From Methylobacterium nodulans ORS 2060 (GTDB taxonomy: Bacteria; Pseudomonadota; Alphaproteobacteria; Rhizobiales; Beijerinckiaceae): a stretch of 64,000 nucleotides of DNA. Below the pieces are notes generated by a model. That model was not told the DNA's origin, searched no databases, and saw only the letters and a list, made by a program, of their open reading frames with translations. The stretch spans positions 708,501 to 772,500 of the forward strand of contig NC_011894.1 of assembly GCF_000022085.1 (NCBI RefSeq), given 5' to 3'. Position 1 is the stretch's first letter. Every line of letters begins with the position of its first letter. Below are positions 1 to 64,000 of this stretch, one piece after another. The translations under genes and the position numbers were made by a program.

Positions 1-644
1 TGCTGGTATCCTTCCAGTCGCTCGCGCCCGGTCGAGATGTCCGTGTTCAGGCCAATAAACCCGATGCGCCTGTGGCCGAGGCTGATCAGATGCTCGGTCG
101 CGCTCACCATCCCGGCGCGATGATCGGCCTGCACGAGGTCGGTCTCCGCACCCGGAACCGAGCGGGACACCATCACGAAGGGCAGCCGCCACGATCGCAG
201 CAGGTCCGCGAACGCGGCATCGGTGCCCCGCGCAGGCACGACCAGCAGACCGTCCACGTTGTATTCCCGGATCGTCGCCGCGAAGGCGCTCTGCCGCTCG
301 ACCGACTCGCCCGTGTTGGACAGGATGACGATGCGGTTCTGGGCCGTGAGCGCGTCCTCTATCGCCGCAGTGACCTCCGCGAAGTAGGGGTTGACCAGAT
401 CGTTGATGGCGAGGCCGACGAGGCGCGTCTGCGTCGAGCGCAGGCTTGCCGCACCCCGGTTGTAGACGTAGCCGAGCTGTTCCGCGGCCGACAGGACGCG
501 CCTGCGCGTCCGTTCCGGAATGCTCGGGTTGTTACGCAGGACGAGAGAGACGGTTGCCCTGGAAAGGCCCGTGGCTTGGGCGATGTCCTGAAGCGTGGGC
601 CGTGCCTGTTGCTTATCTTCGCCCAAACGACCAACGCGCTCCAT
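1..644 (-). CDS. LacI-family transcriptional regulator (3' end outside window)
   Basis: DNA-binding repressor-type regulator of a sugar or organic-acid catabolic operon. The N-terminal helix-turn-helix is clear around residues 17-36 (LQDIAQATGLSRATVS), followed by the hinge and the start of the periplasmic-binding-like ligand domain (VGLAINDLVNPYFAEV, then VDGLLVVPARG and RIGFIGLNTD). About 214 codons are visible and the gene continues past the left edge, so roughly the last third is missing. ATG at 644 is the first start before the helix-turn-helix. It lies 80 bp behind the DUF993 gene on the same strand and probably controls the surrounding cluster; the 21-bp palindrome at 2926-2946 is a candidate operator. 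Family assignment is firm, ligand unknown. Confidence 0.9.
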   Translation of the reverse strand, partial: MERVGRLGEDKQQARPTLQDIAQATGLSRATVSLVLRNNPSIPERTRRRVLSAAEQLGYVYNRGAASLRSTQTRLVGLAINDLVNPYFAEVTAAIEDALTAQNRIVILSNTGESVERQSAFAATIREYNVDGLLVVPARGTDAAFADLLRSWRLPFVMVSRSVPGAETDLVQADHRAGMVSATEHLISLGHRRIGFIGLNTDISTGRERLEGYQ

Positions 645-724
645 GCCGCCCGCCCCGCACCTGTTTGCGAGGCGGCCTCTCCCGTTCGTCACACCCCGGC
701 GGGTCGGGGTCAAGCGCTGCGCCA

Positions 725-1891
725 TCACCCGATGCCGTGCAGCGCCAGCACGGTCCGCATGCGAGCGACGGCCATCTCGAGGTCTTGGAACAGGCCGATA
801 GCCGCCGCGTGGCGGAACACGCGGGCGAAGTGGAGGATCGATCGGGCGCCTTGCTGTGCCCCGAGCATGACGAAGTGATCCTGGTGGCCGTTGAGATAGG
901 CCAGGAACACGACGCCGGTCTTGTAGTACTGGGTCGGAGCCCGGAACAACTCGCGCGACAGCGGAACCGTGGGGTCCAGAATATCTCTGAACTCTCTCAC
1001 CCCGCCGGTCTCGAGCGCCGCCAGAGCCGCGGACGCCACCGGCGCGATGGGGTCGAAGATGCCCAGCAGCGCGTGGCTGTAGCCCACCTCGTCGCCGGCG
1101 ATCATCTCCGGGTAGTTGAAGTCGTCGCCGGTGTACATCTTGATCCCGCGTGGCAGACGGCGTCGCATGCCGACCTCAAGATCCTTGTCGAGCAGCGAAA
1201 TCTTGATGCCGTCGATCTTGGCCGCGTTCTCTCCCATCATGGCGAGGCACGCGTCCATGGCCGCCGGGACGGCGTGCGGCCCCCAATACCCCGCCAGGGC
1301 CGGGTCGAACATCTCGCCCAGCCAGTGCAGGACGACAGGCTGGTCCGCCTCCGCGAGGACGCGGCGGTACACGTCGGCGTAGTCGGCGGGGCTGCGCGCG
1401 GCACGGGCGAGCGCGCGGCTGGCCATGAGGATGACGCGGCCACCGAGGCCCTGAACGAAGCCGAGTTGGTCGAGGTAGGCGCGGACCACGTCATCGAGCG
1501 TCGCCCCGGCCGGATCGAGCTGGTCCGTGCCAACGCCGGAGAAGACGACGGCTCCCGGCCGGCGCCTGGCGCTCTCGACGGTGTTGCGGATCAGGATCTT
1601 GGCGGCCTCCCAGTCGAGCCCCATTCCGCGCTGGGCCGTGTCCATCGCCTCCGCGATGCCGAGACCGAGGTCCCAGAGGTGGTCACGGAAGCGCTGGGTC
1701 CTCTCGAAGTCGATGGCGACCTCTCCTCGCATGGGGGAGATGTCGGCCATCGGGTTCGCCACGACGTGACCCGCCGAGAGGGCGATCCGTGGGAGCGCCT
1801 GTCCGGCTCTGGCCGTGCGCCACGGCTTCGGCTCGGGGAGTTCGACGGTCTCGATCGTGCCGTTCGATGTCGGGAGTCGGATGGATGCCAT
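725..1891 (-). CDS. DUF993 family protein (dihydrodipicolinate synthase-like aldolase fold)
   Basis: 388-residue member of the DUF993 family, related to the DHDPS/N-acetylneuraminate lyase class I aldolases. K230 in the context DGIKISLLD is placed like the Schiff-base lysine of that superfamily, suggesting an aldolase, lyase or dehydratase reaction on a keto acid or keto sugar; this is inference. It is full length, with no signal peptide or membrane segment. It lies between the SDR gene (194 bp upstream) and the LacI-type regulator (80 bp downstream) on the same strand, so it is probably cotranscribed with them and belongs to the same pathway as the divergent CoA-transferase and isomerase genes. 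The substrate cannot be read from sequence. Confidence 0.85.
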   Translation of the reverse strand: MASIRLPTSNGTIETVELPEPKPWRTARAGQALPRIALSAGHVVANPMADISPMRGEVAIDFERTQRFRDHLWDLGLGIAEAMDTAQRGMGLDWEAAKILIRNTVESARRRPGAVVFSGVGTDQLDPAGATLDDVVRAYLDQLGFVQGLGGRVILMASRALARAARSPADYADVYRRVLAEADQPVVLHWLGEMFDPALAGYWGPHAVPAAMDACLAMMGENAAKIDGIKISLLDKDLEVGMRRRLPRGIKMYTGDDFNYPEMIAGDEVGYSHALLGIFDPIAPVASAALAALETGGVREFRDILDPTVPLSRELFRAPTQYYKTGVVFLAYLNGHQDHFVMLGAQQGARSILHFARVFRHAAAIGLFQDLEMAVARMRTVLALHGIG

Positions 1892-2085
1892 CGGATGGTG
1901 TCCTCGCTGTCGATGTGTCGTGATCCCGCCGAATCCGCCTCACCGCCTCGCTGGGCGGAAGGGCCGAGCGTCCGGCGTGAGGGCGGCGTGAGGGTTCGCG
2001 AGGGCCGGGCGCGTGGTCGCGTGGCGCTCGCCAAGGGTCAGTTCGGCGGATGGGTGCCCGTCATTCGGTGGCCGGAACCGCTTCG

Positions 2086-2859
2086 TCACAGCCGCCGCAC
2101 GGCGAGGCCGCCATCGACGCGCAGGGTCTCGCCGGTCGAATAGGACAGGGCGCCCGACGCCAGCATCGCGACCGCACGGCCGATGTCCTCCGCCTCGCCC
2201 CAGCGTGCGATAGGGGTGAGCCCATTGGCGAAGGCCTGGTCGTAGCGGTCCTTGGCGACGGAGGTCATCTGGGTCCTGATGACGCCCGGGCGAACTTCGT
2301 AGGTATTGATGCCGTGCTGAGCCAGACGTGCGGCGTAGAGCTGCGACATCATGGCAAGTGGTGCTTTGGACAAGCAGTATTCAGCGCGATCGATGGACGC
2401 GAAATCGACGTTCGCCGATGAAATCGTGACGATGGTGCGCAGGTGGTCGGCGGGCACCGCAACCATGCGCTTGGCCACGGCCTGGGTGAGGAAGAACGGG
2501 CCGCGCAAGTTGATCCTGATCAGGCGGTCGAAGCTCTCCGGCGTGACGGCCAGGATGTCGTCGCGCCGCGCGACGGAGACGCCCGCGTTGTTGACCAGGC
2601 AGTCGATCCCGCCGAGTGCGGACCAAGCCTGATCGACGAAGCCGTCGTGGGCCGCCACATCAGAGATGTCGAGCCCAAGTGCGACGGCCCTGCGGCCGCG
2701 CTGCTGCACGGCGGCGGCCGTGTGGGCGAGATCGTCCGATCCCGGCAGGTCGTTCACGATCACGTCGAAACCCGCGTCGGCGAGGGCCAGCGCGATGGCC
2801 CGCCCGATCCCGCGACCCGCGCCCGTCACCAGCGCGGTGCGGCGTTGTTGCTCTTCCAT
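2086..2859 (-). CDS. SDR-family NAD(P)-dependent oxidoreductase
   Basis: 257-residue classical short-chain dehydrogenase/reductase. Cofactor motif TGAGRGIG at 12-19, NNAG at 90-93, catalytic S148, Y161 and K165 (YCLSK) are all present, and the end ETLRVDGGLA is typical of 3-ketoacyl-ACP-reductase-like SDRs. Asn36-Asp37 after the second strand suggests NAD preference, weakly. It is the first gene of the minus-strand arm of the cluster, divergent from the transporter at 3003, and likely oxidises a hydroxyl group of the imported substrate or an intermediate. A role in fatty acid synthesis is unlikely given the catabolic neighbours. Confidence 0.9.
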   Translation of the reverse strand: MEEQQRRTALVTGAGRGIGRAIALALADAGFDVIVNDLPGSDDLAHTAAAVQQRGRRAVALGLDISDVAAHDGFVDQAWSALGGIDCLVNNAGVSVARRDDILAVTPESFDRLIRINLRGPFFLTQAVAKRMVAVPADHLRTIVTISSANVDFASIDRAEYCLSKAPLAMMSQLYAARLAQHGINTYEVRPGVIRTQMTSVAKDRYDQAFANGLTPIARWGEAEDIGRAVAMLASGALSYSTGETLRVDGGLAVRRL

Positions 2860-2910
2860 GGAGCTCCTCCTGCTACGCGGCGGGGCCGCATTTTTCGCTG
2901 GCGACCGCGC

Positions 2911-2946
2911 TTGACCCGCTTACTAGATCGTTCTACTAGATCGATC
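2911..2946 (+). promoter_or_regulatory. Promoter with overlapping 21-bp palindromic operator
   Basis: In the divergent gap between the SDR and transporter genes, TTGACC (2911-2916) and TACTAG (2934-2939) are spaced by 17 bp, a sigma-70-like promoter for the plus-strand operon. An imperfect palindrome spans 2926-2946: arms GATCGTTCTA and TAGATCGATC around a central C, with one mismatch in ten pairs. It covers the -10 element, as a repressor site would. The same stretch also reads as a 10-bp direct repeat TACTAGATCG (2921-2930, 2934-2943). Binding by the LacI-type regulator at 1-644 is inferred. Confidence 0.65.
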
Positions 2947-3002
2947 AAGTGAAATGTCGCACGTCCGGATGGCGGACGATGGGCGTACACGGGAGGAAGG
3001 CC

Positions 3003-4403
3003 ATGGAGTCGCAAGCCGGCTTGCATTACGAGCGGATCGCCGTCGCGGAGGCAGCGCCGCAAGAAATCGGCAAAGGAGTCACCCAAGCTGATCTGTATCG
3101 TGCAGCTTGGGCGTCATCGCTCGGCAGCGCGCTCGAGTATTACGATTTCGCTCTCTACAACCTCGCCGCAGCACTCATCTTCGGGCCGCTGTTCTTTCCC
3201 TCAAGCGATCCAAGCCTGGGGCTGATCGCCAGCTTCGGCACCTACTTTCTCGGGTTCGCGGTCCGTCCCATTGGCGGGATCGCCTTCGGTGTGCTGGGCG
3301 ATCGCCTCGGTCGCAAGACGGCGCTGATGGCAACCGTGCTGCTGATGGGTGTGGCGAGCACCTTGATCGGGTTGCTGCCCACCTACGCCACGGCCGGGAT
3401 CTGGGCGCCGATCCTGCTGATCAGCCTGCGCCTCTTGCAGGGCCTCGGCGCGGGTGCCGAGCAGGCGGGTGCATCGGTGCTGATGGCCGAATATGCACCG
3501 CCGCAACGGCGAGGCTTCTTCTCCGCGCTGCCGTTCATGGGCATCCAACTCGGCACGGTCGCGGCCGCGCTGATCTACTTCGTCCTGCTCGTCCGCATCG
3601 ACGATGTCGGCCAGAGCTGGGTCTGGCGTGTCCCCTTCCTGCTCAGCGTCGTCATCATCGCCGTCGCGGTCTGGATCCGGTTGCGGCTGAAGGAGTCGCC
3701 GGAATTCAGCAAGCTCGAGGCGCGCCACCAGGTCGACGACAAGCCGCTGGCCCACCTGCTGAAGCACTCCAAGCGCAACACCCTCACCGTCATCGGCCTG
3801 CGCATGGCGGAGAACGGCGCGTCGTCGATCTACCAGTCGCTCGCCATCAGCTACATGGTCGCGGTCACGAAGATGCCGGGCTCGGCGGGGACGTTCGCGC
3901 TCATGCTGGCTGGGATCGCGGGTGCGATCACCGTCACCCTGAGCGGACTGTGGAGCGACCGCATCGGCCGCCGGCCGGTCTACCGGTTCTTCGCCTGCTA
4001 CCAGCTCCTGCTCGCGTTCCCGCTCTGGTGGGTGTTGAGCCTGGGCAACCAGACCCTGAGCATCATCGCCATTCCGGTCGCCCTCATCTCCGTGTGGGGC
4101 ATGTTCGGGACCCAGGCCGCACTGCTTCCGGAGTTGTTCGGCGCTCGGCATCGCTACATCGGCGTGGCCTTTGGGCGCGAGATCTCCGCTGTCATCGGGG
4201 GCGGCGTCGCGCCGCTGATCGGCGCCTCCATCATTGCTTGGGCCACGGCGACCTACAGCTCGGCGGTATCCGCTTGGGTTCCTCTGGCCTGCTACGTCGC
4301 CCTGCTCAGCCTCATCACCATCGTGACGACGTTCGTCATGCCGGAGACGCGGGCGCGAGATCTCGATGACCTCCGCGATGCCGGACAGGCGACTGGCGTC
4401 TAG
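3003..4403 (+). CDS. MFS transporter, metabolite:H+ symporter type
   Basis: 466-residue inner-membrane transporter of the major facilitator superfamily. About twelve hydrophobic segments are visible. The signature GDRLGRKTAL follows the second helix, an RxxQGxGxGAE motif (RLLQGLGAGAE) lies in the fourth, and DRIGRRPVY marks the second half; this pattern fits the metabolite:H+ symporters (ShiA, ProP and citrate/ketoglutarate carriers). The start at 3003 is preceded by GGGAGGAAGG, better than the GTG at 2949. It is the first gene after the regulated promoter and probably imports the organic acid or polyol degraded by the downstream CoA-transferase, crotonase and isomerase. Substrate unknown. 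Confidence 0.9.
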   Translation: MESQAGLHYERIAVAEAAPQEIGKGVTQADLYRAAWASSLGSALEYYDFALYNLAAALIFGPLFFPSSDPSLGLIASFGTYFLGFAVRPIGGIAFGVLGDRLGRKTALMATVLLMGVASTLIGLLPTYATAGIWAPILLISLRLLQGLGAGAEQAGASVLMAEYAPPQRRGFFSALPFMGIQLGTVAAALIYFVLLVRIDDVGQSWVWRVPFLLSVVIIAVAVWIRLRLKESPEFSKLEARHQVDDKPLAHLLKHSKRNTLTVIGLRMAENGASSIYQSLAISYMVAVTKMPGSAGTFALMLAGIAGAITVTLSGLWSDRIGRRPVYRFFACYQLLLAFPLWWVLSLGNQTLSIIAIPVALISVWGMFGTQAALLPELFGARHRYIGVAFGREISAVIGGGVAPLIGASIIAWATATYSSAVSAWVPLACYVALLSLITIVTTFVMPETRARDLDDLRDAGQATGV

Positions 4404-4479
4404 GCCCGGCGTCCTCCGACCACTGCATCGAAACTGCGCCGCTGAGCGGCGCATCTCCTACCCATCGGAGCATACTGAC

Positions 4480-6108
4480 ATGCGCAACAAACTCGTTTCG
4501 GCGGAGCAAGCCGCGGCGCTGATCCCCGACGGAGCCGTAATCGCCATCGCCTCATCGAGCGGCCTGAGCTGCCCGGACCGCGTCCTGCGGGCCATCGGCG
4601 AGCGCTTCGCCACGGAAGGCCGGCCACGCGATCTGACGGTGCTCTCGCCGATCGCCGCCGGCGACATGTACGGCATCAAGGGCGTCGATCACCTCGCCCG
4701 CAAGGGTCTGATCTCCACGATCATCGCGGGCTCCTACCCGAGCGGGCCCTCCTCGCTGCCCTCGCCGGCGATCTGGGAGATGATCGGCCGGAACGAGGTG
4801 GCCGCCTACAACGTGCCCTCGGGCATCATGTACGACATGGCGCGCGACGCGGCCGCCAAGCGGGCCGGCGTGCTGACGAAGGTCGGCCTCGAAACCTTCG
4901 TCGACCCACGCCTCGACGGCTGCAAGATGAACGAAGCGGCCGCGACGCGGGGCGAGATCGTCCACTTGGTGGAGTTTGCGGGCGACGCGTGGCTCCACTT
5001 CCCCAACCACTACCCGCAGGTCGCGGTAATCCGCGGCACGACGGCTGACGAGTACGGCAACGTCTCCATGGAGCACGAGGGAGCGGTGCTCGGCGGGGTC
5101 GACCTCGCCCTGGCGGCGCGCAACTCGGGCGGGATCGTGATCTGTCAGGTCAAGCGCACGACGGCTGTAGGCTCACTCCCGGCGCAGCAGGTCCACATCC
5201 CGTCCACCCTGGTGGACTATGTCGTCGTCGACCCGCATCAGGCGCAAGCAACAGAGACGGATTACGATCCCGCCATCAGCGGCGAGCTTCGGCGCCCTGC
5301 CGCCAGCTTCGCCGCGGAACCGTGGAGCGTCGACAAGCTGATCGCGCGCCGGGCCGCGATGGAACTGACGGATGGAAGTGCCGTCAACCTCGGCTTCGGC
5401 ATCTCGGCCCTGGTCCCGCAGATCCTGATCGAGGAAGGTCAGTCGGACGCAGTGACCTGGGTGATCGAACAGGGAGCGGTCGGCGGCGTTCCCCTGACCG
5501 GGTTCCAGTTCGGCTGCGCCGCCAACGCCCAGGCCTTGTTCCCCTCGCCACAGCAATTCACCTACTTCCAGGGCGGCGGGTTCGATTGCTCCCTGCTGTC
5601 CTTCCTGGAGGTGGACGCATACGGCAACGTCAACGTCTCGCGCCTGCCGTCTCGACCGTACCTCACCGCGGGCTGCGGCGGGTTCGTGGACATCACCGCC
5701 AATGCCCGCAAACTCGTCTTCAGCGGCTACTTCACCGCAGGTGGACTTAAGGTGTCCGCTGGCGACGGCGTTCTACGGATCGAGCAGGAAGGTAAGATCT
5801 CCAAGTTCGTGTCCGAGGTCGGGCACGTCACGTTCAGCGGGCGGTCCGCGGTCTCGCGCGGCCAGGACGTCACCTACGTCACCGAGCGCTGCGTCCTGAA
5901 GCTGCGCAAGGCCGGTCTGACGGTCGTGGAGGTGGCGCCGGGCGTCGACCTGCAGCGCGACGTGCTGGCCCGCGCCGGCACGCCGCTCGAGGTCGCACCC
6001 GATCTGAAGCTGATGGACGAGCGCCTGTTCCGGCCGGAACCGTTCGGCCTGGCTCTTCCGGCCCGTTCGGCGGCGGGTGCGGCCCTGACCGAACGCCAGG
6101 CGGCTTGA
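4480..6108 (+). CDS. Acyl-CoA:acetate/3-ketoacid (propionate-type) CoA-transferase
   Basis: 542-residue family I CoA-transferase with alpha and beta halves fused in one chain, as in propionate CoA-transferase and YdiF. The catalytic glutamate is E330 in VIEQGAVGG, matching the family (E)xGxxGG motif. The enzyme would transfer CoA from acetyl- or succinyl-CoA to a free carboxylate, activating an acid for degradation. Start ATG 4480 has GGAG nine bases upstream. The stop at 6106-6108 overlaps the ribosome-binding site of the crotonase gene, so the two are translationally linked. Its presence argues that the pathway substrate or an intermediate is a carboxylic acid. Confidence 0.9.
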   Translation: MRNKLVSAEQAAALIPDGAVIAIASSSGLSCPDRVLRAIGERFATEGRPRDLTVLSPIAAGDMYGIKGVDHLARKGLISTIIAGSYPSGPSSLPSPAIWEMIGRNEVAAYNVPSGIMYDMARDAAAKRAGVLTKVGLETFVDPRLDGCKMNEAAATRGEIVHLVEFAGDAWLHFPNHYPQVAVIRGTTADEYGNVSMEHEGAVLGGVDLALAARNSGGIVICQVKRTTAVGSLPAQQVHIPSTLVDYVVVDPHQAQATETDYDPAISGELRRPAASFAAEPWSVDKLIARRAAMELTDGSAVNLGFGISALVPQILIEEGQSDAVTWVIEQGAVGGVPLTGFQFGCAANAQALFPSPQQFTYFQGGGFDCSLLSFLEVDAYGNVNVSRLPSRPYLTAGCGGFVDITANARKLVFSGYFTAGGLKVSAGDGVLRIEQEGKISKFVSEVGHVTFSGRSAVSRGQDVTYVTERCVLKLRKAGLTVVEVAPGVDLQRDVLARAGTPLEVAPDLKLMDERLFRPEPFGLALPARSAAGAALTERQAA

Positions 6109-6119
6109 GGAGGCAGATC

Positions 6120-6902
6120 GTGGCTGATCCTGTGATCAACGAGACGTTCGAAGCGCGCGTGGCCTCGCCCGGGGTCGTCCTGGTGCGCATCGTGTCCAAG
6201 CCCATAGGCGTGTTCCGCGTCGAAGCCCGGCGCCAGCTGACCCGGTTCCTGCAAACGGTCGATCAGACCCACGCGGCCCGCTGCGTGATCCTGATCGGCT
6301 CGGGCGGGTCGTTCTCGGCCGGATCCAACATCAAGGAGTTCGAGGCGACCGCGGAGTGGATCGAGGAGGCGAGACGGGTCGAGACGGCGCTGAATGAGAC
6401 GATCGAGCGCGGTCCGGTTCCCGTGATCGCTGCCTGCAACGGCCACACGCTGGGAGGCGGTGCGGTGATGGCGCTCGCCTGCGACATCCGGATCGCCGGG
6501 CATAGTGCGAGCTTCGGCGTGCCTGAAGTGAAGCTGGGCGCCATGCCCACGGCGAGCGGGACGCAGCGGCTGCCGATGCTGGTCGGACGCGGGCAGGCGC
6601 TGCGCCTGATGCTGACCGGTCAGTCGATCGACGCGCATGAAGCTCACCGGATCGGGATCTTCGACGAGTTGGTCCCCGATGACCAGCTCGAGACGCGCGC
6701 GCTCGAAGTGGCGGCGCAGATCGCTGCCGTGTCGCCAAAAGCCGTCTCGGCCTGCCGCCGCTGCGTGTCGGCTGGCCTGCGTCACGGCTATCCGACCGGA
6801 CTGCTGATGGAAGAAGAGATCACGGTTCCGCTCGGGCTGTCCGACGACGCCGTCGAGGGCAAGGCGGCATTCGTGGAGAAACGTGCTCCCAGGTTCGCCT
6901 GA
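6120..6902 (+). CDS. Enoyl-CoA hydratase/isomerase (crotonase) family protein
   Basis: 260-residue crotonase-fold protein. Oxyanion-hole segments are FSAGSNIKEF (about 65-74) and LGGGAVMALACD (111-122). Of the two catalytic glutamates of true hydratases, the one after GGG is replaced by V116, whereas the one in the PE motif is kept (E136). A single retained glutamate at this second position is known from delta3,delta2-enoyl-CoA isomerases, so isomerase or another crotonase reaction is as likely as hydration. GTG 6120 is preferred over TTG 6105 because AGGAGG (6108-6113) sits six bases before it. It follows the CoA-transferase directly and probably acts on its CoA product. Confidence 0.88.
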   Translation: MADPVINETFEARVASPGVVLVRIVSKPIGVFRVEARRQLTRFLQTVDQTHAARCVILIGSGGSFSAGSNIKEFEATAEWIEEARRVETALNETIERGPVPVIAACNGHTLGGGAVMALACDIRIAGHSASFGVPEVKLGAMPTASGTQRLPMLVGRGQALRLMLTGQSIDAHEAHRIGIFDELVPDDQLETRALEVAAQIAAVSPKAVSACRRCVSAGLRHGYPTGLLMEEEITVPLGLSDDAVEGKAAFVEKRAPRFA

Positions 6903-6906
6903 GTCA

Positions 6907-6940
6907 TGCACCCTCCGGGTAGAGTTTCCGGAGGGATGCA
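6907..6940 (+). terminator. Intergenic hairpin masking a Shine-Dalgarno-like sequence
   Basis: TGCACCCTCCGG (6907-6918) pairs with CCGGAGGGATGCA (6928-6940) except for one bulged T, with a nine-base loop. The right arm contains GGAGGG and an ATG. There is no U-run afterwards, so it may be an attenuating or mRNA-stabilising hairpin rather than an intrinsic terminator. It lies just behind the crotonase stop and before the isomerase gene. Confidence 0.5.
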
Positions 6941-6971
6941 CATCCTGTCCATCCAGAACTGCCGAGTGATC

Positions 6972-7826
6972 ATGTCGCCCCAGAATATACGCCCGCTGAC
7001 ATTGGATCGCTGCTCCATCAACACGGCCACACTCGGCCATCACTCGCCGATCGAGCGGGTGATCGATCTCGTCGCGCGCCATGGCTTCGGTGCGATCGCG
7101 CCCTGGCGCCGCGATCTGAGTGGACACGATGTGACGACCGTGTCGCGGCAGATCCGCGATGCCGGACTGGCCGTGAGCGGCCTTTGCCGCAGCACGTACT
7201 TCCCGGCGGCCACTCGACAGGACTTCCTCGCCAACGTGGAGGACAATCGCAGGGCGCTGGACGATGCCGCCGTGCTGGGGGCGCCATGCTTCGTCCTGGT
7301 GGTCGGAACGACGCCTGCGGGACACAAGGGCCTGGACCTCGCGCGTGCGCAAGTTCTGGAGGGGCTATCGCTCCTGCTCGACCATGCCAGACACGTCGGC
7401 GTGGCCCTGGCGATCGAGCCGCTGCATCCGATGTATGCCGGTGACCGGTCTTGCGTCGCGAGCCTATCTGAGGCGCTCGCGATGTGTGACACCCTCGATC
7501 CCGAAGGACGCGGTGGCGTGGCGACCGCCATCGATGCGTATCATGTCTGGTGGGACTGGAAGCTGGCCGACGGCATCGCCGAGGCTGGCCGAAAGGGTCG
7601 GATCGCCGCCTTCCACGTGTGCGACTGGCTGGTGCCCACCAAGGATCTCTTGCTCGATCGAGGCATGATGGGAGAGGGCGTCATCGACCTCAGTGCCATG
7701 CGCGCGTTGATCGAGGCGGCCGGGTACGATGGCTTTGTCGAGGTAGAGATCTTCTCCAACCATTGGTGGAACCAGCCCGAGCAGCATGTGCTGGAAGCCT
7801 GCGGGCGCAGCTTACAGCTGATCTGA
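6972..7826 (+). CDS. Sugar phosphate isomerase/epimerase-like TIM-barrel protein
   Basis: 284 residues from ATG 6972, of the xylose-isomerase-like TIM-barrel superfamily (AP endonuclease family 2; includes IolE, IolI, epimerases and 3-dehydroshikimate dehydratases). Metal-site motifs are visible: AIEPLHP, AIDAYHVWWD, AFHVCDW and the final FVEVEIFS, giving the usual Glu/Asp/His/Glu set. The family start ...SINTATLGH and GAIAPWRRD agree with beginning here; upstream ATGs at 6906 and 6936 lie inside the intergenic hairpin and lack usable ribosome-binding spacing. Last gene of the plus-strand arm. Likely isomerises, epimerises or dehydrates a polyhydroxy substrate; the exact reaction is unknown. 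Confidence 0.85.
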   Translation: MSPQNIRPLTLDRCSINTATLGHHSPIERVIDLVARHGFGAIAPWRRDLSGHDVTTVSRQIRDAGLAVSGLCRSTYFPAATRQDFLANVEDNRRALDDAAVLGAPCFVLVVGTTPAGHKGLDLARAQVLEGLSLLLDHARHVGVALAIEPLHPMYAGDRSCVASLSEALAMCDTLDPEGRGGVATAIDAYHVWWDWKLADGIAEAGRKGRIAAFHVCDWLVPTKDLLLDRGMMGEGVIDLSAMRALIEAAGYDGFVEVEIFSNHWWNQPEQHVLEACGRSLQLI

Positions 7827-7911
7827 TCCATCAAATGCATTGACCCGAAGCTGGTGCGCTTAGGCGCGAGATCATTGCGCTATCGAGGACGACAACGAGT
7901 GAGGTGAGGCC

Positions 7912-9171
7912 GTGACCGAGCCCGGAGATCTCCTGCGGCGGCTGTTCTCCGCCGCCGTGGCGGCGGCCGATCCAGCCGTCAGCCTCGCCCAGCACCTGCC
8001 CGAGCCGCCGCGGGGACGCACCGTGGTGGTTGGGGCCGGCAAGGCCGCCGCCGCGATGGCCCGCGCCGTTGAGGCGGCGTGGCCGGGCGAGATCTCCGGG
8101 CTCGTGGTCACCCGCTACGGGCACGCCGCCCCGACCCGCCGGATCGCGGTGGTCGAGGCGGCCCATCCGGTGCTGGATCAGGCGGGCGAAGCCGCCGCCC
8201 GGCGCATCCTCGACCGCGTCGCCGGGCTCGACGCCGACGACCTCGTGCTCTGCCTGATCTCCGGCGGCGGCTCGGCCCTGCTCTCGCTGCCGGGGCCGGA
8301 CCTGAGCCTCGCCGACAAGCAGGCGGTCAACCGCGCCCTGCTCAAGTCCGGCGCCGCCATCGGCGAGATGAACTGCGTGCGCCGCCACCTCTCGGCGATC
8401 AAGGGCGGCCGGCTCGCGGCGGCCTGCCATCCGGCGCGGGTCGTGATGCTGCTGATCTCCGACACGCCGGGCGACAACCCGCTCGACATCGCCTCCGGAC
8501 CAACCGTGGCCGATCCGACCACCTGTGCGGACGCGCTCGCGATCCTGGCCCGCTACTGCGTGGAGGTTCCGTCCGCGGTCCGCGCCCATCTGGAGAGCGG
8601 CGCCGGCGAGTCGATCAAGCCGGGCGACCCGCGCCTCGGCACGCCGGACGTGCGGATGGTGGCGACGCCCCTAATGGCGCTCCAGGCCGCCGCCGTCCTG
8701 GCGGAGCACGAGGGCGTGCGCGCCTGCATCCTCGGCGATGCGCTCGAGGGCGAGGCTCGCGAGGTCGGCCGCGTCATGGCCGGGATCGCCCTCAGCGCGG
8801 CCACCCACAGCCTGCCGGTTCCGGCCCCCTGCGTGCTGCTCTCGGGCGGGGAGACCACCGTCACGGTGCGGGGCTCGGGCCGCGGCGGGCGCAATGTCGA
8901 GTTCCTGCTGGCCCTCGCCGCCGCCCTCGGCGGGCGTCCGCAGATCCACGCCCTGGCCGGTGACACGGACGGCGTCGACGGCCTCAAGGAAATCGCCGGC
9001 GCGGTGATCGCGCCCGATACCCCGTCCCGGGCCGCCGCGCTCGGCCTCTCTCTCACCGAGAGCCTCGAGCGCAACGACGGGCACGGCTTCTTTGAAGCGC
9101 TCGGCGACGCCGTCGTCGCCGGCCCGACACTGACCAACGTCAACGATTTCCGCGCGATCCTGATCGTCTGA
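7912..9171 (+). CDS. Glycerate 2-kinase (MOFRL family)
   Basis: 419-residue glycerate kinase of the GckA/TtuD family, phosphorylating D-glycerate to 2-phosphoglycerate with ATP. The N-terminal domain shows VVGAGKAAAAMA; LISGGGSALLSLP and the RRHLSAIKGGRLA segment are characteristic, and the C-terminal MOFRL domain ends with GDTDGVDG and the final NVNDFRAILI. GTG 7912 follows GAGGTGAGG. It is 40 bp upstream of pyruvate kinase; the pair would carry glycerate through 2-phosphoglycerate and phosphoenolpyruvate (enolase elsewhere) to pyruvate, as in the ttuD-ttuE tartrate arrangement. In methylotrophs such kinases also serve the serine cycle; which role applies here cannot be decided. Confidence 0.93.
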   Translation: MTEPGDLLRRLFSAAVAAADPAVSLAQHLPEPPRGRTVVVGAGKAAAAMARAVEAAWPGEISGLVVTRYGHAAPTRRIAVVEAAHPVLDQAGEAAARRILDRVAGLDADDLVLCLISGGGSALLSLPGPDLSLADKQAVNRALLKSGAAIGEMNCVRRHLSAIKGGRLAAACHPARVVMLLISDTPGDNPLDIASGPTVADPTTCADALAILARYCVEVPSAVRAHLESGAGESIKPGDPRLGTPDVRMVATPLMALQAAAVLAEHEGVRACILGDALEGEAREVGRVMAGIALSAATHSLPVPAPCVLLSGGETTVTVRGSGRGGRNVEFLLALAAALGGRPQIHALAGDTDGVDGLKEIAGAVIAPDTPSRAAALGLSLTESLERNDGHGFFEALGDAVVAGPTLTNVNDFRAILIV

Positions 9172-9211
9172 GCCCCTTCCAGCAGAGGCGGCCGAGAGGC
9201 CGAACCCGACC

Positions 9212-10624
9212 ATGCGCCGTCACCGCCGTGCCAAGATCGTCGCCACCGTCGGGCCCGCGAGTTCCGCCCCGGACCGGCTGAAGGCCCTGTTCCTGGCCGG
9301 CGTCGACACCTTCCGCCTCAACTTCAGCCATGGCCTGCAGGAGGACCACGCCCGGGTCCATGCCGCCATCCGGGCGCTGGAACAGGAGGTCGGCCGCCCG
9401 ATCGGCATCCTGCAGGACCTGCAGGGGCCCAAGATCCGCATCGGCACCGTCAAGGACGGCCGGCTCGAGCTCGCAGCGGGCGAGACCGTGCGCTTCGTGC
9501 TGGAGGGATCGGACGGGGACACGCAGGCGATCCCGCTGCGCCACCCGGAGATCTTCGCGGCGGCCGCACCGGGCCAGGACCTGCTGATCGACGACGGCCG
9601 GGTGCGGGTGCGGGTGGTTGGTCTCGAAGCCGACGCGCTCACCGCGGAGGTGATCACCGGCGGGCCGATCTCCAACCGCAAGGGCGTCAACCTGCCGGGC
9701 ACCCTGCTCGACCTCTCGCCGCTGACGCCCAAGGATCGGGCGGATCTCGCCTTCGGGCTGGAGCTGGGCGTCGACTGGGTCGCGCTCTCCTTCGTGCAGA
9801 AGCCCTCCGACCTGGTGGAGGCGCGCGCGCTGATCGGGGAGCGCGCCGGCATCATGGCCAAGATCGAGAAGCCGCAGGCGCTGGAGCGCATCAAGGACAT
9901 CATCCGGCTCTCGGACGCGGTGATGGTGGCGCGCGGCGATCTCGGGGTGGAGATCCCGCACGAGGAGGTGCCGGGCCGCCAGAAGGAGCTGATCCGGGCC
10001 TGCCGGCTGGCGGTCAAACCGGTGGTGGTGGCGACCCAGATGCTCGACTCGATGGTGGCGGCGCCGGCCCCGACCCGGGCCGAGGCCTCGGACGTGGCCA
10101 CCGCGATCTACGACGGGGCGGATGCGGTGATGCTCTCGGCGGAGTCGGCCACCGGGCGCTATCCGGTCGAGGCGGTGGCGATGATGGACCGGATCATCTG
10201 CAGCGTGGAGGGGCACAAGCTGTACCGCTCGATCGTCGCGGCCTCCGAGCCCGTCGTGGAAGAAACCCCGCCGCATGCGGTGGCGACGGCCACGGCGACG
10301 CTGGCCGAGGCGGTGCAGGCCAGCGCGATCGTGACCTACACGACCAGCGGCACGACCACGGCGCGGGTTGCGCGCAAGCGGCCGGCGGTGCCGATCCTGG
10401 CGCTGACCCCGATCCTCGCCACGGCGCGGCGGCTGTGCCTGATGTGGGGGGCGCACAGTGTCCACACGGACGACGTCGATTCCTACGAGGAGATGACCTC
10501 GAAGGCCGCGGACTGCGCCCGGCGAGAGGAGTTCGCTGAGCGCAATGGCATCATCGTCACCACCGCCGGCATCCCCTTCCACACCGCTGGCAACACCAAC
10601 AACATCCGCGTCATCCAGCTGTGA
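9212..10624 (+). CDS. pyk: Pyruvate kinase
   Basis: 470-residue pyruvate kinase, converting phosphoenolpyruvate and ADP to pyruvate and ATP. The barrel starts with RAKIVATVGPAS; RLNFSHG carries substrate-binding residues, DDGRVRVRV belongs to the B domain, and the active-site signature IMAKIEKPQALE contains the catalytic lysine. ARGDLGVEIP and MLDSM follow, and the C-terminal domain ends ...NIRVIQL. Full length. It sits 40 bp behind the glycerate 2-kinase gene, most likely in one transcript, suggesting a dedicated glycerate-utilising isozyme rather than necessarily the only pyruvate kinase. Confidence 0.95.
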   Translation: MRRHRRAKIVATVGPASSAPDRLKALFLAGVDTFRLNFSHGLQEDHARVHAAIRALEQEVGRPIGILQDLQGPKIRIGTVKDGRLELAAGETVRFVLEGSDGDTQAIPLRHPEIFAAAAPGQDLLIDDGRVRVRVVGLEADALTAEVITGGPISNRKGVNLPGTLLDLSPLTPKDRADLAFGLELGVDWVALSFVQKPSDLVEARALIGERAGIMAKIEKPQALERIKDIIRLSDAVMVARGDLGVEIPHEEVPGRQKELIRACRLAVKPVVVATQMLDSMVAAPAPTRAEASDVATAIYDGADAVMLSAESATGRYPVEAVAMMDRIICSVEGHKLYRSIVAASEPVVEETPPHAVATATATLAEAVQASAIVTYTTSGTTTARVARKRPAVPILALTPILATARRLCLMWGAHSVHTDDVDSYEEMTSKAADCARREEFAERNGIIVTTAGIPFHTAGNTNNIRVIQL

Positions 10625-10742
10625 AACACGGCTGCACGTGTGAGGACACGACGTTCCACATCGGCTGTATGGCGAGGTGGCCTATGACCACAGTCACTGG
10701 CATCTGCGCCCACGAGGTTTCAGCCTCTCCTGGCTGGTAGCA

Positions 10743-10772
10743 GGTTCCATACGCCGCTCTTATGCGAGCGGG
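10743..10772 (+). repeat. Short dispersed repeat (copy 1)
   Basis: GGTTCCAT at 10743 followed by a CTTATGCGA segment recurs with changes at 17896-17924. In this copy the flanks GCCGCTC and GAGCGGGC form a small hairpin. Apart from this and the small minus-strand gene I see nothing coding in 10625-11068. Confidence 0.4.
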
Positions 10773-10855
10773 CACGTGACCGCCAACAAAGAAGGCCACG
10801 AAGTGCCGTGAAGACGCAGGTGCAGCGCGTGCTGGCCCGCTTCAGCGCCACGTCC

Positions 10856-11068
10856 TTAATGGATCGAGTAGCGCCTGATGACCCGCCGGTCGCCGGTGTC
10901 ATCCTCGATGAAGGCGAGTATCTTCAGCGACGCAGCGAGCTGAGTGGCGGCCTCGCGCGACAGTCCTGTCTGCACGCGCCCATTCACGCGCACCGGCTCG
11001 CCCGTGTGCACGGCGTACACGCCCCACCCCTCGCGCTCCCTGCGCGCAGCGTACCCGCGATCCGGCAT
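10856..11068 (-). CDS. Small conserved-looking hypothetical protein
   Basis: 70 residues from ATG 11068, which has GGAGGA at good spacing. No recognised domain. The segment WGVYAVHTGEPVRVNGRVQTGL followed by REAATQLAASL looks like an ordinary folded small protein and has natural amino-acid composition, unlike the overlapping frames. It stands alone between pyk and the LysR gene, facing pyk convergently. Function unknown; the call rests on start signal and composition. Confidence 0.6.
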   Translation of the reverse strand: MPDRGYAARREREGWGVYAVHTGEPVRVNGRVQTGLSREAATQLAASLKILAFIEDDTGDRRVIRRYSIH

Positions 11069-11178
11069 GGCATTCCTCCGGCTGATCTCTGATTGGCTTG
11101 GTGGAGATCATCATCCGGGACAAGGGCCTGTTCCAGCCGCCCACACAAGAATAGCGCTGCCAATTCTCCAGCTTCATC

Positions 11179-11213
11179 AACCCCGCCCAGCCTGGCTGCG
11201 AGCGGGGTTTTGT
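11179..11213 (+). terminator. Rho-independent terminator
   Basis: AACCCCGC (11179-11186) and GCGGGGTT (11202-11209) form an eight-base-pair stem with a 15-base loop, followed by a T-rich tail (TTGTTTT). It points in the plus direction. The only plus-strand reading frame just before it is a very short one ending at 11159 that I could not support as a gene, so the transcript it ends is unclear. The rest of 11069-11401 shows no gene. Confidence 0.7.
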
Positions 11214-11401
11214 TTTGCCAGTGTGAGCGGCAACGACGGCCGGGCCGACGGGCTATCATCAACCCAGCCGATGCTGCCTGATCAGCAGAAAAGCTCGGAA
11301 CAGATCCGGATCGGCTGCCACTTGCCTCTCGTTCCCACACCGTTCGCCTCCGCCGCAGTTTCAAAGAGGTATACCCCAATGAGGCACTAATCCGCTTCTG
11401 G

Positions 11402-12319
11402 TCAGGCCAATGACCTGTCGTGGAGATCCTTCATTGCGGCACGCACCTGCGGCAGGAAAGTCTCTAGGATCCCGGGCGCCGGTGCGCTCGCCTTCCACAC
11501 GCACCAGGTCTCGGATTGGATCGGGCTCGGCGGGATCGGCAGAAACACGACCCCGGCCAGCTGCGAACCCGCAAGAGCCTGCGGCACCAGGGCGACGCCG
11601 GCACCGTGAGCGACGAGGGCAGCCACCGTGAGCCAATGCCGTACTTCGTGGCGCACCCGCGGCAGGAAGCCCGCCGTGCGGCAGATGGCAAGGATGGACT
11701 CGTAGTAGTCTGGTGAGACCGTTCGCGAGAACAGAACGAAATCCTCGTGCTGAAGGTCGATCAGCCGCGTCTCGCTCGGATCCGGGGTCGCGGCCATCGG
11801 ATGGCCCACCGGAAGGCAGGTGACGAACGGCTCGGCATGAAAGAGGATGCCGTCGAGCCCCTCCGGCCGCTCACGGAGGTGGACGAACCCTGCATCGAGC
11901 TCGTCGTGGAGGAGCGCCTCGACCTGCTCGGCAGAGTTCATCTCCCGTAGGGCGACCTTGATGTCCGGTGCCTCCGTGCGCATCGCCGTCAGGATGTGGG
12001 AAAGGCCACGGTAGACCGTTGAGCCAGAAAATCCGATGCGCAGGCGGCCGCGCCGGCCACACGCAATGTCGTGCACGAGCACACGGGCATCTGCAGCCCG
12101 TTGCAGGATCGCTTTTGCCTCCCGCTGCAGCGCCGTGCCGGCTGGCGTGAGGGCGACCTGCCGGCTCGTCCGAGTAAACAAGGTCGCCCCGAGCTCCTCC
12201 TCCAGCTGGCGGATGGCATGGCTGAGTGGGGGCTGCGAGAGCGACAGCCGCCGCGCGGCCCGCCCGAAATGCCGCTCCTCCGCGAGCACCGCGAAGTAGC
12301 GCAGCTGACGAAGATCCAT
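11402..12319 (-). CDS. LysR-family transcriptional regulator
   Basis: 305-residue LysR-type regulator. The winged helix-turn-helix occupies residues 1-60 (LRQLRYFAVLAEERHFGRAA, then SQPPLSHAIRQLEEELG), followed by the two-lobed effector domain (RLRIGFSGS, ELDAGFVHLRE, VAHGAGVALVPQAL). It is divergent from the acyl-CoA dehydrogenase gene with a 108-bp gap holding a palindrome, the usual arrangement for activation of the neighbouring operon. The effector is probably a CoA-ester or dicarboxylate intermediate of the acyl-CoA pathway at 12428-17857 (inference). Confidence 0.93.
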   Translation of the reverse strand: MDLRQLRYFAVLAEERHFGRAARRLSLSQPPLSHAIRQLEEELGATLFTRTSRQVALTPAGTALQREAKAILQRAADARVLVHDIACGRRGRLRIGFSGSTVYRGLSHILTAMRTEAPDIKVALREMNSAEQVEALLHDELDAGFVHLRERPEGLDGILFHAEPFVTCLPVGHPMAATPDPSETRLIDLQHEDFVLFSRTVSPDYYESILAICRTAGFLPRVRHEVRHWLTVAALVAHGAGVALVPQALAGSQLAGVVFLPIPPSPIQSETWCVWKASAPAPGILETFLPQVRAAMKDLHDRSLA

Positions 12320-12339
12320 GCGGTGCCCACTTGAAAGTT

Positions 12340-12356
12340 TTCCGTATCGATCGGAA
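12340..12356. promoter_or_regulatory. Candidate LysR-binding palindrome
   Basis: TTCCG and CGGAA arms flank a central TATCGAT in the 108-bp gap between the LysR gene and the divergent acyl-CoA dehydrogenase gene. A second ATCGAT occurs about 30 bp on. Dyad sites in this position are typical for LysR proteins; binding is inferred. Confidence 0.45.
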
Positions 12357-12427
12357 CACAATCCGTATTGGACTATATCGATCCGGCGCACCATCCTCCA
12401 CCCTAAGCAAGGACAGGGAGGATGCCG

Positions 12428-14122
12428 ATGACGATGACGGCGCAGGTCGTAGGTGCGATCCCGGACGCGCGGGGTCTCAACCTGTACCGGGCCGACCGCG
12501 ACGCGGCGGCCCTGTTCGGCTTCTACATGCCGGACACCCTCTTCCGGCACCTCGACCCGCACCTCGATCGGCTGGGTGCGCTCGCCGGCGGTCATCTCGA
12601 CGAACTCGCCGCCACGGCCGATCGCAATCCGCCGACCCTGCGCCTGCGTCGGCGCACCGGCGAGGATTGCGCGATCGTCGAGAAGCATCCCGCCTACGTG
12701 GAGATGGAGCGCCTGGCCTATGCCGAATTCGGGCTCGCGGCGCTGTCGCACCGCGGCGGCGTGCTCGGCTGGCCCGAGCCGATGCTCCCGGCGGCCAAGT
12801 ACGCCCTGACCTACCTGTTCGTGCAGGCGGAGTTCGGCTTGTGCTGCCCGGTCTCGATGACCGACTCGCTCACCCGCACGCTCAAGCGCTACGGCGACCC
12901 CGCACTCGTGGAGCGCTTCTTCTCGCGCCTGACCAGTCTGGACTTCGACACCCTCGCACAGGGCGCGATGTTCATGACCGAGCAGGGAGCTGGGTCGGAC
13001 GTCGCTGCCACGACGACCCGGGCGGAGGAGCAGGCGGATGGAACCTGGCGCCTCACGGGCGACAAGTGGTTCTGCTCGAACGCGGATGCCGACCTCGCGA
13101 TGGTGCTGGCCCGCAGCGAGCCAGTGTCGGGCCTCAAGGGCGTGTCGCTGTTCCTGCTGCCGAAGCAGCGCCGGGACGGCCTGCCGAACGACTTCCGCAT
13201 CCTGCGGCTGAAGGACAAGCTCGGCACCCGGTCGATGGCCAGCGGAGAGATCCGCCTCGAAGGGGCCGAGGCCTACCTCGTCGGCGAGCGGGGGCGCGGC
13301 TTTCACCAGATGGCCGACATGATCAACAACTCGCGCCTGTCGAACGGGGTGCGCGCGGCCGGGCTCATGCGCCGGGCTGCGACGGAGGCGCTGTTCATCG
13401 CCTGCCGACGCCAAGCGTTCGGCCGCCCGCTCATTGCCCTGCCGCTGATGCGGCGCCAGCTCGCCAAGATGCTGGTCTGGACCGAGCAGGCCCGCACGAT
13501 GGTCTTCCTCACTGCCGATGCGCTGCACCGGGCGAACGGTGGAGATCCGGAGGCGGCCCGGCTCACCCGCATCCTGACGCCCCTCATCAAGTTCCGCGCC
13601 TGCCGCGACGCCCGGCGCGTCACGGGGGATGCCATGGAGGTGCGGGGCGGCTGCGGCTACATCGAGGAATGGTCCGACCCGCGCCTCGTGCGCGACGCGC
13701 ATCTCGGCTCGATCTGGGAGGGCACCTCGAACATCGTTGCCCTGGACGTGCTGCGGGCGATCACCCGCGACACGGCCCTCCCGGCCCTGCGCACGCACCT
13801 CAAGGAGCTCCTCGACGCCGCGCAGCTCGACCGGGCGGAACGAGAGGCGTTCGAGGCGGCCTTCGCGAGGGCCTGCGCCTTCGCCGAAGCAGCGGCACGC
13901 GAGGCTTCCGATACCCTCGCCCGTCAAGCGGCTTCCGGCCTCTACCATGCGGTGACTGCGGCAGGCCTCGCCCGCGAGGCCGCCGGCGCCGGCTTGCCCC
14001 ACCGCCTGGCGCTGGCACACTTGGTTCTGACTCACCGGCTCGCGCCACGCGACCCGCTGAGCAGCCCCGACGACGCAGGGCTGATCGATGCCGTGCTCGA
14101 CGCCGCCGTGACGCCGGCCTGA
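12428..14122 (+). CDS. AidB-like acyl-CoA dehydrogenase
   Basis: 564-residue FAD-dependent acyl-CoA dehydrogenase, longer than the usual 380-400 residues and resembling the AidB/isovaleryl-CoA-dehydrogenase branch. FAD and substrate motifs: MTEQGAGSDV, WRLTGDKWFCSN, the RLSNGVRAAGLMRRA helix, and GGCGYIEEWSDPRL with IWEGTSNIVALDVLR near the C-terminal domain. ATG 12428 is chosen because AGGGAGG (12415-12421) lies six bases upstream; ATG 12422 abuts that motif. First gene of the operon opposite the LysR regulator; likely oxidises an acyl-CoA or has an AidB-like protective role. Confidence 0.88.
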   Translation: MTMTAQVVGAIPDARGLNLYRADRDAAALFGFYMPDTLFRHLDPHLDRLGALAGGHLDELAATADRNPPTLRLRRRTGEDCAIVEKHPAYVEMERLAYAEFGLAALSHRGGVLGWPEPMLPAAKYALTYLFVQAEFGLCCPVSMTDSLTRTLKRYGDPALVERFFSRLTSLDFDTLAQGAMFMTEQGAGSDVAATTTRAEEQADGTWRLTGDKWFCSNADADLAMVLARSEPVSGLKGVSLFLLPKQRRDGLPNDFRILRLKDKLGTRSMASGEIRLEGAEAYLVGERGRGFHQMADMINNSRLSNGVRAAGLMRRAATEALFIACRRQAFGRPLIALPLMRRQLAKMLVWTEQARTMVFLTADALHRANGGDPEAARLTRILTPLIKFRACRDARRVTGDAMEVRGGCGYIEEWSDPRLVRDAHLGSIWEGTSNIVALDVLRAITRDTALPALRTHLKELLDAAQLDRAEREAFEAAFARACAFAEAAAREASDTLARQAASGLYHAVTAAGLAREAAGAGLPHRLALAHLVLTHRLAPRDPLSSPDDAGLIDAVLDAAVTPA

Positions 14123-14170
14123 CATCCTCGACTGCTCGCTCAGACCTAAGAGAATAGGGAGGAGGAAACC

Positions 14171-15409
14171 ATGGTGTTCGGCGCTACCCGGCGCACCGTG
14201 CTCGGCGGCATCGCCGCCGCATCCGTCGCGCCGCTGCTGCCGCGGCGCGCCCGGGCGGCGACCCGGCCGATCCGGATCGGTGTCCTCACCGACATGGCGG
14301 GTCCCTACTCGGAGGACAGCGGCCGCGGGTCGGTCGTGGCGGCTCAGCTCGCGATCGAGGATTTTGCAAAGCTGAGTCCCGGCATCGCGGTCGAGCTCGT
14401 CTCCGGCGACATGCAGGGCAAGCCCGACGTGGCCTCGGCGCTCGCCTCCGCCTGGTACGACCGCGACGGCATCGACGTGATCGTCGACCTCCCGGTCTCC
14501 TCTGCGGCCCTGGCCGTGGCGCACATCGCCCGCCAGAAAGACAAGGTCGCGATCCTCAACCCCGGCACGTCGGACCTGACCGGCAAGGCGTGCAGCCCCA
14601 ACCACGTCCACTGGGCATTCGACACCTATGCGCTGGCGAACTCGACCGGCCGGGCAATCCTCGCCGGCGGTGGCCGGACATGGTTCTTCGTCCAGGCCGA
14701 CTATGCTTTCGGGGCGGCGCTCGCGGCCGATACCGGGCGGATCGTGCAGGAGCAGGGCGGCAAGGTGCTGGGCAGCGTGCGCTACCCCTTTCCGGGCACC
14801 ATGGACTTCGCCTCCTTCCTGCTCCAGGCGCAGACCTCGGGGGCGCAGGTGGTGGCCTTCGCCAACGCTGGCGCGGACGCGGCCAACTGCATCAAGCAGG
14901 CCGGCGAGTTCGGCCTGACGCAGAGCGGACAGAAGCTCGCCTCGCTCCTCTGCTTCATCCCGCAGATCCACGGCATCGGGCTCCAGGCCGCACAGGGCCT
15001 GCTTCTGACCGAAGGCTTCTACTGGGACCTCAACGACCGCACGCGGGCGTTCTCCAAGCGCTACGGCGCGCGCATGGACGGGCAGATGCCCTGCACGATC
15101 CAGGTCGGCTGCTACTCGGGCGTGCTGCACTACCTGAAGGCCGTCGCGGCCATGGGCGTCGACGCGGCCCGCGTGAGTGGAGCTGCGGCAGTGCGGCAGA
15201 TGAAGCAGATGCCCACCGACGATGACGTCTTCGGAAAAGGTCGCGTGCGCGAGGACGGGCGCAAGATCCACGACATGCACCTGTTCGAGGTGAAGACGCC
15301 AGGCGAGTCCAAGTCGTCATGGGACCTGTACCGGCTCGTGCGCACGACGCCGGGCGAAGAGGCCTATCGACCGCTGGCCGAGGGTAGCTGCCCCATGGTG
15401 CGCTCATGA
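14171..15409 (+). CDS. Periplasmic branched-chain-amino-acid-type substrate-binding protein
   Basis: 412-residue LivK/type I periplasmic binding protein of ABC uptake systems. The N-terminus has a twin-arginine signal (ATRRTVLGG) followed by a hydrophobic stretch and an Ala-rich cleavage region near residue 30, so Tat export is likely. The ligand domain starts RIGVLTDMAGPYSED. GGAGGAAACC precedes the start. No permease or ATPase genes are nearby, so it either works with a transporter encoded elsewhere or acts as a sensor or scavenger. It overlaps the CaiB-type gene by four bases (ATGA), so the two are translationally coupled. Aromatic or dicarboxylic acids are common ligands of this subgroup. 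Confidence 0.88.
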   Translation: MVFGATRRTVLGGIAAASVAPLLPRRARAATRPIRIGVLTDMAGPYSEDSGRGSVVAAQLAIEDFAKLSPGIAVELVSGDMQGKPDVASALASAWYDRDGIDVIVDLPVSSAALAVAHIARQKDKVAILNPGTSDLTGKACSPNHVHWAFDTYALANSTGRAILAGGGRTWFFVQADYAFGAALAADTGRIVQEQGGKVLGSVRYPFPGTMDFASFLLQAQTSGAQVVAFANAGADAANCIKQAGEFGLTQSGQKLASLLCFIPQIHGIGLQAAQGLLLTEGFYWDLNDRTRAFSKRYGARMDGQMPCTIQVGCYSGVLHYLKAVAAMGVDAARVSGAAAVRQMKQMPTDDDVFGKGRVREDGRKIHDMHLFEVKTPGESKSSWDLYRLVRTTPGEEAYRPLAEGSCPMVRS

Positions 15410-16554
15410 TGACGGACGCAGCATCCGGTGCGCTCGCCGGTATCCGGGTCGTCGATCTCTCGCGCGTCCTCGGCGGTCCGTACTGCACGCAGATCCTCGG
15501 TGACCACGGCGCGGACGTGATCAAGGTCGAACCGCCCGGCGGCGACGAGACCCGCGGCTGGGGACCGCCGTTCCGCGACGGTACCGCCTCCTACTTCCAG
15601 GGGACGAACCGCAACAAGCGCGCGATCACCCTCGATCTCACGACCGATCCCGGGCGCGACCTGCTCCGCGCGCTCCTCGCGGACGCCGATGTGCTCGTCG
15701 AGAACTTCAAGCCGGGCACGCTCGACCGCTGGGGCTTCTCGCGCACGGTGCTGGAGGAGGCCTTCCCGCGCCTCGTCCACTGCCGGATCTCCGGCTTCGG
15801 CGCAGACGGTCCGCTCGGCGGACTGCCCGGCTACGACGCTTGCGCGCAAGCGATGGGCGGGCTGATGAGCGTCAACGGTGAGGCCGAAGGCGGCCCCATG
15901 CGGGTCGGCCTGCCCGTCGTCGACATGGTCACGGGCCTCAATGCGGTCATCGGCATCGCCTTCGCGCTGTTCGAGCGCGAACGCAGCGGCAGAGGTCAGT
16001 TCGTCGACACCACCCTCTACGACTGCGCGATCTCTCTCTTGCACCCGCATGCCGCGAACTTCTTCATGAACGGCCGCGTTCCTGTCCGGACCGGCAACGC
16101 GCACCCGAACATCGCGCCCTACGAGACCCTGCCGACGGCGCGCGGCGAGATTTTCCTCGCGATCGGCAACGACCGTCAGTTCGCCAATCTCGTTCGTCTC
16201 CTGGACGTTCCGCATCTGGCGCAGGAGCCGGACTTCGCCACCAACGCCGCACGGCTCACGAACCGCGAGCGGCTGCGCACGGCATTGGCCGAACCACTCA
16301 GTGCACACGAGGCTGCCGCCTTGGCGGAAACACTCCTCGAAGCGGGCGTGCCGGCCGCCGCTGTCGCGGATGTCGGCGAGGTGCTGGCCCATCCTCATAC
16401 CCTGCATCGGGGCATGGTCGTCGAACTCGACGGCTACCGAGGGCTCGGGCCGCCGGTGAAGCTCTCGCGCACACCTGCCAGCGTGCGCCGCCCACCGCCC
16501 CGCTTCGGCGAGCATGCACATGAGGTCCTCGCGCCGTACCTTGCGCAGGACTAA
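15406..16554 (+). CDS. CaiB/BaiF family III CoA-transferase
   Basis: 382-residue family III CoA-transferase. The N-terminal [22 protein letters not shown]... region and catalytic aspartate D173 in [10 protein letters not shown] are present, with KRAITLDL and [11 protein letters not shown] typical of the family. Such enzymes move CoA between two acyl groups through an aspartyl-CoA anhydride. Directly upstream of a glutaryl-CoA dehydrogenase gene, succinyl-CoA:glutarate CoA-transferase activity is a good guess but not proven. The start overlaps the stop of the binding-protein gene by four bases. Confidence 0.9.
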
Positions 16555-16616
16555 GGCGACCGCCGCATGTCCGGTCATATGAAACGCTGCAATTTACGCA
16601 CGATCGGGAGGACGCC

Positions 16617-17857
16617 ATGACCGCCGCCCCGCAGAAGGCCGCCGAGACCTACGAGCCGGCCGCCGCCAAGGCGCCCTCCGCCCGCTTCGTCTGGGAGGAT
16701 CCCTTCCTTCTTGAGGACCAGCTCACCGAGGACGAGCGCGCCATCTCCGAGGTCGCCTGCGACTTCGCGCAAGAGAAGCTCTTGCCCGGCATCGTGGACG
16801 CCTACGCCAACGAAAAGACCGACCGCTCGCTCTTCAACGCCATGGGCGAACTTGGCCTTCTCGGCGTGACGCTGCCGGAGGAGTACGGCTGCGCGGGTGC
16901 GTCCTACGTCGCCTACGGGCTCGTCGCCCGCGAGGTGGAGCGGGTCGATTCCGGCTACCGCTCGATGATGAGCGTGCAGTCCTCGCTCGTCATGTACCCG
17001 ATCTACGCCTACGGCGACGAGGCGCAGCGCAAGCGCGCTATCTGCCGAAGCTCGCGAGCGGCGAGTAGGTCGGCTGCTTCGGCCTGACCGAACCCGACGC
17101 TGGCTCCGACCCCGCCGGCATGAAGACGGTCGCCCGGAAGATCGACGGCGGCTACGTTCTGAACGGCGCCAAGATGTGGATCTCGAACTCGCCGATCGCT
17201 GACGTGTTCGTGGTCTGGGCGAAGTCCCCCGCGCATGACAACCAGATCCGCGGCTTCATCCTGGAGAAGGAGATGAAGGGGCTCTCCGTCCCGAAGATCT
17301 GCGGAAAGCTCTCGCTTCGTGCTTCGATCACCGGCGAGATCGTGATGGACGGCGTCGAAGTGCCGGAGAGCGCGCTCCTGCCGAACGTGTCGGGGCTCAA
17401 GGGCCCCTTCGGCTGCCTCAACCGGGCGCGCTACGGCATCTCCTGGGGCGCCATGGGGGCGGCAGAGGATTGCTGGCGTCGCGCCCGCCAGTACACGCTG
17501 GACCGCAAACAGTTCGGCCGCCCGCTGGCGCAGACGCAGCTCGTGCAGAAGAAGCTCGCCGACATGCAAACCGAGATCGCGCTCGGCCTCCAGGCTTCGC
17601 TGCGGGTCGACCGGCTGTTCGACGAGGGCCGCGTCGCGCCCGAGATGATCTCGCTTGTCAAGCGCAACAATTGCGGCAAGGCGCTCGACATCGCCCGCAC
17701 CGCCCGCGACATGCACGGCGGCAACGGCATCATGGGCGAGTACCACGTCATGCGCCACGCCCAGAACCTCGAGACGGTGAACACCTACGAAGGCACCCAC
17801 GACGTCCACGCCCTGATCCTCGGGCGCGCGCAGACGGGGTTGCAGGCGTTCTTCTGA
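16617..17857 (+). pseudogene. gcdH: Glutaryl-CoA dehydrogenase, disrupted by frameshift and stop
   Basis: The first ~140 codons (from ATG 16617, GGGAGGACGCC upstream) and the remainder after about 17040 together give a typical ~400-residue Gcd[45 protein letters not shown], and [16 protein letters not shown]. Two independent lesions separate them. An extra GC in the GCGCGC run at 17033-17038 shifts the frame, and in the restored frame the expected Trp codon after SGE is TAG (17066-17068). A product initiated at ATG 17120 would lack the N-terminal helical domain. GcdH oxidatively decarboxylates glutaryl-CoA to crotonyl-CoA; here it is probably dead. Both lesions being sequencing errors is unlikely. 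Confidence 0.88.
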
Positions 17858-18565
17858 AGTTGGTCCTGCCTGAGGACGCCGCCGCGTCTGCGGCTGGTTC
17901 CATGCGCCCAGCTTATGCGAATGGCCGAGGGCCCGAGGCGAACTGCGCGGGTCCTCGAAAGGTCAGCTATCGGGTGACGAGCGGCCCTTCCGGCGGCCCC
18001 GATCGAAGGTCCGGAAGTGGCGCAAAGCCGAAAAATTGGCAGGAGCCGCATGGCTCCCACGTCAAGCGGGCGATAGCATGCGCTCAAGGTTCTTCCCTTT
18101 CCCATTGAGTCACATGATGGAGCTCGCGCCCGCGGCGGATTTCGAGAGCAGCTTCGCCCCGATGCGGAAGCGCAACCGCCTCAGGCATGATGTTCACCTC
18201 TCCTATCATCGCTATGCCCGGTGCCGCTTCGGCTTTGAAGTGATGCGCGATTCGGGTTCCTTGCTGCTTGGCTAGGCATCTTGAATCGGTTGAGTGGGCT
18301 CTGACTCGGGAAGGCACGTCTCGTCAGCCGCCCGGTTGTTTCCGATGAGGCAGACGCCATCGTGTACGCAAGCGCACGCATCGCGCCGCTCGTGTGTCAG
18401 CGCGGCTGAGCCGGGATGATGCTTGCTGCAGAACAGGCTTGCGGCCGAGAGCGGCGTAGCCACGCACTTCAGGGCGAACGTTGCGCCTTGCTTACCACAC
18501 GCTTACCAATGTGGTCTTCTGGTAAGCGGTCCTCGCCGACTCATCAGCTAAGCATTTGAAATCTA
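17858..18565. other. Gene-poor stretch beside tRNA-Thr
   Basis: About 700 bp without a supportable gene. Short open frames exist on both strands, but none has a start signal plus convincing composition. It contains copy 2 of a short dispersed repeat (17896-17924). Near the tRNA are three copies of TGGTAAGC on the minus strand, two of which form a nine-base-pair hairpin (18500-18508 with 18520-18528). It may be the scar of an element once integrated at the tRNA, but no integrase remnant is visible. Confidence 0.5.
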
Positions 18566-18641
18566 TGGTGCCGCAAGAGGGATTCGAACCCCCGACCCTC
18601 TCATTACGAATGAGATGCTCTACCAGCTGAGCTATTGCGGC
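18566..18641 (-). tRNA. tRNA-Thr (anticodon CGT)
   Basis: 76-nt tRNA with encoded CCA. Acceptor GCCGCAA pairs with TTGCGGC and the discriminator is A. The D arm AGCTCAGCTGGTAGAGC, the anticodon arm with CGT at tRNA positions 34-36 (window 18606-18608), and the T arm with GGTTCGAATCC are all present. The anticodon CGU reads the threonine codon ACG. Confidence 0.97.
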
Positions 18642-18790
18642 GACCCCGGCATCCGAGGCGTCGGCGGCCGGCTGGGCGTCCTCATACGCGGGACATCCGG
18701 GCTTGGCAAGCCGGAGATGACCGGGCCTTGCACTGCGGCACGGGGAGTGCTTCAGGAAGAGTCCCCGCCCTCGTCCTCCGCTGCACCCCA

Positions 18791-19273
18791 ATGCCCCTGA
18801 TGCCCCGCCTCCTCGCCTATGCCGCCGAGATGTTCGGCGCGCCTCCCCTGCGGAGAGAAGCGACGGCGAGCGACGAGCACCTCGCCGCCGCCGCCCTCCT
18901 CGTCCACGTGGCGCGGGTCGACGGCACGCTCGCGCCGGTTGAGCGCGAGCGGCTGGCTCGCCTGCTGGTCGGGCGATTCGCGCGGACGGAGGCCGAAGCC
19001 GAGGCGCTGATCGCGCGGGCGATCGATATCGACGACGAGACCCGCGACGTTGCCGACCTCGTGGCGATGATCGGGCGCGACGCATCGGAGACCGAGCGGC
19101 GCAGCCTGCTTGGGATGGCCTGGGCGGTGGCGGCGGCGGACGGGCGCGTGCACGAGTTCGAGGACGACCTCGTCTGGCGGCTCGGCCAGCTCCTCGGCTT
19201 CGAGGAAGCGCAGATCACCACCGCCCGGGCCGTGGCCCTGGCCGCGCTGCCGAGCCGCGAGGCAAGCGCGTGA
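18791..19273 (+). CDS. TerB-family (tellurite resistance-like) protein
   Basis: 160-residue, mostly helical protein with a TerB fold. Two acidic, similar segments, AAALLVHVARVDGTLAPVERERL and GMAWAVAAADGRVHEFEDDLV, match the duplicated TerB motif that can bind metal. The open frame extends back into the tRNA gene, so ATG 18791 or 18800 must be the start. It overlaps the amidotransferase gene by four bases. In many alphaproteobacteria this family is a stand-alone housekeeping gene with unknown function; tellurite resistance should not be assumed. Confidence 0.8.
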   Translation: MPLMPRLLAYAAEMFGAPPLRREATASDEHLAAAALLVHVARVDGTLAPVERERLARLLVGRFARTEAEAEALIARAIDIDDETRDVADLVAMIGRDASETERRSLLGMAWAVAAADGRVHEFEDDLVWRLGQLLGFEEAQITTARAVALAALPSREASA

Positions 19274-20004
19274 GCGCAGCCGGCGGGACCATGCCGGCGA
19301 AGAAGCCGGTGCTGATCGTGCTGCACCAGGAGCAATCCACCCCCGGCCGGGTCGGGCGCCTGCTCCAGGAGCGCGGCCATGCCCTCGACATCCGGCGCCC
19401 GCGCTTCGGCGATCCCCTGCCGGAGACGCTGGAACGGCACGCAGGCGCCATGATCTTCGGCGGGCCAATGAGCGCCAACGATCCCGACGACTTCGTGCGC
19501 AGGGAGATCGACTGGATCCGCCGGCCCCTCGCCGAGGAGAAACCATTCCTCGGCCTCTGCCTGGGCGCGCAGATGCTCGCCAAATGCTGCGGCGCGACCG
19601 TCTGCCCGCATCCGGAGGGCCGGGCCGAGATCGGCTACTACCCCCTCCTGCCCACCGAGGCCGGCCGGAGCTTTGCGGGCGAGATCGGGCAGCCCTGGCC
19701 CTCCCACGTCTATCACTGGCACCGCGAGGGCTTCACCTGCCCGGCGGGCGGAGCCACGCTGGCGACCGGCGACGATTTCCCGACCCAGGCGATCCGCGTC
19801 GGGCCGGCCGCCTTCGGGCTGCAGTTCCATCCCGAGGTCACGCACGCCATGCTCTGCCGCTGGACCGTGCGGGCCGCCGAACGCCTCGCCTTGCCGGGCG
19901 CCCAGGATCGCGTCCGCCAGCTCGAAGGCCGCTACATGCACGATCCCCAGGTCGCCCGCTGGCTCGATGCCTTCCTCGACCACTGGCTCGCCCTCGGGAC
20001 CTAG
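19270..20004 (+). CDS. Class I glutamine amidotransferase-like protein
   Basis: 244-residue stand-alone glutaminase domain like the GuaA amidotransferase half. The catalytic triad is complete: C97 in GLCLGAQ, H187 and E189 in LQFHPEVTH. GTG 19270 overlaps the TerB stop (GTGA). No synthetase partner is adjacent, so it could act on glutamyl compounds itself (gamma-glutamyl hydrolase-like) or donate ammonia to an unknown partner. Full length for the family. Confidence 0.88.
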   Translation: MSAAGGTMPAKKPVLIVLHQEQSTPGRVGRLLQERGHALDIRRPRFGDPLPETLERHAGAMIFGGPMSANDPDDFVRREIDWIRRPLAEEKPFLGLCLGAQMLAKCCGATVCPHPEGRAEIGYYPLLPTEAGRSFAGEIGQPWPSHVYHWHREGFTCPAGGATLATGDDFPTQAIRVGPAAFGLQFHPEVTHAMLCRWTVRAAERLALPGAQDRVRQLEGRYMHDPQVARWLDAFLDHWLALGT

Positions 20005-20005
20005 A

Positions 20006-20100
20006 GCAGGTTTCAGAAATGTGCCCGCGGTTTTCTGGCAAAAACCTGCGACAGATCAATGACCTGAGCAGGTTTTCCAACACAAGCCTGCTTAGCCCCG
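20006..20100. repeat. Dispersed hairpin repeat (GCAGGTTT type)
   Basis: GCAGGTTT (20006-20013) pairs with AAACCTGC (20042-20049). A second GAGCAGGTTTTCCAA begins near 20066, followed by AAGCCTGCTT. It lies immediately after the amidotransferase stop and resembles the 3'-end repeats elsewhere in this window in position, though not in sequence. Confidence 0.55.
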
Positions 20101-20121
20101 CGGGCGGCGACGGGCCCACCG

Positions 20122-20493
20122 ATGATCCTCAGCCTCACGCTCCTCCTCCTCTGCCAGCTCCTGGGCGAGATCATCGCGCGGGGCGGCGACCTGCCGGTGC
20201 CGGGGCCGGTGATCGGCATGGCGCTGCTCCTCTGCGTCATGGCGCTGCGCGACCGGCATCCGGGCGGCCTGCCGAAACCCCTCGTCGACGGCACCCTGGA
20301 GGGCACCGGCAAGGGGCTTCTGGCCAATCTCTCGCTCCTCTTCGTGCCCGCGGGAGTGGGCGTGGTCGGACGGCTCGACGTGCTCGCCGCACAGGGTCCC
20401 GCCCTCGCCGCGACCCTCGTCGTGTCGACCGCCGCGGCCCTCGTCGCCACGGCGCTCACCTTCGCCTGGGTCGCGCGCCGGGTCGGCCGATGA
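20122..20493 (+). CDS. CidA/LrgA-family holin-like membrane protein
   Basis: 123-residue protein with four hydrophobic segments. The CidA/LrgA core is clear: LPVPGPVIGMALLL, and NLSLLFVPAGVGVV later. Together with the LrgB-type partner it forms a small inner-membrane complex linked to murein turnover, programmed lysis or export of overflow metabolites such as pyruvate, glycolate or acetate. The stop overlaps the start of the next gene by four bases. Confidence 0.9.
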   Translation: MILSLTLLLLCQLLGEIIARGGDLPVPGPVIGMALLLCVMALRDRHPGGLPKPLVDGTLEGTGKGLLANLSLLFVPAGVGVVGRLDVLAAQGPALAATLVVSTAAALVATALTFAWVARRVGR

Positions 20494-21206
20494 GCCAGGA
20501 TTTCGCCCTCTGGGTCTTCCTCGCCCACTCGCCGCTGCTGTGGCTGACCGTGACCCTCGTCGCCTACGTGGCGGCGGACCGGATCTCGCTCGCGACGGAC
20601 CGCCACCCCCTCGCCAACCCGGTTCTGCACGCCGTCTGGATGATCGGGCTCGTGCTCCACGCCACCCGCACGCCCTACCCGGTCTATTTCGAGGGCGCTC
20701 AGTTCGTGCACTTCCTGCTCGGGCCCGCCACCGTCGCGCTCGCCATTCCGCTCTACGAGCACCGGGCGACGGTGCTGCGGGTGCTGGTGCCCATGCTGGC
20801 GGCGCTGGCGGTCGGCTCCACGGTGGCGGTCGCGACCGCCCTCGTGATGGCGCGGCTCCTCGGCGTGCCCGGCGACGTGCTGGTGGCGCTGGCCCCGAAA
20901 TCCGTCACGGCCAGCGTCGCCATGGGCATCTCGGGCGCCCTCGGCGGCGATCCGGCGCTCACCGCGGTGCTGGTCATCCTCACCGGCATCATCGGCGCGG
21001 TGCTCGTGACGCCGCTCTTCGACCGGCTGGGCCTCACTGACTGGCGGGCCCGCGGCTTCGCGGCGGGGCTTGCCGCCCACGGCATCGGCACGGCGCGGGC
21101 GTTCCAGGTGAGCGAGGTCGCCGGCACCTTCGCGGGAATCGCGATGGGGCTCAACGCCCTCCTCACGGCCGTAATGGTGCCGGCCGCGCTCACCCTGCTG
21201 CGCTGA
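20490..21206 (+). CDS. CidB/LrgB-family membrane protein
   Basis: 238-residue multi-spanning protein. The segments NPVLHAVWMIG, FLLGPATVALAIPLYEH, LAPKSVTASVAMGISGALGG and GFAAGLAAHGIGTARAF are hallmarks of LrgB. Coupled by an ATGA overlap to the CidA/LrgA gene. A glycolate/glycerate carrier of related architecture (plant PLGG1) fuses these two parts, and glycolate oxidase and glycerate kinase genes occur in this window, but a transport role here is only speculation. Confidence 0.9.
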   Translation: MSQDFALWVFLAHSPLLWLTVTLVAYVAADRISLATDRHPLANPVLHAVWMIGLVLHATRTPYPVYFEGAQFVHFLLGPATVALAIPLYEHRATVLRVLVPMLAALAVGSTVAVATALVMARLLGVPGDVLVALAPKSVTASVAMGISGALGGDPALTAVLVILTGIIGAVLVTPLFDRLGLTDWRARGFAAGLAAHGIGTARAFQVSEVAGTFAGIAMGLNALLTAVMVPAALTLLR

Positions 21207-21259
21207 CCCGAGATTCGGGTCAGGCGCCCCGCCCGGTCTCGGCCGGGCGCGGGGCGCCT
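21205..21259. terminator. Bidirectional terminator hairpins between convergent genes
   Basis: Two inverted repeats fill the gap. GACCCGA/TCGGGTC spans 21205-21221, and a strong GC-rich stem runs from AGGCGCCCCG (21222-21231) to CGGGGCGCCT (21250-21259) with an internal CCGG/CCGG extension. They separate the convergent lrgB-like and ABC transporter genes. Confidence 0.65.
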
Positions 21260-21272
21260 CGCCCCCGCGCCG

Positions 21273-23063
21273 CTACTGCGCCGCCACCGGCGTGCGCAGA
21301 TCCGTCGGCACGAACACGCCGTCGTGCCGGGGCGTCATGTCCAGCCGGCGCTGGTGGAAGGCGTCGAGGGTCGAGCGGTGGCCGATCGACACCAGGGTCG
21401 TGCCGGGAAGCCGCTGGCGCAGCATCCGGTAGAGCGCGGCCTCGGTCGGCTCGTCGACAGCCGCGGTCGCCTCGTCGAGGAACAGCCAGTCGGGCTTGGC
21501 GAGCAGCGCCCGGGCGATGGCGAGGCGCTGCTGCTCGCCGAGCGACAGGGTCTGCGCCCAGGGCGCCTCCTCGTCCAGGCGGGTGACGAGATGCGGCAGG
21601 CGCGCCGCCTCCAGCGCCTCGCGGATCGCCGCGTCGTCGTGCCGGCCCGAGGCGTCCGGATAGGTGGCGGCCATCCGCAGCGTCCCCATCGGCAGGTAGG
21701 GCCGCTGCGGCAGCAGCATCAGGGTGGCGCCCGCAGGCGTGCGCACGGTGCCCTCGCCGAAGGGCCAGATGCCCGCCAGCGCCCGGAACAGCGTCGACTT
21801 GCCCGAGCCCGAGGGGCCGGTGAGCAGCGTCGTCTCGCCCGGCTCCAGGACGAGATCGCGCACGGCGGCGATGCGCCGCCCATCCGGCAGGCCGAGCGCG
21901 AGGTCGCGCACCTGCAGCGCCGCACCGGCGCCCGGCGCCACGACGAGGCGGGTCTGCGCCCGCATCGCCTCCGCCCGCTCCATGGCCGCGTCGAAGCTCG
22001 TGAGACGGTCGACCTGCGCCTTGTAGTCGGCGAGGGTGACGTAGAAGGTGATGAAGAACGACATCGTGCTCTCGACTCGCGCGAAGGCGCCGGCCGTCTG
22101 CGTCATCATCCCGAGCTGGATCTGGCCCGCGAAGTAGTAGGGCGCGACCAGGATGTAGGGGATGACCACGTTGACCTGCTGGTAGCTGACCGTGAAGGCG
22201 GAGAGCCGCTTGCGGCGGTCGACGATGGCGTAGAAATTGGCGATGAGCGCGCCGAACCGGTCGCGGAGGGAAGCCCGTTCGGCCGCCCCGCCGGACAGGA
22301 GCGCCACCTGCTCCCCGTATTCGCGCAGGCGCGCCAGGGAGAAGCGGAAATCCGCCTCGCGCCGCTGCTGCTCGAAGTTGAGCCGGATCAGGGGCCGCCC
22401 GATCAGGTGGGTGAGCCACGTGACCAGGCCCGAATAGATCAGCGCCCCCCAGACCAGGAAGCCCGGCACGTGCCAGTCGGTCCCTGGCACCGTGAAGACG
22501 GCCGAGATGTTCCAGAGGATGACGGAGAACGAGACGAGGTTCGAGACCGCCGACAGGAAGCTGATGGCGAGCGTCTGCGTGGTCTGGGTGAACTGGTCGA
22601 TATCGTCGGCGATGCGCTGGTCGGGGTTGTCGGCCCGCGCGCCCGTAAGGCCCATGCGGTAATGGGTGTCGTTCCCGAGCCAGCGGTCGACGTAATGCCG
22701 CGTCATCCAGGCCCGCCAGCGGATCCGCAGGAACGACTGGATCACGTACTGGATGATCGCGCTCCCGACGTAGATCGCCGCCCAGAAGCAGAACACCGAG
22801 AACAGCAGCGCCCAGAAGGCGACCGCGTCCTTGCTCTGGATCGCGTTGAACCAGTCACGATTGAAGTAGGAGAGCCGCACATTGATCGCGACCTGCGCGA
22901 ACTCGATGCCGATGACCAGAACGGCCATGCTTAGGGCGACCCAACGCTCCTGCAATCGGAAGGTCCCGAAGGGCCAGATGCGGATCTGTGTCTCCTCCCG
23001 CGTGACGTAATACGGATAGGTGAGGCGCCAGATCTGCAGGAGGGCCCGCTTCAATCCTTGCAT
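21273..23063 (-). CDS. SbmA/BacA-type ABC transporter with fused ATPase (BclA-like)
   Basis: 596 residues. The N-terminal half is an SbmA/BacA-type membrane domain (about six helices; NRDWFNAIQSKD, ADNPDQRIADDI) and the C-terminal half is an ABC ATPase with Walker A GPSGSGKST, signature LSLGEQQ and Walker B WLFLDEAT, ending with the H-loop SIGHRS. This architecture matches YddA and the rhizobial BclA proteins, which take up antimicrobial or nodule-specific peptides and are also linked to very-long-chain lipid A phenotypes. No adjacent gene indicates its substrate. Full length. Confidence 0.9.
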   Translation of the reverse strand: MQGLKRALLQIWRLTYPYYVTREETQIRIWPFGTFRLQERWVALSMAVLVIGIEFAQVAINVRLSYFNRDWFNAIQSKDAVAFWALLFSVFCFWAAIYVGSAIIQYVIQSFLRIRWRAWMTRHYVDRWLGNDTHYRMGLTGARADNPDQRIADDIDQFTQTTQTLAISFLSAVSNLVSFSVILWNISAVFTVPGTDWHVPGFLVWGALIYSGLVTWLTHLIGRPLIRLNFEQQRREADFRFSLARLREYGEQVALLSGGAAERASLRDRFGALIANFYAIVDRRKRLSAFTVSYQQVNVVIPYILVAPYYFAGQIQLGMMTQTAGAFARVESTMSFFITFYVTLADYKAQVDRLTSFDAAMERAEAMRAQTRLVVAPGAGAALQVRDLALGLPDGRRIAAVRDLVLEPGETTLLTGPSGSGKSTLFRALAGIWPFGEGTVRTPAGATLMLLPQRPYLPMGTLRMAATYPDASGRHDDAAIREALEAARLPHLVTRLDEEAPWAQTLSLGEQQRLAIARALLAKPDWLFLDEATAAVDEPTEAALYRMLRQRLPGTTLVSIGHRSTLDAFHQRRLDMTPRHDGVFVPTDLRTPVAAQ

Positions 23064-23376
23064 GCGTGTCTCCCGGGCCGCGCGACCGATCGCGGCGGGC
23101 CTTCATGTCGCGAAGGCCGGCCGCGCCGCAAGAGGGCGGGGCCGAGACGGACCGCGACCGATCCGCCCCCCCCGGCGGGACGCAAGCTCTGCCGCGGCGG
23201 CGGCCGCCCCTCGCGAAAAGGGCGTTTTCGGGGTGATCGGGACCGCCGCGGCGGCCAGGATGCCGCGGCCTCGCCGCAATCCGGGCGGAAGAACGCTGTG
23301 CGACCGGCTTTAAGCCGGCCGTCCGTGCCGGCTTAATGACGGGCCGGCGCTCCTCATCCTGGACCAAACGGATACC
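23064..23376. other. Intergenic region between divergent genes
   Basis: 313 bp between the ABC transporter and the divergent oxygenase gene. Very GC-rich, no gene seen. CCGGCTT-T-AAGCCGG (23304-23318), followed by another GCCGGCTTAA, forms a small palindrome that could be a regulator site or hairpin. Both promoters must lie here, but no clear sigma-70 hexamers stood out. Confidence 0.5.
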
Positions 23377-24009
23377 ATGTCGGGCCTTTCGATCCTGAAC
23401 GTCGACGCCGTGCGCGCGGCGCCCCTCTCGCGCGAGCCCTACTCCTACATCCTCGGGGAGGGCGTGCTGCGTCCCGAGGCGGTGGACGATTTGCGGCGGG
23501 ATTTCCCCGACATCGCCAAGCCCGGCTATCTCACGGTGGACGAGGTGCAGCTCAAGGGCCGCTTCAAGGACCTGATCGAGGAGCTGGAGAGCGACGCCTT
23601 CTCGGCGGTGATGAGCGAGAAGTTCGGCATCGACCTCGTGTCCTGCCCGCGCCTCACGACGATCATGAAGCGCTCGCAGCCCAAATACGGGGCGATCCAC
23701 ACCGACGGCCCGTCCAAGGTGATGACGCTGCTCGTCTACATGAACGACGCCTGGGAGGCGCCCGCGGGCGGGCGGCTGCGGGTGCTCTACGACGGACAGA
23801 ACTTCGAGCCCTACGCGGTCGAGGTGCCGCCCACCATGGGCACGCTCTTCGCCTTCCTGCGTGCCGACAATTCCTGGCACGGCCACCGGCCCTTCGAGGG
23901 CGAGCGGCGCGTGGTGCAGGTCGCCTGGGTGCGCGATGCCGCCGAGCTCGAGCGCAAGAAGAAGCGCAACCGCACGGCCCAGTTCCTCAAGGGCATCTTC
24001 GGCCGCTAG
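23377..24009 (+). CDS. 2-oxoglutarate/Fe(II)-dependent oxygenase (prolyl-4-hydroxylase-like)
   Basis: 210-residue double-stranded beta-helix dioxygenase. The iron triad is H108 and D110 (IHTDGPSK) with H168 (SWHGHRPF), and R177/R178 in GERRVVQV would bind 2-oxoglutarate. A lysine/arginine-rich tail (ERKKKRNR) ends the protein. It resembles stand-alone 2OG-Fe(II) oxygenases found near surface-polysaccharide or peptide genes; the substrate is unknown. Monocistronic, followed immediately by dispersed repeats. Confidence 0.85.
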   Translation: MSGLSILNVDAVRAAPLSREPYSYILGEGVLRPEAVDDLRRDFPDIAKPGYLTVDEVQLKGRFKDLIEELESDAFSAVMSEKFGIDLVSCPRLTTIMKRSQPKYGAIHTDGPSKVMTLLVYMNDAWEAPAGGRLRVLYDGQNFEPYAVEVPPTMGTLFAFLRADNSWHGHRPFEGERRVVQVAWVRDAAELERKKKRNRTAQFLKGIFGR

Positions 24010-24076
24010 AGCATTTTCCGACGAAGTGGATCCCGGTTCGTCGCAGACGATGCGGCACAATCAAGAACCGAGAGCA
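24010..24076 (+). repeat. Dispersed repeat, hairpin module 2 (copy 1)
   Basis: The core from GACGAAGTGGATCCCGGTT to GACGATGCGGCA (24020-24056) recurs nearly unchanged at 56101-56137. In this copy the left arm of the hairpin is degraded. It lies directly behind the oxygenase stop. Confidence 0.65.
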
Positions 24077-24135
24077 GGGTCCGCTCCAGCATGAACGGAT
24101 CCTGCTCTAGAGCCGTGCCCGACCGGTCGGATCAC

Positions 24136-24201
24136 GGCTCTCAAGCTTTGATGTGACGCGCTCCCTGACGCCGAACCGGCATCCACTTCGGCGGGGAGCG
24201 C
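24136..24201 (-). repeat. 66-bp dispersed repeat (copy 1)
   Basis: On the minus strand this reads GCGCTCCCCGCCGAAGTGG, continues to GGGAGCGCGTCACATCAAA and ends GAGAGCC. The same 66-bp unit occurs at 39879-39944 and 55979-56044. The ends of the first 44 bases (GCGCTCCC and GGGAGCGC) form a hairpin. Confidence 0.8.
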
Positions 24202-24355
24202 TCGAAAGCCCGCGGGCGCGTCTTCGGAAAGACGGCCGGCCCCGCATGGCGATTGATCGCGCAGGCCAGGAGAACCGGTTTCCCGCTCTCCTGGACTTTA
24301 TTCTAGATTCCGGCAGCGAATCGGGCACCGCCGGCGGATCGAGGGGGCATGGGGC

Positions 24356-25105
24356 GTGAACAAGCGGCAGCTCAGCGGACGGGCGACAGCCGCGGGGCTC
24401 GTCGTCCTCGCCGGAATCCTCGCTGCGGCCTGCGGACGGGCTGCGGCCCAATCCGACCTCGAGGGGCCGCCGCCCGCTGAGGAACCGGTGCTGTCCAAGC
24501 CCTACCGCTCCTCCGTCCCGCAGTTCCGCCGCCGGCAGAGCGACCCGTGGCGGGAGCCGCCCGGCCGCGATGCGGCCACTCGCGATGCGGCGGCGGCTCG
24601 CGACGCCCCTGCCCGCGATGCCGCATCCCGCGATGCGGCTGCCGAGCCGGCGGCGGCACAGCCGCCCAGGGCCATCGCCGCGCCTGCGGCCGAGGCCCCC
24701 GCACCCGAGCCGCGCCGGCCCGTGCGGGTGATCCCGGTGCCGCCGGCTCAGCCCGCCGCAGCGGCGCCACCCGCGCCCCGGCCCGACGAGGACGAGCCGG
24801 AGGAAGCGCCGACCGTGACCTATGTGGGGATCTGGGGACCGACGGCCGCCGCCTGCTCGGGCCGGCGCGCCAGGCGCCTGGGCTATTTGCCGGCGGTGAT
24901 CCGCGACGACGCCGCCCGGGCGGGCAAGACCTCCTGCACCTTCCGGGACACGAAGCGCACCGGCAACTCGTGGACGATGGCCGCGACCTGTCGCAATGCC
25001 CGCCAGCGCTGGACCTCGCATGTGCGCCTGTCGGTGGATGGCGACCGGCTGACCTGGTCGAGCGAGCGCGGCGCCGCCGTCTACGTGCGCTGCCCGAAGG
25101 CGTGA
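24356..25105 (+). CDS. Secreted hypothetical protein, Pro/Ala-rich linker and Cys-containing C-terminal domain
   Basis: 249 residues starting with GTG. A signal peptide or lipoprotein-like leader ends near ILAAACGRAAAQ. A disordered region with repeated RDAA units (about 71-95) and Ala/Pro-rich sequence follows. From about residue 152 a compact domain with four cysteines starts YVGIWGPTAAACSG and ends AVYVRCPKA. Similar domains are common in periplasmic Rhizobiales proteins of unknown function. The linker suggests attachment to, or passage through, the envelope. Confidence 0.7.
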   Translation: MNKRQLSGRATAAGLVVLAGILAAACGRAAAQSDLEGPPPAEEPVLSKPYRSSVPQFRRRQSDPWREPPGRDAATRDAAAARDAPARDAASRDAAAEPAAAQPPRAIAAPAAEAPAPEPRRPVRVIPVPPAQPAAAAPPAPRPDEDEPEEAPTVTYVGIWGPTAAACSGRRARRLGYLPAVIRDDAARAGKTSCTFRDTKRTGNSWTMAATCRNARQRWTSHVRLSVDGDRLTWSSERGAAVYVRCPKA

Positions 25106-25321
25106 GCCCCTGCGGATCCTCCCGGGCCGCGTGCCACGGCCGCGGGATGCAGGCGGCCACAACCTGTCCTTGACGCAGCGTATCCGGCGGTGATGGAAGG
25201 AGGCGACCATCGAGCCTCCCATGGCACGCCTTCGCTACGCGCCCCTCGATCGGGTTCCCCTCCCCTGCCGGCCCGGTGACGGCGTGCCCCGGCGCGAGCG
25301 CATGCCGGCGGAGGCCCGGCC

Positions 25322-26224
25322 GTGAGCGGCAAGCTGGTGGCCGTCGCCAACATGAAGGGCGGCGTCGGCAAGACCACCACCGTGGTGATGCTCGCCGATG
25401 CGCTCGCGGCGAGCGGCTCGCGCGTCCTCGTGGTCGACCTCGATCCGCAGGCGAGCGCCTCGATCTGCTTTGCCGGCGACCAGACCCTGGCGGAGCTGAT
25501 CCGGAACGGGCGCACCCTCGATCACTATCTCGGGCTGCGGATCGTCGACCGCGACAGCGCGTTGCTGCCCGCCTTCATCCGCGGCTCGATCAGCACCACG
25601 ACGCATCTCGGGGAGCCGCTCGCCGTCTCGCTCCTGCCCTCCGGGCCGGACCTGCGCATTGTGGAACGCGAGATCATCTACGCGCTCACGACCCGGAAAT
25701 TCTCGATGCATGCCATCGAGAGCCATCTCTGGACGCTGTTCCATGAGGATTTCGTGCCGCTGCGCAAGCAGTACGACTACGTGCTGTTCGACTGCGCGCC
25801 GGGCATCTCGCCGATGACCGAGGTGGCGATCCGGGCCTGCGACCTCGTGGTGGTCGCCTGCATTCCGGATTTCCTGTCGACCTACGGGCTCAAGGGCTTC
25901 GCCCGGATGATCTGGGGCGCGCCGGGCGGACCCGACGGCGTGCCGAGGCCGAGGCGCCTGCCGCACGTGCTCGTCACCCGCCTGCAGAAGACCGTGAAGC
26001 ATCACCAGAGCACTCTGAGCATGCTGGCGCAGGGCGCCGCTGCGGAGAATCCGGCCTTCCGCCTGTTCGCGACCCGGGTTCCTCAGTCGGTTGCTCTCGC
26101 CAACGCTCTGACCCGGCAGGACACGACCTATCGGAACAAGTATCACGACAGCTATCATGACCTGATCGGTGGGACGATTGCCCCGCTGATGGCCGAGCTT
26201 CAGGAGGTGCTGCATGGCGCTTGA
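25322..26224 (+). CDS. ParA-family ATPase
   Basis: 300-residue MinD/ParA-type ATPase. The deviant Walker A KGGVGKTT (11-18 region), VVDLDPQAS (A') and FDCAPG (Walker B) are intact. GTG 25322 begins MSGKLVAVANMKGG. It is a solitary ParA with no parB or parS nearby; its partner is the overlapping downstream gene. Such orphan ParAs position cellular cargos (chemoreceptors, carboxysomes, polyhydroxyalkanoate granules, conjugation factors) on the nucleoid. Cargo here unknown. Confidence 0.9.
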   Translation: MSGKLVAVANMKGGVGKTTTVVMLADALAASGSRVLVVDLDPQASASICFAGDQTLAELIRNGRTLDHYLGLRIVDRDSALLPAFIRGSISTTTHLGEPLAVSLLPSGPDLRIVEREIIYALTTRKFSMHAIESHLWTLFHEDFVPLRKQYDYVLFDCAPGISPMTEVAIRACDLVVVACIPDFLSTYGLKGFARMIWGAPGGPDGVPRPRRLPHVLVTRLQKTVKHHQSTLSMLAQGAAAENPAFRLFATRVPQSVALANALTRQDTTYRNKYHDSYHDLIGGTIAPLMAELQEVLHGA

Positions 26225-26699
26225 GATCGACGGTCTCGCCATCCTCTGCGCCATCGCCGAGGCGCCGCAGGCTTTCCCGGCGATCCGCCAGGATGTCGGC
26301 AAGGTCGCCCAGAGCCTCGTGACGAAGCAGCTCAAGGCGAAGGACCTGACGCTCGACGCCCTGCGGCAGTTGCAGGCCGCCCTCGGGCCCCAGCCGCTCG
26401 CCCTGGTGGTCGAGAGTCTCAGCGACGCGGAGGTCAGGACCCTCGTCACGCGCCTCGACAGGACCAACGCCGCTCTCAAGGCCGCGACGCCGGTGGAGCA
26501 CCGCCGCCGCCTCCTCGCCCTGGCGGCCGGCGCCGAGCCGGAGACGACCCCCGCCACGGCGCCCACGGCGAAGCCGGCCGGTGCGCGCTCCCGGCGGAAA
26601 GCCGCGCCCGAGCCTTCTCCCGCCGGGCCGCCCACGGGCCGCGCGCTCGATTCCGCGGCGATGGCCGCCGTCCCGCCGCGCCGGCGACGTCCCGCCTGA
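26214..26699 (+). CDS. Hypothetical partner of orphan ParA
   Basis: 161 residues, overlapping the ParA gene by 11 bases. The N-terminal ~105 residues are predicted helical (SLVTKQLKAKDLTLDALRQL, VEHRRRLLAL). The C-terminal third is Pro/Ala/Arg-rich and strongly basic, ending PPRRRRPA. A basic disordered tail could bind DNA or the ParA dimer, in the manner of ParB-like activators. No known domain recognised; the tight overlap is the main clue to its role. Confidence 0.75.
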   Translation: MALEIDGLAILCAIAEAPQAFPAIRQDVGKVAQSLVTKQLKAKDLTLDALRQLQAALGPQPLALVVESLSDAEVRTLVTRLDRTNAALKAATPVEHRRRLLALAAGAEPETTPATAPTAKPAGARSRRKAAPEPSPAGPPTGRALDSAAMAAVPPRRRRPA

Positions 26700-26708
26700 C
26701 CGCACGCG

Positions 26709-27623
26709 TCAGGTCTCGCCCGCGTCGAGCAGCCTGCGGTAGGCGTCGATCGTGAGCGGCGGCGCACCGGACGCGGCGAGGGCGGCGCGGTCGCGCGGCG
26801 GCACTGCGTCCCGGAAGGCGTCGATCCGCTTCCAGGCCGGCACCTCACCGGCGCGATCCTCGCCGGGGACGAACCGGGAGGTGCCGATCCTGCGGTAGCG
26901 GTGGATGTAGCGCGGGCAATTGACGAAGATCTCCGCGATGGCGATCCGGATGAGGAACTCGGCACCCGGATGAGCACCCAGCTCCGCCCCGGAGCGGACG
27001 AGGCGCGCGGTGCCGTGGATGCGCAGCCGGTGCGGCCGCTCGAAATCGACGAACAGGAGGCCGACCTTCGGATTGGCCGAGAGATTGCCGGCCGTGAGGT
27101 ACATGCCGTTGCCGTTGTAGCTCGGCAGGGCGAGGGTTTGCGCGTCGAGGACGCGCACGAAGCCGGGAGCTCCGCCCTTGTAGGAGCAGGTCGGGTAGCC
27201 GCAATGGTCGATCGTGGTCAGGAAGACCATGTCGCGCTCGGCGATGAAGCGCTGCTGGGTGGGGCTCATCGCGCAGGTCACGGACAGGCTCCGCAGCCGG
27301 TTCGCGAGGTCGCGGGTCTCGAACGCGTCCTGGAGCGCGCGGTGCGGCTCACCATACAGGGTGCTGATCGCCCCGAGTGCGCTGAACACCTCCCCCTCCT
27401 CCACCGCCGGATCGGTCGACCAGCGCAGGCGGTCGAGGCAGATCGACCACACCGTGCCGTAGAGGTCGGCGGTCTCGGGCGCATCGATCTGGGCGTGAGT
27501 CAGGGACATCTCGGTGGTGTCCGGCCCGAGAGGCCGCAGCTCGATGCGGACCCGGGAGGGCGGCCCGCCGAGCGCCGCGGCGCCCCGATAGGACCAGCTC
27601 ATCACGAGGCGGCGATCCGGCAC
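26709..27623 (-). CDS. N-truncated SRPBCC/AHSA1 domain fused to PPOX flavin-binding domain
   Basis: About 304 residues from GTG 27623. Residues 1-65 are the C-terminal part of an AHSA1/SRPBCC ligand-binding domain (PDRRLVMSWSYRG, TEMSLTHAQI). From about residue 90 a pyridoxamine-5'-phosphate-oxidase-like domain follows (STLYGEPHRALQDAF, FLTTIDHCGYPTCSYKGG, GNLSANPKVGLLFVDF). The frame stays open upstream and keeps encoding AHSA1-like sequence (GVVDLRAGGAYRLEGIDP) as far as about 27750, where it meets the groEL terminator. The true start is therefore uncertain and the domain's first strand and helix appear lost. Probably a 5'-truncated gene; the PPOX part may still function. Confidence 0.65.
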   Translation of the reverse strand: MPDRRLVMSWSYRGAAALGGPPSRVRIELRPLGPDTTEMSLTHAQIDAPETADLYGTVWSICLDRLRWSTDPAVEEGEVFSALGAISTLYGEPHRALQDAFETRDLANRLRSLSVTCAMSPTQQRFIAERDMVFLTTIDHCGYPTCSYKGGAPGFVRVLDAQTLALPSYNGNGMYLTAGNLSANPKVGLLFVDFERPHRLRIHGTARLVRSGAELGAHPGAEFLIRIAIAEIFVNCPRYIHRYRRIGTSRFVPGEDRAGEVPAWKRIDAFRDAVPPRDRAALAASGAPPLTIDAYRRLLDAGET

Positions 27624-27761
27624 GACCTCCAGGTACTCGCCGCAGATCGCGTAGGCCGCGCCGTTGGGATCGATCCCTTCGAGCCGGTAGGCGCCGCCCG
27701 CGCGAAGGTCGACGACGCCTCGCGGCCGGTCGGGCTCGCGATCGCGGGCTCCAAACAGCAG

Positions 27762-27785
27762 AAAGGCCGCCTCGCGGCGGCCTTT
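27762..27785. terminator. Terminator downstream of groEL
   Basis: AAAGGCCGCC (27762-27771), TCGC loop and GGCGGCCTTT (27776-27785) form a perfect ten-base-pair stem. On the minus strand it lies 26 bp behind the groEL stop and is followed by a weak T-rich run (CTGCTGTTTG). Confidence 0.8.
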
Positions 27786-27811
27786 CCGTTTCGATTGCCG
27801 GGTGGCCGGAC

Positions 27812-29551
<1,740 letters not shown>

Positions 29552-29839
29552 TCAGGCGAGGACGCCCATGATGTCGGATTCCTTCATGATCAGGAGATCC
29601 TGACCGTCGATCTTGACCTCGGTGCCGGACCACTTGCCGAACAGCACGCGGTCGCCGGCCTTGACGTCGAGGGGGACGAGCTTGCCGGTTTCGTCGCGGG
29701 CGCCCGGGCCGACGGCGACGATCTCGCCCTCCTGCGGCTTCTCCTTGGCGGTGTCCGGGATGATGATGCCGCCCTTGGTCTTCTCCTCGCTCTCGATGCG
29801 ACGGACGACCACGCGGTCGTGCAGCGGACGGAATTGCAT
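29552..29839 (-). CDS. groES: Co-chaperonin GroES (10 kDa)
   Basis: 95-residue lid of the GroEL chamber. [16 protein letters not shown] start, the mobile loop [18 protein letters not shown], and [14 protein letters not shown] and the end [12 protein letters not shown] are canonical. The start at 29839 fits the conserved N-terminus. First gene of the heat-shock operon, under the CIRCE element 66 bp upstream. Confidence 0.98.
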
Positions 29840-29904
29840 GTGCTGCCCTCTTGCTTCCCACAAGGACTTGCGGTTGGTGCGGCGGCGCGGCGCCCGCCGG
29901 CCTG

Positions 29905-29931
29905 CTAGCACTCTTACGAAGTGAGTGCCAA
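29905..29931. promoter_or_regulatory. CIRCE element (HrcA operator)
   Basis: CTAGCACTC, nine-base spacer, GAGTGCCAA: 27 bp matching the consensus TTAGCACTC-N9-GAGTGCTAA with two changes. It lies upstream of groES in the divergent gap to corA. HrcA bound here represses groESL at normal temperature. hrcA is not in the window. Confidence 0.92.
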
Positions 29932-30015
29932 GGCTGGCGGTGAGTTATGCGGAGCCTTCGGGCGAGTCAAGACGGTCCGCGAGATCGCCGCGGCCCCATC
30001 CAGGAACCTTCCCCG

Positions 30016-30990
30016 ATGATCACCCTGCACGGTCCCGGTGGCGTCGTCGCTGAGGGCGCGGCCTGCGCGGCGCCCCCGCCCCACGCGACATGGCTCGACC
30101 TCGTCGATCCGAACGAGACCGAGATCGCGCTGGCCGAGGAGGCGACCGGCCTCGCCGTGCCCTCCCGGGAGGCGCTGAGCGAGGTGGAGCGGTCGAGCCG
30201 CCTGCGGCGGCGGCGGGACGCGCTCTATCTCAGCACCCCGATGGTCTCCTTCGTGCCGGGCGACCTTTCGCTGCGCCCGCTCGGCTTCATTCTGACCCGC
30301 GAGCGGCTGGTGTCGATCCGCTTCCAGCCGCTGGCCGCCTTCGATACCGTGAAGCAGCGCCAGGCGGAGCATGACGGCCCGGAAACCAGCGTCGGGGTGT
30401 TCGGCGCGCTCGTCGCGGAACTCGTCGATGCCATGGCCGACAGCCTGGAGGCGATGAGCGACGCCCTCGACGCGCTCTCGACCCGCGTCTTCCACTTCGA
30501 CGCCGCCCAGGGCGGGCAGGCGGCCCCGAAACGCCGCGACCTCGCGCTGCGGCGCATCCTCGGCGAGATCGGCCGCCGGGGAAAGGCCCTCGCCAAGCTG
30601 CGGGCCGCCCTCGTCGGCCTCGACCGCATCGTGCCGTTCGTGGCGAGCGAGGCCACCTGGCTCAAGCCCGAGGATCACGCCCATCTCGATACGCTGCACC
30701 TCGACATCGCCTCGCTGGAGGAATTCGAGACGCGCCTCTCCGAGACCGTGCAGTTCCTCCTCGACGCGGCGCTCGGGCTCATCAACATCGAGCAGAACAA
30801 CACCTTCCGGGTGCTCACGGTGGTGTCGATCATCGGCATCCCGCCGACTCTGATCGCATCGATGTACGGCATGAACTTCAAGCACATGCCGGAGCTCGAC
30901 TGGGCCTGGGGCTACCCCTACGGGCTGGGCCTGATCCTGCTGAGCGCGCTGGCGCCGGCGGTGTGGTTCAAGGCGAAGGGCTGGTTCTGA
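30016..30990 (+). CDS. CorA-family magnesium/divalent cation transporter
   Basis: 324 residues. A cytoplasmic alpha/beta domain and long helices (AELVDAMADSLEAMSDALDALSTRVF) precede two C-terminal membrane helices. The selectivity motif is GMN in IASMYGMNFKHMPE. The C-terminus, WFKAKGWF, is basic as expected. ATG 30016 is favoured over 29947 because homologues begin just before the beta domain. The protein would form a pentameric Mg2+ channel in the inner membrane. Monocistronic, divergent from groESL. Confidence 0.9.
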   Translation: MITLHGPGGVVAEGAACAAPPPHATWLDLVDPNETEIALAEEATGLAVPSREALSEVERSSRLRRRRDALYLSTPMVSFVPGDLSLRPLGFILTRERLVSIRFQPLAAFDTVKQRQAEHDGPETSVGVFGALVAELVDAMADSLEAMSDALDALSTRVFHFDAAQGGQAAPKRRDLALRRILGEIGRRGKALAKLRAALVGLDRIVPFVASEATWLKPEDHAHLDTLHLDIASLEEFETRLSETVQFLLDAALGLINIEQNNTFRVLTVVSIIGIPPTLIASMYGMNFKHMPELDWAWGYPYGLGLILLSALAPAVWFKAKGWF

Positions 30991-31163
30991 CCCGCGGGCC
31001 TCGATCGGCCTCAAGGCCAGGGGCCGCCCACATGCGGGGAATCGGGCTGCCGAGGGCCGCTGGAGCATCGCGCGACCTAGCTGCGCCGACGCACTTAAGG
31101 ACATCTTCGCCGCTGGTACCTAGAATCCCCCCGTTCCGTCCCGCAATCCCCGAAAGCCCGGAC

Positions 31164-32603
31164 ATGGCGGTCATCGCAGCCTTCGTGATCAATGCCGCGC
31201 TGAACTTCGCGCTCGGGCTCCTGATCGCCCGGTTCCTCGGGCCGGCGGATTTCGGCCGCTTCGCGCTCGGCACGGCGGGCGCCGTGCTGCTCAACACGCT
31301 CCTGTTCGAATGGCTGCGCCTCTCGGCCACGCGCTTCTACTCCGACCGGGTGCGCCGGCACGAGCCCTGGATCCGCCACATGCTGAACCGCGCCTATGCG
31401 GCCGTGGCCGTGGGGCTCTTCGGCGCGGCGCTCATCTGCCTCGGCGGCGGCGAGGCCGCGGCGGGCTGGCGCGACGAGGCGCGGCTCTCAGCCGCGGCGG
31501 CCGCGGCGGCGATCGGCATCGGCCTCTTCGACGCCTACGCGGCGCTCGCCCGGGCGCGGTTCGCGGGCGGCCTCTACCTCCGGCTGGTGCTCGCCAAGAA
31601 CGCGATCGCGGCTTTGCTGATGACCGGGACGGCGTGGCTCCTCCCCTCCCCGGCCCTGGTGATGGTGGCGGGCGGCCTGAGTCAGCTCCTTGCGGTGCTG
31701 GCAGTCCGGCAGGCGCTCGCCGACCCGGCGCGGGCCGAAGCGCGCCGGCACGGGCCGGAGACCCTGCGGCTCTTCCTCGGCTACGGCCTGCCGCTCATCG
31801 CCGCCAATGCCGTCTATCACCTGATGCCCTTCGCGAACCGCGCAGCCATCGCGGCGGCGGCCGGATTCGCGGAATCCGGCTACTTCTCCCTCGCCGCCGA
31901 TATCGGCGGGCGCATCTTCAGCACGCTCGGGGCCGCCCTCGACCTGCTGCTGTTCCAGCTCGCCGTGCGGGCGGAGGAGCACCACGGCGCGGCCGCGGGC
32001 GAGGATCAGGTGGCCCGCAACGCCGCCGTCGTGGTCGCCCTCATGCTTCCGTCCGCGGCGGGGTTCTGGCTCGTGGCGCCCGCCGTCGAGGCGATCGTGG
32101 TGCCGGAGGCCTTCCGCGGGCATTTCACCCATTACACGCTGATCCTGCTGCCCGGCCTGTTCGCCGGCGCGCTGATGAACTTCGCCCTCAACCCGATCTT
32201 CCAGATCCGGCGCCGCACGCGGCCGGTGATTGCCGCCGCCCTGATCGGCGCCGCCGTGAACGCGTTCGGCGTGCTGACGCTGGCGGGACGCTTCGGCGCG
32301 TCCGGCATCGCGGCGGCGCAGTCGCTCGGCCTCATCGCCGCCTGCGGCTTCCTCGGCCTGCGGGGCCTGGCCGGGCCGCAGCGCCTGCGCCTGCCGTTGC
32401 GCGACCTCGGGGCGACGCTCGCCGCGACGACGGTGATGGTTGTGGCCGTGCTGCCCCTGCGCGGGCTCGCGCCCTGGCTGGCGCTGGCCTCGAGCGTGGC
32501 CGTCGGCGCGGCGGTCTACGGGACGCTGGTCTGGAGCTTCGACATCGCGGGACTGCGGACGGCGGTGGCGCCGCGCCTGCGGCGGGCGGTCCCGGCAGAA
32601 TAG
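31164..32603 (+). CDS. Oligosaccharide flippase/MATE-like membrane protein
   Basis: 479 residues with 12-14 hydrophobic segments, of the MVF superfamily (Wzx-type polysaccharide exporters). The N-terminus MAVIAAFVINAALNFALGLLIARFLGPADFGRFALG is typical: flippases start with an unbroken helix and the GPxxFGxFA motif. It would move lipid-linked glycans across the inner membrane. There is no glycosyltransferase cluster next to it, so the substrate remains open. Start chosen at ATG 31164, where the first helix begins. Confidence 0.85.
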   Translation: MAVIAAFVINAALNFALGLLIARFLGPADFGRFALGTAGAVLLNTLLFEWLRLSATRFYSDRVRRHEPWIRHMLNRAYAAVAVGLFGAALICLGGGEAAAGWRDEARLSAAAAAAAIGIGLFDAYAALARARFAGGLYLRLVLAKNAIAALLMTGTAWLLPSPALVMVAGGLSQLLAVLAVRQALADPARAEARRHGPETLRLFLGYGLPLIAANAVYHLMPFANRAAIAAAAGFAESGYFSLAADIGGRIFSTLGAALDLLLFQLAVRAEEHHGAAAGEDQVARNAAVVVALMLPSAAGFWLVAPAVEAIVVPEAFRGHFTHYTLILLPGLFAGALMNFALNPIFQIRRRTRPVIAAALIGAAVNAFGVLTLAGRFGASGIAAAQSLGLIAACGFLGLRGLAGPQRLRLPLRDLGATLAATTVMVVAVLPLRGLAPWLALASSVAVGAAVYGTLVWSFDIAGLRTAVAPRLRRAVPAE

Positions 32604-32800
32604 GGCTGGTCGCGCGGTGCCGAGCCAGGCGGCTCTGCTCCGGCTCAGGGCCTTGCGAAGACGCCCCGTCGCGGCCCGCGAGGCACGATGGTGGGGCGCG
32701 CCGCCGGCAGCCGGCGTGACACGGCCCCGCTTGCACAGCCGGCGCCTTCGCCGCATTCCTCGGCGGACCGGCCGATCCTGGCCGCCAGGGATTTCCGACC

Positions 32801-33988
32801 ATGAGCGTGTACCAGCCCCGGACCGAGGCGGAGGCGGCGGACCTGGTCGCCGCTGCGGCAGCGCGGCGGGAGCGGCTGCGCATCGTGGGCGGCGGGACGC
32901 GGACGGCGATCGGGCGTCCGGCCCAGGACGAGGCGACGCTCTCCTCGGGCGGGCTCACCGGCATCACCCTCTACGAGCCGGCCGAGCTGGTGATCCGGGC
33001 GCTCGCCGGCACGCCGCTCGCCGAGGTGGAGGCGCGGCTCGCCGCGGCGCATCAGATGCTGCCCTTCGAGCCGATGGACCACCGGGCGCTGCTCGGCTCC
33101 GCGGGCGAGCCGACGATCGGGGCGGTCGCGGCCGGCAACATCTCGGGACCGCGCCGGATCACCGCCGGGGCGGCCCGCGACAGCCTGATCGGCGTGCGCT
33201 TCGTCAACGGTCGGGGCGAGGTGGTGAAGTCGGGTGGGCGGGTGATGAAGAACGTCACTGGCCTCGACCTCGTGAAGCTGATGGCGGGGTCCTGGGGCAC
33301 GCTCGGGTTCCTCACCGAAGTGACCTTCAAGGTGCTCCCGGTTCCGGAGCGCACCGCGACGCTCGTCTTTCCCGGGCTCGACGACGGGCGCGCCGTCGAG
33401 GCGCTCAGCCTCGGCCTCGGCTCGCCCTTCGAGATCACCGGGGCGGCGCATTGGCCGGCCGGGATCGGCGCGGCGCAGGCGCGCACCTTCCTGCGCATCG
33501 AGGGCTTCTCCGCCTCGATCGACTACCGGCTCGGCGAGCTGCGCCGGCTGCTGCGGCGCTTCGGCACCCCGGAGGTCATCGAAGGCGAGGCGGCGACCGC
33601 CCACTGGAGGGCGGTGCGGGATGCCACGCCCTTGGCGGCGGAGGGCGACGGCGCGGTCTGGCGGATCTCCACGGCGCCGAGCCGCGGCCCGCAGGTCACG
33701 GCCGCGATCGCGCGGGAGCGGATGGCGACGTGGTTCTACGACTGGGGCGGCGGCCTGATCTGGCTGAGGACCGACACGGCCGGGGATGCGGGCGCCGCTC
33801 TCGTGCGGGCGGCGGTGGCCCGGGCCGGCGGCCACGCGACGCTGGTGCGCGCGCCGGAGGCGGTGCGCGCCTCCGTGCCGGTCTTCGAGCCCCTGTCGGA
33901 GCCGCTGATGCGGCTCACCGCCGGCATCAAGGCGGCGCATGATCCGGCCGGTTTGTTCAATCCGGGGCGGATGTATGCGGGAGTTTAG
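32801..33988 (+). CDS. glcE: Glycolate oxidase FAD-binding subunit GlcE
   Basis: 395-residue FAD-linked oxidase-type subunit. The PCMH FAD-binding core is seen as RLRIVGGGTRTAIGRP, TIGAVAAGNISGPRRITAGAARDSLIG and GGRVMKNVTGLDLVKLMAGSWGTLG. With GlcD and GlcF it oxidises glycolate to glyoxylate at the membrane. glcD, usually directly upstream, is absent here: the preceding gene is a flippase. glcF follows only after a 1.7-kb insert holding two unrelated genes, so coordinated expression may be disturbed. Confidence 0.93.
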   Translation: MSVYQPRTEAEAADLVAAAAARRERLRIVGGGTRTAIGRPAQDEATLSSGGLTGITLYEPAELVIRALAGTPLAEVEARLAAAHQMLPFEPMDHRALLGSAGEPTIGAVAAGNISGPRRITAGAARDSLIGVRFVNGRGEVVKSGGRVMKNVTGLDLVKLMAGSWGTLGFLTEVTFKVLPVPERTATLVFPGLDDGRAVEALSLGLGSPFEITGAAHWPAGIGAAQARTFLRIEGFSASIDYRLGELRRLLRRFGTPEVIEGEAATAHWRAVRDATPLAAEGDGAVWRISTAPSRGPQVTAAIARERMATWFYDWGGGLIWLRTDTAGDAGAALVRAAVARAGGHATLVRAPEAVRASVPVFEPLSEPLMRLTAGIKAAHDPAGLFNPGRMYAGV

Positions 33989-34052
33989 TGCGGCTCAGGC
34001 ACCGCCGACAGCGCCTGCCGGCGCCGAACTCAGCTGTCGCCTGCCAGAAGAA

Positions 34053-34069
34053 TGGAAATTAAATTTCCA
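34053..34069. promoter_or_regulatory. 17-bp perfect palindrome upstream of protease gene
   Basis: TGGAAATT-A-AATTTCCA, eight-base arms around a single A, in an AT-rich stretch 123 bp before the cysteine-protease start. The base composition differs sharply from surrounding DNA. It looks like an operator for the inserted gene pair; no regulator gene is next to it. Confidence 0.5.
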
Positions 34070-34191
34070 CCTTCCTGCCCACTTGCTGGACCAGAGAGGA
34101 TTTTTCGTGCATCTCTCCGGGAGGTCGAGTTGTCGCTCGAAATGATTCGGGCGTCACGACCATGTGTCGTCCGGCTTTCGGCGAGGACTGG

Positions 34192-34836
34192 ATGCCAATT
34201 CCTGAATTTCTGTTTCCCAAGCCCATCGTCATTGGCTCGCCTCCAGCAGCATCAGCACTCGGCGGAGCCGGTCCCGCCCAGCATCGCAAAACGAACTTCC
34301 GGATCGACCGGCAAGAGCAGGACAATTGGTGCTGGTCGGCAGTCGGCGTCAGCATCGAACGATTTTACGACCACACCCAAACGCGCACGCAGTGTGAGCT
34401 GGCGAACACGGCGCTTGGCCGCCAGGATTGCTGTACCGACGGAGCCGACGACGCGGGGAAGTGCGACAAGCCGTGGTATCTCGACCGCGTGCTCCGCATC
34501 ACGGGCAACCTGGAGGACGTGGCGCAGGGTGCCCTGCCCTTCGCCGATCTGCAGACGCGCATCAACAGCGACTTGGTCGTCGGCTGCAGAATCGGGTGGT
34601 ATGATGGCGGCGGTCACTTCGCCGTTGTCATCGGCTGGCACGTCGCCGGGACCGGCCGGACCTATATCGACATTGCGGATCCGATCTGGATGGAAACGCA
34701 GGTGCCTTACGATGACTTTCCTTCGTTGTATCAGACCGGAGGCGACTGGACGCATTCGTACTTGACGGGTCCCGCGACGGCTGGCGGCGCCGTCGCACAA
34801 GCGGACATCGATGATCCGGACCTGCTGGGAGCTTGA
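34192..34836 (+). CDS. Papain-like cysteine protease (C39/C70-like)
   Basis: 214 residues. C47 in the motif QEQDNWCWSAVGVSIERFY, H142 in GGGHFAVVIGW and D163 in YIDIADPIW give a papain-like triad in the order Cys-His-Asp, as in AvrRpt2-like (C70) and C39-like peptidases. A cluster of further cysteines (CCTDGADDAGKC) is unusual. No classical signal peptide is seen. GAGG precedes ATG 34192. It is followed, after a two-base gap, by a gene of unknown function, and both sit between glcE and glcF in DNA of lower GC. A secreted effector or a protease acting on its neighbour's product are both possible. Confidence 0.75.
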   Translation: MPIPEFLFPKPIVIGSPPAASALGGAGPAQHRKTNFRIDRQEQDNWCWSAVGVSIERFYDHTQTRTQCELANTALGRQDCCTDGADDAGKCDKPWYLDRVLRITGNLEDVAQGALPFADLQTRINSDLVVGCRIGWYDGGGHFAVVIGWHVAGTGRTYIDIADPIWMETQVPYDDFPSLYQTGGDWTHSYLTGPATAGGAVAQADIDDPDLLGA

Positions 34837-34838
34837 CC

Positions 34839-35429
34839 GTGAGCCTTGTATTGAAATCCGCACCCGCCACGGGTCGGGCCGTGGTCAGACGAGCATTGCG
34901 GGATCTCTGGGATCAGGGCCCCACCGCTGACGCCGCGGGCGGAGCCGCGATCAATCTCGCGGAACCGATCCCGCTGTACCGCCTTGGCCTCAATCAGATT
35001 GACGCGACCGGCGGCCTCACCCAGGCGCAGCATGTCGGCTGGCGGTATCTTCTCGAAACGGCGGGCGGGGATACCGCCGTGGCAGACGTCGGCGAGGTGG
35101 GCGGCGGGGAAACGCGCTTCGCCAGCCTCGCCCGCGGCGAGAATGCCCGGCGCTTGATCGAGGCGGCCACGCTGGCGGAATCCGTGGCGCAACAGAAGCC
35201 TGAGGAGTATGAGGTTCGCATCCTGGATGTTCCGGCCCTACACGTCTCGGCAATCTGGCTCGCCGGCGAGAACAACATCTTCATTCCCTATTTGGACATG
35301 AAGAGGCTGCGTGGCGCCAAGGTCGACGTGGCGGATGATTTCCTGAATACGCTGGCGTCGCGCGCCCAGACCTTGACCAAGGCACTCTCGCAGATGGATC
35401 AGCGGCCGGACTTCAGATCGGGACCGTGA
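34839..35429 (+). CDS. Hypothetical protein paired with papain-like protease
   Basis: 196 residues from GTG 34839, preceded by GGGAG with a seven-base gap; the stop of the protease gene lies within this gap. No family recognised. The N-terminal half is Gly/Ala-rich with ordinary helices; the second half has EEYEVRILDVPALHVSAIWLAGENNIFIPYLD, a plausible beta-rich core. The tight spacing implies joint expression with the protease. Its role could be substrate, chaperone or inhibitor of the protease; none can be chosen from sequence. Confidence 0.75.
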   Translation: MSLVLKSAPATGRAVVRRALRDLWDQGPTADAAGGAAINLAEPIPLYRLGLNQIDATGGLTQAQHVGWRYLLETAGGDTAVADVGEVGGGETRFASLARGENARRLIEAATLAESVAQQKPEEYEVRILDVPALHVSAIWLAGENNIFIPYLDMKRLRGAKVDVADDFLNTLASRAQTLTKALSQMDQRPDFRSGP

Positions 35430-35620
35430 TCTCCCCCACCCCTCCGCCGCGGGCTCGTCGCGCCGCAGGAGCTGGATCGTCATCGGCAGATCGCAGGCGC
35501 GGCGGATCCCGGCGACCGAGAGGGCGGGTTCGGCGAGGGAAATGGCTGTATTGAGAAATTCCGCCGCCGGCTTGCCCGGATGCGGCGATACAGGCGCCCC
35601 ACGCGCCTTGAAATTGGTCT
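35413..35620 (-). pseudogene. Possible 3' gene remnant
   Basis: A minus-strand frame without start codon, open from a TAG at about 35621 to the TGA at 35413-35415, reads GAPVSPHPGKPAAEFLNTA, ISLAEPALSVAGIRRACD and LPMTIQLLRR. Its composition looks like a genuine C-terminal fragment, family not recognised. It overlaps the end of the preceding plus-strand gene. Twelve bases at its upstream edge (TGAAATTGGTCT, 35609-35620) are repeated inverted at the glcF start (35681-35692), suggesting a rearrangement at this junction. Confidence 0.35.
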
Positions 35621-35676
35621 AGAACACGCCCGGCCCGCGAGAAGCCGACCCGACAAAGCGTGACCGAGGAACCGTC

Positions 35677-37020
35677 GTGCAGACCAATTTCACTCCAGCG
35701 CAGCTCGCCGACCCGGCCATGGCGGCCTCGGAGAAGATCCTGCGCACCTGCGTGCATTGTGGTTTCTGCACCGCCACCTGCCCGACCTACCTGCTGCTCG
35801 GCGACGAGCTCGACTCCCCGCGCGGACGCATCTACCTGATCAAGGACATGCTGGAAGGGGCCAAGCCCGCCACCCCCCAGGTGGTCAAGCACATCGATCG
35901 CTGCCTCTCCTGCCTCTCCTGCATGACCACCTGCCCCTCGGGCGTGCACTACATGCACCTCGTCGATCACGCCCGGGCCTATATCGAAGACACCTACCGG
36001 CGCCCCGCTTCCGATCGCTGGATGCGGGCGCTGCTGGCGCGGGTGCTGCCCTATCCGAACCGCTTCCGCCTCGCGCTCCTCGCCGCGGCGCTCGGGCGGC
36101 CGTTCCGCGGCTTCGTCGCCGGGCTGCCGCGGGTGGGCAGCCGGCTCGCCGCCATGCTCGACCTCGCGCCGGGCGCACTGCCGACCCGGTCCGCCGCCGA
36201 CCGCCCCGGCCGCTTCCCGCCGGACGGCCCCGCCCGGGGGCGGGTCGCGCTCCTGCGCGGCTGCGCCCAGTCGGTGCTGCGGCCCGACTTCAACGAGGCG
36301 GCGATTCGCCTGCTCAACCGCCATGGCGTGGAGGTGGTGCAGGCCAAGGGCGAGGGCTGCTGCGGCGCGCTCACCCACCATATGGGCCGGGAGGAGTCCT
36401 CCCACGCGCTCGCCAAGCGCACGATCGACGCCTGGATCGCCGAGATGGACGGGCCCGGCCTCGACGCCATCGTGATCACCGCCTCGGGCTGCGGCACCAC
36501 GATCAAGGATTACGGCTTCATGTTCCGCGACGACCCGGCCTATGCCGAGAAGGCGCGGCGCGTCTCGGCCATCGCCAAGGACGTCACCGAATACGTCTCG
36601 GCGATCGGGCTGCTGGAGCCGGTGATCGAGACCGACCTCGTGGTGGCCTATCACTCCGCCTGCTCGATGCAGCACGGCCAGGGCATCCGCACCGAGCCGA
36701 AGGCGCTCCTCAAGCGGGCGGGCTTCACCGTCAAGGACGTGCCGGAGGGGCATATCTGCTGCGGCTCGGCCGGCACCTACAACATCCTGCAGCCCGAGCT
36801 CGCCGCTGCACTGCGCGCCCGCAAGGTCGCCAATATCGAGCGGGTGCATCCCGACCTGATCGCCACCGGCAATATCGGCTGCGTGACGCAGATCGGGAAA
36901 GGGACCGAGATCCCGATCGTCCACACGGTGGAGCTGCTCGACTGGGCGACCGGGGGACCGCGGCCCGCGGCCCTGGAGGGCCTCGCCGACCGGGCGCCCC
37001 TGCCGGTGGCGGCGGAGTAG
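35677..37020 (+). CDS. glcF: Glycolate oxidase iron-sulfur subunit GlcF
   Basis: 447 residues. Two 4Fe-4S motifs (CVHCGFCTATCP and CLSCLSCMTTCPSG) lie near the N-terminus and two CCG domains follow (CCGALTHHMG, CCGSAGTYNI), exactly the GlcF/heterodisulfide-reductase-like layout. It passes electrons from the GlcDE flavins to the respiratory chain. It starts with GTG (QTNFTPAQLADP next). It is separated from glcE by 1.69 kb holding a protease gene and its partner, which is not the usual adjacent arrangement. Confidence 0.95.
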   Translation: MQTNFTPAQLADPAMAASEKILRTCVHCGFCTATCPTYLLLGDELDSPRGRIYLIKDMLEGAKPATPQVVKHIDRCLSCLSCMTTCPSGVHYMHLVDHARAYIEDTYRRPASDRWMRALLARVLPYPNRFRLALLAAALGRPFRGFVAGLPRVGSRLAAMLDLAPGALPTRSAADRPGRFPPDGPARGRVALLRGCAQSVLRPDFNEAAIRLLNRHGVEVVQAKGEGCCGALTHHMGREESSHALAKRTIDAWIAEMDGPGLDAIVITASGCGTTIKDYGFMFRDDPAYAEKARRVSAIAKDVTEYVSAIGLLEPVIETDLVVAYHSACSMQHGQGIRTEPKALLKRAGFTVKDVPEGHICCGSAGTYNILQPELAAALRARKVANIERVHPDLIATGNIGCVTQIGKGTEIPIVHTVELLDWATGGPRPAALEGLADRAPLPVAAE

Positions 37021-37097
37021 CCGTCATACCACCGGCTGGCCGTCCCTGGCGGATGAACCCGGCCGCATGGGCGCCCCCTGATGGCAGCCCCACCGGT

Positions 37098-37110
37098 CCT
37101 CATGCTGAGG
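37098..37110. repeat. REP-like motif CCTCATGCTGAGG
   Basis: A 13-bp palindromic motif (CCTCA-TGC-TGAGG) followed by GTGCCGGGCGGATTCCACGC, in the gap between glcF and the convergent phosphofructokinase gene. The same motif is at 61152-61164, and a half copy on the minus strand at 43071-43080. Confidence 0.55.
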
Positions 37111-37143
37111 TGCCGGGCGGATTCCACGCACGTCAGCTTCTGT

Positions 37144-38349
37144 TTAGGCGTGCGGCTGCCCGATCGCGTCGAGGAGATCCGTGAACCAGGGGGTGGCGGG
37201 GTCGAACGCCTTGCCGCCGCGGATGCGCGCGAACTCGATGGCGCGCAGGCGTCCCCCGTGCTCCTCGTCGTGCCCGATGACGCCCGACACGCCCCGGAGC
37301 GCGCAATCGACCGCGAGGTCGACCATGCCCTGGATCAGGTGGAGGTCCTCGGCATTGGGGGCGGCCGAGCGGGAGAAGTGGCCGGATTTCTGGACGAGCG
37401 TCTTCTCGACGCCGAGCCGTGGGCCGAAGCGGTCGGCGAACCATTGGCCGACATGGACCGTGTCGATCTTGACGTGACCGAAGGCATCGCGCCCGAGCAC
37501 CTCGCCGCGCCCCTCGATCTCGGCGACGATCGCGTCGAGGCCGGCACCCTCGCTGAGGAAGATCGTCACGCAATCCTTCGCCGCAAGCCGCGCCCGCAGG
37601 CGCTCGGCCTCGCGGTCGAGGTCGATCTCGACCTCCGGCACGTAGACCGCATCGATGTCCTTGTGGGCGGCGGTGAGGTTGAAATCCGGCAGGAAGGTCT
37701 GGCGGGAGAAGCGCTCGCGATAGGCGCGGGCCGTGGCGGCGGTGAGCCAGCCGCAATTGCGGCCCATCACCTCGTGGACGAGGAGCATGCGCGGGTTGGC
37801 GCTCTGCTCGTTGGCGATGTTCTCGAAGAACAGGGCGCCCTGCTCGGCGGCCGTCCAGGCGCCGAGCGACTGGCGGATCGGCACCACGTCGTTGTCGATG
37901 GTCTTCGGCAGCCCCACCACCGTGAGCCGGTAGCCGTTCCGGTCCAGGTAGGCGGCAAGCTCGGCGGCCGTGCTGTTGGTGTCGTCGCCGCCGATCGTGT
38001 GCAGGATCGTGATGCCGTCCCGGGCCAGTTGCTCGGCCGCCACCTTCAGGGGGTCCTCGCCCTCGCGCACGAGGCCGCGCTTCACGCAGTCCTTGACGTT
38101 GGTGAGCTTCACCCGGCTGTTGCCCAGCGGCGAGCCACCATGACGGAGCAGCGTGCCGGCCTGCGCCCGCACCGCAGGCGTCACCGCCAGCGCCTCACCC
38201 TTGAGGAGGCCCCAATAGCCGCTGCGGTAGCCGATGATCTCGATCTCGGGGGCAAGGTCGGTGTAGCGGCCGATCAGGCCGCCGACCGCCGCCGAGAGGC
38301 AGGGCGCGAGGCCCCCGGCGGTCAGCATGGCGACTTTGGCTGTGGTCAT
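37144..38349 (-). CDS. Pyrophosphate-dependent 6-phosphofructokinase
   Basis: 401 residues. GGDDT (120-124) and PKTIDND (148-154) are the signatures of PPi-type phosphofructokinases; the aspartate after GGD replaces the glycine used by ATP enzymes. MGRNCGWLTAATA and the substrate segment (PEVEID) fit the same clade. It reversibly phosphorylates fructose 6-phosphate with pyrophosphate. In methylotrophs related enzymes also use sedoheptulose 7-phosphate. Convergent with glcF and upstream-adjacent to fabI on the same strand. Confidence 0.93.
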   Translation of the reverse strand: MTTAKVAMLTAGGLAPCLSAAVGGLIGRYTDLAPEIEIIGYRSGYWGLLKGEALAVTPAVRAQAGTLLRHGGSPLGNSRVKLTNVKDCVKRGLVREGEDPLKVAAEQLARDGITILHTIGGDDTNSTAAELAAYLDRNGYRLTVVGLPKTIDNDVVPIRQSLGAWTAAEQGALFFENIANEQSANPRMLLVHEVMGRNCGWLTAATARAYRERFSRQTFLPDFNLTAAHKDIDAVYVPEVEIDLDREAERLRARLAAKDCVTIFLSEGAGLDAIVAEIEGRGEVLGRDAFGHVKIDTVHVGQWFADRFGPRLGVEKTLVQKSGHFSRSAAPNAEDLHLIQGMVDLAVDCALRGVSGVIGHDEEHGGRLRAIEFARIRGGKAFDPATPWFTDLLDAIGQPHA

Positions 38350-38423
38350 GGCGGGCTTCCCGCGGCGCTCAGAGCATCAGAGCCGCATACTGACCTCAAG
38401 CCCCGCCGAGGCCAAGCCCGCCG

Positions 38424-39284
38424 TCACTCCTTGCTCAGGTCGGGCGCCTCGGGATTCTTCATGCCGACGACGTGGTAGCCCGCATCGACGTGCAGGATCT
38501 CGCCGGTCATGCCCCGCGACATGTCGGAGACGAGGTAGGAGGCCGTCTCGCCCACCTCCTCGATGGTCACCGTCCGGCGCAGCGGCGCGTTGTATTCGTT
38601 CCACTTCAGGATGTAGCGGAAATCGCCGATGCCGGAGGCGGCCAGCGTCTTGATCGGGCCGGCCGAGATGGCGTTGACCCGGATCTTCGAGGGGCCGAGA
38701 TCGGCCGCGAGATAGCGCACGGAGGCTTCCAGCGCGGCCTTGGCGACGCCCATCACGTTGTAGTGGGGCATCCACTTCTCGGCACCGTAATAGGTCAGGG
38801 TGAGCAGCGAGCCGCCGTCCTTCATCAGCTTCTCGGCCCGCTGGGCGATCGCCGTGAACGAGTAGCAGGAGATGAGGAGCGACTTGGTGAAGTTCGCCTC
38901 GCTGGTCTCGATGTAGCGGCCGGTCAGCTCGTCCTTGTCCGAGAAGGCAATGCAGTGGACGACGAAATCGAGGCCGCCGCCGAAATGGCGGCCCGCCTCG
39001 GCAAAGACCGCGTCGATCGAGGCCGGGTCGGTGACGTCGCAATGGCCGACCACCGCCGCGTCGAGTTCCCTGGCCAGCGGCTCGACCCGCTTCCTCAGGG
39101 CCTCGCCCTGATAGGTGAAAGCGAGGTCGGCCCCGTGCTGCCGGGCGCTGCGGGCGATCCCCCAGGCGATCGAGCGGTTATTGGCGACCCCCAGCACGAG
39201 GCCGCGCTTGCCCGCCAAAAGCCCGGTCCTCGGGCCTGCGGCCTGCTCGTAATCCTCGACCTGAGCCCGGTTCGTATCCGCCAT
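38424..39284 (-). CDS. fabI: Enoyl-ACP reductase FabI (NADH)
   Basis: 286 residues. The nucleotide-binding loop GVANNRSIAWGIA has the extended FabI form, and the active site Y165, Y175, K182 (TYYGAEKWMPHYNVMGVAK) has the FabI spacing. FRYILKWNEYNAPLRR follows. It reduces trans-2-enoyl-ACP in the last step of each fatty-acid elongation round and is the triclosan target. The N-terminal extension of about 20 residues before LLAGKRGLVLG is longer than in E. coli. A complete gene, 75 bp upstream of the phosphofructokinase. Confidence 0.95.
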   Translation of the reverse strand: MADTNRAQVEDYEQAAGPRTGLLAGKRGLVLGVANNRSIAWGIARSARQHGADLAFTYQGEALRKRVEPLARELDAAVVGHCDVTDPASIDAVFAEAGRHFGGGLDFVVHCIAFSDKDELTGRYIETSEANFTKSLLISCYSFTAIAQRAEKLMKDGGSLLTLTYYGAEKWMPHYNVMGVAKAALEASVRYLAADLGPSKIRVNAISAGPIKTLAASGIGDFRYILKWNEYNAPLRRTVTIEEVGETASYLVSDMSRGMTGEILHVDAGYHVVGMKNPEAPDLSKE

Positions 39285-39611
39285 GGTTCACCAACGCATG
39301 CTGCCGCGGGACGGCCTGCCGGGCCGTGAAATGCGAAAGGAAAGCTGCCTCCGCCCGGCATCCTTAGCCGACGCCCGCGGGCGACGGAAGTCCGGGCGTC
39401 GTGCTGGCGGCGGTCTCACGCCCGCGGGGAGCGGGGGCCGGATCCCGCTTCGCGTGAGTGCACCCTCGCCGGCGCGGCGATTGCCCTCCAGGGTACGACG
39501 CGATATGCGATCAACAACAACAAGATAAAGCCACAAGAGCCCGATCGGCGCGCAAGACGGCCCTGGCGGCCCGCGGCGTCGACCGGGGATGTCACAGGAG
39601 GAAGGCGCGCC
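39285..39611. other. Intergenic region between fabI and small gene
   Basis: 327 bp, divergent gap. No open frame with start signal was found. The second half (39500-39540) becomes AT-richer (GATATGCGATCAACAACAAC) and probably holds the promoter of the gene at 39612. Confidence 0.45.
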
Positions 39612-39863
39612 ATGAGCGGGTATTGGTTCTGCGAGACCGCGCAGGGCGAGTTCCGGATCGCGATGACCCGATGGGCGGGACGGGACCGGGTCGTCCTGTT
39701 CTACGAGCGCGAGCCGCTGGGCTGCTTCGACAGTGCGGAGACGGCCCTCGACCGGCTGATCCACGGGGAAACCTACAAACCCTCCTGCGGGCTGGACCTG
39801 CGCCGCCTCGCGCTGCCGACCAGGCTGTCCGACTGGGTGTTCGCGGCCGACACCCACGCCTGA
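39612..39863 (+). CDS. Small conserved-looking hypothetical protein
   Basis: 83 residues with a strong ribosome-binding site (AGGAGGAAGG, nine bases before ATG). Sequence MSGYWFCETAQGEFRIAM, then VLFYEREPLGCFDSAETAL, looks like a compact beta-alpha protein with two cysteines apart from the N-terminal one. No domain recognised. Followed 15 bp later by a 66-bp dispersed repeat, which may carry its terminator. Confidence 0.75.
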   Translation: MSGYWFCETAQGEFRIAMTRWAGRDRVVLFYEREPLGCFDSAETALDRLIHGETYKPSCGLDLRRLALPTRLSDWVFAADTHA

Positions 39864-39878
39864 CCCTGCGCCGCTCAA

Positions 39879-39944
39879 GCGCTCCCCGCTGAAGTGGAGG
39901 CCGGTTCGGCGCAAGAGAGCGCGTCACATCAAGACCTGAGAGCC
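39879..39944 (+). repeat. 66-bp dispersed repeat (copy 2)
   Basis: GCGCTCCCCGCTGAAGTGG ... GAGAGCGCGTCACATCAAG ... GAGAGCC, same length and order as copies at 24136-24201 (minus) and 55979-56044. It begins 15 bp after a stop codon. The terminal hairpin is reduced to GCGCTC/GAGCGC. Confidence 0.8.
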
Positions 39945-40014
39945 ACTGGCCCGGGGCCGCCAGGAATCGTCCGGCAGCCTCCCGGCGGACGGCGCGGGGC
40001 GGCCTTGCGGCGGG

Positions 40015-40249
40015 TCAGGTCGCCGACCGCACCAGCTTGGCGATGGCGAGCGGCGGACGGCCGGACTTCGCGGCGATCTCCCGATCCCTGCTCCTCGATG
40101 ATCTGCCGCGCCGGCGCATCGCCGTCGAGGCCGTTGAGAGCCGCGCGGGGCACACGGCGGTTCGAGCGCCGGGACCCGTCCTCGTAGTAGACATCGAACA
40201 GGATGAAGCCGGTCTCCTGCGGCTTGGGCTTCTGCTTGGAACGCAACAT
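40015..40249 (-). pseudogene. Small conserved gene with single-base frameshift
   Basis: ATG 40249 opens a frame giving ETGFILFDVYYEDGSRRSNR and GLDGDAPARQIIEEQ. A +1 frame then continues DREIAAKSGRPPLAIAKLVR and ends at 40015. The two halves join into one 77-residue protein if one G is removed from the GGG run (window CCC 40086-40088). This IxFDVxYEDG...SGR layout is a common small Rhizobiales protein of unknown function. Uncorrected, the first frame runs on into basic, low-complexity sequence to 39929. Either a real frameshift or a sequencing error. Confidence 0.6.
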
Positions 40250-40678
40250 GGGCTTCGTCTCTCGTCATGGAGCAAGGCGCGGCCGGCCATGAGGGGTGGC
40301 GGGGCGGCGCCGGGCACGGGCTGTCGGGGCCAGATGCGGATCGAAAGACCCCTCGCCGGCCCAGCGCCGGGAGTGCGGGTCGAGGCCCGGCGAAGGGTCG
40401 GGCCGGGAGCGGCGCTCTCGCGCGGATCGCCGCCTTTTACATGGCGCGCCTTCGCTCCGATTTCCAGCGGCCCGCCGTCACGTCAGGATCGCGCGGCGCG
40501 GCGGGCCGGCCCACCTCTGTCGCCCGGCCGCCACACCTGTGGCCCGCCTGCCGCGATGCGCGGCTTTGAGCCGCGCGCGTTAACCTCTTCGCAATTCCTC
40601 GCTGGCCCGGGCCGCGGCCCGATCCTATGACTTAAGGCCATCTGAGACCCGCGCCGGACGCCCGAATCAATTCAGCCG
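40250..40678. other. Intergenic region, no gene seen
   Basis: 429 bp between the frameshifted small gene and the gene at 40679. GC-rich. Overlapping short frames lack start signals and have Arg/Pro-rich shadow composition. Promoters for both flanking genes should be here, but I could not identify them confidently. Confidence 0.45.
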
Positions 40679-40942
40679 ATGTCGGATTCTGACTCCTTTC
40701 TTCCCCCTGACCTCTCGGACCAGGAAGCGAAGCGCGCCGCTCTGACCTACGTGTCGGAAGCCTTCGCCGAGGGTTGCCTCGACGGCATCGACGGCGACTG
40801 CATGGCTCAGGCCGCGCTCTTCGCGGCCTTCCAGGAGTTGGTGCAGACCTACGGCGAGGAGGCGACCGCGCGCTATGCGGAAGGCTTCCCCGACCGCATC
40901 CGCAGCGGTGCCTATACGGTCAACCCCGTTCCCCGGCACTGA
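40679..40942 (+). CDS. Small hypothetical protein
   Basis: 87 residues, acidic and helical: SDQEAKRAALTYVSEAFAEG, then LDGIDGDCMAQAALFAAFQEL and YGEEATARYAEGFPDRIRSG. Natural composition and full-length look, no known function. Its stop is 10 bp before the start of the deacylase gene, so the two are probably one transcript. Confidence 0.78.
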   Translation: MSDSDSFLPPDLSDQEAKRAALTYVSEAFAEGCLDGIDGDCMAQAALFAAFQELVQTYGEEATARYAEGFPDRIRSGAYTVNPVPRH

Positions 40943-40952
40943 GCCCGCGCCC

Positions 40953-41519
40953 ATGAGCCTCGCTTCCGTGCGCGCCTTCCTGGCCGAGCGCGCGCCCGAC
41001 CTGCAGGTGATCGAGACCAAGGCGAGTTCGGCGACGGTCACCCTCGCGGCGGCAGCGCACGGCGTCGAGCCGGGCCGCATCGCCAAGACCCTGGCGCTGC
41101 GGGTCGGCGAGCACGTGCTCCTCGTCGTGACGCGCGGCGACGCGCGTCTCGACAACCGCAAGATGAAGGCTGCCTTTGGCGGGCGCGGGCGGATGCTCGA
41201 TGCCGAGGAGACCGAGCGCGCGACCAGCCATCCGGTCGGCGGCGTCTGCCCCTTCGGCCTGCCGGCGCCGCTGCCGGTCTATTGCGACGTGTCGCTGCGC
41301 GCCTTCGACGAGGTCGTCCCGGCGGCAGGCTCCACGCACAGCTCCGTGCGGCTCTCCCCCGAGCGGATGGCCGCCCTCGTAGAGGCGGAGTGGGTTGATG
41401 TGTGCCAGCCGGTCGAGAGCATGGCGGAGACCGTCGTCGGCGCGTCGATCGATGACAGAGGCTTATCCCCGTCCCGGACACCGTGCGTGGAAGCCGCTGC
41501 GCTCCCCAATCGAGACTGA
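40953..41519 (+). CDS. YbaK/ProX-type aminoacyl-tRNA deacylase with repeat-derived tail
   Basis: 188 residues. The YbaK fold is clear: conserved lysine in RIAKTLALRVG, the LLVVTRGDARLDNRKM segment, and the G-rich SHPVGGVCPFGLP motif with VYCDVSL. Such proteins hydrolyse mischarged tRNAs in trans (Cys- or Ala-tRNA-Pro). Family members end about where VDVCQ stands (residue ~152). The last 36 residues are encoded partly by a repeat shared with 43051-43075, so the natural C-terminus has probably been replaced. Confidence 0.85.
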   Translation: MSLASVRAFLAERAPDLQVIETKASSATVTLAAAAHGVEPGRIAKTLALRVGEHVLLVVTRGDARLDNRKMKAAFGGRGRMLDAEETERATSHPVGGVCPFGLPAPLPVYCDVSLRAFDEVVPAAGSTHSSVRLSPERMAALVEAEWVDVCQPVESMAETVVGASIDDRGLSPSRTPCVEAAALPNRD

Positions 41520-41529
41520 CCTGCGCGGA

Positions 41530-41665
41530 AGCCGTGGTGTCATCCGCCCCGGTCGGTTCGGCCGGTAGTGAACTCGTGAAATCCGGTTGCTGGCGTCGCC
41601 ATGCGGATGTCGGCTTCGCTCAAGGGGGCGCGGTGAGACGGTCTCCGCCCCTTCGCGCACCCTCT
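41530..41665 (+). repeat. Left part of composite dispersed repeat, cut by the IS
   Basis: GCCATGCGGATGTCGG at about 41599-41614, preceded by TGAACTC and followed by GCTCA and a GGTCTCCGCCCCTTC segment, matches the reverse complement of about 61380-61475 (GCCATGCGGATGTCGG, GCTCA, GGTTCTCTGCCCTTC). In the other copy this part is directly joined to the 168-bp palindrome; here the IS110 element separates the two. Confidence 0.75.
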
Positions 41666-41699
41666 TGCATGTTTGACGGGCCGACCAGCGCACCAAGCT

Positions 41700-41875
41700 G
41701 TGAGGTGCGTCGCGGCCGGTGGCCACCGGCCGCGACGCGGGCGGCCGGGATCGATCTCCCTCTAGGATTGGCACCGTGGGAAAGCAGGATCCGGCCGCCC
41801 TCTGGCTCTTGTCCTGAACAGATGCTGGGGAGCAAGTCCCGTATGCAAGGCAAGGAAGTGTCCAAACAAGAGACC
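41700..41875 (+). ncRNA. Candidate IS110 bridge RNA with target and donor guide loops
   Basis: A 32-bp perfect palindrome (41707-41738) gives the 5' stem-loop. A 9-bp stem GGCGGCCGG/CCGGCCGCC (41740-41748, 41791-41799) encloses a target loop: CCCTCT (41758-41763) equals left target plus core (41660-41665), and GGGAAAGC (41778-41785) is complementary to GCTTTCCC at the right junction (42838-42845). A 7-bp stem CTCTTGT/ACAAGAG (41806-41812, 41866-41872) encloses a donor loop: ACAGATGCT (41818-41826) equals the right element end plus core (42832-42840), and ATGCAAG (41843-41849) is complementary to core plus left end CTTGCAT (41664-41670). A GGGA/TCCC hairpin tops the donor loop. The layout follows the bridge RNA known for IS621; pairing was done by eye. 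Confidence 0.78.
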
Positions 41876-42823
41876 GCGGGCAAGTCTAGCGTGGGGATCG
41901 ACGTCAGCAAGAGCTGGCTCGACGTCCACGTCCTCCCCTCCGGCCAAGCCCAGCGGTTCGCCAATACCGAGGTCGGCATCCGGCAGCTCAAGCGCTGGCT
42001 TGGGCGCTTTGCTCTGGGGCTGGTCGTGGTCGAGGCCACCGGCAAGTGGCACCGCCAGACCCGCCGCAGCCTGCATGCCTCGGGCCTGCCGGTCGCCGTC
42101 GTCGATCCGTTTCGGGTGCGCATGTTCGCCAAGGCGCAAGGCATCTGGGCCAAGACCGATCGGCTCGATGCCCGCGTGCTGGCGCAGTTTGCCGCGGTGA
42201 TGGCCCCCCCGCAGCGCCCGCCGGCCTCGGACGCGCTCGAAGCGCTCCAGGAACTGGTCGCGGCCCGCGACAGCGCCGTGGCCGAACAAACCGCCCTCAA
42301 GAACCAGCTGGCCGCGGCCGCAAGCCCGTTCCTGATCCGCCAGCTCCAGGACCGTCTGGCCAGGATCGCCGCGGACATCGAGGCCCTTGCCGGCGAGATC
42401 CGCCGGCTCATCGCGGCCGATCCCGGACTGGCCCGGCGGCATGCCATCCTGGTCTCGATCCCCTCGATCGGGGACACGATCGCGGCCACCCTGGTGGCCA
42501 GCCTGGCCGAGCTGGGCACCTGCAGCAGCCGGCAGATCGGCCTGCTGGCGGGCCTGGCGCCGGTCGCCGACGATTCCGGCGCGCGCCAGGGCGTGCGGGT
42601 CATCTGGGGCGGCCGCCCGCCCGTGCGCCGCGTCCTCTACCTCGCGGCGCTCTCGGCCGCCCGCCACAACGCCGGCCTGAAAGCCTTCCACGAACGCCTG
42701 ATCGCCAACGGCAAGAAGCCAAAGTGCGCCATCATCGCCGTGGCCCGCAAGCTCGCCGTGCTGGCCAACAGCCTCATCGCTCAGGACCGCCTCTGGACGC
42801 CAAATCAGCCCCAACAGGCTTGA
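41843..42823 (+). CDS. IS110-family transposase/bridge recombinase
   Basis: 326 residues. The N-terminal RuvC-like DEDD domain shows D20 (VGIDVSKSWLDV), E64 (VVVEATGKWH) and D106/D109 (KTDRLDARVL). A coiled-coil region follows (about 125-190), then the C-terminal Tnp domain with the catalytic serine S245 in VADDSGARQG and the RPPVRRVLYLAAL segment. All catalytic residues are present and the frame is intact, so it may be active. ATG 41843 has GGGGAG ten bases before it; this start lies inside the predicted donor guide, so transcription of RNA and protein overlap. An alternative GTG is at 41858. Confidence 0.93.
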   Translation: MQGKEVSKQETAGKSSVGIDVSKSWLDVHVLPSGQAQRFANTEVGIRQLKRWLGRFALGLVVVEATGKWHRQTRRSLHASGLPVAVVDPFRVRMFAKAQGIWAKTDRLDARVLAQFAAVMAPPQRPPASDALEALQELVAARDSAVAEQTALKNQLAAAASPFLIRQLQDRLARIAADIEALAGEIRRLIAADPGLARRHAILVSIPSIGDTIAATLVASLAELGTCSSRQIGLLAGLAPVADDSGARQGVRVIWGGRPPVRRVLYLAALSAARHNAGLKAFHERLIANGKKPKCAIIAVARKLAVLANSLIAQDRLWTPNQPQQA

Positions 42824-42838
42824 CGCCAAACACAGATG

Positions 42839-43005
42839 CTTTCCCGGACGTCTGCAGCGGCAGCGGAAGGAGATCCGGGACCAGCACGAGGGCGTGCCGC
42901 GAAGCGGCTCCGCATGCCAGCACTGTCGCTGAAAGCGGTCGCTGCGCGACGTCTTCTGCTGGGTCCCGGGTCGCGTTCCGCTGACGCTGCATGCGCCCGG
43001 GAAAG
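42839..43005 (+). repeat. 167-bp palindromic repeat core (copy 1)
   Basis: Begins CTTTCCCGGACGTCTGCAG and ends CCGGGAAAG, with imperfect inverted ends. It aligns end to end with the reverse complement of 61189-61356: both contain GCGGAAGGAGATCCGGGAC, TGCCGCGAAGCGGCTCCG and GTCCCGGGTCGC in the same order. The IS110 element is inserted exactly at its left end. The following 43006-43090 (to CCTCAGCAT) also corresponds to the flank of the second copy; the rest of the gap to 43181 is unassigned. Confidence 0.85.
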
Positions 43006-43181
43006 CGGACATCGTCGCGTGGGCTGACGCAGTCTCAATCGACCCTGAGACGCGTGGAAGCGGCCGCGCTCCTCAGCATACGGGGCCGGTGACAGGGTGC
43101 GGAAGCGCTCAGTCAGCCGGTTTCATCGGTCAGGGCCGGCATCCCCTCTCCGCACGAAAGAGAGGATGACCGCCCCCCGCT

Positions 43182-43898
43182 TCAGAGCCGCGCCTCCTCG
43201 AAGGCCCTCACCCATTCGGCGCAGATGCCTGAGCGGACGATGTCCTCAAGCCCGAACTCCACGATCGGGATCGGCATCAGCCGGCTCTTCACGAGATGGA
43301 TCACGGTCCTGAGGCCCGAGGTCTCCCGCAGGTCCGTCTGGGACACGTCGCCGTTGATGATGACCTGGCAATCGTCGCCGATGCGGGTCAGGAACATCTT
43401 GATCTCGGACGGGGTGGTGTTCTGGGCCTCGTCGAGGATCACGAGGCAGTTCTTGAAGGTGCGGCCGCGCATGACCTCGAAGGGCACGATCTCGATGTCG
43501 CCGGCCTTGAGCGCGATGTCGAAGGCGCCCGCTCCCATGCGTTCCTTCATCGCTTCCGTGAGGGGAGCGACCCAGGGGGCGATCTTCTCGTCGAGGGTAC
43601 CGGGAAAGTAGCCGAGGGAGCGGCCGGAGGGGACGTTGGGCCGCGTGATCACCACCTTGGCGATGCGGCGCTGCCGCAGGAGGTCGGCGGCGCGGGTGCC
43701 GGCGATGTAGGTCTTGCCGGTGCCGGCCGGCCCGAGAACGATCACTTGCGAATGGGAACCGAGGGCTTCGAGATATTCGGCCTGACGGGCCGTCATGGGT
43801 TGGATCGGCGGCGGATTACGCTCCTCCTCGAACCGGGTACGAGACATCCGGATCGGGCGGTCATCGACCAGTTCAAGTCGTGCGCGTCGTCTCTTCAT
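43182..43898 (-). CDS. PhoH-like ATPase
   Basis: 238-residue PhoH-family P-loop protein. Walker A GPAGTGKT (56-63 region), Walker B LVILDEAQN and the INGDVSQTDL motif are present. It begins MKRRRARLELVDDRP, a common start in alphaproteobacterial members. PhoH proteins are thought to act in RNA handling, often beside ybeY, but no ybeY or era is next to it here. Whether it is regulated by phosphate is not apparent from the upstream sequence. Confidence 0.9.
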   Translation of the reverse strand: MKRRRARLELVDDRPIRMSRTRFEEERNPPPIQPMTARQAEYLEALGSHSQVIVLGPAGTGKTYIAGTRAADLLRQRRIAKVVITRPNVPSGRSLGYFPGTLDEKIAPWVAPLTEAMKERMGAGAFDIALKAGDIEIVPFEVMRGRTFKNCLVILDEAQNTTPSEIKMFLTRIGDDCQVIINGDVSQTDLRETSGLRTVIHLVKSRLMPIPIVEFGLEDIVRSGICAEWVRAFEEARL

Positions 43899-44291
43899 AG
43901 ATCAACACTCCCACTGGACTTGCGGTGCCGCTGTATCGTGTGCCCTCCTGTGTCCCCAGACCTCCTTCAGTGCCGTTCAACGACTCAAATCCGTGGGTTC
44001 GTACGAGTTCCACATCTGATCGACGCCAGCGGTGGACAAGTCCGCTTGCGCCTCCCGTAACGGTATGCCGACACGGGTCGACCAGCAATTCCCGCGCCGC
44101 AGCGCACAAGGCGCTTTTCGCAGTTGCCAAGATTAGCTGAGCGGCTGTGTCTCAAAACACACAGCGATGGCGACCGGGGAGCGTCCCAAAGGCGAGCCGT
44201 GGACCCTTGCGCGGTGCCCGGCCCGGATGACGACACCCTCACGATCGCGACCTCCGCTGCCACGACGCGGAGACAGGAGGCCCGAGCCGGC
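43899..44291. other. Intergenic region, no gene supported
   Basis: 393 bp upstream of the phoH-like gene and downstream of the uvrD-like gene. A small hairpin GCTGTGT/ACACAGC (44144-44165) might terminate uvrD transcription. A minus-strand frame of 85 codons overlaps the phoH start in another frame and was not accepted. Confidence 0.45.
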
Positions 44292-46631
44292 TCAGGCCGG
44301 CTGGACGAAACTGTCGAGAACCATCTTCCGGCCGGCCTTGTCGAAGTCAACGGTGAGCTTGTTGCCGTCGACCGCCGCCACGGAGCCCGGCCCGAATTTC
44401 GTGTGGAAGACGCGCGCTCCGGTTGCGTAATCCGACGCCGTCCCGGTGGATTTGGCCACCAGCGTGCCCTCGATCTGTTTCGGCCCGCTGCGGCTGCTCC
44501 GCGCACCGCCGCCGAACCGGTCCTGACCAGCGGTGTTCGCCTGCGCGCGCTGCCAGCCGGGCGTCGCATAGGAGGAGCCGAAGGGCGTCGGCTGCCGGTC
44601 GAAGCGCGAGGGGCCGTAGGAGAAGCTCGCCGGTGCCTCGATCACCTCGACGCTGCTCTCCGGCAACTCGTCGACGAACCGGCTCGGGATCGTCGAGGAC
44701 CACAGGCCGTGGATGCGGCGGTTCACCGCGAAGGAGATCTTGGCACGCCTGCGGGCCCGCGTGAGGCCCACATGGGCGAGGCGCCGCTCCTCCTCCAGCC
44801 CCGCCCGGCCGCTCTCGTCGATGGCGCGCTGGTTGGGAAACAGCCCGTCCTCCCAGCCCGGCAGGAAGACCGTGTCGAATTCGAGCCCCTTGGCGGCGTG
44901 GAGCGTCATCAGGCTCACGCGCTCCCCGCCCTCGGCCTCGCTCGCATCCATCACCAGGGCGATGTGCTCCAGGAAGGCCGGCAGGTCGGGAAATTCTTCG
45001 AGGGAGCGCACCAGCTCCTTCAGGTTCTCCAGGCGGCCCGCCGCATCGGCGGTGCGCTCCTTCTGCCACATCTCGGTGTAGCCGGATTCCTCCAGGATGG
45101 TCTGGGCGACCTCCGCGTGGGGCTGGATCTCCAGGAGCTTGGCCCATCGCGAAAAGCTCTGCAGGAGGGCGCGCAGGGTGGAGCGGGGCTTGGGCTTCAG
45201 CTCCTCCGTCTCGACGATGAGGCAGGCTGCATGAAGAAGCGGCACGGATTGCCGCCGCGACAGGCTGTGGAGCGCCTGCAGGGTCGCGTCGCCGAGGCCG
45301 CGCTTGGGCGTGTTGATGATCCGCTCGAAGGCGAGGTCGTCGGCCGGGTTGGCGGTGAGGCGCAGATAGGCAAGCGCGTCGCGCACCTCCGCCCGCTCGT
45401 AGAAGCGGGGGCCGCCGATGACGCGGTAGGGCAGGCCGAGCTGGACGAAGCGGTCCTCGATCTCGCGCATCTGCGCGGAGATCCGCACCAGCACGGCGAT
45501 CTGCGACAGGGCGTGGCCCCTGGCCTGCAGGCCCTCGATGGTCTCGCCGAGGAGCCGCGCCTCCTCCTCCGAATCCCAGGCCCCCGTCACGGTGACGCGC
45601 TCGCCGGCCCCCTCCTCGGTGCGCAGCGTCTTGCCGAGCCGGCCCTCGTTGCGGGCAATCAGCGTCGAGGCCGCGGCCAGGATGTGGCCCGTGGAGCGGT
45701 AGTTGCGCTCCAGCCGCACCACTACGGCTCCCGGGAAGTCGTGCTCGAAGCGCAGGATGTTGTCGACCTCGGCCCCGCGCCAGCCATAGATCGACTGGTC
45801 GTCATCGCCCACGCAGCAGACGTTGCGGCGCCCCTGCGCGAGCAGCCGCAGCCAGAGATACTGCGCGACGTTGGTGTCCTGGTACTCGTCGACGAGGATG
45901 TAGCGGAAGCGGTCCTGGTATCCCGTCAGCACGTCCGGGTTCTCGCGCCACAGCCTGAGGCACAGGAGCAGCAGGTCGCCGAAATCGACGGCGTTGAGGG
46001 TGGCGAGCCGCTCCTGGTAGGCGGCGTAGAGCTTCCCGCCCTTGCCGAAGCCGAAGGCGCCCGCCTCGCCGGCCGGCACCTGCTCGGGGGACAGGCCGCG
46101 GTTCTTCCAGCCATCGATCGCCTGGGCGAGGCTGCGGGCGGGCCAGCGCTTCTCGTCGACATTGGCGGCCTCGATCACCTGCTTGAGCAGGCGGAGCTGG
46201 TCGTCGGTGCCGAGGATGGTGAAGTCGGACTTGAGACCGACCAGCTCCGCATGACGGCGCAGGATCTTGGTGCCGATGGCGTGGAAGGTGCCGAGCCAGG
46301 GCATGCCCTCGCCGGCCGAGCCGATCAGCGCGCCGATGCGCTCCTTCATCTCCCGGGCGGCCTTGTTGGTGAAGGTCACGGCCAGGATGTCGAAGGGCCG
46401 GGCGCGGCCGATGGCGATCAGATGCGCGATGCGGGTGGTGAGCACCCGCGTCTTGCCGGTCCCCGCGCCCGCCAGCACGAGGACGGGCCCCTCCGTCGCC
46501 TCCACGGCGCGACGCTGCTCCGCGTTCAGTCCTTCGAGATAGGCTGCGCTCGGGGGCGCCACGGCGGCCCGGGCGCGGGCGGCGATCGAAGTGGGGACGG
46601 GCGCCTCGGCCCCGGCGGCTTCGCGAGTCAT
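44292..46631 (-). CDS. UvrD/PcrA-type superfamily I DNA helicase
   Basis: 779 residues, 3'-5' helicase for mismatch and excision repair. Motifs in order: LNAEQRRAVEAT (Q), GAGTGKT (I), VTFTNKAAREM (Ia), VDEYQDTN (II), GDDDQSIYGWRGA (III), LERNYRS (IV), SLMTLHAAKGLEFDTVFL (V) and HVGLTRARRRA (VI). The C-terminal tail ends with a GARVFHTKFGPGSVAAVDGNKLTVDF Tudor-like segment, which in PcrA contacts RNA polymerase. The start MTREAAG at 46631 is preferred over extensions to 47222, which run through a repeat and the divergent small gene. Confidence 0.95.
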   Translation of the reverse strand: MTREAAGAEAPVPTSIAARARAAVAPPSAAYLEGLNAEQRRAVEATEGPVLVLAGAGTGKTRVLTTRIAHLIAIGRARPFDILAVTFTNKAAREMKERIGALIGSAGEGMPWLGTFHAIGTKILRRHAELVGLKSDFTILGTDDQLRLLKQVIEAANVDEKRWPARSLAQAIDGWKNRGLSPEQVPAGEAGAFGFGKGGKLYAAYQERLATLNAVDFGDLLLLCLRLWRENPDVLTGYQDRFRYILVDEYQDTNVAQYLWLRLLAQGRRNVCCVGDDDQSIYGWRGAEVDNILRFEHDFPGAVVVRLERNYRSTGHILAAASTLIARNEGRLGKTLRTEEGAGERVTVTGAWDSEEEARLLGETIEGLQARGHALSQIAVLVRISAQMREIEDRFVQLGLPYRVIGGPRFYERAEVRDALAYLRLTANPADDLAFERIINTPKRGLGDATLQALHSLSRRQSVPLLHAACLIVETEELKPKPRSTLRALLQSFSRWAKLLEIQPHAEVAQTILEESGYTEMWQKERTADAAGRLENLKELVRSLEEFPDLPAFLEHIALVMDASEAEGGERVSLMTLHAAKGLEFDTVFLPGWEDGLFPNQRAIDESGRAGLEEERRLAHVGLTRARRRAKISFAVNRRIHGLWSSTIPSRFVDELPESSVEVIEAPASFSYGPSRFDRQPTPFGSSYATPGWQRAQANTAGQDRFGGGARSSRSGPKQIEGTLVAKSTGTASDYATGARVFHTKFGPGSVAAVDGNKLTVDFDKAGRKMVLDSFVQPA

Positions 46632-46778
46632 GGCGCCATCACTGGACCAAAACGCGAACGGCGTCGAGGGTTCGCGGGCCAGTGGCGGAGAGCCGCAGGG
46701 CTGCCGGCGCAGGAACCTGGCGGCGGCCCGGAGCGTCCCCATCTGATGATGGTAAGCCTTCTGCCCGCCGGAGTTCCC

Positions 46779-47033
46779 ATGCCTGCCCGCGCCCTTCTGA
46801 TCCTTGCCGCCGCCATCGCGGCGGGCCCCGCCCTCGCCCAGAGCCAACGCACGACGAGCCGCGCCGAGCGCACGGTCGAGGGCCTCAACAACTCGATGAA
46901 CACGCGCAGTGACCTGCGCGACATCCAGCAGCAGAACCGCTTCGAGACGAACCAGCTGCAGGGCCAGATCCGGCGCAACGAGACCCTGCCCCCTCCGCCG
47001 GTCACGCCGAGCATCATCGGCCGGCCGCGGTAG
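46779..47033 (+). CDS. Small secreted hypothetical protein
   Basis: 84 residues. A clear signal peptide (MPARALLILAAAIAAGPALAQ) is followed by a ~63-residue hydrophilic, Gln/Asn/Arg-rich mature region (DLRDIQQQNRFETNQLQGQI) ending in a Pro-rich tail. GGAG lies five bases before the start. Divergent from the helicase gene. Function unknown; it resembles small periplasmic proteins of Rhizobiales that have no assigned role. Confidence 0.75.
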   Translation: MPARALLILAAAIAAGPALAQSQRTTSRAERTVEGLNNSMNTRSDLRDIQQQNRFETNQLQGQIRRNETLPPPPVTPSIIGRPR

Positions 47034-47088
47034 GGGGCGTGGCGCCGGCCGTGAACCTGCGGCCGCCGAAAGAAGTGTGGGTCCTGCC

Positions 47089-47279
47089 GGAACCGCGGGA
47101 TCCCCTCTCCCGTGCGGGAGAGGGGCAGGGGTGAGGGTTCCGGACCCTTCAGAATAAAACCGAGACGGTGGTGCTGGCAGCGGGACGGCTCCGTCGTCTT
47201 GCTGAACCACCTGGACCCTCACGCGCGATCTTCGATCGCCTGCCCCTCTCCCGCACGGGAGAGGGGATCCCGCGGTTCC
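47089..47279. repeat. Repeat unit with 41-bp perfect inverted arms
   Basis: The 41 bases from 47089 to 47129 recur as an exact reverse complement at 47239-47279. Each arm contains its own hairpin (CCCCTCTCCCG/CGGGAGAGGGG). The 109-bp centre is flanked by TGAGGGT and ACCCTCA. A related, more diverged pair is at 49621-49800 and a single hairpin of the same type at 53189-53220. It looks like a REP/BIME-type or MITE-like unit. Confidence 0.8.
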
Positions 47280-47296
47280 CGCGCTTCACGGGTTCT

Positions 47297-48127
47297 TCAC
47301 GCCGCGCCCGGAACCTCGAAGGTCACGAAATCCGGCTTCGCCACCCGCACGGAGAGCCCGCCCGCCTCGACCCTCTCGCCGGCCGCGACGGCATCCGCCA
47401 GGCGGTCGAGGCGCAGCAGCCCGAGGCCCCGGTCGCCCGCGGCGCTCCCGGTCTGCCCGAGCGCGCGGGCGCCGGCCGTGACCGGCGTTCCGGCCGGGAC
47501 GGCGGCGCCCGGATACAGCAGCGGCACGACGCGGGTCCGCGCGGTGCCGCGATGCTGCATGCGCGACACCACCTCCTGGCCCACGTAGCAGCCCTTGCGG
47601 AAATCGACGCCGCCGAGCTGGTCCATCAGCGCCTCGTGCGGAAAGGCGTCGCCCAGGGCGAAATCGGCGCCGCTCTCCGGCACTCCGAGGGCGATCCGGT
47701 GCGCCTGGAACGCCTCCGGCGTGGCATCGACGGCCGGCTCTCCCCCCTCGGGCGCGTAGAGCCGCCAGCCGAGCGCCGGCAGGCGCCCATCCCGCAGCCA
47801 GGACCCCTCCGGCTCCGCGCCCCAGGCGGCGAAGACCCGAAGCGGCGTCTGCGCGAACGCAACCCTGGCACGCAGCCGATAGAGCGTGAGCCGCCGCATC
47901 AGGTCCGGCAGCACGGCACGCGGCGCATCGAGATGGAAGCCGTCCCCGGCGCGGCTGAGCAGGAAGTCGAACAGGATTTTTCCCTGCGGTGCCAGCAGCG
48001 CCCCGAGCCGCGCCTCGTCGGGCGGCAAGGTTTCGACGTTGCAGGTGATGAGGCCCTGGAGAAACCCGGGCGCGTCGTCTCCGGTCAGGGCCAGGACGGC
48101 GCGGTCCGTCAGGGAAGCGATGGGCAT
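47297..48127 (-). CDS. ygfZ: Folate-binding protein YgfZ (GcvT-like, Fe-S cluster maintenance)
   Basis: 276 residues. The diagnostic motif KGCYVGQEVVSRMQHRG is present in the GcvT-like folate-binding fold; FLQGLITCNVETL and LAPQGKILFDFLL are at the N-terminus. YgfZ/IBA57 proteins help assemble or repair 4Fe-4S clusters using tetrahydrofolate. The start MPIASLTDRAVL at 48127 is typical. Divergent from the dihydroorotase gene with a 126-bp gap. Confidence 0.92.
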   Translation of the reverse strand: MPIASLTDRAVLALTGDDAPGFLQGLITCNVETLPPDEARLGALLAPQGKILFDFLLSRAGDGFHLDAPRAVLPDLMRRLTLYRLRARVAFAQTPLRVFAAWGAEPEGSWLRDGRLPALGWRLYAPEGGEPAVDATPEAFQAHRIALGVPESGADFALGDAFPHEALMDQLGGVDFRKGCYVGQEVVSRMQHRGTARTRVVPLLYPGAAVPAGTPVTAGARALGQTGSAAGDRGLGLLRLDRLADAVAAGERVEAGGLSVRVAKPDFVTFEVPGAA

Positions 48128-48253
48128 CGGCACCAAGATCCTTCTCGTCCGGACGGCCCGGCTTGAACCTCCGGCGGGGCTGACATAAGCCGCCGGTCGG
48201 CCGCTCTCAATCGGCCTTGCGCCGAGCGTGGCCCTTGCCAAGGGAATGCCGCC

Positions 48254-49594
48254 ATGAGCCAGAGTTTCGACCTCCTCCTGCGCGGCGGCACCGTCGTGAA
48301 CCACGACGGGATCGGCCCGGCCGATCTCGGCGTGCGGGACGGCCGCATCGCCGCCATCGGCGACCTCTCGCGGGCCTCGGCCGGCCGGGTGCAGGATTGC
48401 GGGGGCCTCCACCTGCTGCCCGGAATCATCGACAGCCAGGTCCACTTCCGCGAGCCGGGGCTCGACCACAAGGAGGATCTGGAGACGGGCTCGCGCGCGG
48501 CCGTGATGGGCGGCGTCACCACGGTGTTCGAGATGCCGAACACCAACCCGCAGACCACGAGTCCCGAGACGCTCGCCGACAAGGTCCGCCGCGCCCATCA
48601 CCGCATGCATTGCGACTTCGCCTTCTGGGTCGGGGGCACGCACGAGAATGCGGCCGAGGTCGCGGAGCTCGAGCGTCTGCCGGGTGCGGCGGGCATCAAG
48701 GTGTTCATCGGCTCCTCGACGGGCTCGCTCCTCGTCGAGGACGATGCGGGCCTCGCCGAGATCCTGAAGCGCATCCGCCGCCGCGCGGCCTTCCATGCGG
48801 AGGACGAGGCGATGCTGCGCGAGCGCAAGGGCCTGCGGGTGCCGGGCGATCCCTCCTCGCATCCGGTCTGGCGCTCGCCCGAGGCGGCCCTGAAGGCGAC
48901 GGAGCGGCTGGTGCGCATCGCCCGCGAGACCGGCGCGCGCATCCACGTGCTGCACATCTCGACCGCGGAGGAGATGCGCTTCCTCGCCGCCCACAAGGAC
49001 GTGGCGACGGTGGAGGTGACGCCCCACCACCTGACCCTCGACGGGACGGAAGCCTATCGGCGCCTCGGCACGCTGGTGCAGATGAACCCGCCGGTGCGCG
49101 ACGCCGCCCACCGCGACGGGCTGTGGTGGGGGCTGTCGCAGGGCGTCGCCGACGTGCTCGGCTCCGACCACGCGCCCCATACGCGGGAGGAGAAGGCGAA
49201 GCCCTATCCGGACTCGCCCTCCGGCATGACCGGCGTGCAGACCCTGGTGCCGATCATGCTCGACCACGTGGCGGCGGGCCGGCTGAGCCTGGCGCGCCTC
49301 GTCGACCTCACCAGCGCCGGCCCCAAACGCGCCTTCGGGCTCGCCCGCAAGGGGCGCCTCGCGATAGGCTACGACGCGGACGTGACGGTGGTCGACCTGA
49401 AGCGGCGGGAGACCATCACGGATGCCTGGATCGCCTCCCGCTGCGGCTGGACGCCCTATGACGGGACGACCGTGACGGGCTGGCCCATCGGCACGGTGGT
49501 GCGCGGGCATGTGGTGATGTGGGAAGGGAGCCTCGATGCACCCGCGCGCGGCGAGGCGGCGCGGTTCGAGGAGGCCTTTCCGGCGCGCGGCTGA
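48254..49594 (+). CDS. Dihydroorotase
   Basis: 446-residue class I dihydroorotase of the cyclic amidohydrolase family. The zinc motif is DSQVHFREPGLDHKED (HxR rather than HxH because the second histidine is shifted in this branch), then FEMPNTNP, AGIKVFIGSSTGSL with the carboxylated lysine, HAEDE, HVLHIST and GSDHAPH with the catalytic aspartate. It converts N-carbamoylaspartate to dihydroorotate in pyrimidine synthesis. No pyrB, carA or carB is adjacent. Homologues of this size are annotated pyrC-like. GGAATGCCGCC precedes the ATG. Confidence 0.9.
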   Translation: MSQSFDLLLRGGTVVNHDGIGPADLGVRDGRIAAIGDLSRASAGRVQDCGGLHLLPGIIDSQVHFREPGLDHKEDLETGSRAAVMGGVTTVFEMPNTNPQTTSPETLADKVRRAHHRMHCDFAFWVGGTHENAAEVAELERLPGAAGIKVFIGSSTGSLLVEDDAGLAEILKRIRRRAAFHAEDEAMLRERKGLRVPGDPSSHPVWRSPEAALKATERLVRIARETGARIHVLHISTAEEMRFLAAHKDVATVEVTPHHLTLDGTEAYRRLGTLVQMNPPVRDAAHRDGLWWGLSQGVADVLGSDHAPHTREEKAKPYPDSPSGMTGVQTLVPIMLDHVAAGRLSLARLVDLTSAGPKRAFGLARKGRLAIGYDADVTVVDLKRRETITDAWIASRCGWTPYDGTTVTGWPIGTVVRGHVVMWEGSLDAPARGEAARFEEAFPARG

Positions 49595-49620
49595 GGCTTT
49601 CAGGGCGAGCCGCGGGCAGC

Positions 49621-49800
49621 ACCGGAACCCCTCTCCCGAGTGGAAGAGGGGCTGGCGATCGAAGATCGCGCGTGAGGGTGCTACGCGTCAGAACAAAGCA
49701 CTGAGCGTTCCGCGGGTTAGCGGCACGGTTCAGGCTTCTTGGCTAGCACCGTCTCCACCCTCACCCCTGCCCCTCTCCCACTCGGGAGAGGGGTTCTGCG
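49621..49800. repeat. Diverged paired REP-type repeat
   Basis: GAACCCCTCTCCCGAGTGG near 49621-49640 and GCCCCTCTCCCACTCGGGAGAGGGG near 49771-49795, each followed or preceded by TGAGGGT/ACCCTCA, bracket a ~100-bp centre containing GCTAGCACCGTCTC. It corresponds to the unit at 47089-47279. Its right arm supplies the last codons of the ribbon-helix-helix gene on the minus strand. Confidence 0.7.
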
Positions 49801-50027
49801 GTCTGCGCGGCCTGCACCTCGCGCAGAACGAAGACCCGGATCGCCGAGGACAGGTTCTGCTCGGCCCGGCCGGCATCGATCCGGCCGATCAGGGCCTGGA
49901 CCGAGAGCCCGCGCGCAGCGGCGAGCTGCTGGAGGGCCTCCCAGAAGGGTCCCTCCAGCGAGACGCTGGTGCGGTGGCCGGCGATCATCACGGAGCGCTT
50001 GCGCAGCCCCTCGGGCGCGCCGGTCAT
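49761..50027 (-). CDS. Ribbon-helix-helix domain protein
   Basis: 88 residues. The RHH fold is visible as SVMIAGHRTSVSLEGPFWEALQQLAAARG, then SVQALIGRID and AIRVFVLREV. The core ends near residue 75; the final ~12 residues (AEPLSRVGEGQG) are encoded by the REP-type repeat, so the original C-terminus has been altered. The ATG overlaps the DUF4169 stop (ATGA). In Rhizobiales this gene commonly follows fumC and DUF4169. Probably a DNA-binding regulator. Confidence 0.85.
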   Translation of the reverse strand: MTGAPEGLRKRSVMIAGHRTSVSLEGPFWEALQQLAAARGLSVQALIGRIDAGRAEQNLSSAIRVFVLREVQAAQTAEPLSRVGEGQG

Positions 50028-50215
50028 TCGGACGGGCCGGATCCCTCGAGGCGGTGGCCCTCGTGGCGCGCAGTCTCGATCGCCTGCCTCGCCTCCGCCA
50101 GGGTCCTGGTCTTCCTGGGCCGGCCGAAGGCGGCCCGGTTCTCGGCCGCCGCCGCCTCCTTGGCCTGCCGTGCCTTGGCCTTGCGGGCCTGGCGCAGGTT
50201 GACGATCTCGGCCAT
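50024..50215 (-). CDS. DUF4169 family protein
   Basis: 63-residue, highly basic and Ala-rich helical protein starting MAEIVNLRQARKAKARQ, the DUF4169 hallmark, followed by NRAAFGRPRKTRT. Function unknown. It lies four bases behind fumC and overlaps the ribbon-helix-helix gene by four, forming a conserved Rhizobiales operon; translation is probably coupled through all three genes. Confidence 0.9.
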   Translation of the reverse strand: MAEIVNLRQARKAKARQAKEAAAAENRAAFGRPRKTRTLAEARQAIETARHEGHRLEGSGPSE

Positions 50216-50219
50216 GGGC

Positions 50220-51632
50220 CTACTCCGCGCTGGGCGCCAGCATCGTCTCCGGCCGCACCACGGCATCGAACTGCTCGGCCGTGACGTAGCCGAGCCGCAG
50301 CGCCTCCTCCTTGAGTGTGGTGCCGTTCTTGTGTGCGGTCTTGGCGATCTCGGCGGCCTTGTCGTAGCCGATCGTCGGCGCCAGCGCCGTCACCAGCATG
50401 AGCGAGCGGCTCATCAGGTCGGCGATGCGGTCGTGATTCGGCTTGATGCCGACGACGCAGTTATCGGCGAAGCTCACCGCCGCGTCGGCGAGGAGCCGCA
50501 CCGACTGCAGCACCGCGTTGGCGATGACCGGCTTGAAAACGTTGAGCTCGAAATGGCCCTGGCTGCCGGCCACCGACACGGTCGTGCCGTTGCCGATCAC
50601 CTGGGCGCAGACCATGGTCATGGCCTCCGCCTGGGTCGGGTTGACCTTGCCGGGCATAATCGAGGAGCCGGGCTCGTTCTCGGGCAGCGAGATCTCGCCG
50701 AGGCCCGAGCGGGGGCCGGACCCCATCAGGCGGATGTCGTTGGCGATCTTGAACAGACCGCTCGCGAGGCTGGTGAGCGCGCCCTGCGCGAAGACCAGGG
50801 CGTCGTGGCTGGCCAGGGCCTCGAACTTGTTGTCGGCCGAGGTGAAGGGCAGCCCGGTCAGCTCCGCCACCTTGGCGGCGAAGCGCGTGGCGAATTCCGG
50901 ATGGGCGTTGAGGCCGGTGCCGACCGCGGTGCCGCCCTGGGCCAGCGCCAGCACGCCGGGCAGCGTCGCGCCGACCCGCGAGCCGCCGAGGGCCACCTGC
51001 GCGGCATACCCTGAGAATTCCTGGCCGAGCGTGACCGGCGTGGCGTCCTGCAGGTGCGTGCGGCCGATCTTGACGATCTCGGCGAATTCCCGGGCCTTGG
51101 CGTCGAGGGCGGCGTACAGGTGCTGCAGGGCCGGCATCAGCCGGTCGTTGATCTCGCGGGCCACCGCGATGTGCATCGCGGTCGGGAAGGTGTCGTTGGA
51201 GGATTGGCCGCGATTGACGTGGTCGTTCGGGTGCACGGGCGACTTGCCGCCGCGCTGGCCGCCGAGCCGCTCGTTGGCGAGGCTCGCGATCACCTCGTTG
51301 GCATTCATGTTCGACTGGGTGCCCGACCCGGTCTGCCAGACCACCAGCGGGAATTCGCCGTCGTGGCGGCCCTCGACGACCTCGGCCGCGGCCGCCGCGA
51401 TGGCGTCGGCGAGAAGCGGCTCCAGCACGCCGAGGTCGCGGTTCACGAGGGCGGCGGCCTGCTTCACGAGGCCGAGCGCATGGACGAGCGGCGCCGGCAT
51501 GCGCTCCGTGCCGATGCGGAAATTCTGGATCGAACGCTGGGTCTGCGCGCCCCAGTAGCGGTCCGCCGGGACTTCGATCGGCCCGAACGTGTCGGATTCC
51601 GTGCGGGTGGCTTTCTCGGTCGGCGACATCAT
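50220..51632 (-). CDS. fumC: Fumarate hydratase class II (FumC)
   Basis: 470 residues. The signature [11 protein letters not shown], the [14 protein letters not shown] loop and [14 protein letters not shown] are intact, with the catalytic histidine in [16 protein letters not shown]. It interconverts fumarate and malate in the TCA cycle as an iron-independent tetramer. MMSP start at 51632, or the second ATG at 51629. First gene of the fumC-DUF4169-RHH operon. Confidence 0.96.
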
Positions 51633-51813
51633 GGCCTCTTTGGCGGTTCGAATCGGCGCCTACTTAAGCCAAAGGCGGGCGTTGCGCGATGCCGGATCGG
51701 CGCCAGCGCGCCCGCGGCATTACAGGAGACCCGTTCTGTCAGACGCTGCGGTCGCGGCTCGCCCCGCTCAATCCCCCTTCCGGCCGGCCGTGCCGCGCCC
51801 GCGCACGGAGCCG

Positions 51814-53148
51814 ATGGACCTGTTCGCCTTCCTGCGCGCCGCGCGGGCGAACCCGCTCACGACCTGGTTCCGGGAGCATTTCGAGCACCTGATCGTGGCG
51901 GGCGACGGAGCGCTCGGGCGCGTGACGGTGGTGAGCGATCCCGCCGCCATCCGGCACATCCTGGTCGACAACGCCGCGAACTACCGCAAGGACGACCTGC
52001 AGCGCCGGGTGCTGGCGCCGGGGCTCGGCAACGGGCTGCTCACGGCCGAAGGCGAGGAATGGCGGCTGCAGCGGCGCACCCTCGCCCCGATCTTCTCGCC
52101 GCGCCACGTGGCGGGGTTTCAGGCGCCGATGTCCGAGGCCGCCGACCGCCTCGCCGGGCGGCTCGCCCGGCGCAGCGGCCAGACGGTGGACGTGGCGCTG
52201 GAGATGACCCGCGTCACCCTCGACGTGCTGGAGCGGACGATCTTCACGCACGGGCTGCCGCGGAAGCCCGAAGCGCTCGGGCGCGCGATGACGAGCTACT
52301 TCGAGGCGCTCGGGCCCATCGATCCCCTCGACGTGTTCGGGCTGCCGGATTGGGTGCCGCGGATCGGCCGCATCCGGGCGCGGCCGGCCCTGCGCTTCTT
52401 CGCCGAGATCGTGGACGAGCTGATCGCGCGCCGCCGGGCCCTGCTCGCCGGGGGCGAGGCGCCGCACGACGTGCTGACGCTGCTCCTGCGGGCGCAGGAT
52501 CCGGAGACCGGCCGCGGCCTCTCCGACCTGGAGGTGAGGGCGAACATCGTCACCTTCATCGGGGCGGGCCACGAGACCACCGCCAATGCGCTGACCTGGA
52601 CGCTCTATTGCCTGTCGCAGGACGAGGCGGCGCGCGAGCGTGCCGAGGCCGAGATCGACGCGGCCTTCGCAGGCGATCCGGCGCCCTGCAGCGAGGCCCT
52701 CCCCTTCACGCGGGCCGCGCTGGAGGAGGCGATCCGGCTGTTTCCGCCCGTGCCGCTGATGAGCCGGCAGGCCCTCGCGGAGGACCGGCTCGGGCGCATC
52801 AAGATCCCGCGCGGCTCGCTGGTGACGATCGCTCCTTACGTCCTGCACCGGCATCGGCGCCTGTGGCAGGATCCGGATGCCTTCGTGCCCGAGCGGTTCC
52901 TGCCGGAGAACCGCGCGCGCATCGACCGCTTCGCCTATCTGCCCTTCGGGGCCGGGCCGCGGGTCTGCATCGGGATGAGCTTCTCGCTGATGGAGGCGAC
53001 GCTGGTGCTGGCGCATCTCATGCGGGCCGTGCGCCTGGACCGCTCGCCGGGGGCCGGGCCGGTGGTGCCGCTGCACCGGGTGACGCTGCGGCCCCGGGAT
53101 GGGCTGCGGATGCGGGTGACGCGCCGCGCAGCCGCTCCACCGGAGTAA
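51814..53148 (+). CDS. Cytochrome P450
   Basis: 444 residues from ATG 51814. I-helix GAGHETTAN (250-258), ExxR at E305-R308, PERF (359-362) and the haem loop FGAGPRVCIG with C385 are all present. The sequence upstream in frame (SPFRPAVPRPRTEP) resembles the proline-rich P450 N-terminus, and AGGAG at 51723-51727 lies before it, so translation may begin near 51737 at a non-ATG codon. No ferredoxin or reductase gene is adjacent. The overall type (bacterial class E, soluble, CYP102/CYP4-like motifs) suggests fatty-acid or terpenoid hydroxylation, uncertain. Divergent from fumC. Confidence 0.9.
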   Translation: MDLFAFLRAARANPLTTWFREHFEHLIVAGDGALGRVTVVSDPAAIRHILVDNAANYRKDDLQRRVLAPGLGNGLLTAEGEEWRLQRRTLAPIFSPRHVAGFQAPMSEAADRLAGRLARRSGQTVDVALEMTRVTLDVLERTIFTHGLPRKPEALGRAMTSYFEALGPIDPLDVFGLPDWVPRIGRIRARPALRFFAEIVDELIARRRALLAGGEAPHDVLTLLLRAQDPETGRGLSDLEVRANIVTFIGAGHETTANALTWTLYCLSQDEAARERAEAEIDAAFAGDPAPCSEALPFTRAALEEAIRLFPPVPLMSRQALAEDRLGRIKIPRGSLVTIAPYVLHRHRRLWQDPDAFVPERFLPENRARIDRFAYLPFGAGPRVCIGMSFSLMEATLVLAHLMRAVRLDRSPGAGPVVPLHRVTLRPRDGLRMRVTRRAAAPPE

Positions 53149-53188
53149 TACGGTTTCCGGTTGATCCGTTCGGAGACGAGTCCACACA

Positions 53189-53220
53189 GGAACCCCTCTC
53201 CCACTCGGGAGAGGGGTTCC
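53189..53220. terminator. REP-type hairpin between convergent genes
   Basis: GGAACCCCTCTCCC (53189-53202), ACTC loop and GGGAGAGGGGTTCC (53207-53220) form a perfect 14-bp stem. It belongs to the same repeat family as 47089-47279 and lies between the convergent P450 and sspB genes, where it may stop transcription from both sides. Confidence 0.75.
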
Positions 53221-53240
53221 CCGCACGTTGCAAAGGACAG

Positions 53241-53876
53241 TCAGCTCTTCTTGCGGAAGGCGTCGAGGCTCACCACGGAAGCGCCGCTCTCGGACGCCGC
53301 GGGCTCCTCGGCCGCGGGCTTCGACGGCGTCTTGGCCGCATCCTTGGCCGCGTCCTTGGCGGCGGGCTTCGCCTCGGCCTTGTCGGCGCCTGGCACCACC
53401 TTCGGCACGCCCGCGAGCGCCGGCACCTTCGGAGCCGCCTCGCTCGGCTCGGAGCCGGCGCCGCGGATCGCCCGCAGGCCCGCCCCGGTCGGAGTCGCGG
53501 CCTCGTCGCCCGCCTGGCCGTCGCCGAGCTCGAACTTCAGGCCGAACTGGACGGAGGGATCGAAGAAGCCCGTCACCGCCTCGAACGGCACCAGCAGCCG
53601 CTCGGGCACGCCCGAGAAGGACAGGCCGACCTCGAAGGCGTGCTCGGTGACGCCGAGGTCCCAGAACTGATGCTGCAGGACGATCGTCATGTCCTGCGGG
53701 TATTTCTCGCGCAGGCGCTGCGAGATCCGCACGCCCGGATAATCGGTCCGGAACGACACGTAGAAGTGATGCTCGCCCGCCAGTCCCTCGCGGGCCGCAT
53801 CGCCGAGAACCTTGCGCACCACGCTGCGCAGGGCGTCCTGCACCAGGAGATCGTAGCGAATCAGATCGTCTGCCAT
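53241..53876 (-). CDS. sspB: SspB-type ClpXP adaptor (alpha-proteobacterial)
   Basis: 211 residues starting MADDLIRYDLLVQDALR. The substrate-binding domain includes HHFYVSFRTDYPGVRI and MTIVLQHQFWDL, followed by a long Ala/Lys/Pro-rich linker, and ends with the ClpX-binding tail VVSLDAFRKK. It tethers ssrA-tagged proteins to ClpXP. An upstream ATG at 53906 is less likely. The ssrA gene itself lies about 115 bp upstream on the same strand, so adaptor and tag RNA are neighbours. Confidence 0.95.
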   Translation of the reverse strand: MADDLIRYDLLVQDALRSVVRKVLGDAAREGLAGEHHFYVSFRTDYPGVRISQRLREKYPQDMTIVLQHQFWDLGVTEHAFEVGLSFSGVPERLLVPFEAVTGFFDPSVQFGLKFELGDGQAGDEAATPTGAGLRAIRGAGSEPSEAAPKVPALAGVPKVVPGADKAEAKPAAKDAAKDAAKTPSKPAAEEPAASESGASVVSLDAFRKKS

Positions 53877-53989
53877 CGGCGGTCGCTTACCCGGTGCCGC
53901 ATCCATCGGCGCATCGAGGGAGGAAAGTGGAGGCTTCTGTTGCCAGGTGCCTCCGAACCCCGCCTATGCGATGCTAACCGCTAGGACTT

Positions 53990-54250
53990 TGATTGGTTTT
54001 GGGGACCGCTTACGCGGCCACCGCCACCGGAGCATAGTTGTCGTTGGCAACTATTGCATTGGCCCGATAACGGCGGAACCATGCCGAGCGAAAGTCCAAC
54101 CTTTACGCCCTCGTCGATCCTATTTCGCCCCCGCCGAAGCCCAACCCGCCTCATGCCGGCTGGGCTTGGGTGGAGGCGCCGGGTACCGCCCCCGGGTCCG
54201 ATAGGTTTATTGCGAAGAACGTTTATCGCCATAGCCGACCTCGCGGCCGG
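53990..54250 (-). ncRNA. ssrA: Two-piece (circularly permuted) tmRNA
   Basis: The tag frame at 54048-54010 reads ANDNYAPVAVAA and stop, an alphaproteobacterial ssrA tag. The acceptor strand GGGGGCG (minus, 54132-54126) pairs with CGCCTCC (54178-54172) located upstream in the transcript, so the order is acceptor piece, then a short intervening hairpin (54133-54170, AAGCCCA/TGGGCTT), then coding piece. The T-arm CCCGGGGGCGGTACCCGG precedes the acceptor 3' strand. GGATCGACG follows the coding-piece 5' end as in other tmRNAs. CCA is not encoded. The outer ends are approximate. It rescues stalled ribosomes and marks peptides for ClpXP. Confidence 0.93.
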
Positions 54251-54257
54251 CCCACCG

Positions 54258-54286
54258 AATATAGAGGCACGCGCGCCGGTTTTGAA
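54258..54286 (-). promoter_or_regulatory. ssrA promoter
   Basis: On the minus strand TTCAAA (54286-54281), 17-bp spacer, TATATT (54263-54258). Predicted transcription start is about 54251, just upstream of the tmRNA acceptor piece. Confidence 0.7.
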
Positions 54287-54332
54287 GCCCATCGATCGCC
54301 CTTCCCTGCCTCCTGTGGCCGATCCGCCGCCG

Positions 54333-55067
54333 ATGCGCGCCTGGATCCGGGCGTGCCGCGTCGCGGGGCTCGCCTTACGCCCGCCGCTCTTCCTCGCGGC
54401 GGCGGGCCTCCTCGCCTTCGCGCTGGTGGCGGGCGCGGCCCGGGCGCTGCGGGCGCACGACCTCTCGGTCTGGGGGTTTCCCTTCGCGGGATTCGGCGAG
54501 GCCGACCGCTATGCCCTGACCTTCGCGGTGGCGCCCCTGCCGATCCTCACCGGGCTGGTGATCTGGCGGGCGCGGGCCCGCTACGGCCGAGCCTGGCCGG
54601 CCGCCCTCGGCCTCGTGCCGCCCCGGCCCGGCCCGGCCCTGCCCGCCACGATCCTGCTCTGGCCGGCCTTCCAGATCGGCTGGGTCTCGGGGCTCGCGGC
54701 CCTATCCGGCGAGCTGCCCGCCGCCGTGTTCCGGCTGCCGCCGGCCCTTGACGGCGCCGCTTTCGCGGTCTGGGTCGCATGGCTCGTGCTGCTCGCCCCG
54801 CTCGCCGAGGAATTGCTGTTCCGGGGCGACCTCTTCGCCCGCGCCCGGGGCGTTCTCGCCCCCGGAACCACTGTCCTGCTGAGCGCCGGGCTCTTCTCCT
54901 TAAGCCATGCGCTCGGCCCCGCGACCCGCCCCTTGAGCGTGCTCCCGCTCGGCCTCGCCCTCGGCCTCCTGCGGGTGCATACCGGCAGCCTCTTCGCCTG
55001 CATGGCCCTCCACGCGGCCAATAACGGCGCGCTGGTGCTGGTGATGCTTGCTTTCGAGGGGGCCTGA
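54333..55067 (+). CDS. CPBP-family intramembrane metalloprotease
   Basis: About 244 residues with six to eight hydrophobic segments. The CPBP/Abi motifs are [15 protein letters not shown] (catalytic EE and the arginine), [10 protein letters not shown], and [11 protein letters not shown] with histidine and asparagine. Such proteases cleave within membranes or process prenylated or signalling proteins. Start uncertain: ATG 54333, GTG 54315, or earlier; the first helix begins about 20 residues in from 54333. It is divergent from ssrA. Confidence 0.82.
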
Positions 55068-55182
55068 GGACCCAGGCCGGTCCAGGGGCGCACCCCCTTT
55101 GAAAGCTGGGGAGCACCCGCACGGGCGCTGCCGGCGGCGCCCGGATGCGCTATCGTCCATGCCCCCTCGGAGGACGAATGCC

Positions 55183-55977
55183 ATGCGCGCCTATCACGAC
55201 CTGCTCCGGCGCATCCTCGACGACGGCGTCGCGAAGCACGACCGCACCGGCACCGGGACGCTCTCGGTCTTCGGCCACCAGATGCGCTTCGACCTCGCGG
55301 AGGGCTTCCCGCTCGTCACGACGAAGCGGCTGCACCTCAAGTCGATCATCCACGAGCTGCTGTGGTTCCTCGCGGGAGACACCAACGTCGCCTACCTGCA
55401 GTCGAACGGCGTGACGATCTGGGACGAGTGGGCGGACGAGCACGGCGATCTCGGCCCGGTCTACGGCAGGCAGTGGCGCTCCTGGGCGAAGCCCGACGGG
55501 GGCAGCGTCGACCAGATCGCCTGGGTGCTCGACGAGATCCGGCGCAACCCGGATTCGCGCCGCCTCGTCGTGTCGGCCTGGAACCCGGCCGATCTCGACC
55601 GCATGGCCCTCGCACCCTGCCACTGCCTGTTCCAGTTCTACATCGCGGAAAGGCGCCTCTCCTGCCAGCTCTACCAGCGCTCGGCGGATGCCTTCCTCGG
55701 CGTGCCCTTCAACATCGCCTCCTACGCCCTGCTCACCGCCATGATGGCGCATGTGCTCGACCTGGAGCCCGGCGATTTCGTGCACACGCTCGGCGATGCG
55801 CATCTCTACTCCAACCACGTCGCGCAGGCCCGCCAGCAGCTCGCCCGCGACGAGCGCCCGCTGCCGCGCCTGCGCCTCAACCCGGAGGTGCGCTCGCTGT
55901 TCGACTTCCGGTACGACGACGTGGTGATCGAGGGCTACGACCCGCACCCCGCGATCCGCGCGCCGGTGGCGGTCTAG
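55183..55977 (+). CDS. thyA: Thymidylate synthase
   Basis: 264 residues, the length of the E. coli enzyme. The catalytic C146 in [10 protein letters not shown], the dUMP-binding arginines ([42 protein letters not shown]) and the conserved C-terminal APVAV are all present. It makes dTMP from dUMP with methylene-tetrahydrofolate, producing dihydrofolate for the FolA encoded 275 bp downstream. GGAGG precedes ATG 55183. Confidence 0.97.
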
Positions 55978-55978
55978 A

Positions 55979-56044
55979 GCGCTCCCCGTCGAAGTGGATG
56001 CCGGTTCGGCGCAAGGGAGCGCGTCACATCAAAGGCTTAGAGCC
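55979..56044 (+). repeat. 66-bp dispersed repeat (copy 3)
   Basis: Starts two bases after the thyA stop: GCGCTCCCCGTCGAAGTGG ... GGGAGCGCGTCACATCAAA ... TTAGAGCC. GCGCTCCC and GGGAGCGC form an eight-base-pair stem. Same unit as 24136-24201 (minus) and 39879-39944. Confidence 0.82.
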
Positions 56045-56140
56045 GTGGCCGTTTCAACCGAAACGGGCGCGGCTCTAGGAGAGCGGAGAGCATCGTCTGC
56101 GACGAAGCGGATCCCGGTTCGTCGCAGACGATGCGGCAAG
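56038..56140 (+). repeat. Hairpin modules between thyA and folA
   Basis: Two hairpins follow the 66-bp unit. AGAGCCGTGGCCGTTT pairs with AAACGGGCGCGGCTCT (within 56038-56077), and CATCGTCTGCGACGA (56091-56105) pairs exactly with TCGTCGCAGACGATG (56119-56133). The second hairpin is module 2, also seen at 24010-24076. Confidence 0.7.
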
Positions 56141-56251
56141 CTCGAACACCGAAACCGACTCCGTCCACTCCGCTCTCGAGGCCCGCCGGCCCCGTCCCGG
56201 ACGACCGGGGCAGACGGATCCGTCCCGCCCGAGACCACCACGAGCCACGCC

Positions 56252-56743
56252 ATGCCCACCATCACCTTGATCGCCGCCGTGGCGAAGAACCGCGTGATCG
56301 GCCGCGACAACGATCTCGCATGGCGCCTGCGGAGCGACCTCAGGCACTTCCGCGCCCTCACGATGGGAAAGCCGGTCGTGATGGGCCGCCGGACCTGGGA
56401 CTCGATCGGCCGGCCGCTGCCCGGCCGGCGGGTGATCGTCATGACCCGCAACCCCGGCTGGTCGGCCCCCGGCGTGGAGAGCGCCGCCGACTGGCCGGCG
56501 GTGCTGGCGCGGACGGAAGGAGCCGACGAGATCATGGTGGCGGGCGGCGCCGAGATCTTCGCCCTGACGCTCCCCCAGGCCGACCGCCTGCATCTCACCG
56601 AGGTCGAGGCGGCGCCCGAGGGCGACACCCTGTTCCCGGAGATCCCGCCCGGCGCCTTCCGGGAGGTCGCCAGCGAGTCGCACCCGGCCGGGCCCGACGA
56701 CGAGCATGCCTTCCGGTTCGTGACGCTTTTGCGTAACGTATGA
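56252..56743 (+). CDS. folA: Dihydrofolate reductase
   Basis: 163 residues. ITLIAAVAKNRVIGRDNDLAWRL, MGRRTWDSIGRPLPGRRVIV and GGAEIFALTLPQADRLHLTEVE are the expected DHFR motifs, with D27-equivalent in LRSDLRHFR. It regenerates tetrahydrofolate from the dihydrofolate made by ThyA. It is separated from thyA by repeats and from hflK by 206 bp. Confidence 0.96.
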   Translation: MPTITLIAAVAKNRVIGRDNDLAWRLRSDLRHFRALTMGKPVVMGRRTWDSIGRPLPGRRVIVMTRNPGWSAPGVESAADWPAVLARTEGADEIMVAGGAEIFALTLPQADRLHLTEVEAAPEGDTLFPEIPPGAFREVASESHPAGPDDEHAFRFVTLLRNV

Positions 56744-56949
56744 GGCCCGCCCGGCCATCCGTGGTGATGGGTGCGGCGATGAACCCCCTCGGTCTTAAGC
56801 CGAAGCCTGAGGGTAGCCCGGTCGGCAGAGGTTGCTTTCGCGCCAAGCCCAGCCGATATCGCAGCGGTGACAGCTTCCGAAACCAACTCAGATGCCGCGC
56901 GGGTCGCGACAGCGAGAGGCGTGCCGGCCGGGAAAGGAATTGGGCAAGC

Positions 56950-58119
56950 ATGCCTTGGAGTAATCAGAGCGGCGGCGGCGGGAGCGGCAACGGGGGAGGT
57001 CCCTGGGGCCGGCCCGGCGGCAATGGTGGCGGCCCCTGGGGCGGCGGGTCCGGCGGCAATCAGCCGCCGGATCTGGAGGATCTCCTGCGCCGCGGGCAGG
57101 ACCGGCTGCGGACCCTGATGCCGGGCGGCGGCTCGGTCGGCGGCCGCGGCGTGGTGCTGGCGGTGCTGATCGTGGCGGCGCTCTGGCTGCTCACCGGCTT
57201 CTACACGGTCGCGCCCAACCAGGTCGGCATCAACACCGTGTTCGGGCGCTATACCGGACAGGTCGGCGAGGGCCTGCGCTACAACTTCCCCTACCCTGTC
57301 GGGGCGGTGGTCAAGCCGAATGTGGGGCAGGTCAACAGCATCCAGATCGGCTACCGCTCCGGATCCGGCACCGGCCCGCAGCGCATGCGCGATGTGCCGG
57401 AAGAGAGCCTGATGCTCACCGGCGACGACAACATCGTCGACATCGATTTCGACGTGCAGTGGCGCGTGAACCCGGCCAAGGCCGAGGAATTCGTGTTCAA
57501 CCTGCAGAACCCGGAGGGCACCATCAAGGCCGTGGCCGAGAGCGCCATGCGCGAGGTGGTGGGCCGGCGCAAGATCCAGGCGATCCTGACCACCGAGCAG
57601 ACCAGCGTCGCCCAGGAGGTGCAGGAGATCATCCAGAGAGCCCTCGATTCCTATGGGGCGGGCGTGCTGATCAACGTGGTGCAGCTGCAGGGCGTGAGCC
57701 CGCCGCAGGAGGTCCGCCAGGCCTTCATCGACGTCAACGCCGCGCAGCAGGACGCCGAGCGCGCCCGCAACGAGGCCCGCACCTATGCGAGCCGCGTGGT
57801 GCCGCAGGCGGAGGGCCGCGCCTCGCAGATGATCCAGCAGGCCGAGGGCTACAAGGCTCAGGCCACCGCCGAGGCGACCGGTCAGGCGGCCCGGTTCCGC
57901 GAGGTCTACGAATCCTACAAGCTCGCCCCGGCGGTCAGCCGGGAACGCATGTTCCTCGACACGATGGAGAAGGTTCTGGGCGGCGTGAACAAGGTGATCG
58001 TGGACCAGCCCGGAACCGGCGCGTCCTCCGGCACCGCCGCGGGGGTGATCCCGGTCCTGCCGCTCAGCGAGTTCGGCGCGGCCCGTCCGGGCGCCCAGCC
58101 CCAGGGAGCGGCCCGATGA
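56950..58119 (+). CDS. hflK: HflK, FtsH-modulating stomatin/SPFH protein
   Basis: 389 residues. A Gly/Trp/Pro-rich cytoplasmic N-terminus (1-38) is followed by a single membrane helix near 66-85 (VVLAVLIVAALWLLTGFYTV) and the SPFH/band-7 domain (NQVGINTVFGRY, MLTGDDNIVDIDFDVQWRV), then a long helix. HflK and HflC form a cage around the FtsH protease in the inner membrane. The start at 56950, with GGAA upstream, is the usual MPW start. Overlaps hflC by four bases. Confidence 0.95.
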   Translation: MPWSNQSGGGGSGNGGGPWGRPGGNGGGPWGGGSGGNQPPDLEDLLRRGQDRLRTLMPGGGSVGGRGVVLAVLIVAALWLLTGFYTVAPNQVGINTVFGRYTGQVGEGLRYNFPYPVGAVVKPNVGQVNSIQIGYRSGSGTGPQRMRDVPEESLMLTGDDNIVDIDFDVQWRVNPAKAEEFVFNLQNPEGTIKAVAESAMREVVGRRKIQAILTTEQTSVAQEVQEIIQRALDSYGAGVLINVVQLQGVSPPQEVRQAFIDVNAAQQDAERARNEARTYASRVVPQAEGRASQMIQQAEGYKAQATAEATGQAARFREVYESYKLAPAVSRERMFLDTMEKVLGGVNKVIVDQPGTGASSGTAAGVIPVLPLSEFGAARPGAQPQGAAR

Positions 58120-59048
58120 ACGGCAACGCCCTTCGCACGGCCATCATCGGCCTCGCGGCGGTCGCCGCGCTCCTCCTCTACGCCTCGGCCTTCACGGTCA
58201 GCCAGACCCAGCAGGCGCTCGTACTGCAGTTCGGGCGGGTGCGGACGGTCCTGAACCAGGCCGGCACCGACAAGCCGGGCCTCTACTTCAAGATCCCGTT
58301 CTTCGAGACCGTGGTCCTGTTCGAGAAGCGGCTGCTCGACCTCGACCTGCCGGTGCAGACCGTGCTCTCGGCGGACCGGCAGAACCTGGAGGTCGACGCC
58401 TTCGCCCGCTACAAGATCAGCGACCCGCTGCGCTTCTACCAGGCGGTCAACAACATCGCGGTGGCCAACCAGCGCCTGTCGAGCTTCACCAATGCGGCCA
58501 CCCGCAACGTGCTCGCCAGCGCCTCGCGGGACGCCATCGTGCGCACCCAGCGCGAGGCGCTGATGAACCGCATCCAGGACGACGTGAACCGGCAGGCGAA
58601 GAATCTCGGCATCGAGATCATCGACCTCAGGCTCACCCGGGTCGACCTGCCGGCGGCGAACAGCCAGGCGGTCTACGGCCGGATGCAGACCGAGCGCCAG
58701 CGGGAGGCGGCGGACCTGCGGGCGAATGGCGAGCGGGATGCCGCCACCATCCGGGCGCGGGCCGACCGCGACGTGACGGTGCTCATCGCCGAGGCGAACC
58801 AGAAGGCCGACCAGCTGCGCGGCGAGGGCGACGCCGACCGCAACCGCATCCTCGCCAGTGCCTTCGGCCAGGACCCGGACTTCTTCGCCTTCTACCGGTC
58901 GATGCAGGCCTACGAGAAGGGGCTGACGGGGACCGAGACGCGCCTCGTGATCGGCCCCGGCTCGGACTTCTTCCGCTACTTCAACGACCCGCAGGGACGA
59001 CCCCGTCCGGCCGCCGCGGCGCCCGGCGCCCCGGCGAACGGCCCGTAG
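58116..59048 (+). CDS. hflC: HflC, FtsH-modulating stomatin/SPFH protein
   Basis: 310 residues: N-terminal helix (AIIGLAAVAALLLYASAF), SPFH domain (QQALVLQFGRVRTV, LSADRQNLEVDAFARYKI) and the conserved GIEIIDLRLTRVDLP and AYEKGL segments. Partner of HflK in regulating FtsH. ATG overlaps the hflK stop; a Pro/Ala-rich tail ends the protein. Confidence 0.96.
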   Translation: MNGNALRTAIIGLAAVAALLLYASAFTVSQTQQALVLQFGRVRTVLNQAGTDKPGLYFKIPFFETVVLFEKRLLDLDLPVQTVLSADRQNLEVDAFARYKISDPLRFYQAVNNIAVANQRLSSFTNAATRNVLASASRDAIVRTQREALMNRIQDDVNRQAKNLGIEIIDLRLTRVDLPAANSQAVYGRMQTERQREAADLRANGERDAATIRARADRDVTVLIAEANQKADQLRGEGDADRNRILASAFGQDPDFFAFYRSMQAYEKGLTGTETRLVIGPGSDFFRYFNDPQGRPRPAAAAPGAPANGP

Positions 59049-59076
59049 GGACGAGGCGCCGTGCCGTGTCCTCCGC

Positions 59077-59289
59077 GTGGGCGGGCTTGAGCCCGTGCGC
59101 GACCTCGTCGCCGCGCTCGGGCTTGCGCTCGCCATCGAGGGTCTGCTCTGCGCAGCCTTTCCGCGCGCCATGCGGCGGGCGATGCTGGAAGCGGCCCACA
59201 CGCCGACGGAGCGGATGCGCCTCGTCGGCGTCGTCTCGGCGGTCGCGGGCGTGATCGTGGTCGGGGTGGTGCGCCTGCTCCTTCGTTAG
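59077..59289 (+). CDS. DUF2065 family small membrane protein
   Basis: 70 residues (GTG start at 59077, or GTG 59095) with two hydrophobic helices: DLVAALGLALAIEGLLCAAFP and VVSAVAGVIVVGVVRLLLR. DUF2065 proteins are regularly found between hflC and degP-type genes in proteobacteria, as here, and may belong to the same membrane quality-control unit. Function not established. Confidence 0.88.
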   Translation: MGGLEPVRDLVAALGLALAIEGLLCAAFPRAMRRAMLEAAHTPTERMRLVGVVSAVAGVIVVGVVRLLLR

Positions 59290-59419
59290 ACACGATGCCC
59301 TTGATCCGGCCGCGGCGACCACGATCTAAGGGGTCCGCCAGGGGCCGCGCTCGCGCTTTCCGGAGATCGGCCGATCTGGCAGCATTGCTCCGCCATAAGC
59401 CGATCGAACGAGGTTCCCG

Positions 59420-60922
59420 ATGCCTGCTGCCGAGACCGCGCCCGCGCGCCGATCCCCAGCGTTCGCGAAACGGCGGCTGCCGGCGCTCGCGGGCGCATTC
59501 CTCGCGCTCTCGGTCGGGACCGCGATCCTGCCGGGCGCGGCCATCGCGAAGGGGCCCGCCTCGCTCGCCGACCTCGCCGAGCAGGTGACGGACGCGGTGG
59601 TGAACATCTCGGCCTCCACCACGGTGGAGACCCGTGGCCGGACCCTGCCGCAGCTGCCCCCGGGCACCCCCTTCGAGGACCTGTTCGAGGATTTCTTCAA
59701 CCGGCGTCAGGGCGACCAGCCGCGGGCGCCGCGCCGGTCGAACTCGCTCGGCTCCGGCTTCATCATCGACGCTTCGGGCATCGTGGTGACCAACAACCAC
59801 GTCATCGGGGACGCCAACGACATCCAGGTGATCCTGCATGACGGCCGCAAGCTGAAGGCGGAGATCGTCGGCAAGGATTCCAAGACCGACATCGCCGTGC
59901 TGAGAGTGAAGCCCGACACGGACCGCCCGCTCAAGGCGGTGCCACTCGGCGACTCGGACAAGATGCGGCCGGGCGACTGGGTGATCGCGATCGGCAACCC
60001 GTTCGGCCTCGGCGGCTCGGTCTCGGCCGGCATCGTCTCGGCGCGGGGCCGCAACATCGAGTCCGGCCCCTACGACAACTACATCCAGACCGACGCGGCC
60101 ATCAACAAGGGCAATTCGGGCGGCCCGCTGTTCAACATGGACGGCGAGGTGATCGGCATCAACACGGCGATCCTGTCGCCCACCGGCGGCTCGGTCGGCA
60201 TCGGCTTCGCGGTCCCGACCGCGACGGCCGCGCCGGTGATCGAGCAGCTCCGCCAGTACGGCGAGACCCGGCGCGGCTGGCTCGGCGTGCGCATCCAGAA
60301 CGTCGACGACACCACCGCGGAGGCGCTCGGCCTCAAGGGTGGGGCCCGCGGCGCGCTGATCGCGGGGGTCGACGAGAAGGGCCCGGCCAAGGCCGCCGGC
60401 TTCGAGGTCGGCGACGTGATCGTCAAGTTCAACGGCATCGACGTGAAGTCGTCGAGCGACCTGCCCCGCATCGTGGCGGCGACGCCGGTCGGCAAGACCG
60501 TCGACGTGATCACGGTGCGCAAGGGCCAGGAGCAGAACCGCCCGGTCACCCTCGGCCGCCTGGAGGACAACGACAAGGCCCAGCCCGCCGCCCTCAACCG
60601 GCCGCAGCCCGAGGCCGACGTCACCCGCCAAGCGCTGGGCCTCAACCTGTCCGGCCTCTCCGACGAGGTGCGCCGGCGCTTCAACATCAAGGACGGCGTG
60701 AAGGGCGTCGTCGTCACCCGGGTCGATCCGAACTCGACCGCCGCCGACAAGCGCATCCAGCCCGGCGACATCATCGTCGAGGTCGGCCAGGAGCCTGTGA
60801 ACTCTCCCACGGACGTCACCCGCCGCATCGACCAGATCAAGAAGGAGGGCCGCAAGTCCGCGCTTCTGCTCGTGTCGAACGCGCAGGGCGAGGTGCGCTT
60901 CGTGGCGCTGAGCCTGGAATAG
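59420..60922 (+). CDS. degP: DegP/HtrA-type periplasmic serine protease
   Basis: 500 residues. A long signal sequence (LPALAGAFLALSVG) is followed by the protease domain with H127 (TNNHVIGDA), D157 (SKTDIAVLRV) and S233 (NKGNSGGPLF), then two PDZ domains (from about 285 and 400). It degrades misfolded envelope proteins. Last gene of the hflK-hflC-DUF2065-degP group, in keeping with combined inner-membrane and periplasmic proteostasis. Confidence 0.95.
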   Translation: MPAAETAPARRSPAFAKRRLPALAGAFLALSVGTAILPGAAIAKGPASLADLAEQVTDAVVNISASTTVETRGRTLPQLPPGTPFEDLFEDFFNRRQGDQPRAPRRSNSLGSGFIIDASGIVVTNNHVIGDANDIQVILHDGRKLKAEIVGKDSKTDIAVLRVKPDTDRPLKAVPLGDSDKMRPGDWVIAIGNPFGLGGSVSAGIVSARGRNIESGPYDNYIQTDAAINKGNSGGPLFNMDGEVIGINTAILSPTGGSVGIGFAVPTATAAPVIEQLRQYGETRRGWLGVRIQNVDDTTAEALGLKGGARGALIAGVDEKGPAKAAGFEVGDVIVKFNGIDVKSSSDLPRIVAATPVGKTVDVITVRKGQEQNRPVTLGRLEDNDKAQPAALNRPQPEADVTRQALGLNLSGLSDEVRRRFNIKDGVKGVVVTRVDPNSTAADKRIQPGDIIVEVGQEPVNSPTDVTRRIDQIKKEGRKSALLLVSNAQGEVRFVALSLE

Positions 60923-61536
60923 GCGGCCCGCCGAAACCAGCCCGTGAGACGGATCTCCGAATGGATCGTCCGGAGACCGGATCAGAGATCCCCGAATGCG
61001 GGCTGGGAACGGTCCTCGATCGAAAACTCGCGATCTGAGGATGCGGCACGCCGCATGGCGCCTCCGCGTCATCTATCAGGGTCGGCTCGGCCGGAGGGAG
61101 CCAAGGCCGCCCATCCCTGTTCTGGAAGACGATCGTGGAGGCCAGAACGGCCCTCATGCTGAGGCGCCGACGATCAAAGATTGCGCAGCTTTCCCGGACG
61201 ACTGCAGCGGCAGCGGAATGCGACCCGGGACCAGCACAGGAAGTCGCGCAGCGCCCGCTTGTCAGCCACGGTGGAGGCAACCGGAGCCGCTTCGCGGCAA
61301 CTCACCGTGCTGGGTCCCGGATCTCCTTCCGCTGGCGCTGCAGTCGTCCGGGAAAGAAGGAGCGGGAAAGGACGGAGAAATCCAGGAAGGGCAGAGAACC
61401 ATCCGCCTGAGCAAAACCGACATCCGCATGGCAAAGCCATACATCGGATGCCGGATGAATTCAGGCCGGAGCGGAGCACAACTCCGCGCCGCGGAGGCTT
61501 GGTGATACGGTCTGAACCGAGCGCCCGGGTATCGGA
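60923..61536. other. Intergenic repeat region
   Basis: 614 bp between the convergent degP and AsmA-like genes, filled mostly by repeat sequence: a REP-like CCTCATGCTGAGG (61152-61164), the 168-bp palindrome (61189-61356), and the flank corresponding to 41530-41660. No gene accepted. Confidence 0.7.
61189..61356 (-). repeat. 168-bp palindromic repeat core (copy 2, uninterrupted)
   Basis: Begins CTTTCCCGGACGACTGCAGC and ends CGTCCGGGAAAG; the outer 30 bases of each end are inverted repeats with a single mismatch. In reverse complement it aligns over its whole length with 42839-43005. Its right end, read on the minus strand (CCTT-CT-TTCCCGG), is an unoccupied equivalent of the IS110 target. Confidence 0.85.
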
Positions 61537-64000
61537 TCACTGGCTGGTTTCGGCCGGCTGCATCTCGCGAGCCTTGGCGGCTTCCGCCTCGGCCCGGCGA
61601 CGTGCCTCCTCCACAGCCCGGCGGTGCGCCTCCTCCGCGGCGCGGGCCGCCTCCTCCGCCTTCGCCTTCTCCTCGGCCTGACGGCGGGCCCATTCGGCCT
61701 CGGCGGCGGCCCGGAAGCGGTCCATCTCCAGGCGGCTCTGGCGCCGGGCCCGTTCGTTGCGGTCGGCCTCGAAGGTCTCAATCTTGTCGAGCTCGCGCTG
61801 CAGCACCACGGCGGCCAGGGCAGTCGTGAGGGTCGTCACGTCGATCTCGCGGGCGGGATGCGCGAACGGACCTGCGAGCGCGAGGGCAAGCATCGGCGCC
61901 GGTGCCGTCCAGGCCCGCGGCGTCCGCTCGGCCGTGAGGGTGCCCCGGACGTCGAGGCGCAGCGCCCGCAGGTCGACCTGCACCAGTCCGCTCCAGGCGG
62001 ACGGGCCGAAGTCGAGGGAGACGGTGCTCGTGCGCAGCACCCCGCCGACGAGCGCGGCCGGGATCGTGAGCGGCCCTGCGATCCGCAAGGGCCCGCGGCC
62101 GAACTCCTCCGACACGACCTGCTCGACATACCCTGAGCGCAGCGGATCCTCCTCGGCGAGCAGGCGCGCGAGGGCGCGCTCGACCGCCACCGGGTCGATC
62201 TCGCGCAGGGTCAGGTCGGAGAGACCGATTTCGCCGCTCCCGGCGAGGTTTCCGACGAGCGCCGCCACGCTGTCCCCGGCCGCGCCGAAGCGCAGGCGGC
62301 CGGAGAGACGGCCGCGCACGGCCTCGCCGCCGGTGAGCGCCGAGATGGCGAGGTCGCTGAGCGACGCCTCGCCCGAGACGGTGGCCTGGTTGCCCTGGCG
62401 CGCCAGGGTGATGCCGCCGGAGAGCCGCCCTCCCGCCAGCCCGCCGTCGAACCGGCGCAGCGAGAGTCCCTCGGGACCGAGAGCGAGGTCGAACCGGGCC
62501 GCCTCGGCCGCGAGCCCGCGCCCGAGATCGAAGTGCTGGACCATCGTGGCGATGCTGCCGCGCAGCCCCGTCGCCAATGCCGGCCCGAAGCGCCGGCTCG
62601 GCCAAGTCTCGGCGGTCGCGGTCGGCACATCGAGCATCAGCGCCGCGGCGAGCCAGGGCAGCGAGAGCCGGTCGAGCCGCGCGGTGCCGGAGAGGGCTCC
62701 CTCGGCCGACCACCGGAGCGTCGCCGCCACGGGGCTGCCGAGGATGGTGCCTTCGAGCGCGAAGCGCGGCCCCTCGCCCTCGCGGCCGAGACCGACCGTC
62801 AGCCGGGCCGGCACCGGGCCGGCGGGCACCGCGCTGCGGCTGAGGAAGCCCGCGAGCGGGCGCAGGTCCGGGCTGTCGACGCCGATCTCGCCCTCCTGCG
62901 GCAGAGCGGCAGCCTCGTCGAGGAGAAGCGGGCGCGCGGTGGTGATCCGGGCCCCCGCGAGATCGCCCGCGAGGGTGACCGCGAGCGGCGCGCCGGGATC
63001 GCCTCCCCGGCGCCCGCTCACCCGCAGGGAGGCGGGCATGGCCAGGGCCGGATCGTCCGGCCGGCCGAGCCAGAGGCCCGAGCGGACGCGGTCGAGCCGC
63101 GCCTCCAGGCTGTCGATGCGGCCCGCATTGGTCACCAGGGAGAGGCCGAGCCGGCCGCCGGCCGCCTCGCCCCGCGCGTGGCTGCGCAGGCGCCCGGCCT
63201 CGACGGCCCCGGGATCGCGCTCCAGGGTGACGTCGAGGGCGAGCGGCCCGTCGCGCAGGAAGCCGGGGACGAGCCGCGCCTCCGCGACGAGGTTGCGCTC
63301 CAGGAGGTCGATCAGCGGTGCCGCCACCGGCGCGGTGACCCGGCCGGCGATGCGGCCCGAGCCGTCCGCGGCGATGCGCCCCGAGAGGCTCGCCTGCGCG
63401 CCCGCGAGCCCCTTCACCTCCAGGCTGTCGACCCGCAGCGCCGGCCCTTCCGATTGCAGGCTCGCGGCGATCTCGCCCGTGCGCGGGCCGCCCGCGCCGT
63501 AGCGCAGGTCGCGAGCCCGCAGGGTCAGGCCGAGATCGTGGTCGTGCAGCGTCTCGAACAGGCCGCGCATCGGCGGCAGCTCGGCGAGGTCGAGCCCGTC
63601 CGCCACGACCTGGGCATCGAGCCGCGGGCGCGCCGTGTCGCCGCTGGCCGGGCTATAGCGGGCGCTGCCGGTGATGCGGGCCTCGCCGAGCGCCACGCGG
63701 GCATTGCGGAGGGAGAGGACCGGCAGGGCGGCGGTGACGTCCGCCGCGGCCTCGAAGGGCCGCCCGTCGAGGAGCCGCAGCAGGGGGCTGCCGAGGCCGA
63801 GCCGGTTGAGGAGGCGGGCGAGGCGGTCGGAGGCCGCAGCCTTGACCGAGAGCCGGCCCGCGAAACTGCCGGGCCCGGAGAGATCGCCATCGAGGGCGAG
63901 GCGGACGCCGCCCGGGGCTGTCGCCTCGAACCGGTGCAGGGTCAGGGCGCCGGAGGGCCGCAGGATCGCCGCCGTCGAGATGCCCGACCATTCCCCGAGG
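61537..64000 (-). CDS. AsmA-like/DUF3971-type envelope protein (5' end outside window)
   Basis: At least 820 codons, open to the right edge, so the N-terminus (expected membrane anchor) is missing. The sequence consists of repetitive beta-strand-rich segments typical of AsmA/TamB-type lipid-transfer proteins (IDSLEARLDRVRSGLWLG; GRLSGGITLARQGNQATVSG; SGEIGLSDLTL), and ends with a highly charged Ala/Glu/Arg coiled coil of about 100 residues (RRQAEEKAKAEEAARAAEEA). Such proteins bridge inner and outer membranes and move phospholipids. A GTG at 63696 is internal: the same fold continues upstream (DGRPFEAAADVTAALP). Confidence 0.85.
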   Translation of the reverse strand, partial: LGEWSGISTAAILRPSGALTLHRFEATAPGGVRLALDGDLSGPGSFAGRLSVKAAASDRLARLLNRLGLGSPLLRLLDGRPFEAAADVTAALPVLSLRNARVALGEARITGSARYSPASGDTARPRLDAQVVADGLDLAELPPMRGLFETLHDHDLGLTLRARDLRYGAGGPRTGEIAASLQSEGPALRVDSLEVKGLAGAQASLSGRIAADGSGRIAGRVTAPVAAPLIDLLERNLVAEARLVPGFLRDGPLALDVTLERDPGAVEAGRLRSHARGEAAGGRLGLSLVTNAGRIDSLEARLDRVRSGLWLGRPDDPALAMPASLRVSGRRGGDPGAPLAVTLAGDLAGARITTARPLLLDEAAALPQEGEIGVDSPDLRPLAGFLSRSAVPAGPVPARLTVGLGREGEGPRFALEGTILGSPVAATLRWSAEGALSGTARLDRLSLPWLAAALMLDVPTATAETWPSRRFGPALATGLRGSIATMVQHFDLGRGLAAEAARFDLALGPEGLSLRRFDGGLAGGRLSGGITLARQGNQATVSGEASLSDLAISALTGGEAVRGRLSGRLRFGAAGDSVAALVGNLAGSGEIGLSDLTLREIDPVAVERALARLLAEEDPLRSGYVEQVVSEEFGRGPLRIAGPLTIPAALVGGVLRTSTVSLDFGPSAWSGLVQVDLRALRLDVRGTLTAERTPRAWTAPAPMLALALAGPFAHPAREIDVTTLTTALAAVVLQRELDKIETFEADRNERARRQSRLEMDRFRAAAEAEWARRQAEEKAKAEEAARAAEEAHRRAVEEARRRAEAEAAKAREMQPAETSQ

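Follow-up and report, generated by a model that had tools for sequence, protein, structure and literature searches.

The window, a stretch of 64,000 nucleotides of the Methylobacterium nodulans ORS 2060 genome (NC_011894.1, positions 708,501 to 772,500 of the forward strand), very probably carries an intact IS110-group insertion sequence of the bridge-RNA type at 41666-42838. Comparison with related elements supports a compact variant of this type, in which the guide RNA overlaps the coding sequence and the right donor guide doubles as the start codon of the recombinase. The first-pass annotation had recognized an IS110 element with readable bridge-RNA guides, and this is supported by the ends, the copies, the covariation of guides with flanks and the protein domains. 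It had missed that the right donor guide coincides with the recombinase start codon and that the predicted bridge RNA overlaps the gene. The comparison supports the ends, the core, the copies, the uninterrupted sites, the covariation of guides with flanks and with the element end, the conserved fold and the overlap with the reading frame.

Table 1. Features of the element and its surroundings (positions in the window; strand in the third column; a dot marks no strand)
Feature	Position	Strand	Basis or remark
IS110-group element	41666..42838	+	1173 bp between two CT cores; 15 same-end copies, homologous uninterrupted repeats
Left target flank CACCCT	41658..41663	+	consensus of 15 copies is CTCCCT
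Left core CT	41664..41665	+	copies, uninterrupted repeats
Predicted -10 box CATGTT	41668..41673	+	in the circular form; 3/6 consensus bases; 17-bp spacing from TTGACN in 9/9 types with both ends
Bridge-RNA covariance-model match	41673..41889	+	198 bits; the model's alignment includes this element
5' hairpin, perfect 16+16 palindrome	41707..41738	+	palindrome search, fold; pairs co-vary across relatives
Target-binding stem-loop (predicted)	41739..41800	+	outer stem 41739-41748 with 41791-41800; fold and compensatory changes
Left target guide CTCCCTCT	41756..41763	+	equals left target plus core; own-versus-other test
Right target guide GGGAAAG	41778..41784	+	complement of CTTTCCC; own-versus-other test
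Donor-binding stem-loop (predicted)	41806..41872	+	outer stem CTCTTGT 41806-41812 with ACAAGAG 41866-41872; 3' arm within coding sequence
Left donor guide ACAGATGCT	41818..41826	+	equals right end plus core; CT unconserved in relatives
Inner donor hairpin GGGA/TCCC	41827..41842	+	contains GGGGAG 10 nt before ATG
Right donor guide ATGCAAG	41843..41849	+	complement of core plus left end (CTTGCAT); also start codon and most of codons 2-3
Recombinase gene	41843..42823	+	326 aa (P0001); DEDD_Tnp_IS110 plus Transposase_20
Predicted -35 box TTGACG	42820..42825	+	overlaps stop codon TGA 42821-42823
Right end ACACAGATG (left donor)	42830..42838	+	
Right part of interrupted host palindromic repeat	42838..43006	.	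palindrome and genome alignments
Right core CT	42839..42840	+	copies, uninterrupted repeats
Right target flank TTCCCGG	42841..42847	+	15/15 copies

The element, its copies and the insertion site

Using Pfam, we found a DEDD RuvC-like domain (PF01548, E 1e-22) and a Transposase_20 domain (PF02371, E 3.3e-16) in the recombinase. Residues D20, E64, D106 and D109 are invariant across 23 recombinase relatives, and S245, conserved in at least 90% of the 23 sequences, is by alignment the putative catalytic serine. Among solved structures, the best sequence match is the ISCro4 recombinase (9t56, E 5.8e-38); the IS621 recombinase matches at E 2.2e-35. The non-coding left end is 177 nt long compared with 15 nt for the right end, and a search for repeats of at least 12 nt found no inverted repeat joining the two ends. 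The two domains, a left end far longer than the right, the lack of long terminal inverted repeats and scarless insertion at CT are the features by which the element belongs to the IS110 group. The IS1111 group was considered and rejected: its defining features are a long right end that holds the RNA and sub-terminal inverted repeats 7-17 bp in length, and here the right end has 15 nt and no end-to-end repeat of at least 12 nt is present. An Rfam gathering scan of the window returned tmRNA and tRNA only, with a bridge-RNA family absent. The tmRNA hit is an alphaproteobacterial tmRNA gene at 53926-54290 on the minus strand, which the permuted tmRNA model also matches.

The genome carries 15 full, near-identical copies of the element, and their ends are identical in all 15. 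The right flank is CT-TTCCCGG in every copy. On the left, CTCCCT-CT is exact in 12 of the 15 and CCCT-CT is present in 13; the deviating flanks are CACCCT (L001), CTCCCG (L011) and TGACCT (L004). The frame is intact in 12 copies, and three (L003, L008 and L009) have a one-base insertion or deletion. These three copies would suit a reading in which the element is decayed or non-mobile and its guide matches are historical. We consider this unlikely, since the 326-residue frame in the window is intact, as the first-pass annotation had supposed, and identical to that of 8 further perfect-score or near-perfect copies. In addition, only five columns vary among the 15 copies, a sign of recent spread.

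The first-pass annotation correctly took the element to interrupt a repeat. Forty places in the genome, own included, align with the right part of this host repeat (40 of 164 candidates scored), and intact repeats span the junction. When the flanks are joined via one CT, they align without interruption with a repeat elsewhere (L019, with CCCG-CT there) and, over a shorter stretch, with L016, which has the same ACCCTCTTTCCCGGA. Homologous repeats that run on in this way agree with a scarless insertion at a single CT. The element sits at the foot of a palindromic host repeat, whose 45-nt arms are 84% complementary. The repeat measures about 170 bp and has at least 40 copies in this genome. The 15-base pattern CTCCCTCTTTCCCGG has 5 exact occurrences in the genome and 95 with at most 2 mismatches, compared with 27 for the pattern reversed.

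Guides, fold and covariation

All four guide segments lie where the first-pass annotation had placed them. CCCTCT at 41758 extends to CTCCCTCT at 41756, and the others start at 41778 (GGGAAAG), 41818 (ACAGATGCT) and 41843 (ATGCAAG). The 32-bp palindromic hairpin reported there proved to be an exact 16+16 palindrome. The 7-bp stem closing the donor loop was found again, and the stem closing the target loop, given as 9 bp, has 10 bp by sequence reading. The left donor guide had been described as the right element end plus core. Its ACAGATG part stands; the CT part is unconserved, being found in 2 of 15 clade elements (this element and G584), and the match of the core part may be incidental. The ACAGAT of this guide is near constant, being kept in 20 of 20 elements examined.

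We generated 20,000 dinucleotide-preserving shuffles of the left end. CCCTCT followed by GGGAAAG within 40 nt was found 11 times, ACAGATG followed by ATGCAAG within 40 nt 3 times, and all four segments in order in none of the shuffles. CCCTCT is present twice in the 200-nt left end. The single-sequence fold is mildly better than that of shuffled sequences (z -2.18, with 5 of 200 shuffles equally good). An alignment of 12 left ends gave a shared fold with the 5' hairpin, the target-loop stem and the inner donor hairpin, and 23 of its 37 predicted pairs have at least one compensatory change. With a cutoff of E 1, the covariance model built from those left ends matched 36 of 50 additional loci, some with weak scores, and one of the 36 (L138) is not upstream of its gene. 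The model found no match in the IS621 RNA.

The covariation of guides with flanks was determined in relatives that share the left-end RNA, collected by genome and plasmid searches. Guides came from 14 element types by a pattern rule written after inspection of the loci, flanks were taken where present, and own guides were compared with others by 200,000 permutations with p values that ignore kinship. Own guides matched the left target at 4.69 of 6 positions compared with 2.52 for the guides of others (14 types, p 5e-6, kinship ignored), and the right target at 4.60 of 5 compared with 2.57 (9 types, p 2.5e-5, kinship ignored). For both flanks together, the values were 9.26 of 11 and 4.64 (9 types, p ~1e-5, kinship ignored). 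Among 14 left targets, the own guide was the best or joint best in 12, without a tie in 8, the misses being Rleg and L150. It was best or tied for 9 of 9 right targets. Only 4 of these were untied, as one right guide is common to G363, Rleg and L185, and both L095 and L178 score level with G584. For the combined flanks the own guide was best in 8 of 9 cases, the miss being Rleg. The target guides thus covary with the flanks among relatives.

The multi-copy relatives illustrate this. G584 has the guide GGGAGAG and CTCTCCC in 8 of 8 copies, and G363 has the guide GGATGAG and CTCATCC in 7 of 8, the remaining copy having CTCGTCC. The left targets of G584 read GCCACC in 4 of 8 copies, compared with TTCACC in the guide. 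In the copies fetched after the rule had been fixed (three of G584, one of G363), the right sides agree in 4 of 4 and the left sides vary. Overall, right targets are near constant (this genome 15/15, G584 8/8, G363 7/8) and left targets variable, as if the right guide were stricter.

Several loci were left out of the test: L098, whose contig ends 4 nt into the right flank and which has an extra T at the left end; L176, the same sequence as L096; L191, a near-duplicate of L184; and L139, L085, L189 and L190, which are truncated or lack a usable left end. A right end of L144 reads CT-CTCC, in agreement with its guide GGAGAG, and was likewise kept out. The left end of L096, and likewise of L176, is tandemly duplicated (two copies of CTTGCATATTGGATAGGC), some 170-210 bases upstream of where the recombinase begins (2501). 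L096 therefore has two candidate left ends; we used the outer one (left target CCGGCCAT), and the inner one, GGATAGGC, would fit the guide badly. L185 and L187 (Rhizobium plasmids NZ_CP071635.1 and NZ_CP016290.1) are two distinct clade elements in one neighbourhood, with a cold-shock gene on one side and a site-specific integrase on the other. Their flanks are similar on both sides, with the left flanks just before ~1430. They have the right target guide GGGATGAG in common and different left guides, and this looks like two independent insertions into one site. In L190 (Rhizobium sp. NZLR1 plasmid p2), the stretch at ~1459-1563 is a remnant with the left end and donor loop, without the target loop and gene.

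A plasmid search with the whole element gave one 47-nt match only, a viral scan gave 34 stretches, none of them a relative, and a class-wide protein search of 384 other genomes gave no relative at E up to 1e-75. The closest protein in the genus (110 other genomes) is 43% identical. The covariance model matched 4 of 298 family genomes and 10 of 397 order genomes, own included in both. The model searches added G335, G428 (L223, whose left target is shifted by one base), small fragments in G666, and the more distant G554, G576, G577 and G750, all of which were kept out of the own-versus-other test. G335 has two decayed copies, in which the clade's ATGCAAGG is replaced by AGGCAAGG and AGGCATGG. 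By eye, among the loci added by these searches, L226 matches its left guide and L225 does not.

The donor loop can be compared with the element end in the same way. Clade members combine the right donor guide ATGCAAG with the end CT-TGCAT, except that the end of L178 is CT-TGTAT and needs one G-T pair. A sister group of five loci (four uncultured Rhodobacteraceae and one Citreicella) has the right donor guide ATAAAAG in three loci, or ATAAGAG or ATGAGAG, and the ends CT-TTTAT (three) and CT-CTTAT (two); the guide ATGAGAG needs one G-T pair with its end. That guide and end are changed together in the five loci supports covariation of the right donor guide with the element end.

It could be argued that the recombinase protein itself, and not an RNA, recognizes the palindromic repeat, and that the guides match by chance or as leftovers of the left end. 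According to PMC1525189, REP-targeting IS elements also occur in families not known for such RNAs, and the single-sequence fold is only mildly better than shuffles. We regard this explanation as hardly credible, since the four ordered matches never arose in the 20,000 shuffles, and the guides covary both with the flanks (14 types) and, in the sister group, with the element end.

Probable overlap of the guide RNA and the recombinase gene

An in-frame ATG is present at the right donor guide in 15 of 15 clade elements examined; the two decayed G335 copies are without it. In nine of the 15, no ATG, GTG or TTG occurs between the guide ATG and the conserved GID motif. With no later start codon in these nine, translation would begin in the donor loop or upstream. 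An alternative in-frame ATG at codon -7 (41822), inside the left donor guide, is found in 12 of the 15. Codon 2 is CAA in 13 of 13 elements, and elsewhere in those frames glutamine is encoded by 46 CAA and 80 CAG. The GGGGAG in the inner donor hairpin is a putative ribosome-binding site.

The stem closing the donor loop pairs into codons ~8-10. Own partners average -16.1 compared with -13.6 kcal/mol for cross pairings; with kinship ignored, p is 4e-4 over 17 elements and 1.3e-3 when the set is reduced to 13. The own partner took first place in only 2 of 17 elements, and the stem has no support from Aest (rank 16) or L178 (rank 10). The closing stem probably reaches to ~30 nt inside the gene. 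In the sister group, an in-frame ATG occurs three codons earlier, within the inner donor hairpin, and in more distant relatives, L104, L105 and L120 among them, the frame by reading of these loci appears to start after the guide.

Another explanation is that, as in IS621, the bridge RNA stops short of the recombinase gene, and that the guide ATG is unused or the overlap incidental. PMC11208158 gives the IS621 bridge RNA 177 nt, with G165 and the handshake bases G166-U167. In the IS621 sequence (L192), 12 nt separate the ATG from the core-pairing G of the guide, and by arithmetic from this numbering that is exactly where the RNA ends. The codon -7 ATG that 12 of the 15 clade elements have would also suit such a reading. 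However, an RNA that stopped before 41843 would be without its right donor guide. In nine of the 15 elements no later start precedes GID, and codon 0 and codon -7 both lie within the predicted bridge RNA. We therefore judge this explanation very unlikely and favour the overlap of guide RNA and gene.

It is possible, although we hold it with less than even confidence, that the bridge RNA and the recombinase mRNA are one molecule with two mutually exclusive uses, that the RNA-bound recombinase shuts off its own synthesis, and that the start codon locks the element end. As the inner donor hairpin would hold the ribosome-binding sequence and the guide the start codon, a transcript folded and bound as bridge RNA would be untranslatable. 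Since the end must pair with ATG-CAA-G, changing the end would change the first codons of the protein, as in the sister group.

Known systems, the proposed cycle and its meaning

The element resembles IS621 of Escherichia coli, also of the IS110 group, in its recombinase domains, the CT core, and a left-end bridge RNA with a 5' hairpin followed by the target and then the donor loop (PMC11208160, PMC11208158). The likeness extends to a circle-junction promoter, predicted in this element, and a REP-type target (PMC11208160, PMC11208158). The guides and the target of IS621 differ from those found here. The right donor guide pairs contiguously (7/7) here, whereas in IS621 two bases are flipped out of pairing (PMC11208158). 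The start codon lies within the right donor guide here, whereas in IS621 it appears to follow the RNA end. The seekRNA of ISEc21 is similar in that the upstream non-coding region is required and two guide segments serve the two target strands (PMC11187229). ISEc21 uses a linear site in IS3-family genes, in contrast to the palindromic repeat here, and its relative ISMch6 is a case of natural redirection (PMC11187229). A 2006 report described IS110 elements inserted into REP sequences, and ISRm19, ISPpu9, ISPpu10 and ISPa11 are by description likewise inserted in host palindromic repeats (PMC1525189). ISPa11 differs in belonging to the IS1111 family, with the RNA downstream (PMC11187229). In ISPpu9, translation is limited by 5' mRNA structure and an antisense RNA (PMC8450116). 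In the open-licence literature searched, no paper combined IS110, bRNA and "start codon", and no title or abstract opening described the overlap. Within the limits of this search, the start codon as donor guide is the new part, and the mechanism and layout are already known from IS621 and ISEc21.

When the right and left ends are joined in silico, all 9 types with both ends show TTGACN, 17 bp and [CT]AT[AG]TT. The -10 box is CATGTT in 7 types (3/6 consensus bases), CATATT in Aest (4/6) and TATATT in L178 (5/6). RNA production, promoter activity, a circle, catalysis and the translation start are inferred. The recombinase and the bridge RNA would cut out the element as a circle closed at a single CT. 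The circle junction would create a promoter, with the -35 box in the right end over the stop codon and the -10 box in the left end, and the junction transcript would carry the bridge RNA. The target loop would pair with CTCCCT-CT-TTCCC where the palindromic host repeat has its foot (target sequence CTCCCTCTTTCCC), the donor loop would pair with the circle junction ACAGATG-CT-TGCAT, and insertion would take place at the CT. In the clade, the 3' half of the donor loop would be formed by the first ~ten recombinase codons, with the right donor guide as the start codon.

The 14 element types, three of them with at least 7 copies, form a natural set of guides and targets that supports bridge-RNA targeting in Alphaproteobacteria from sequence alone. 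In the proposed layout, the guide, the start codon and the element end would constrain one another, and ~30 nt would serve both the guide RNA and the gene. This layout makes testable how one short transcript may be divided between guide RNA and messenger.
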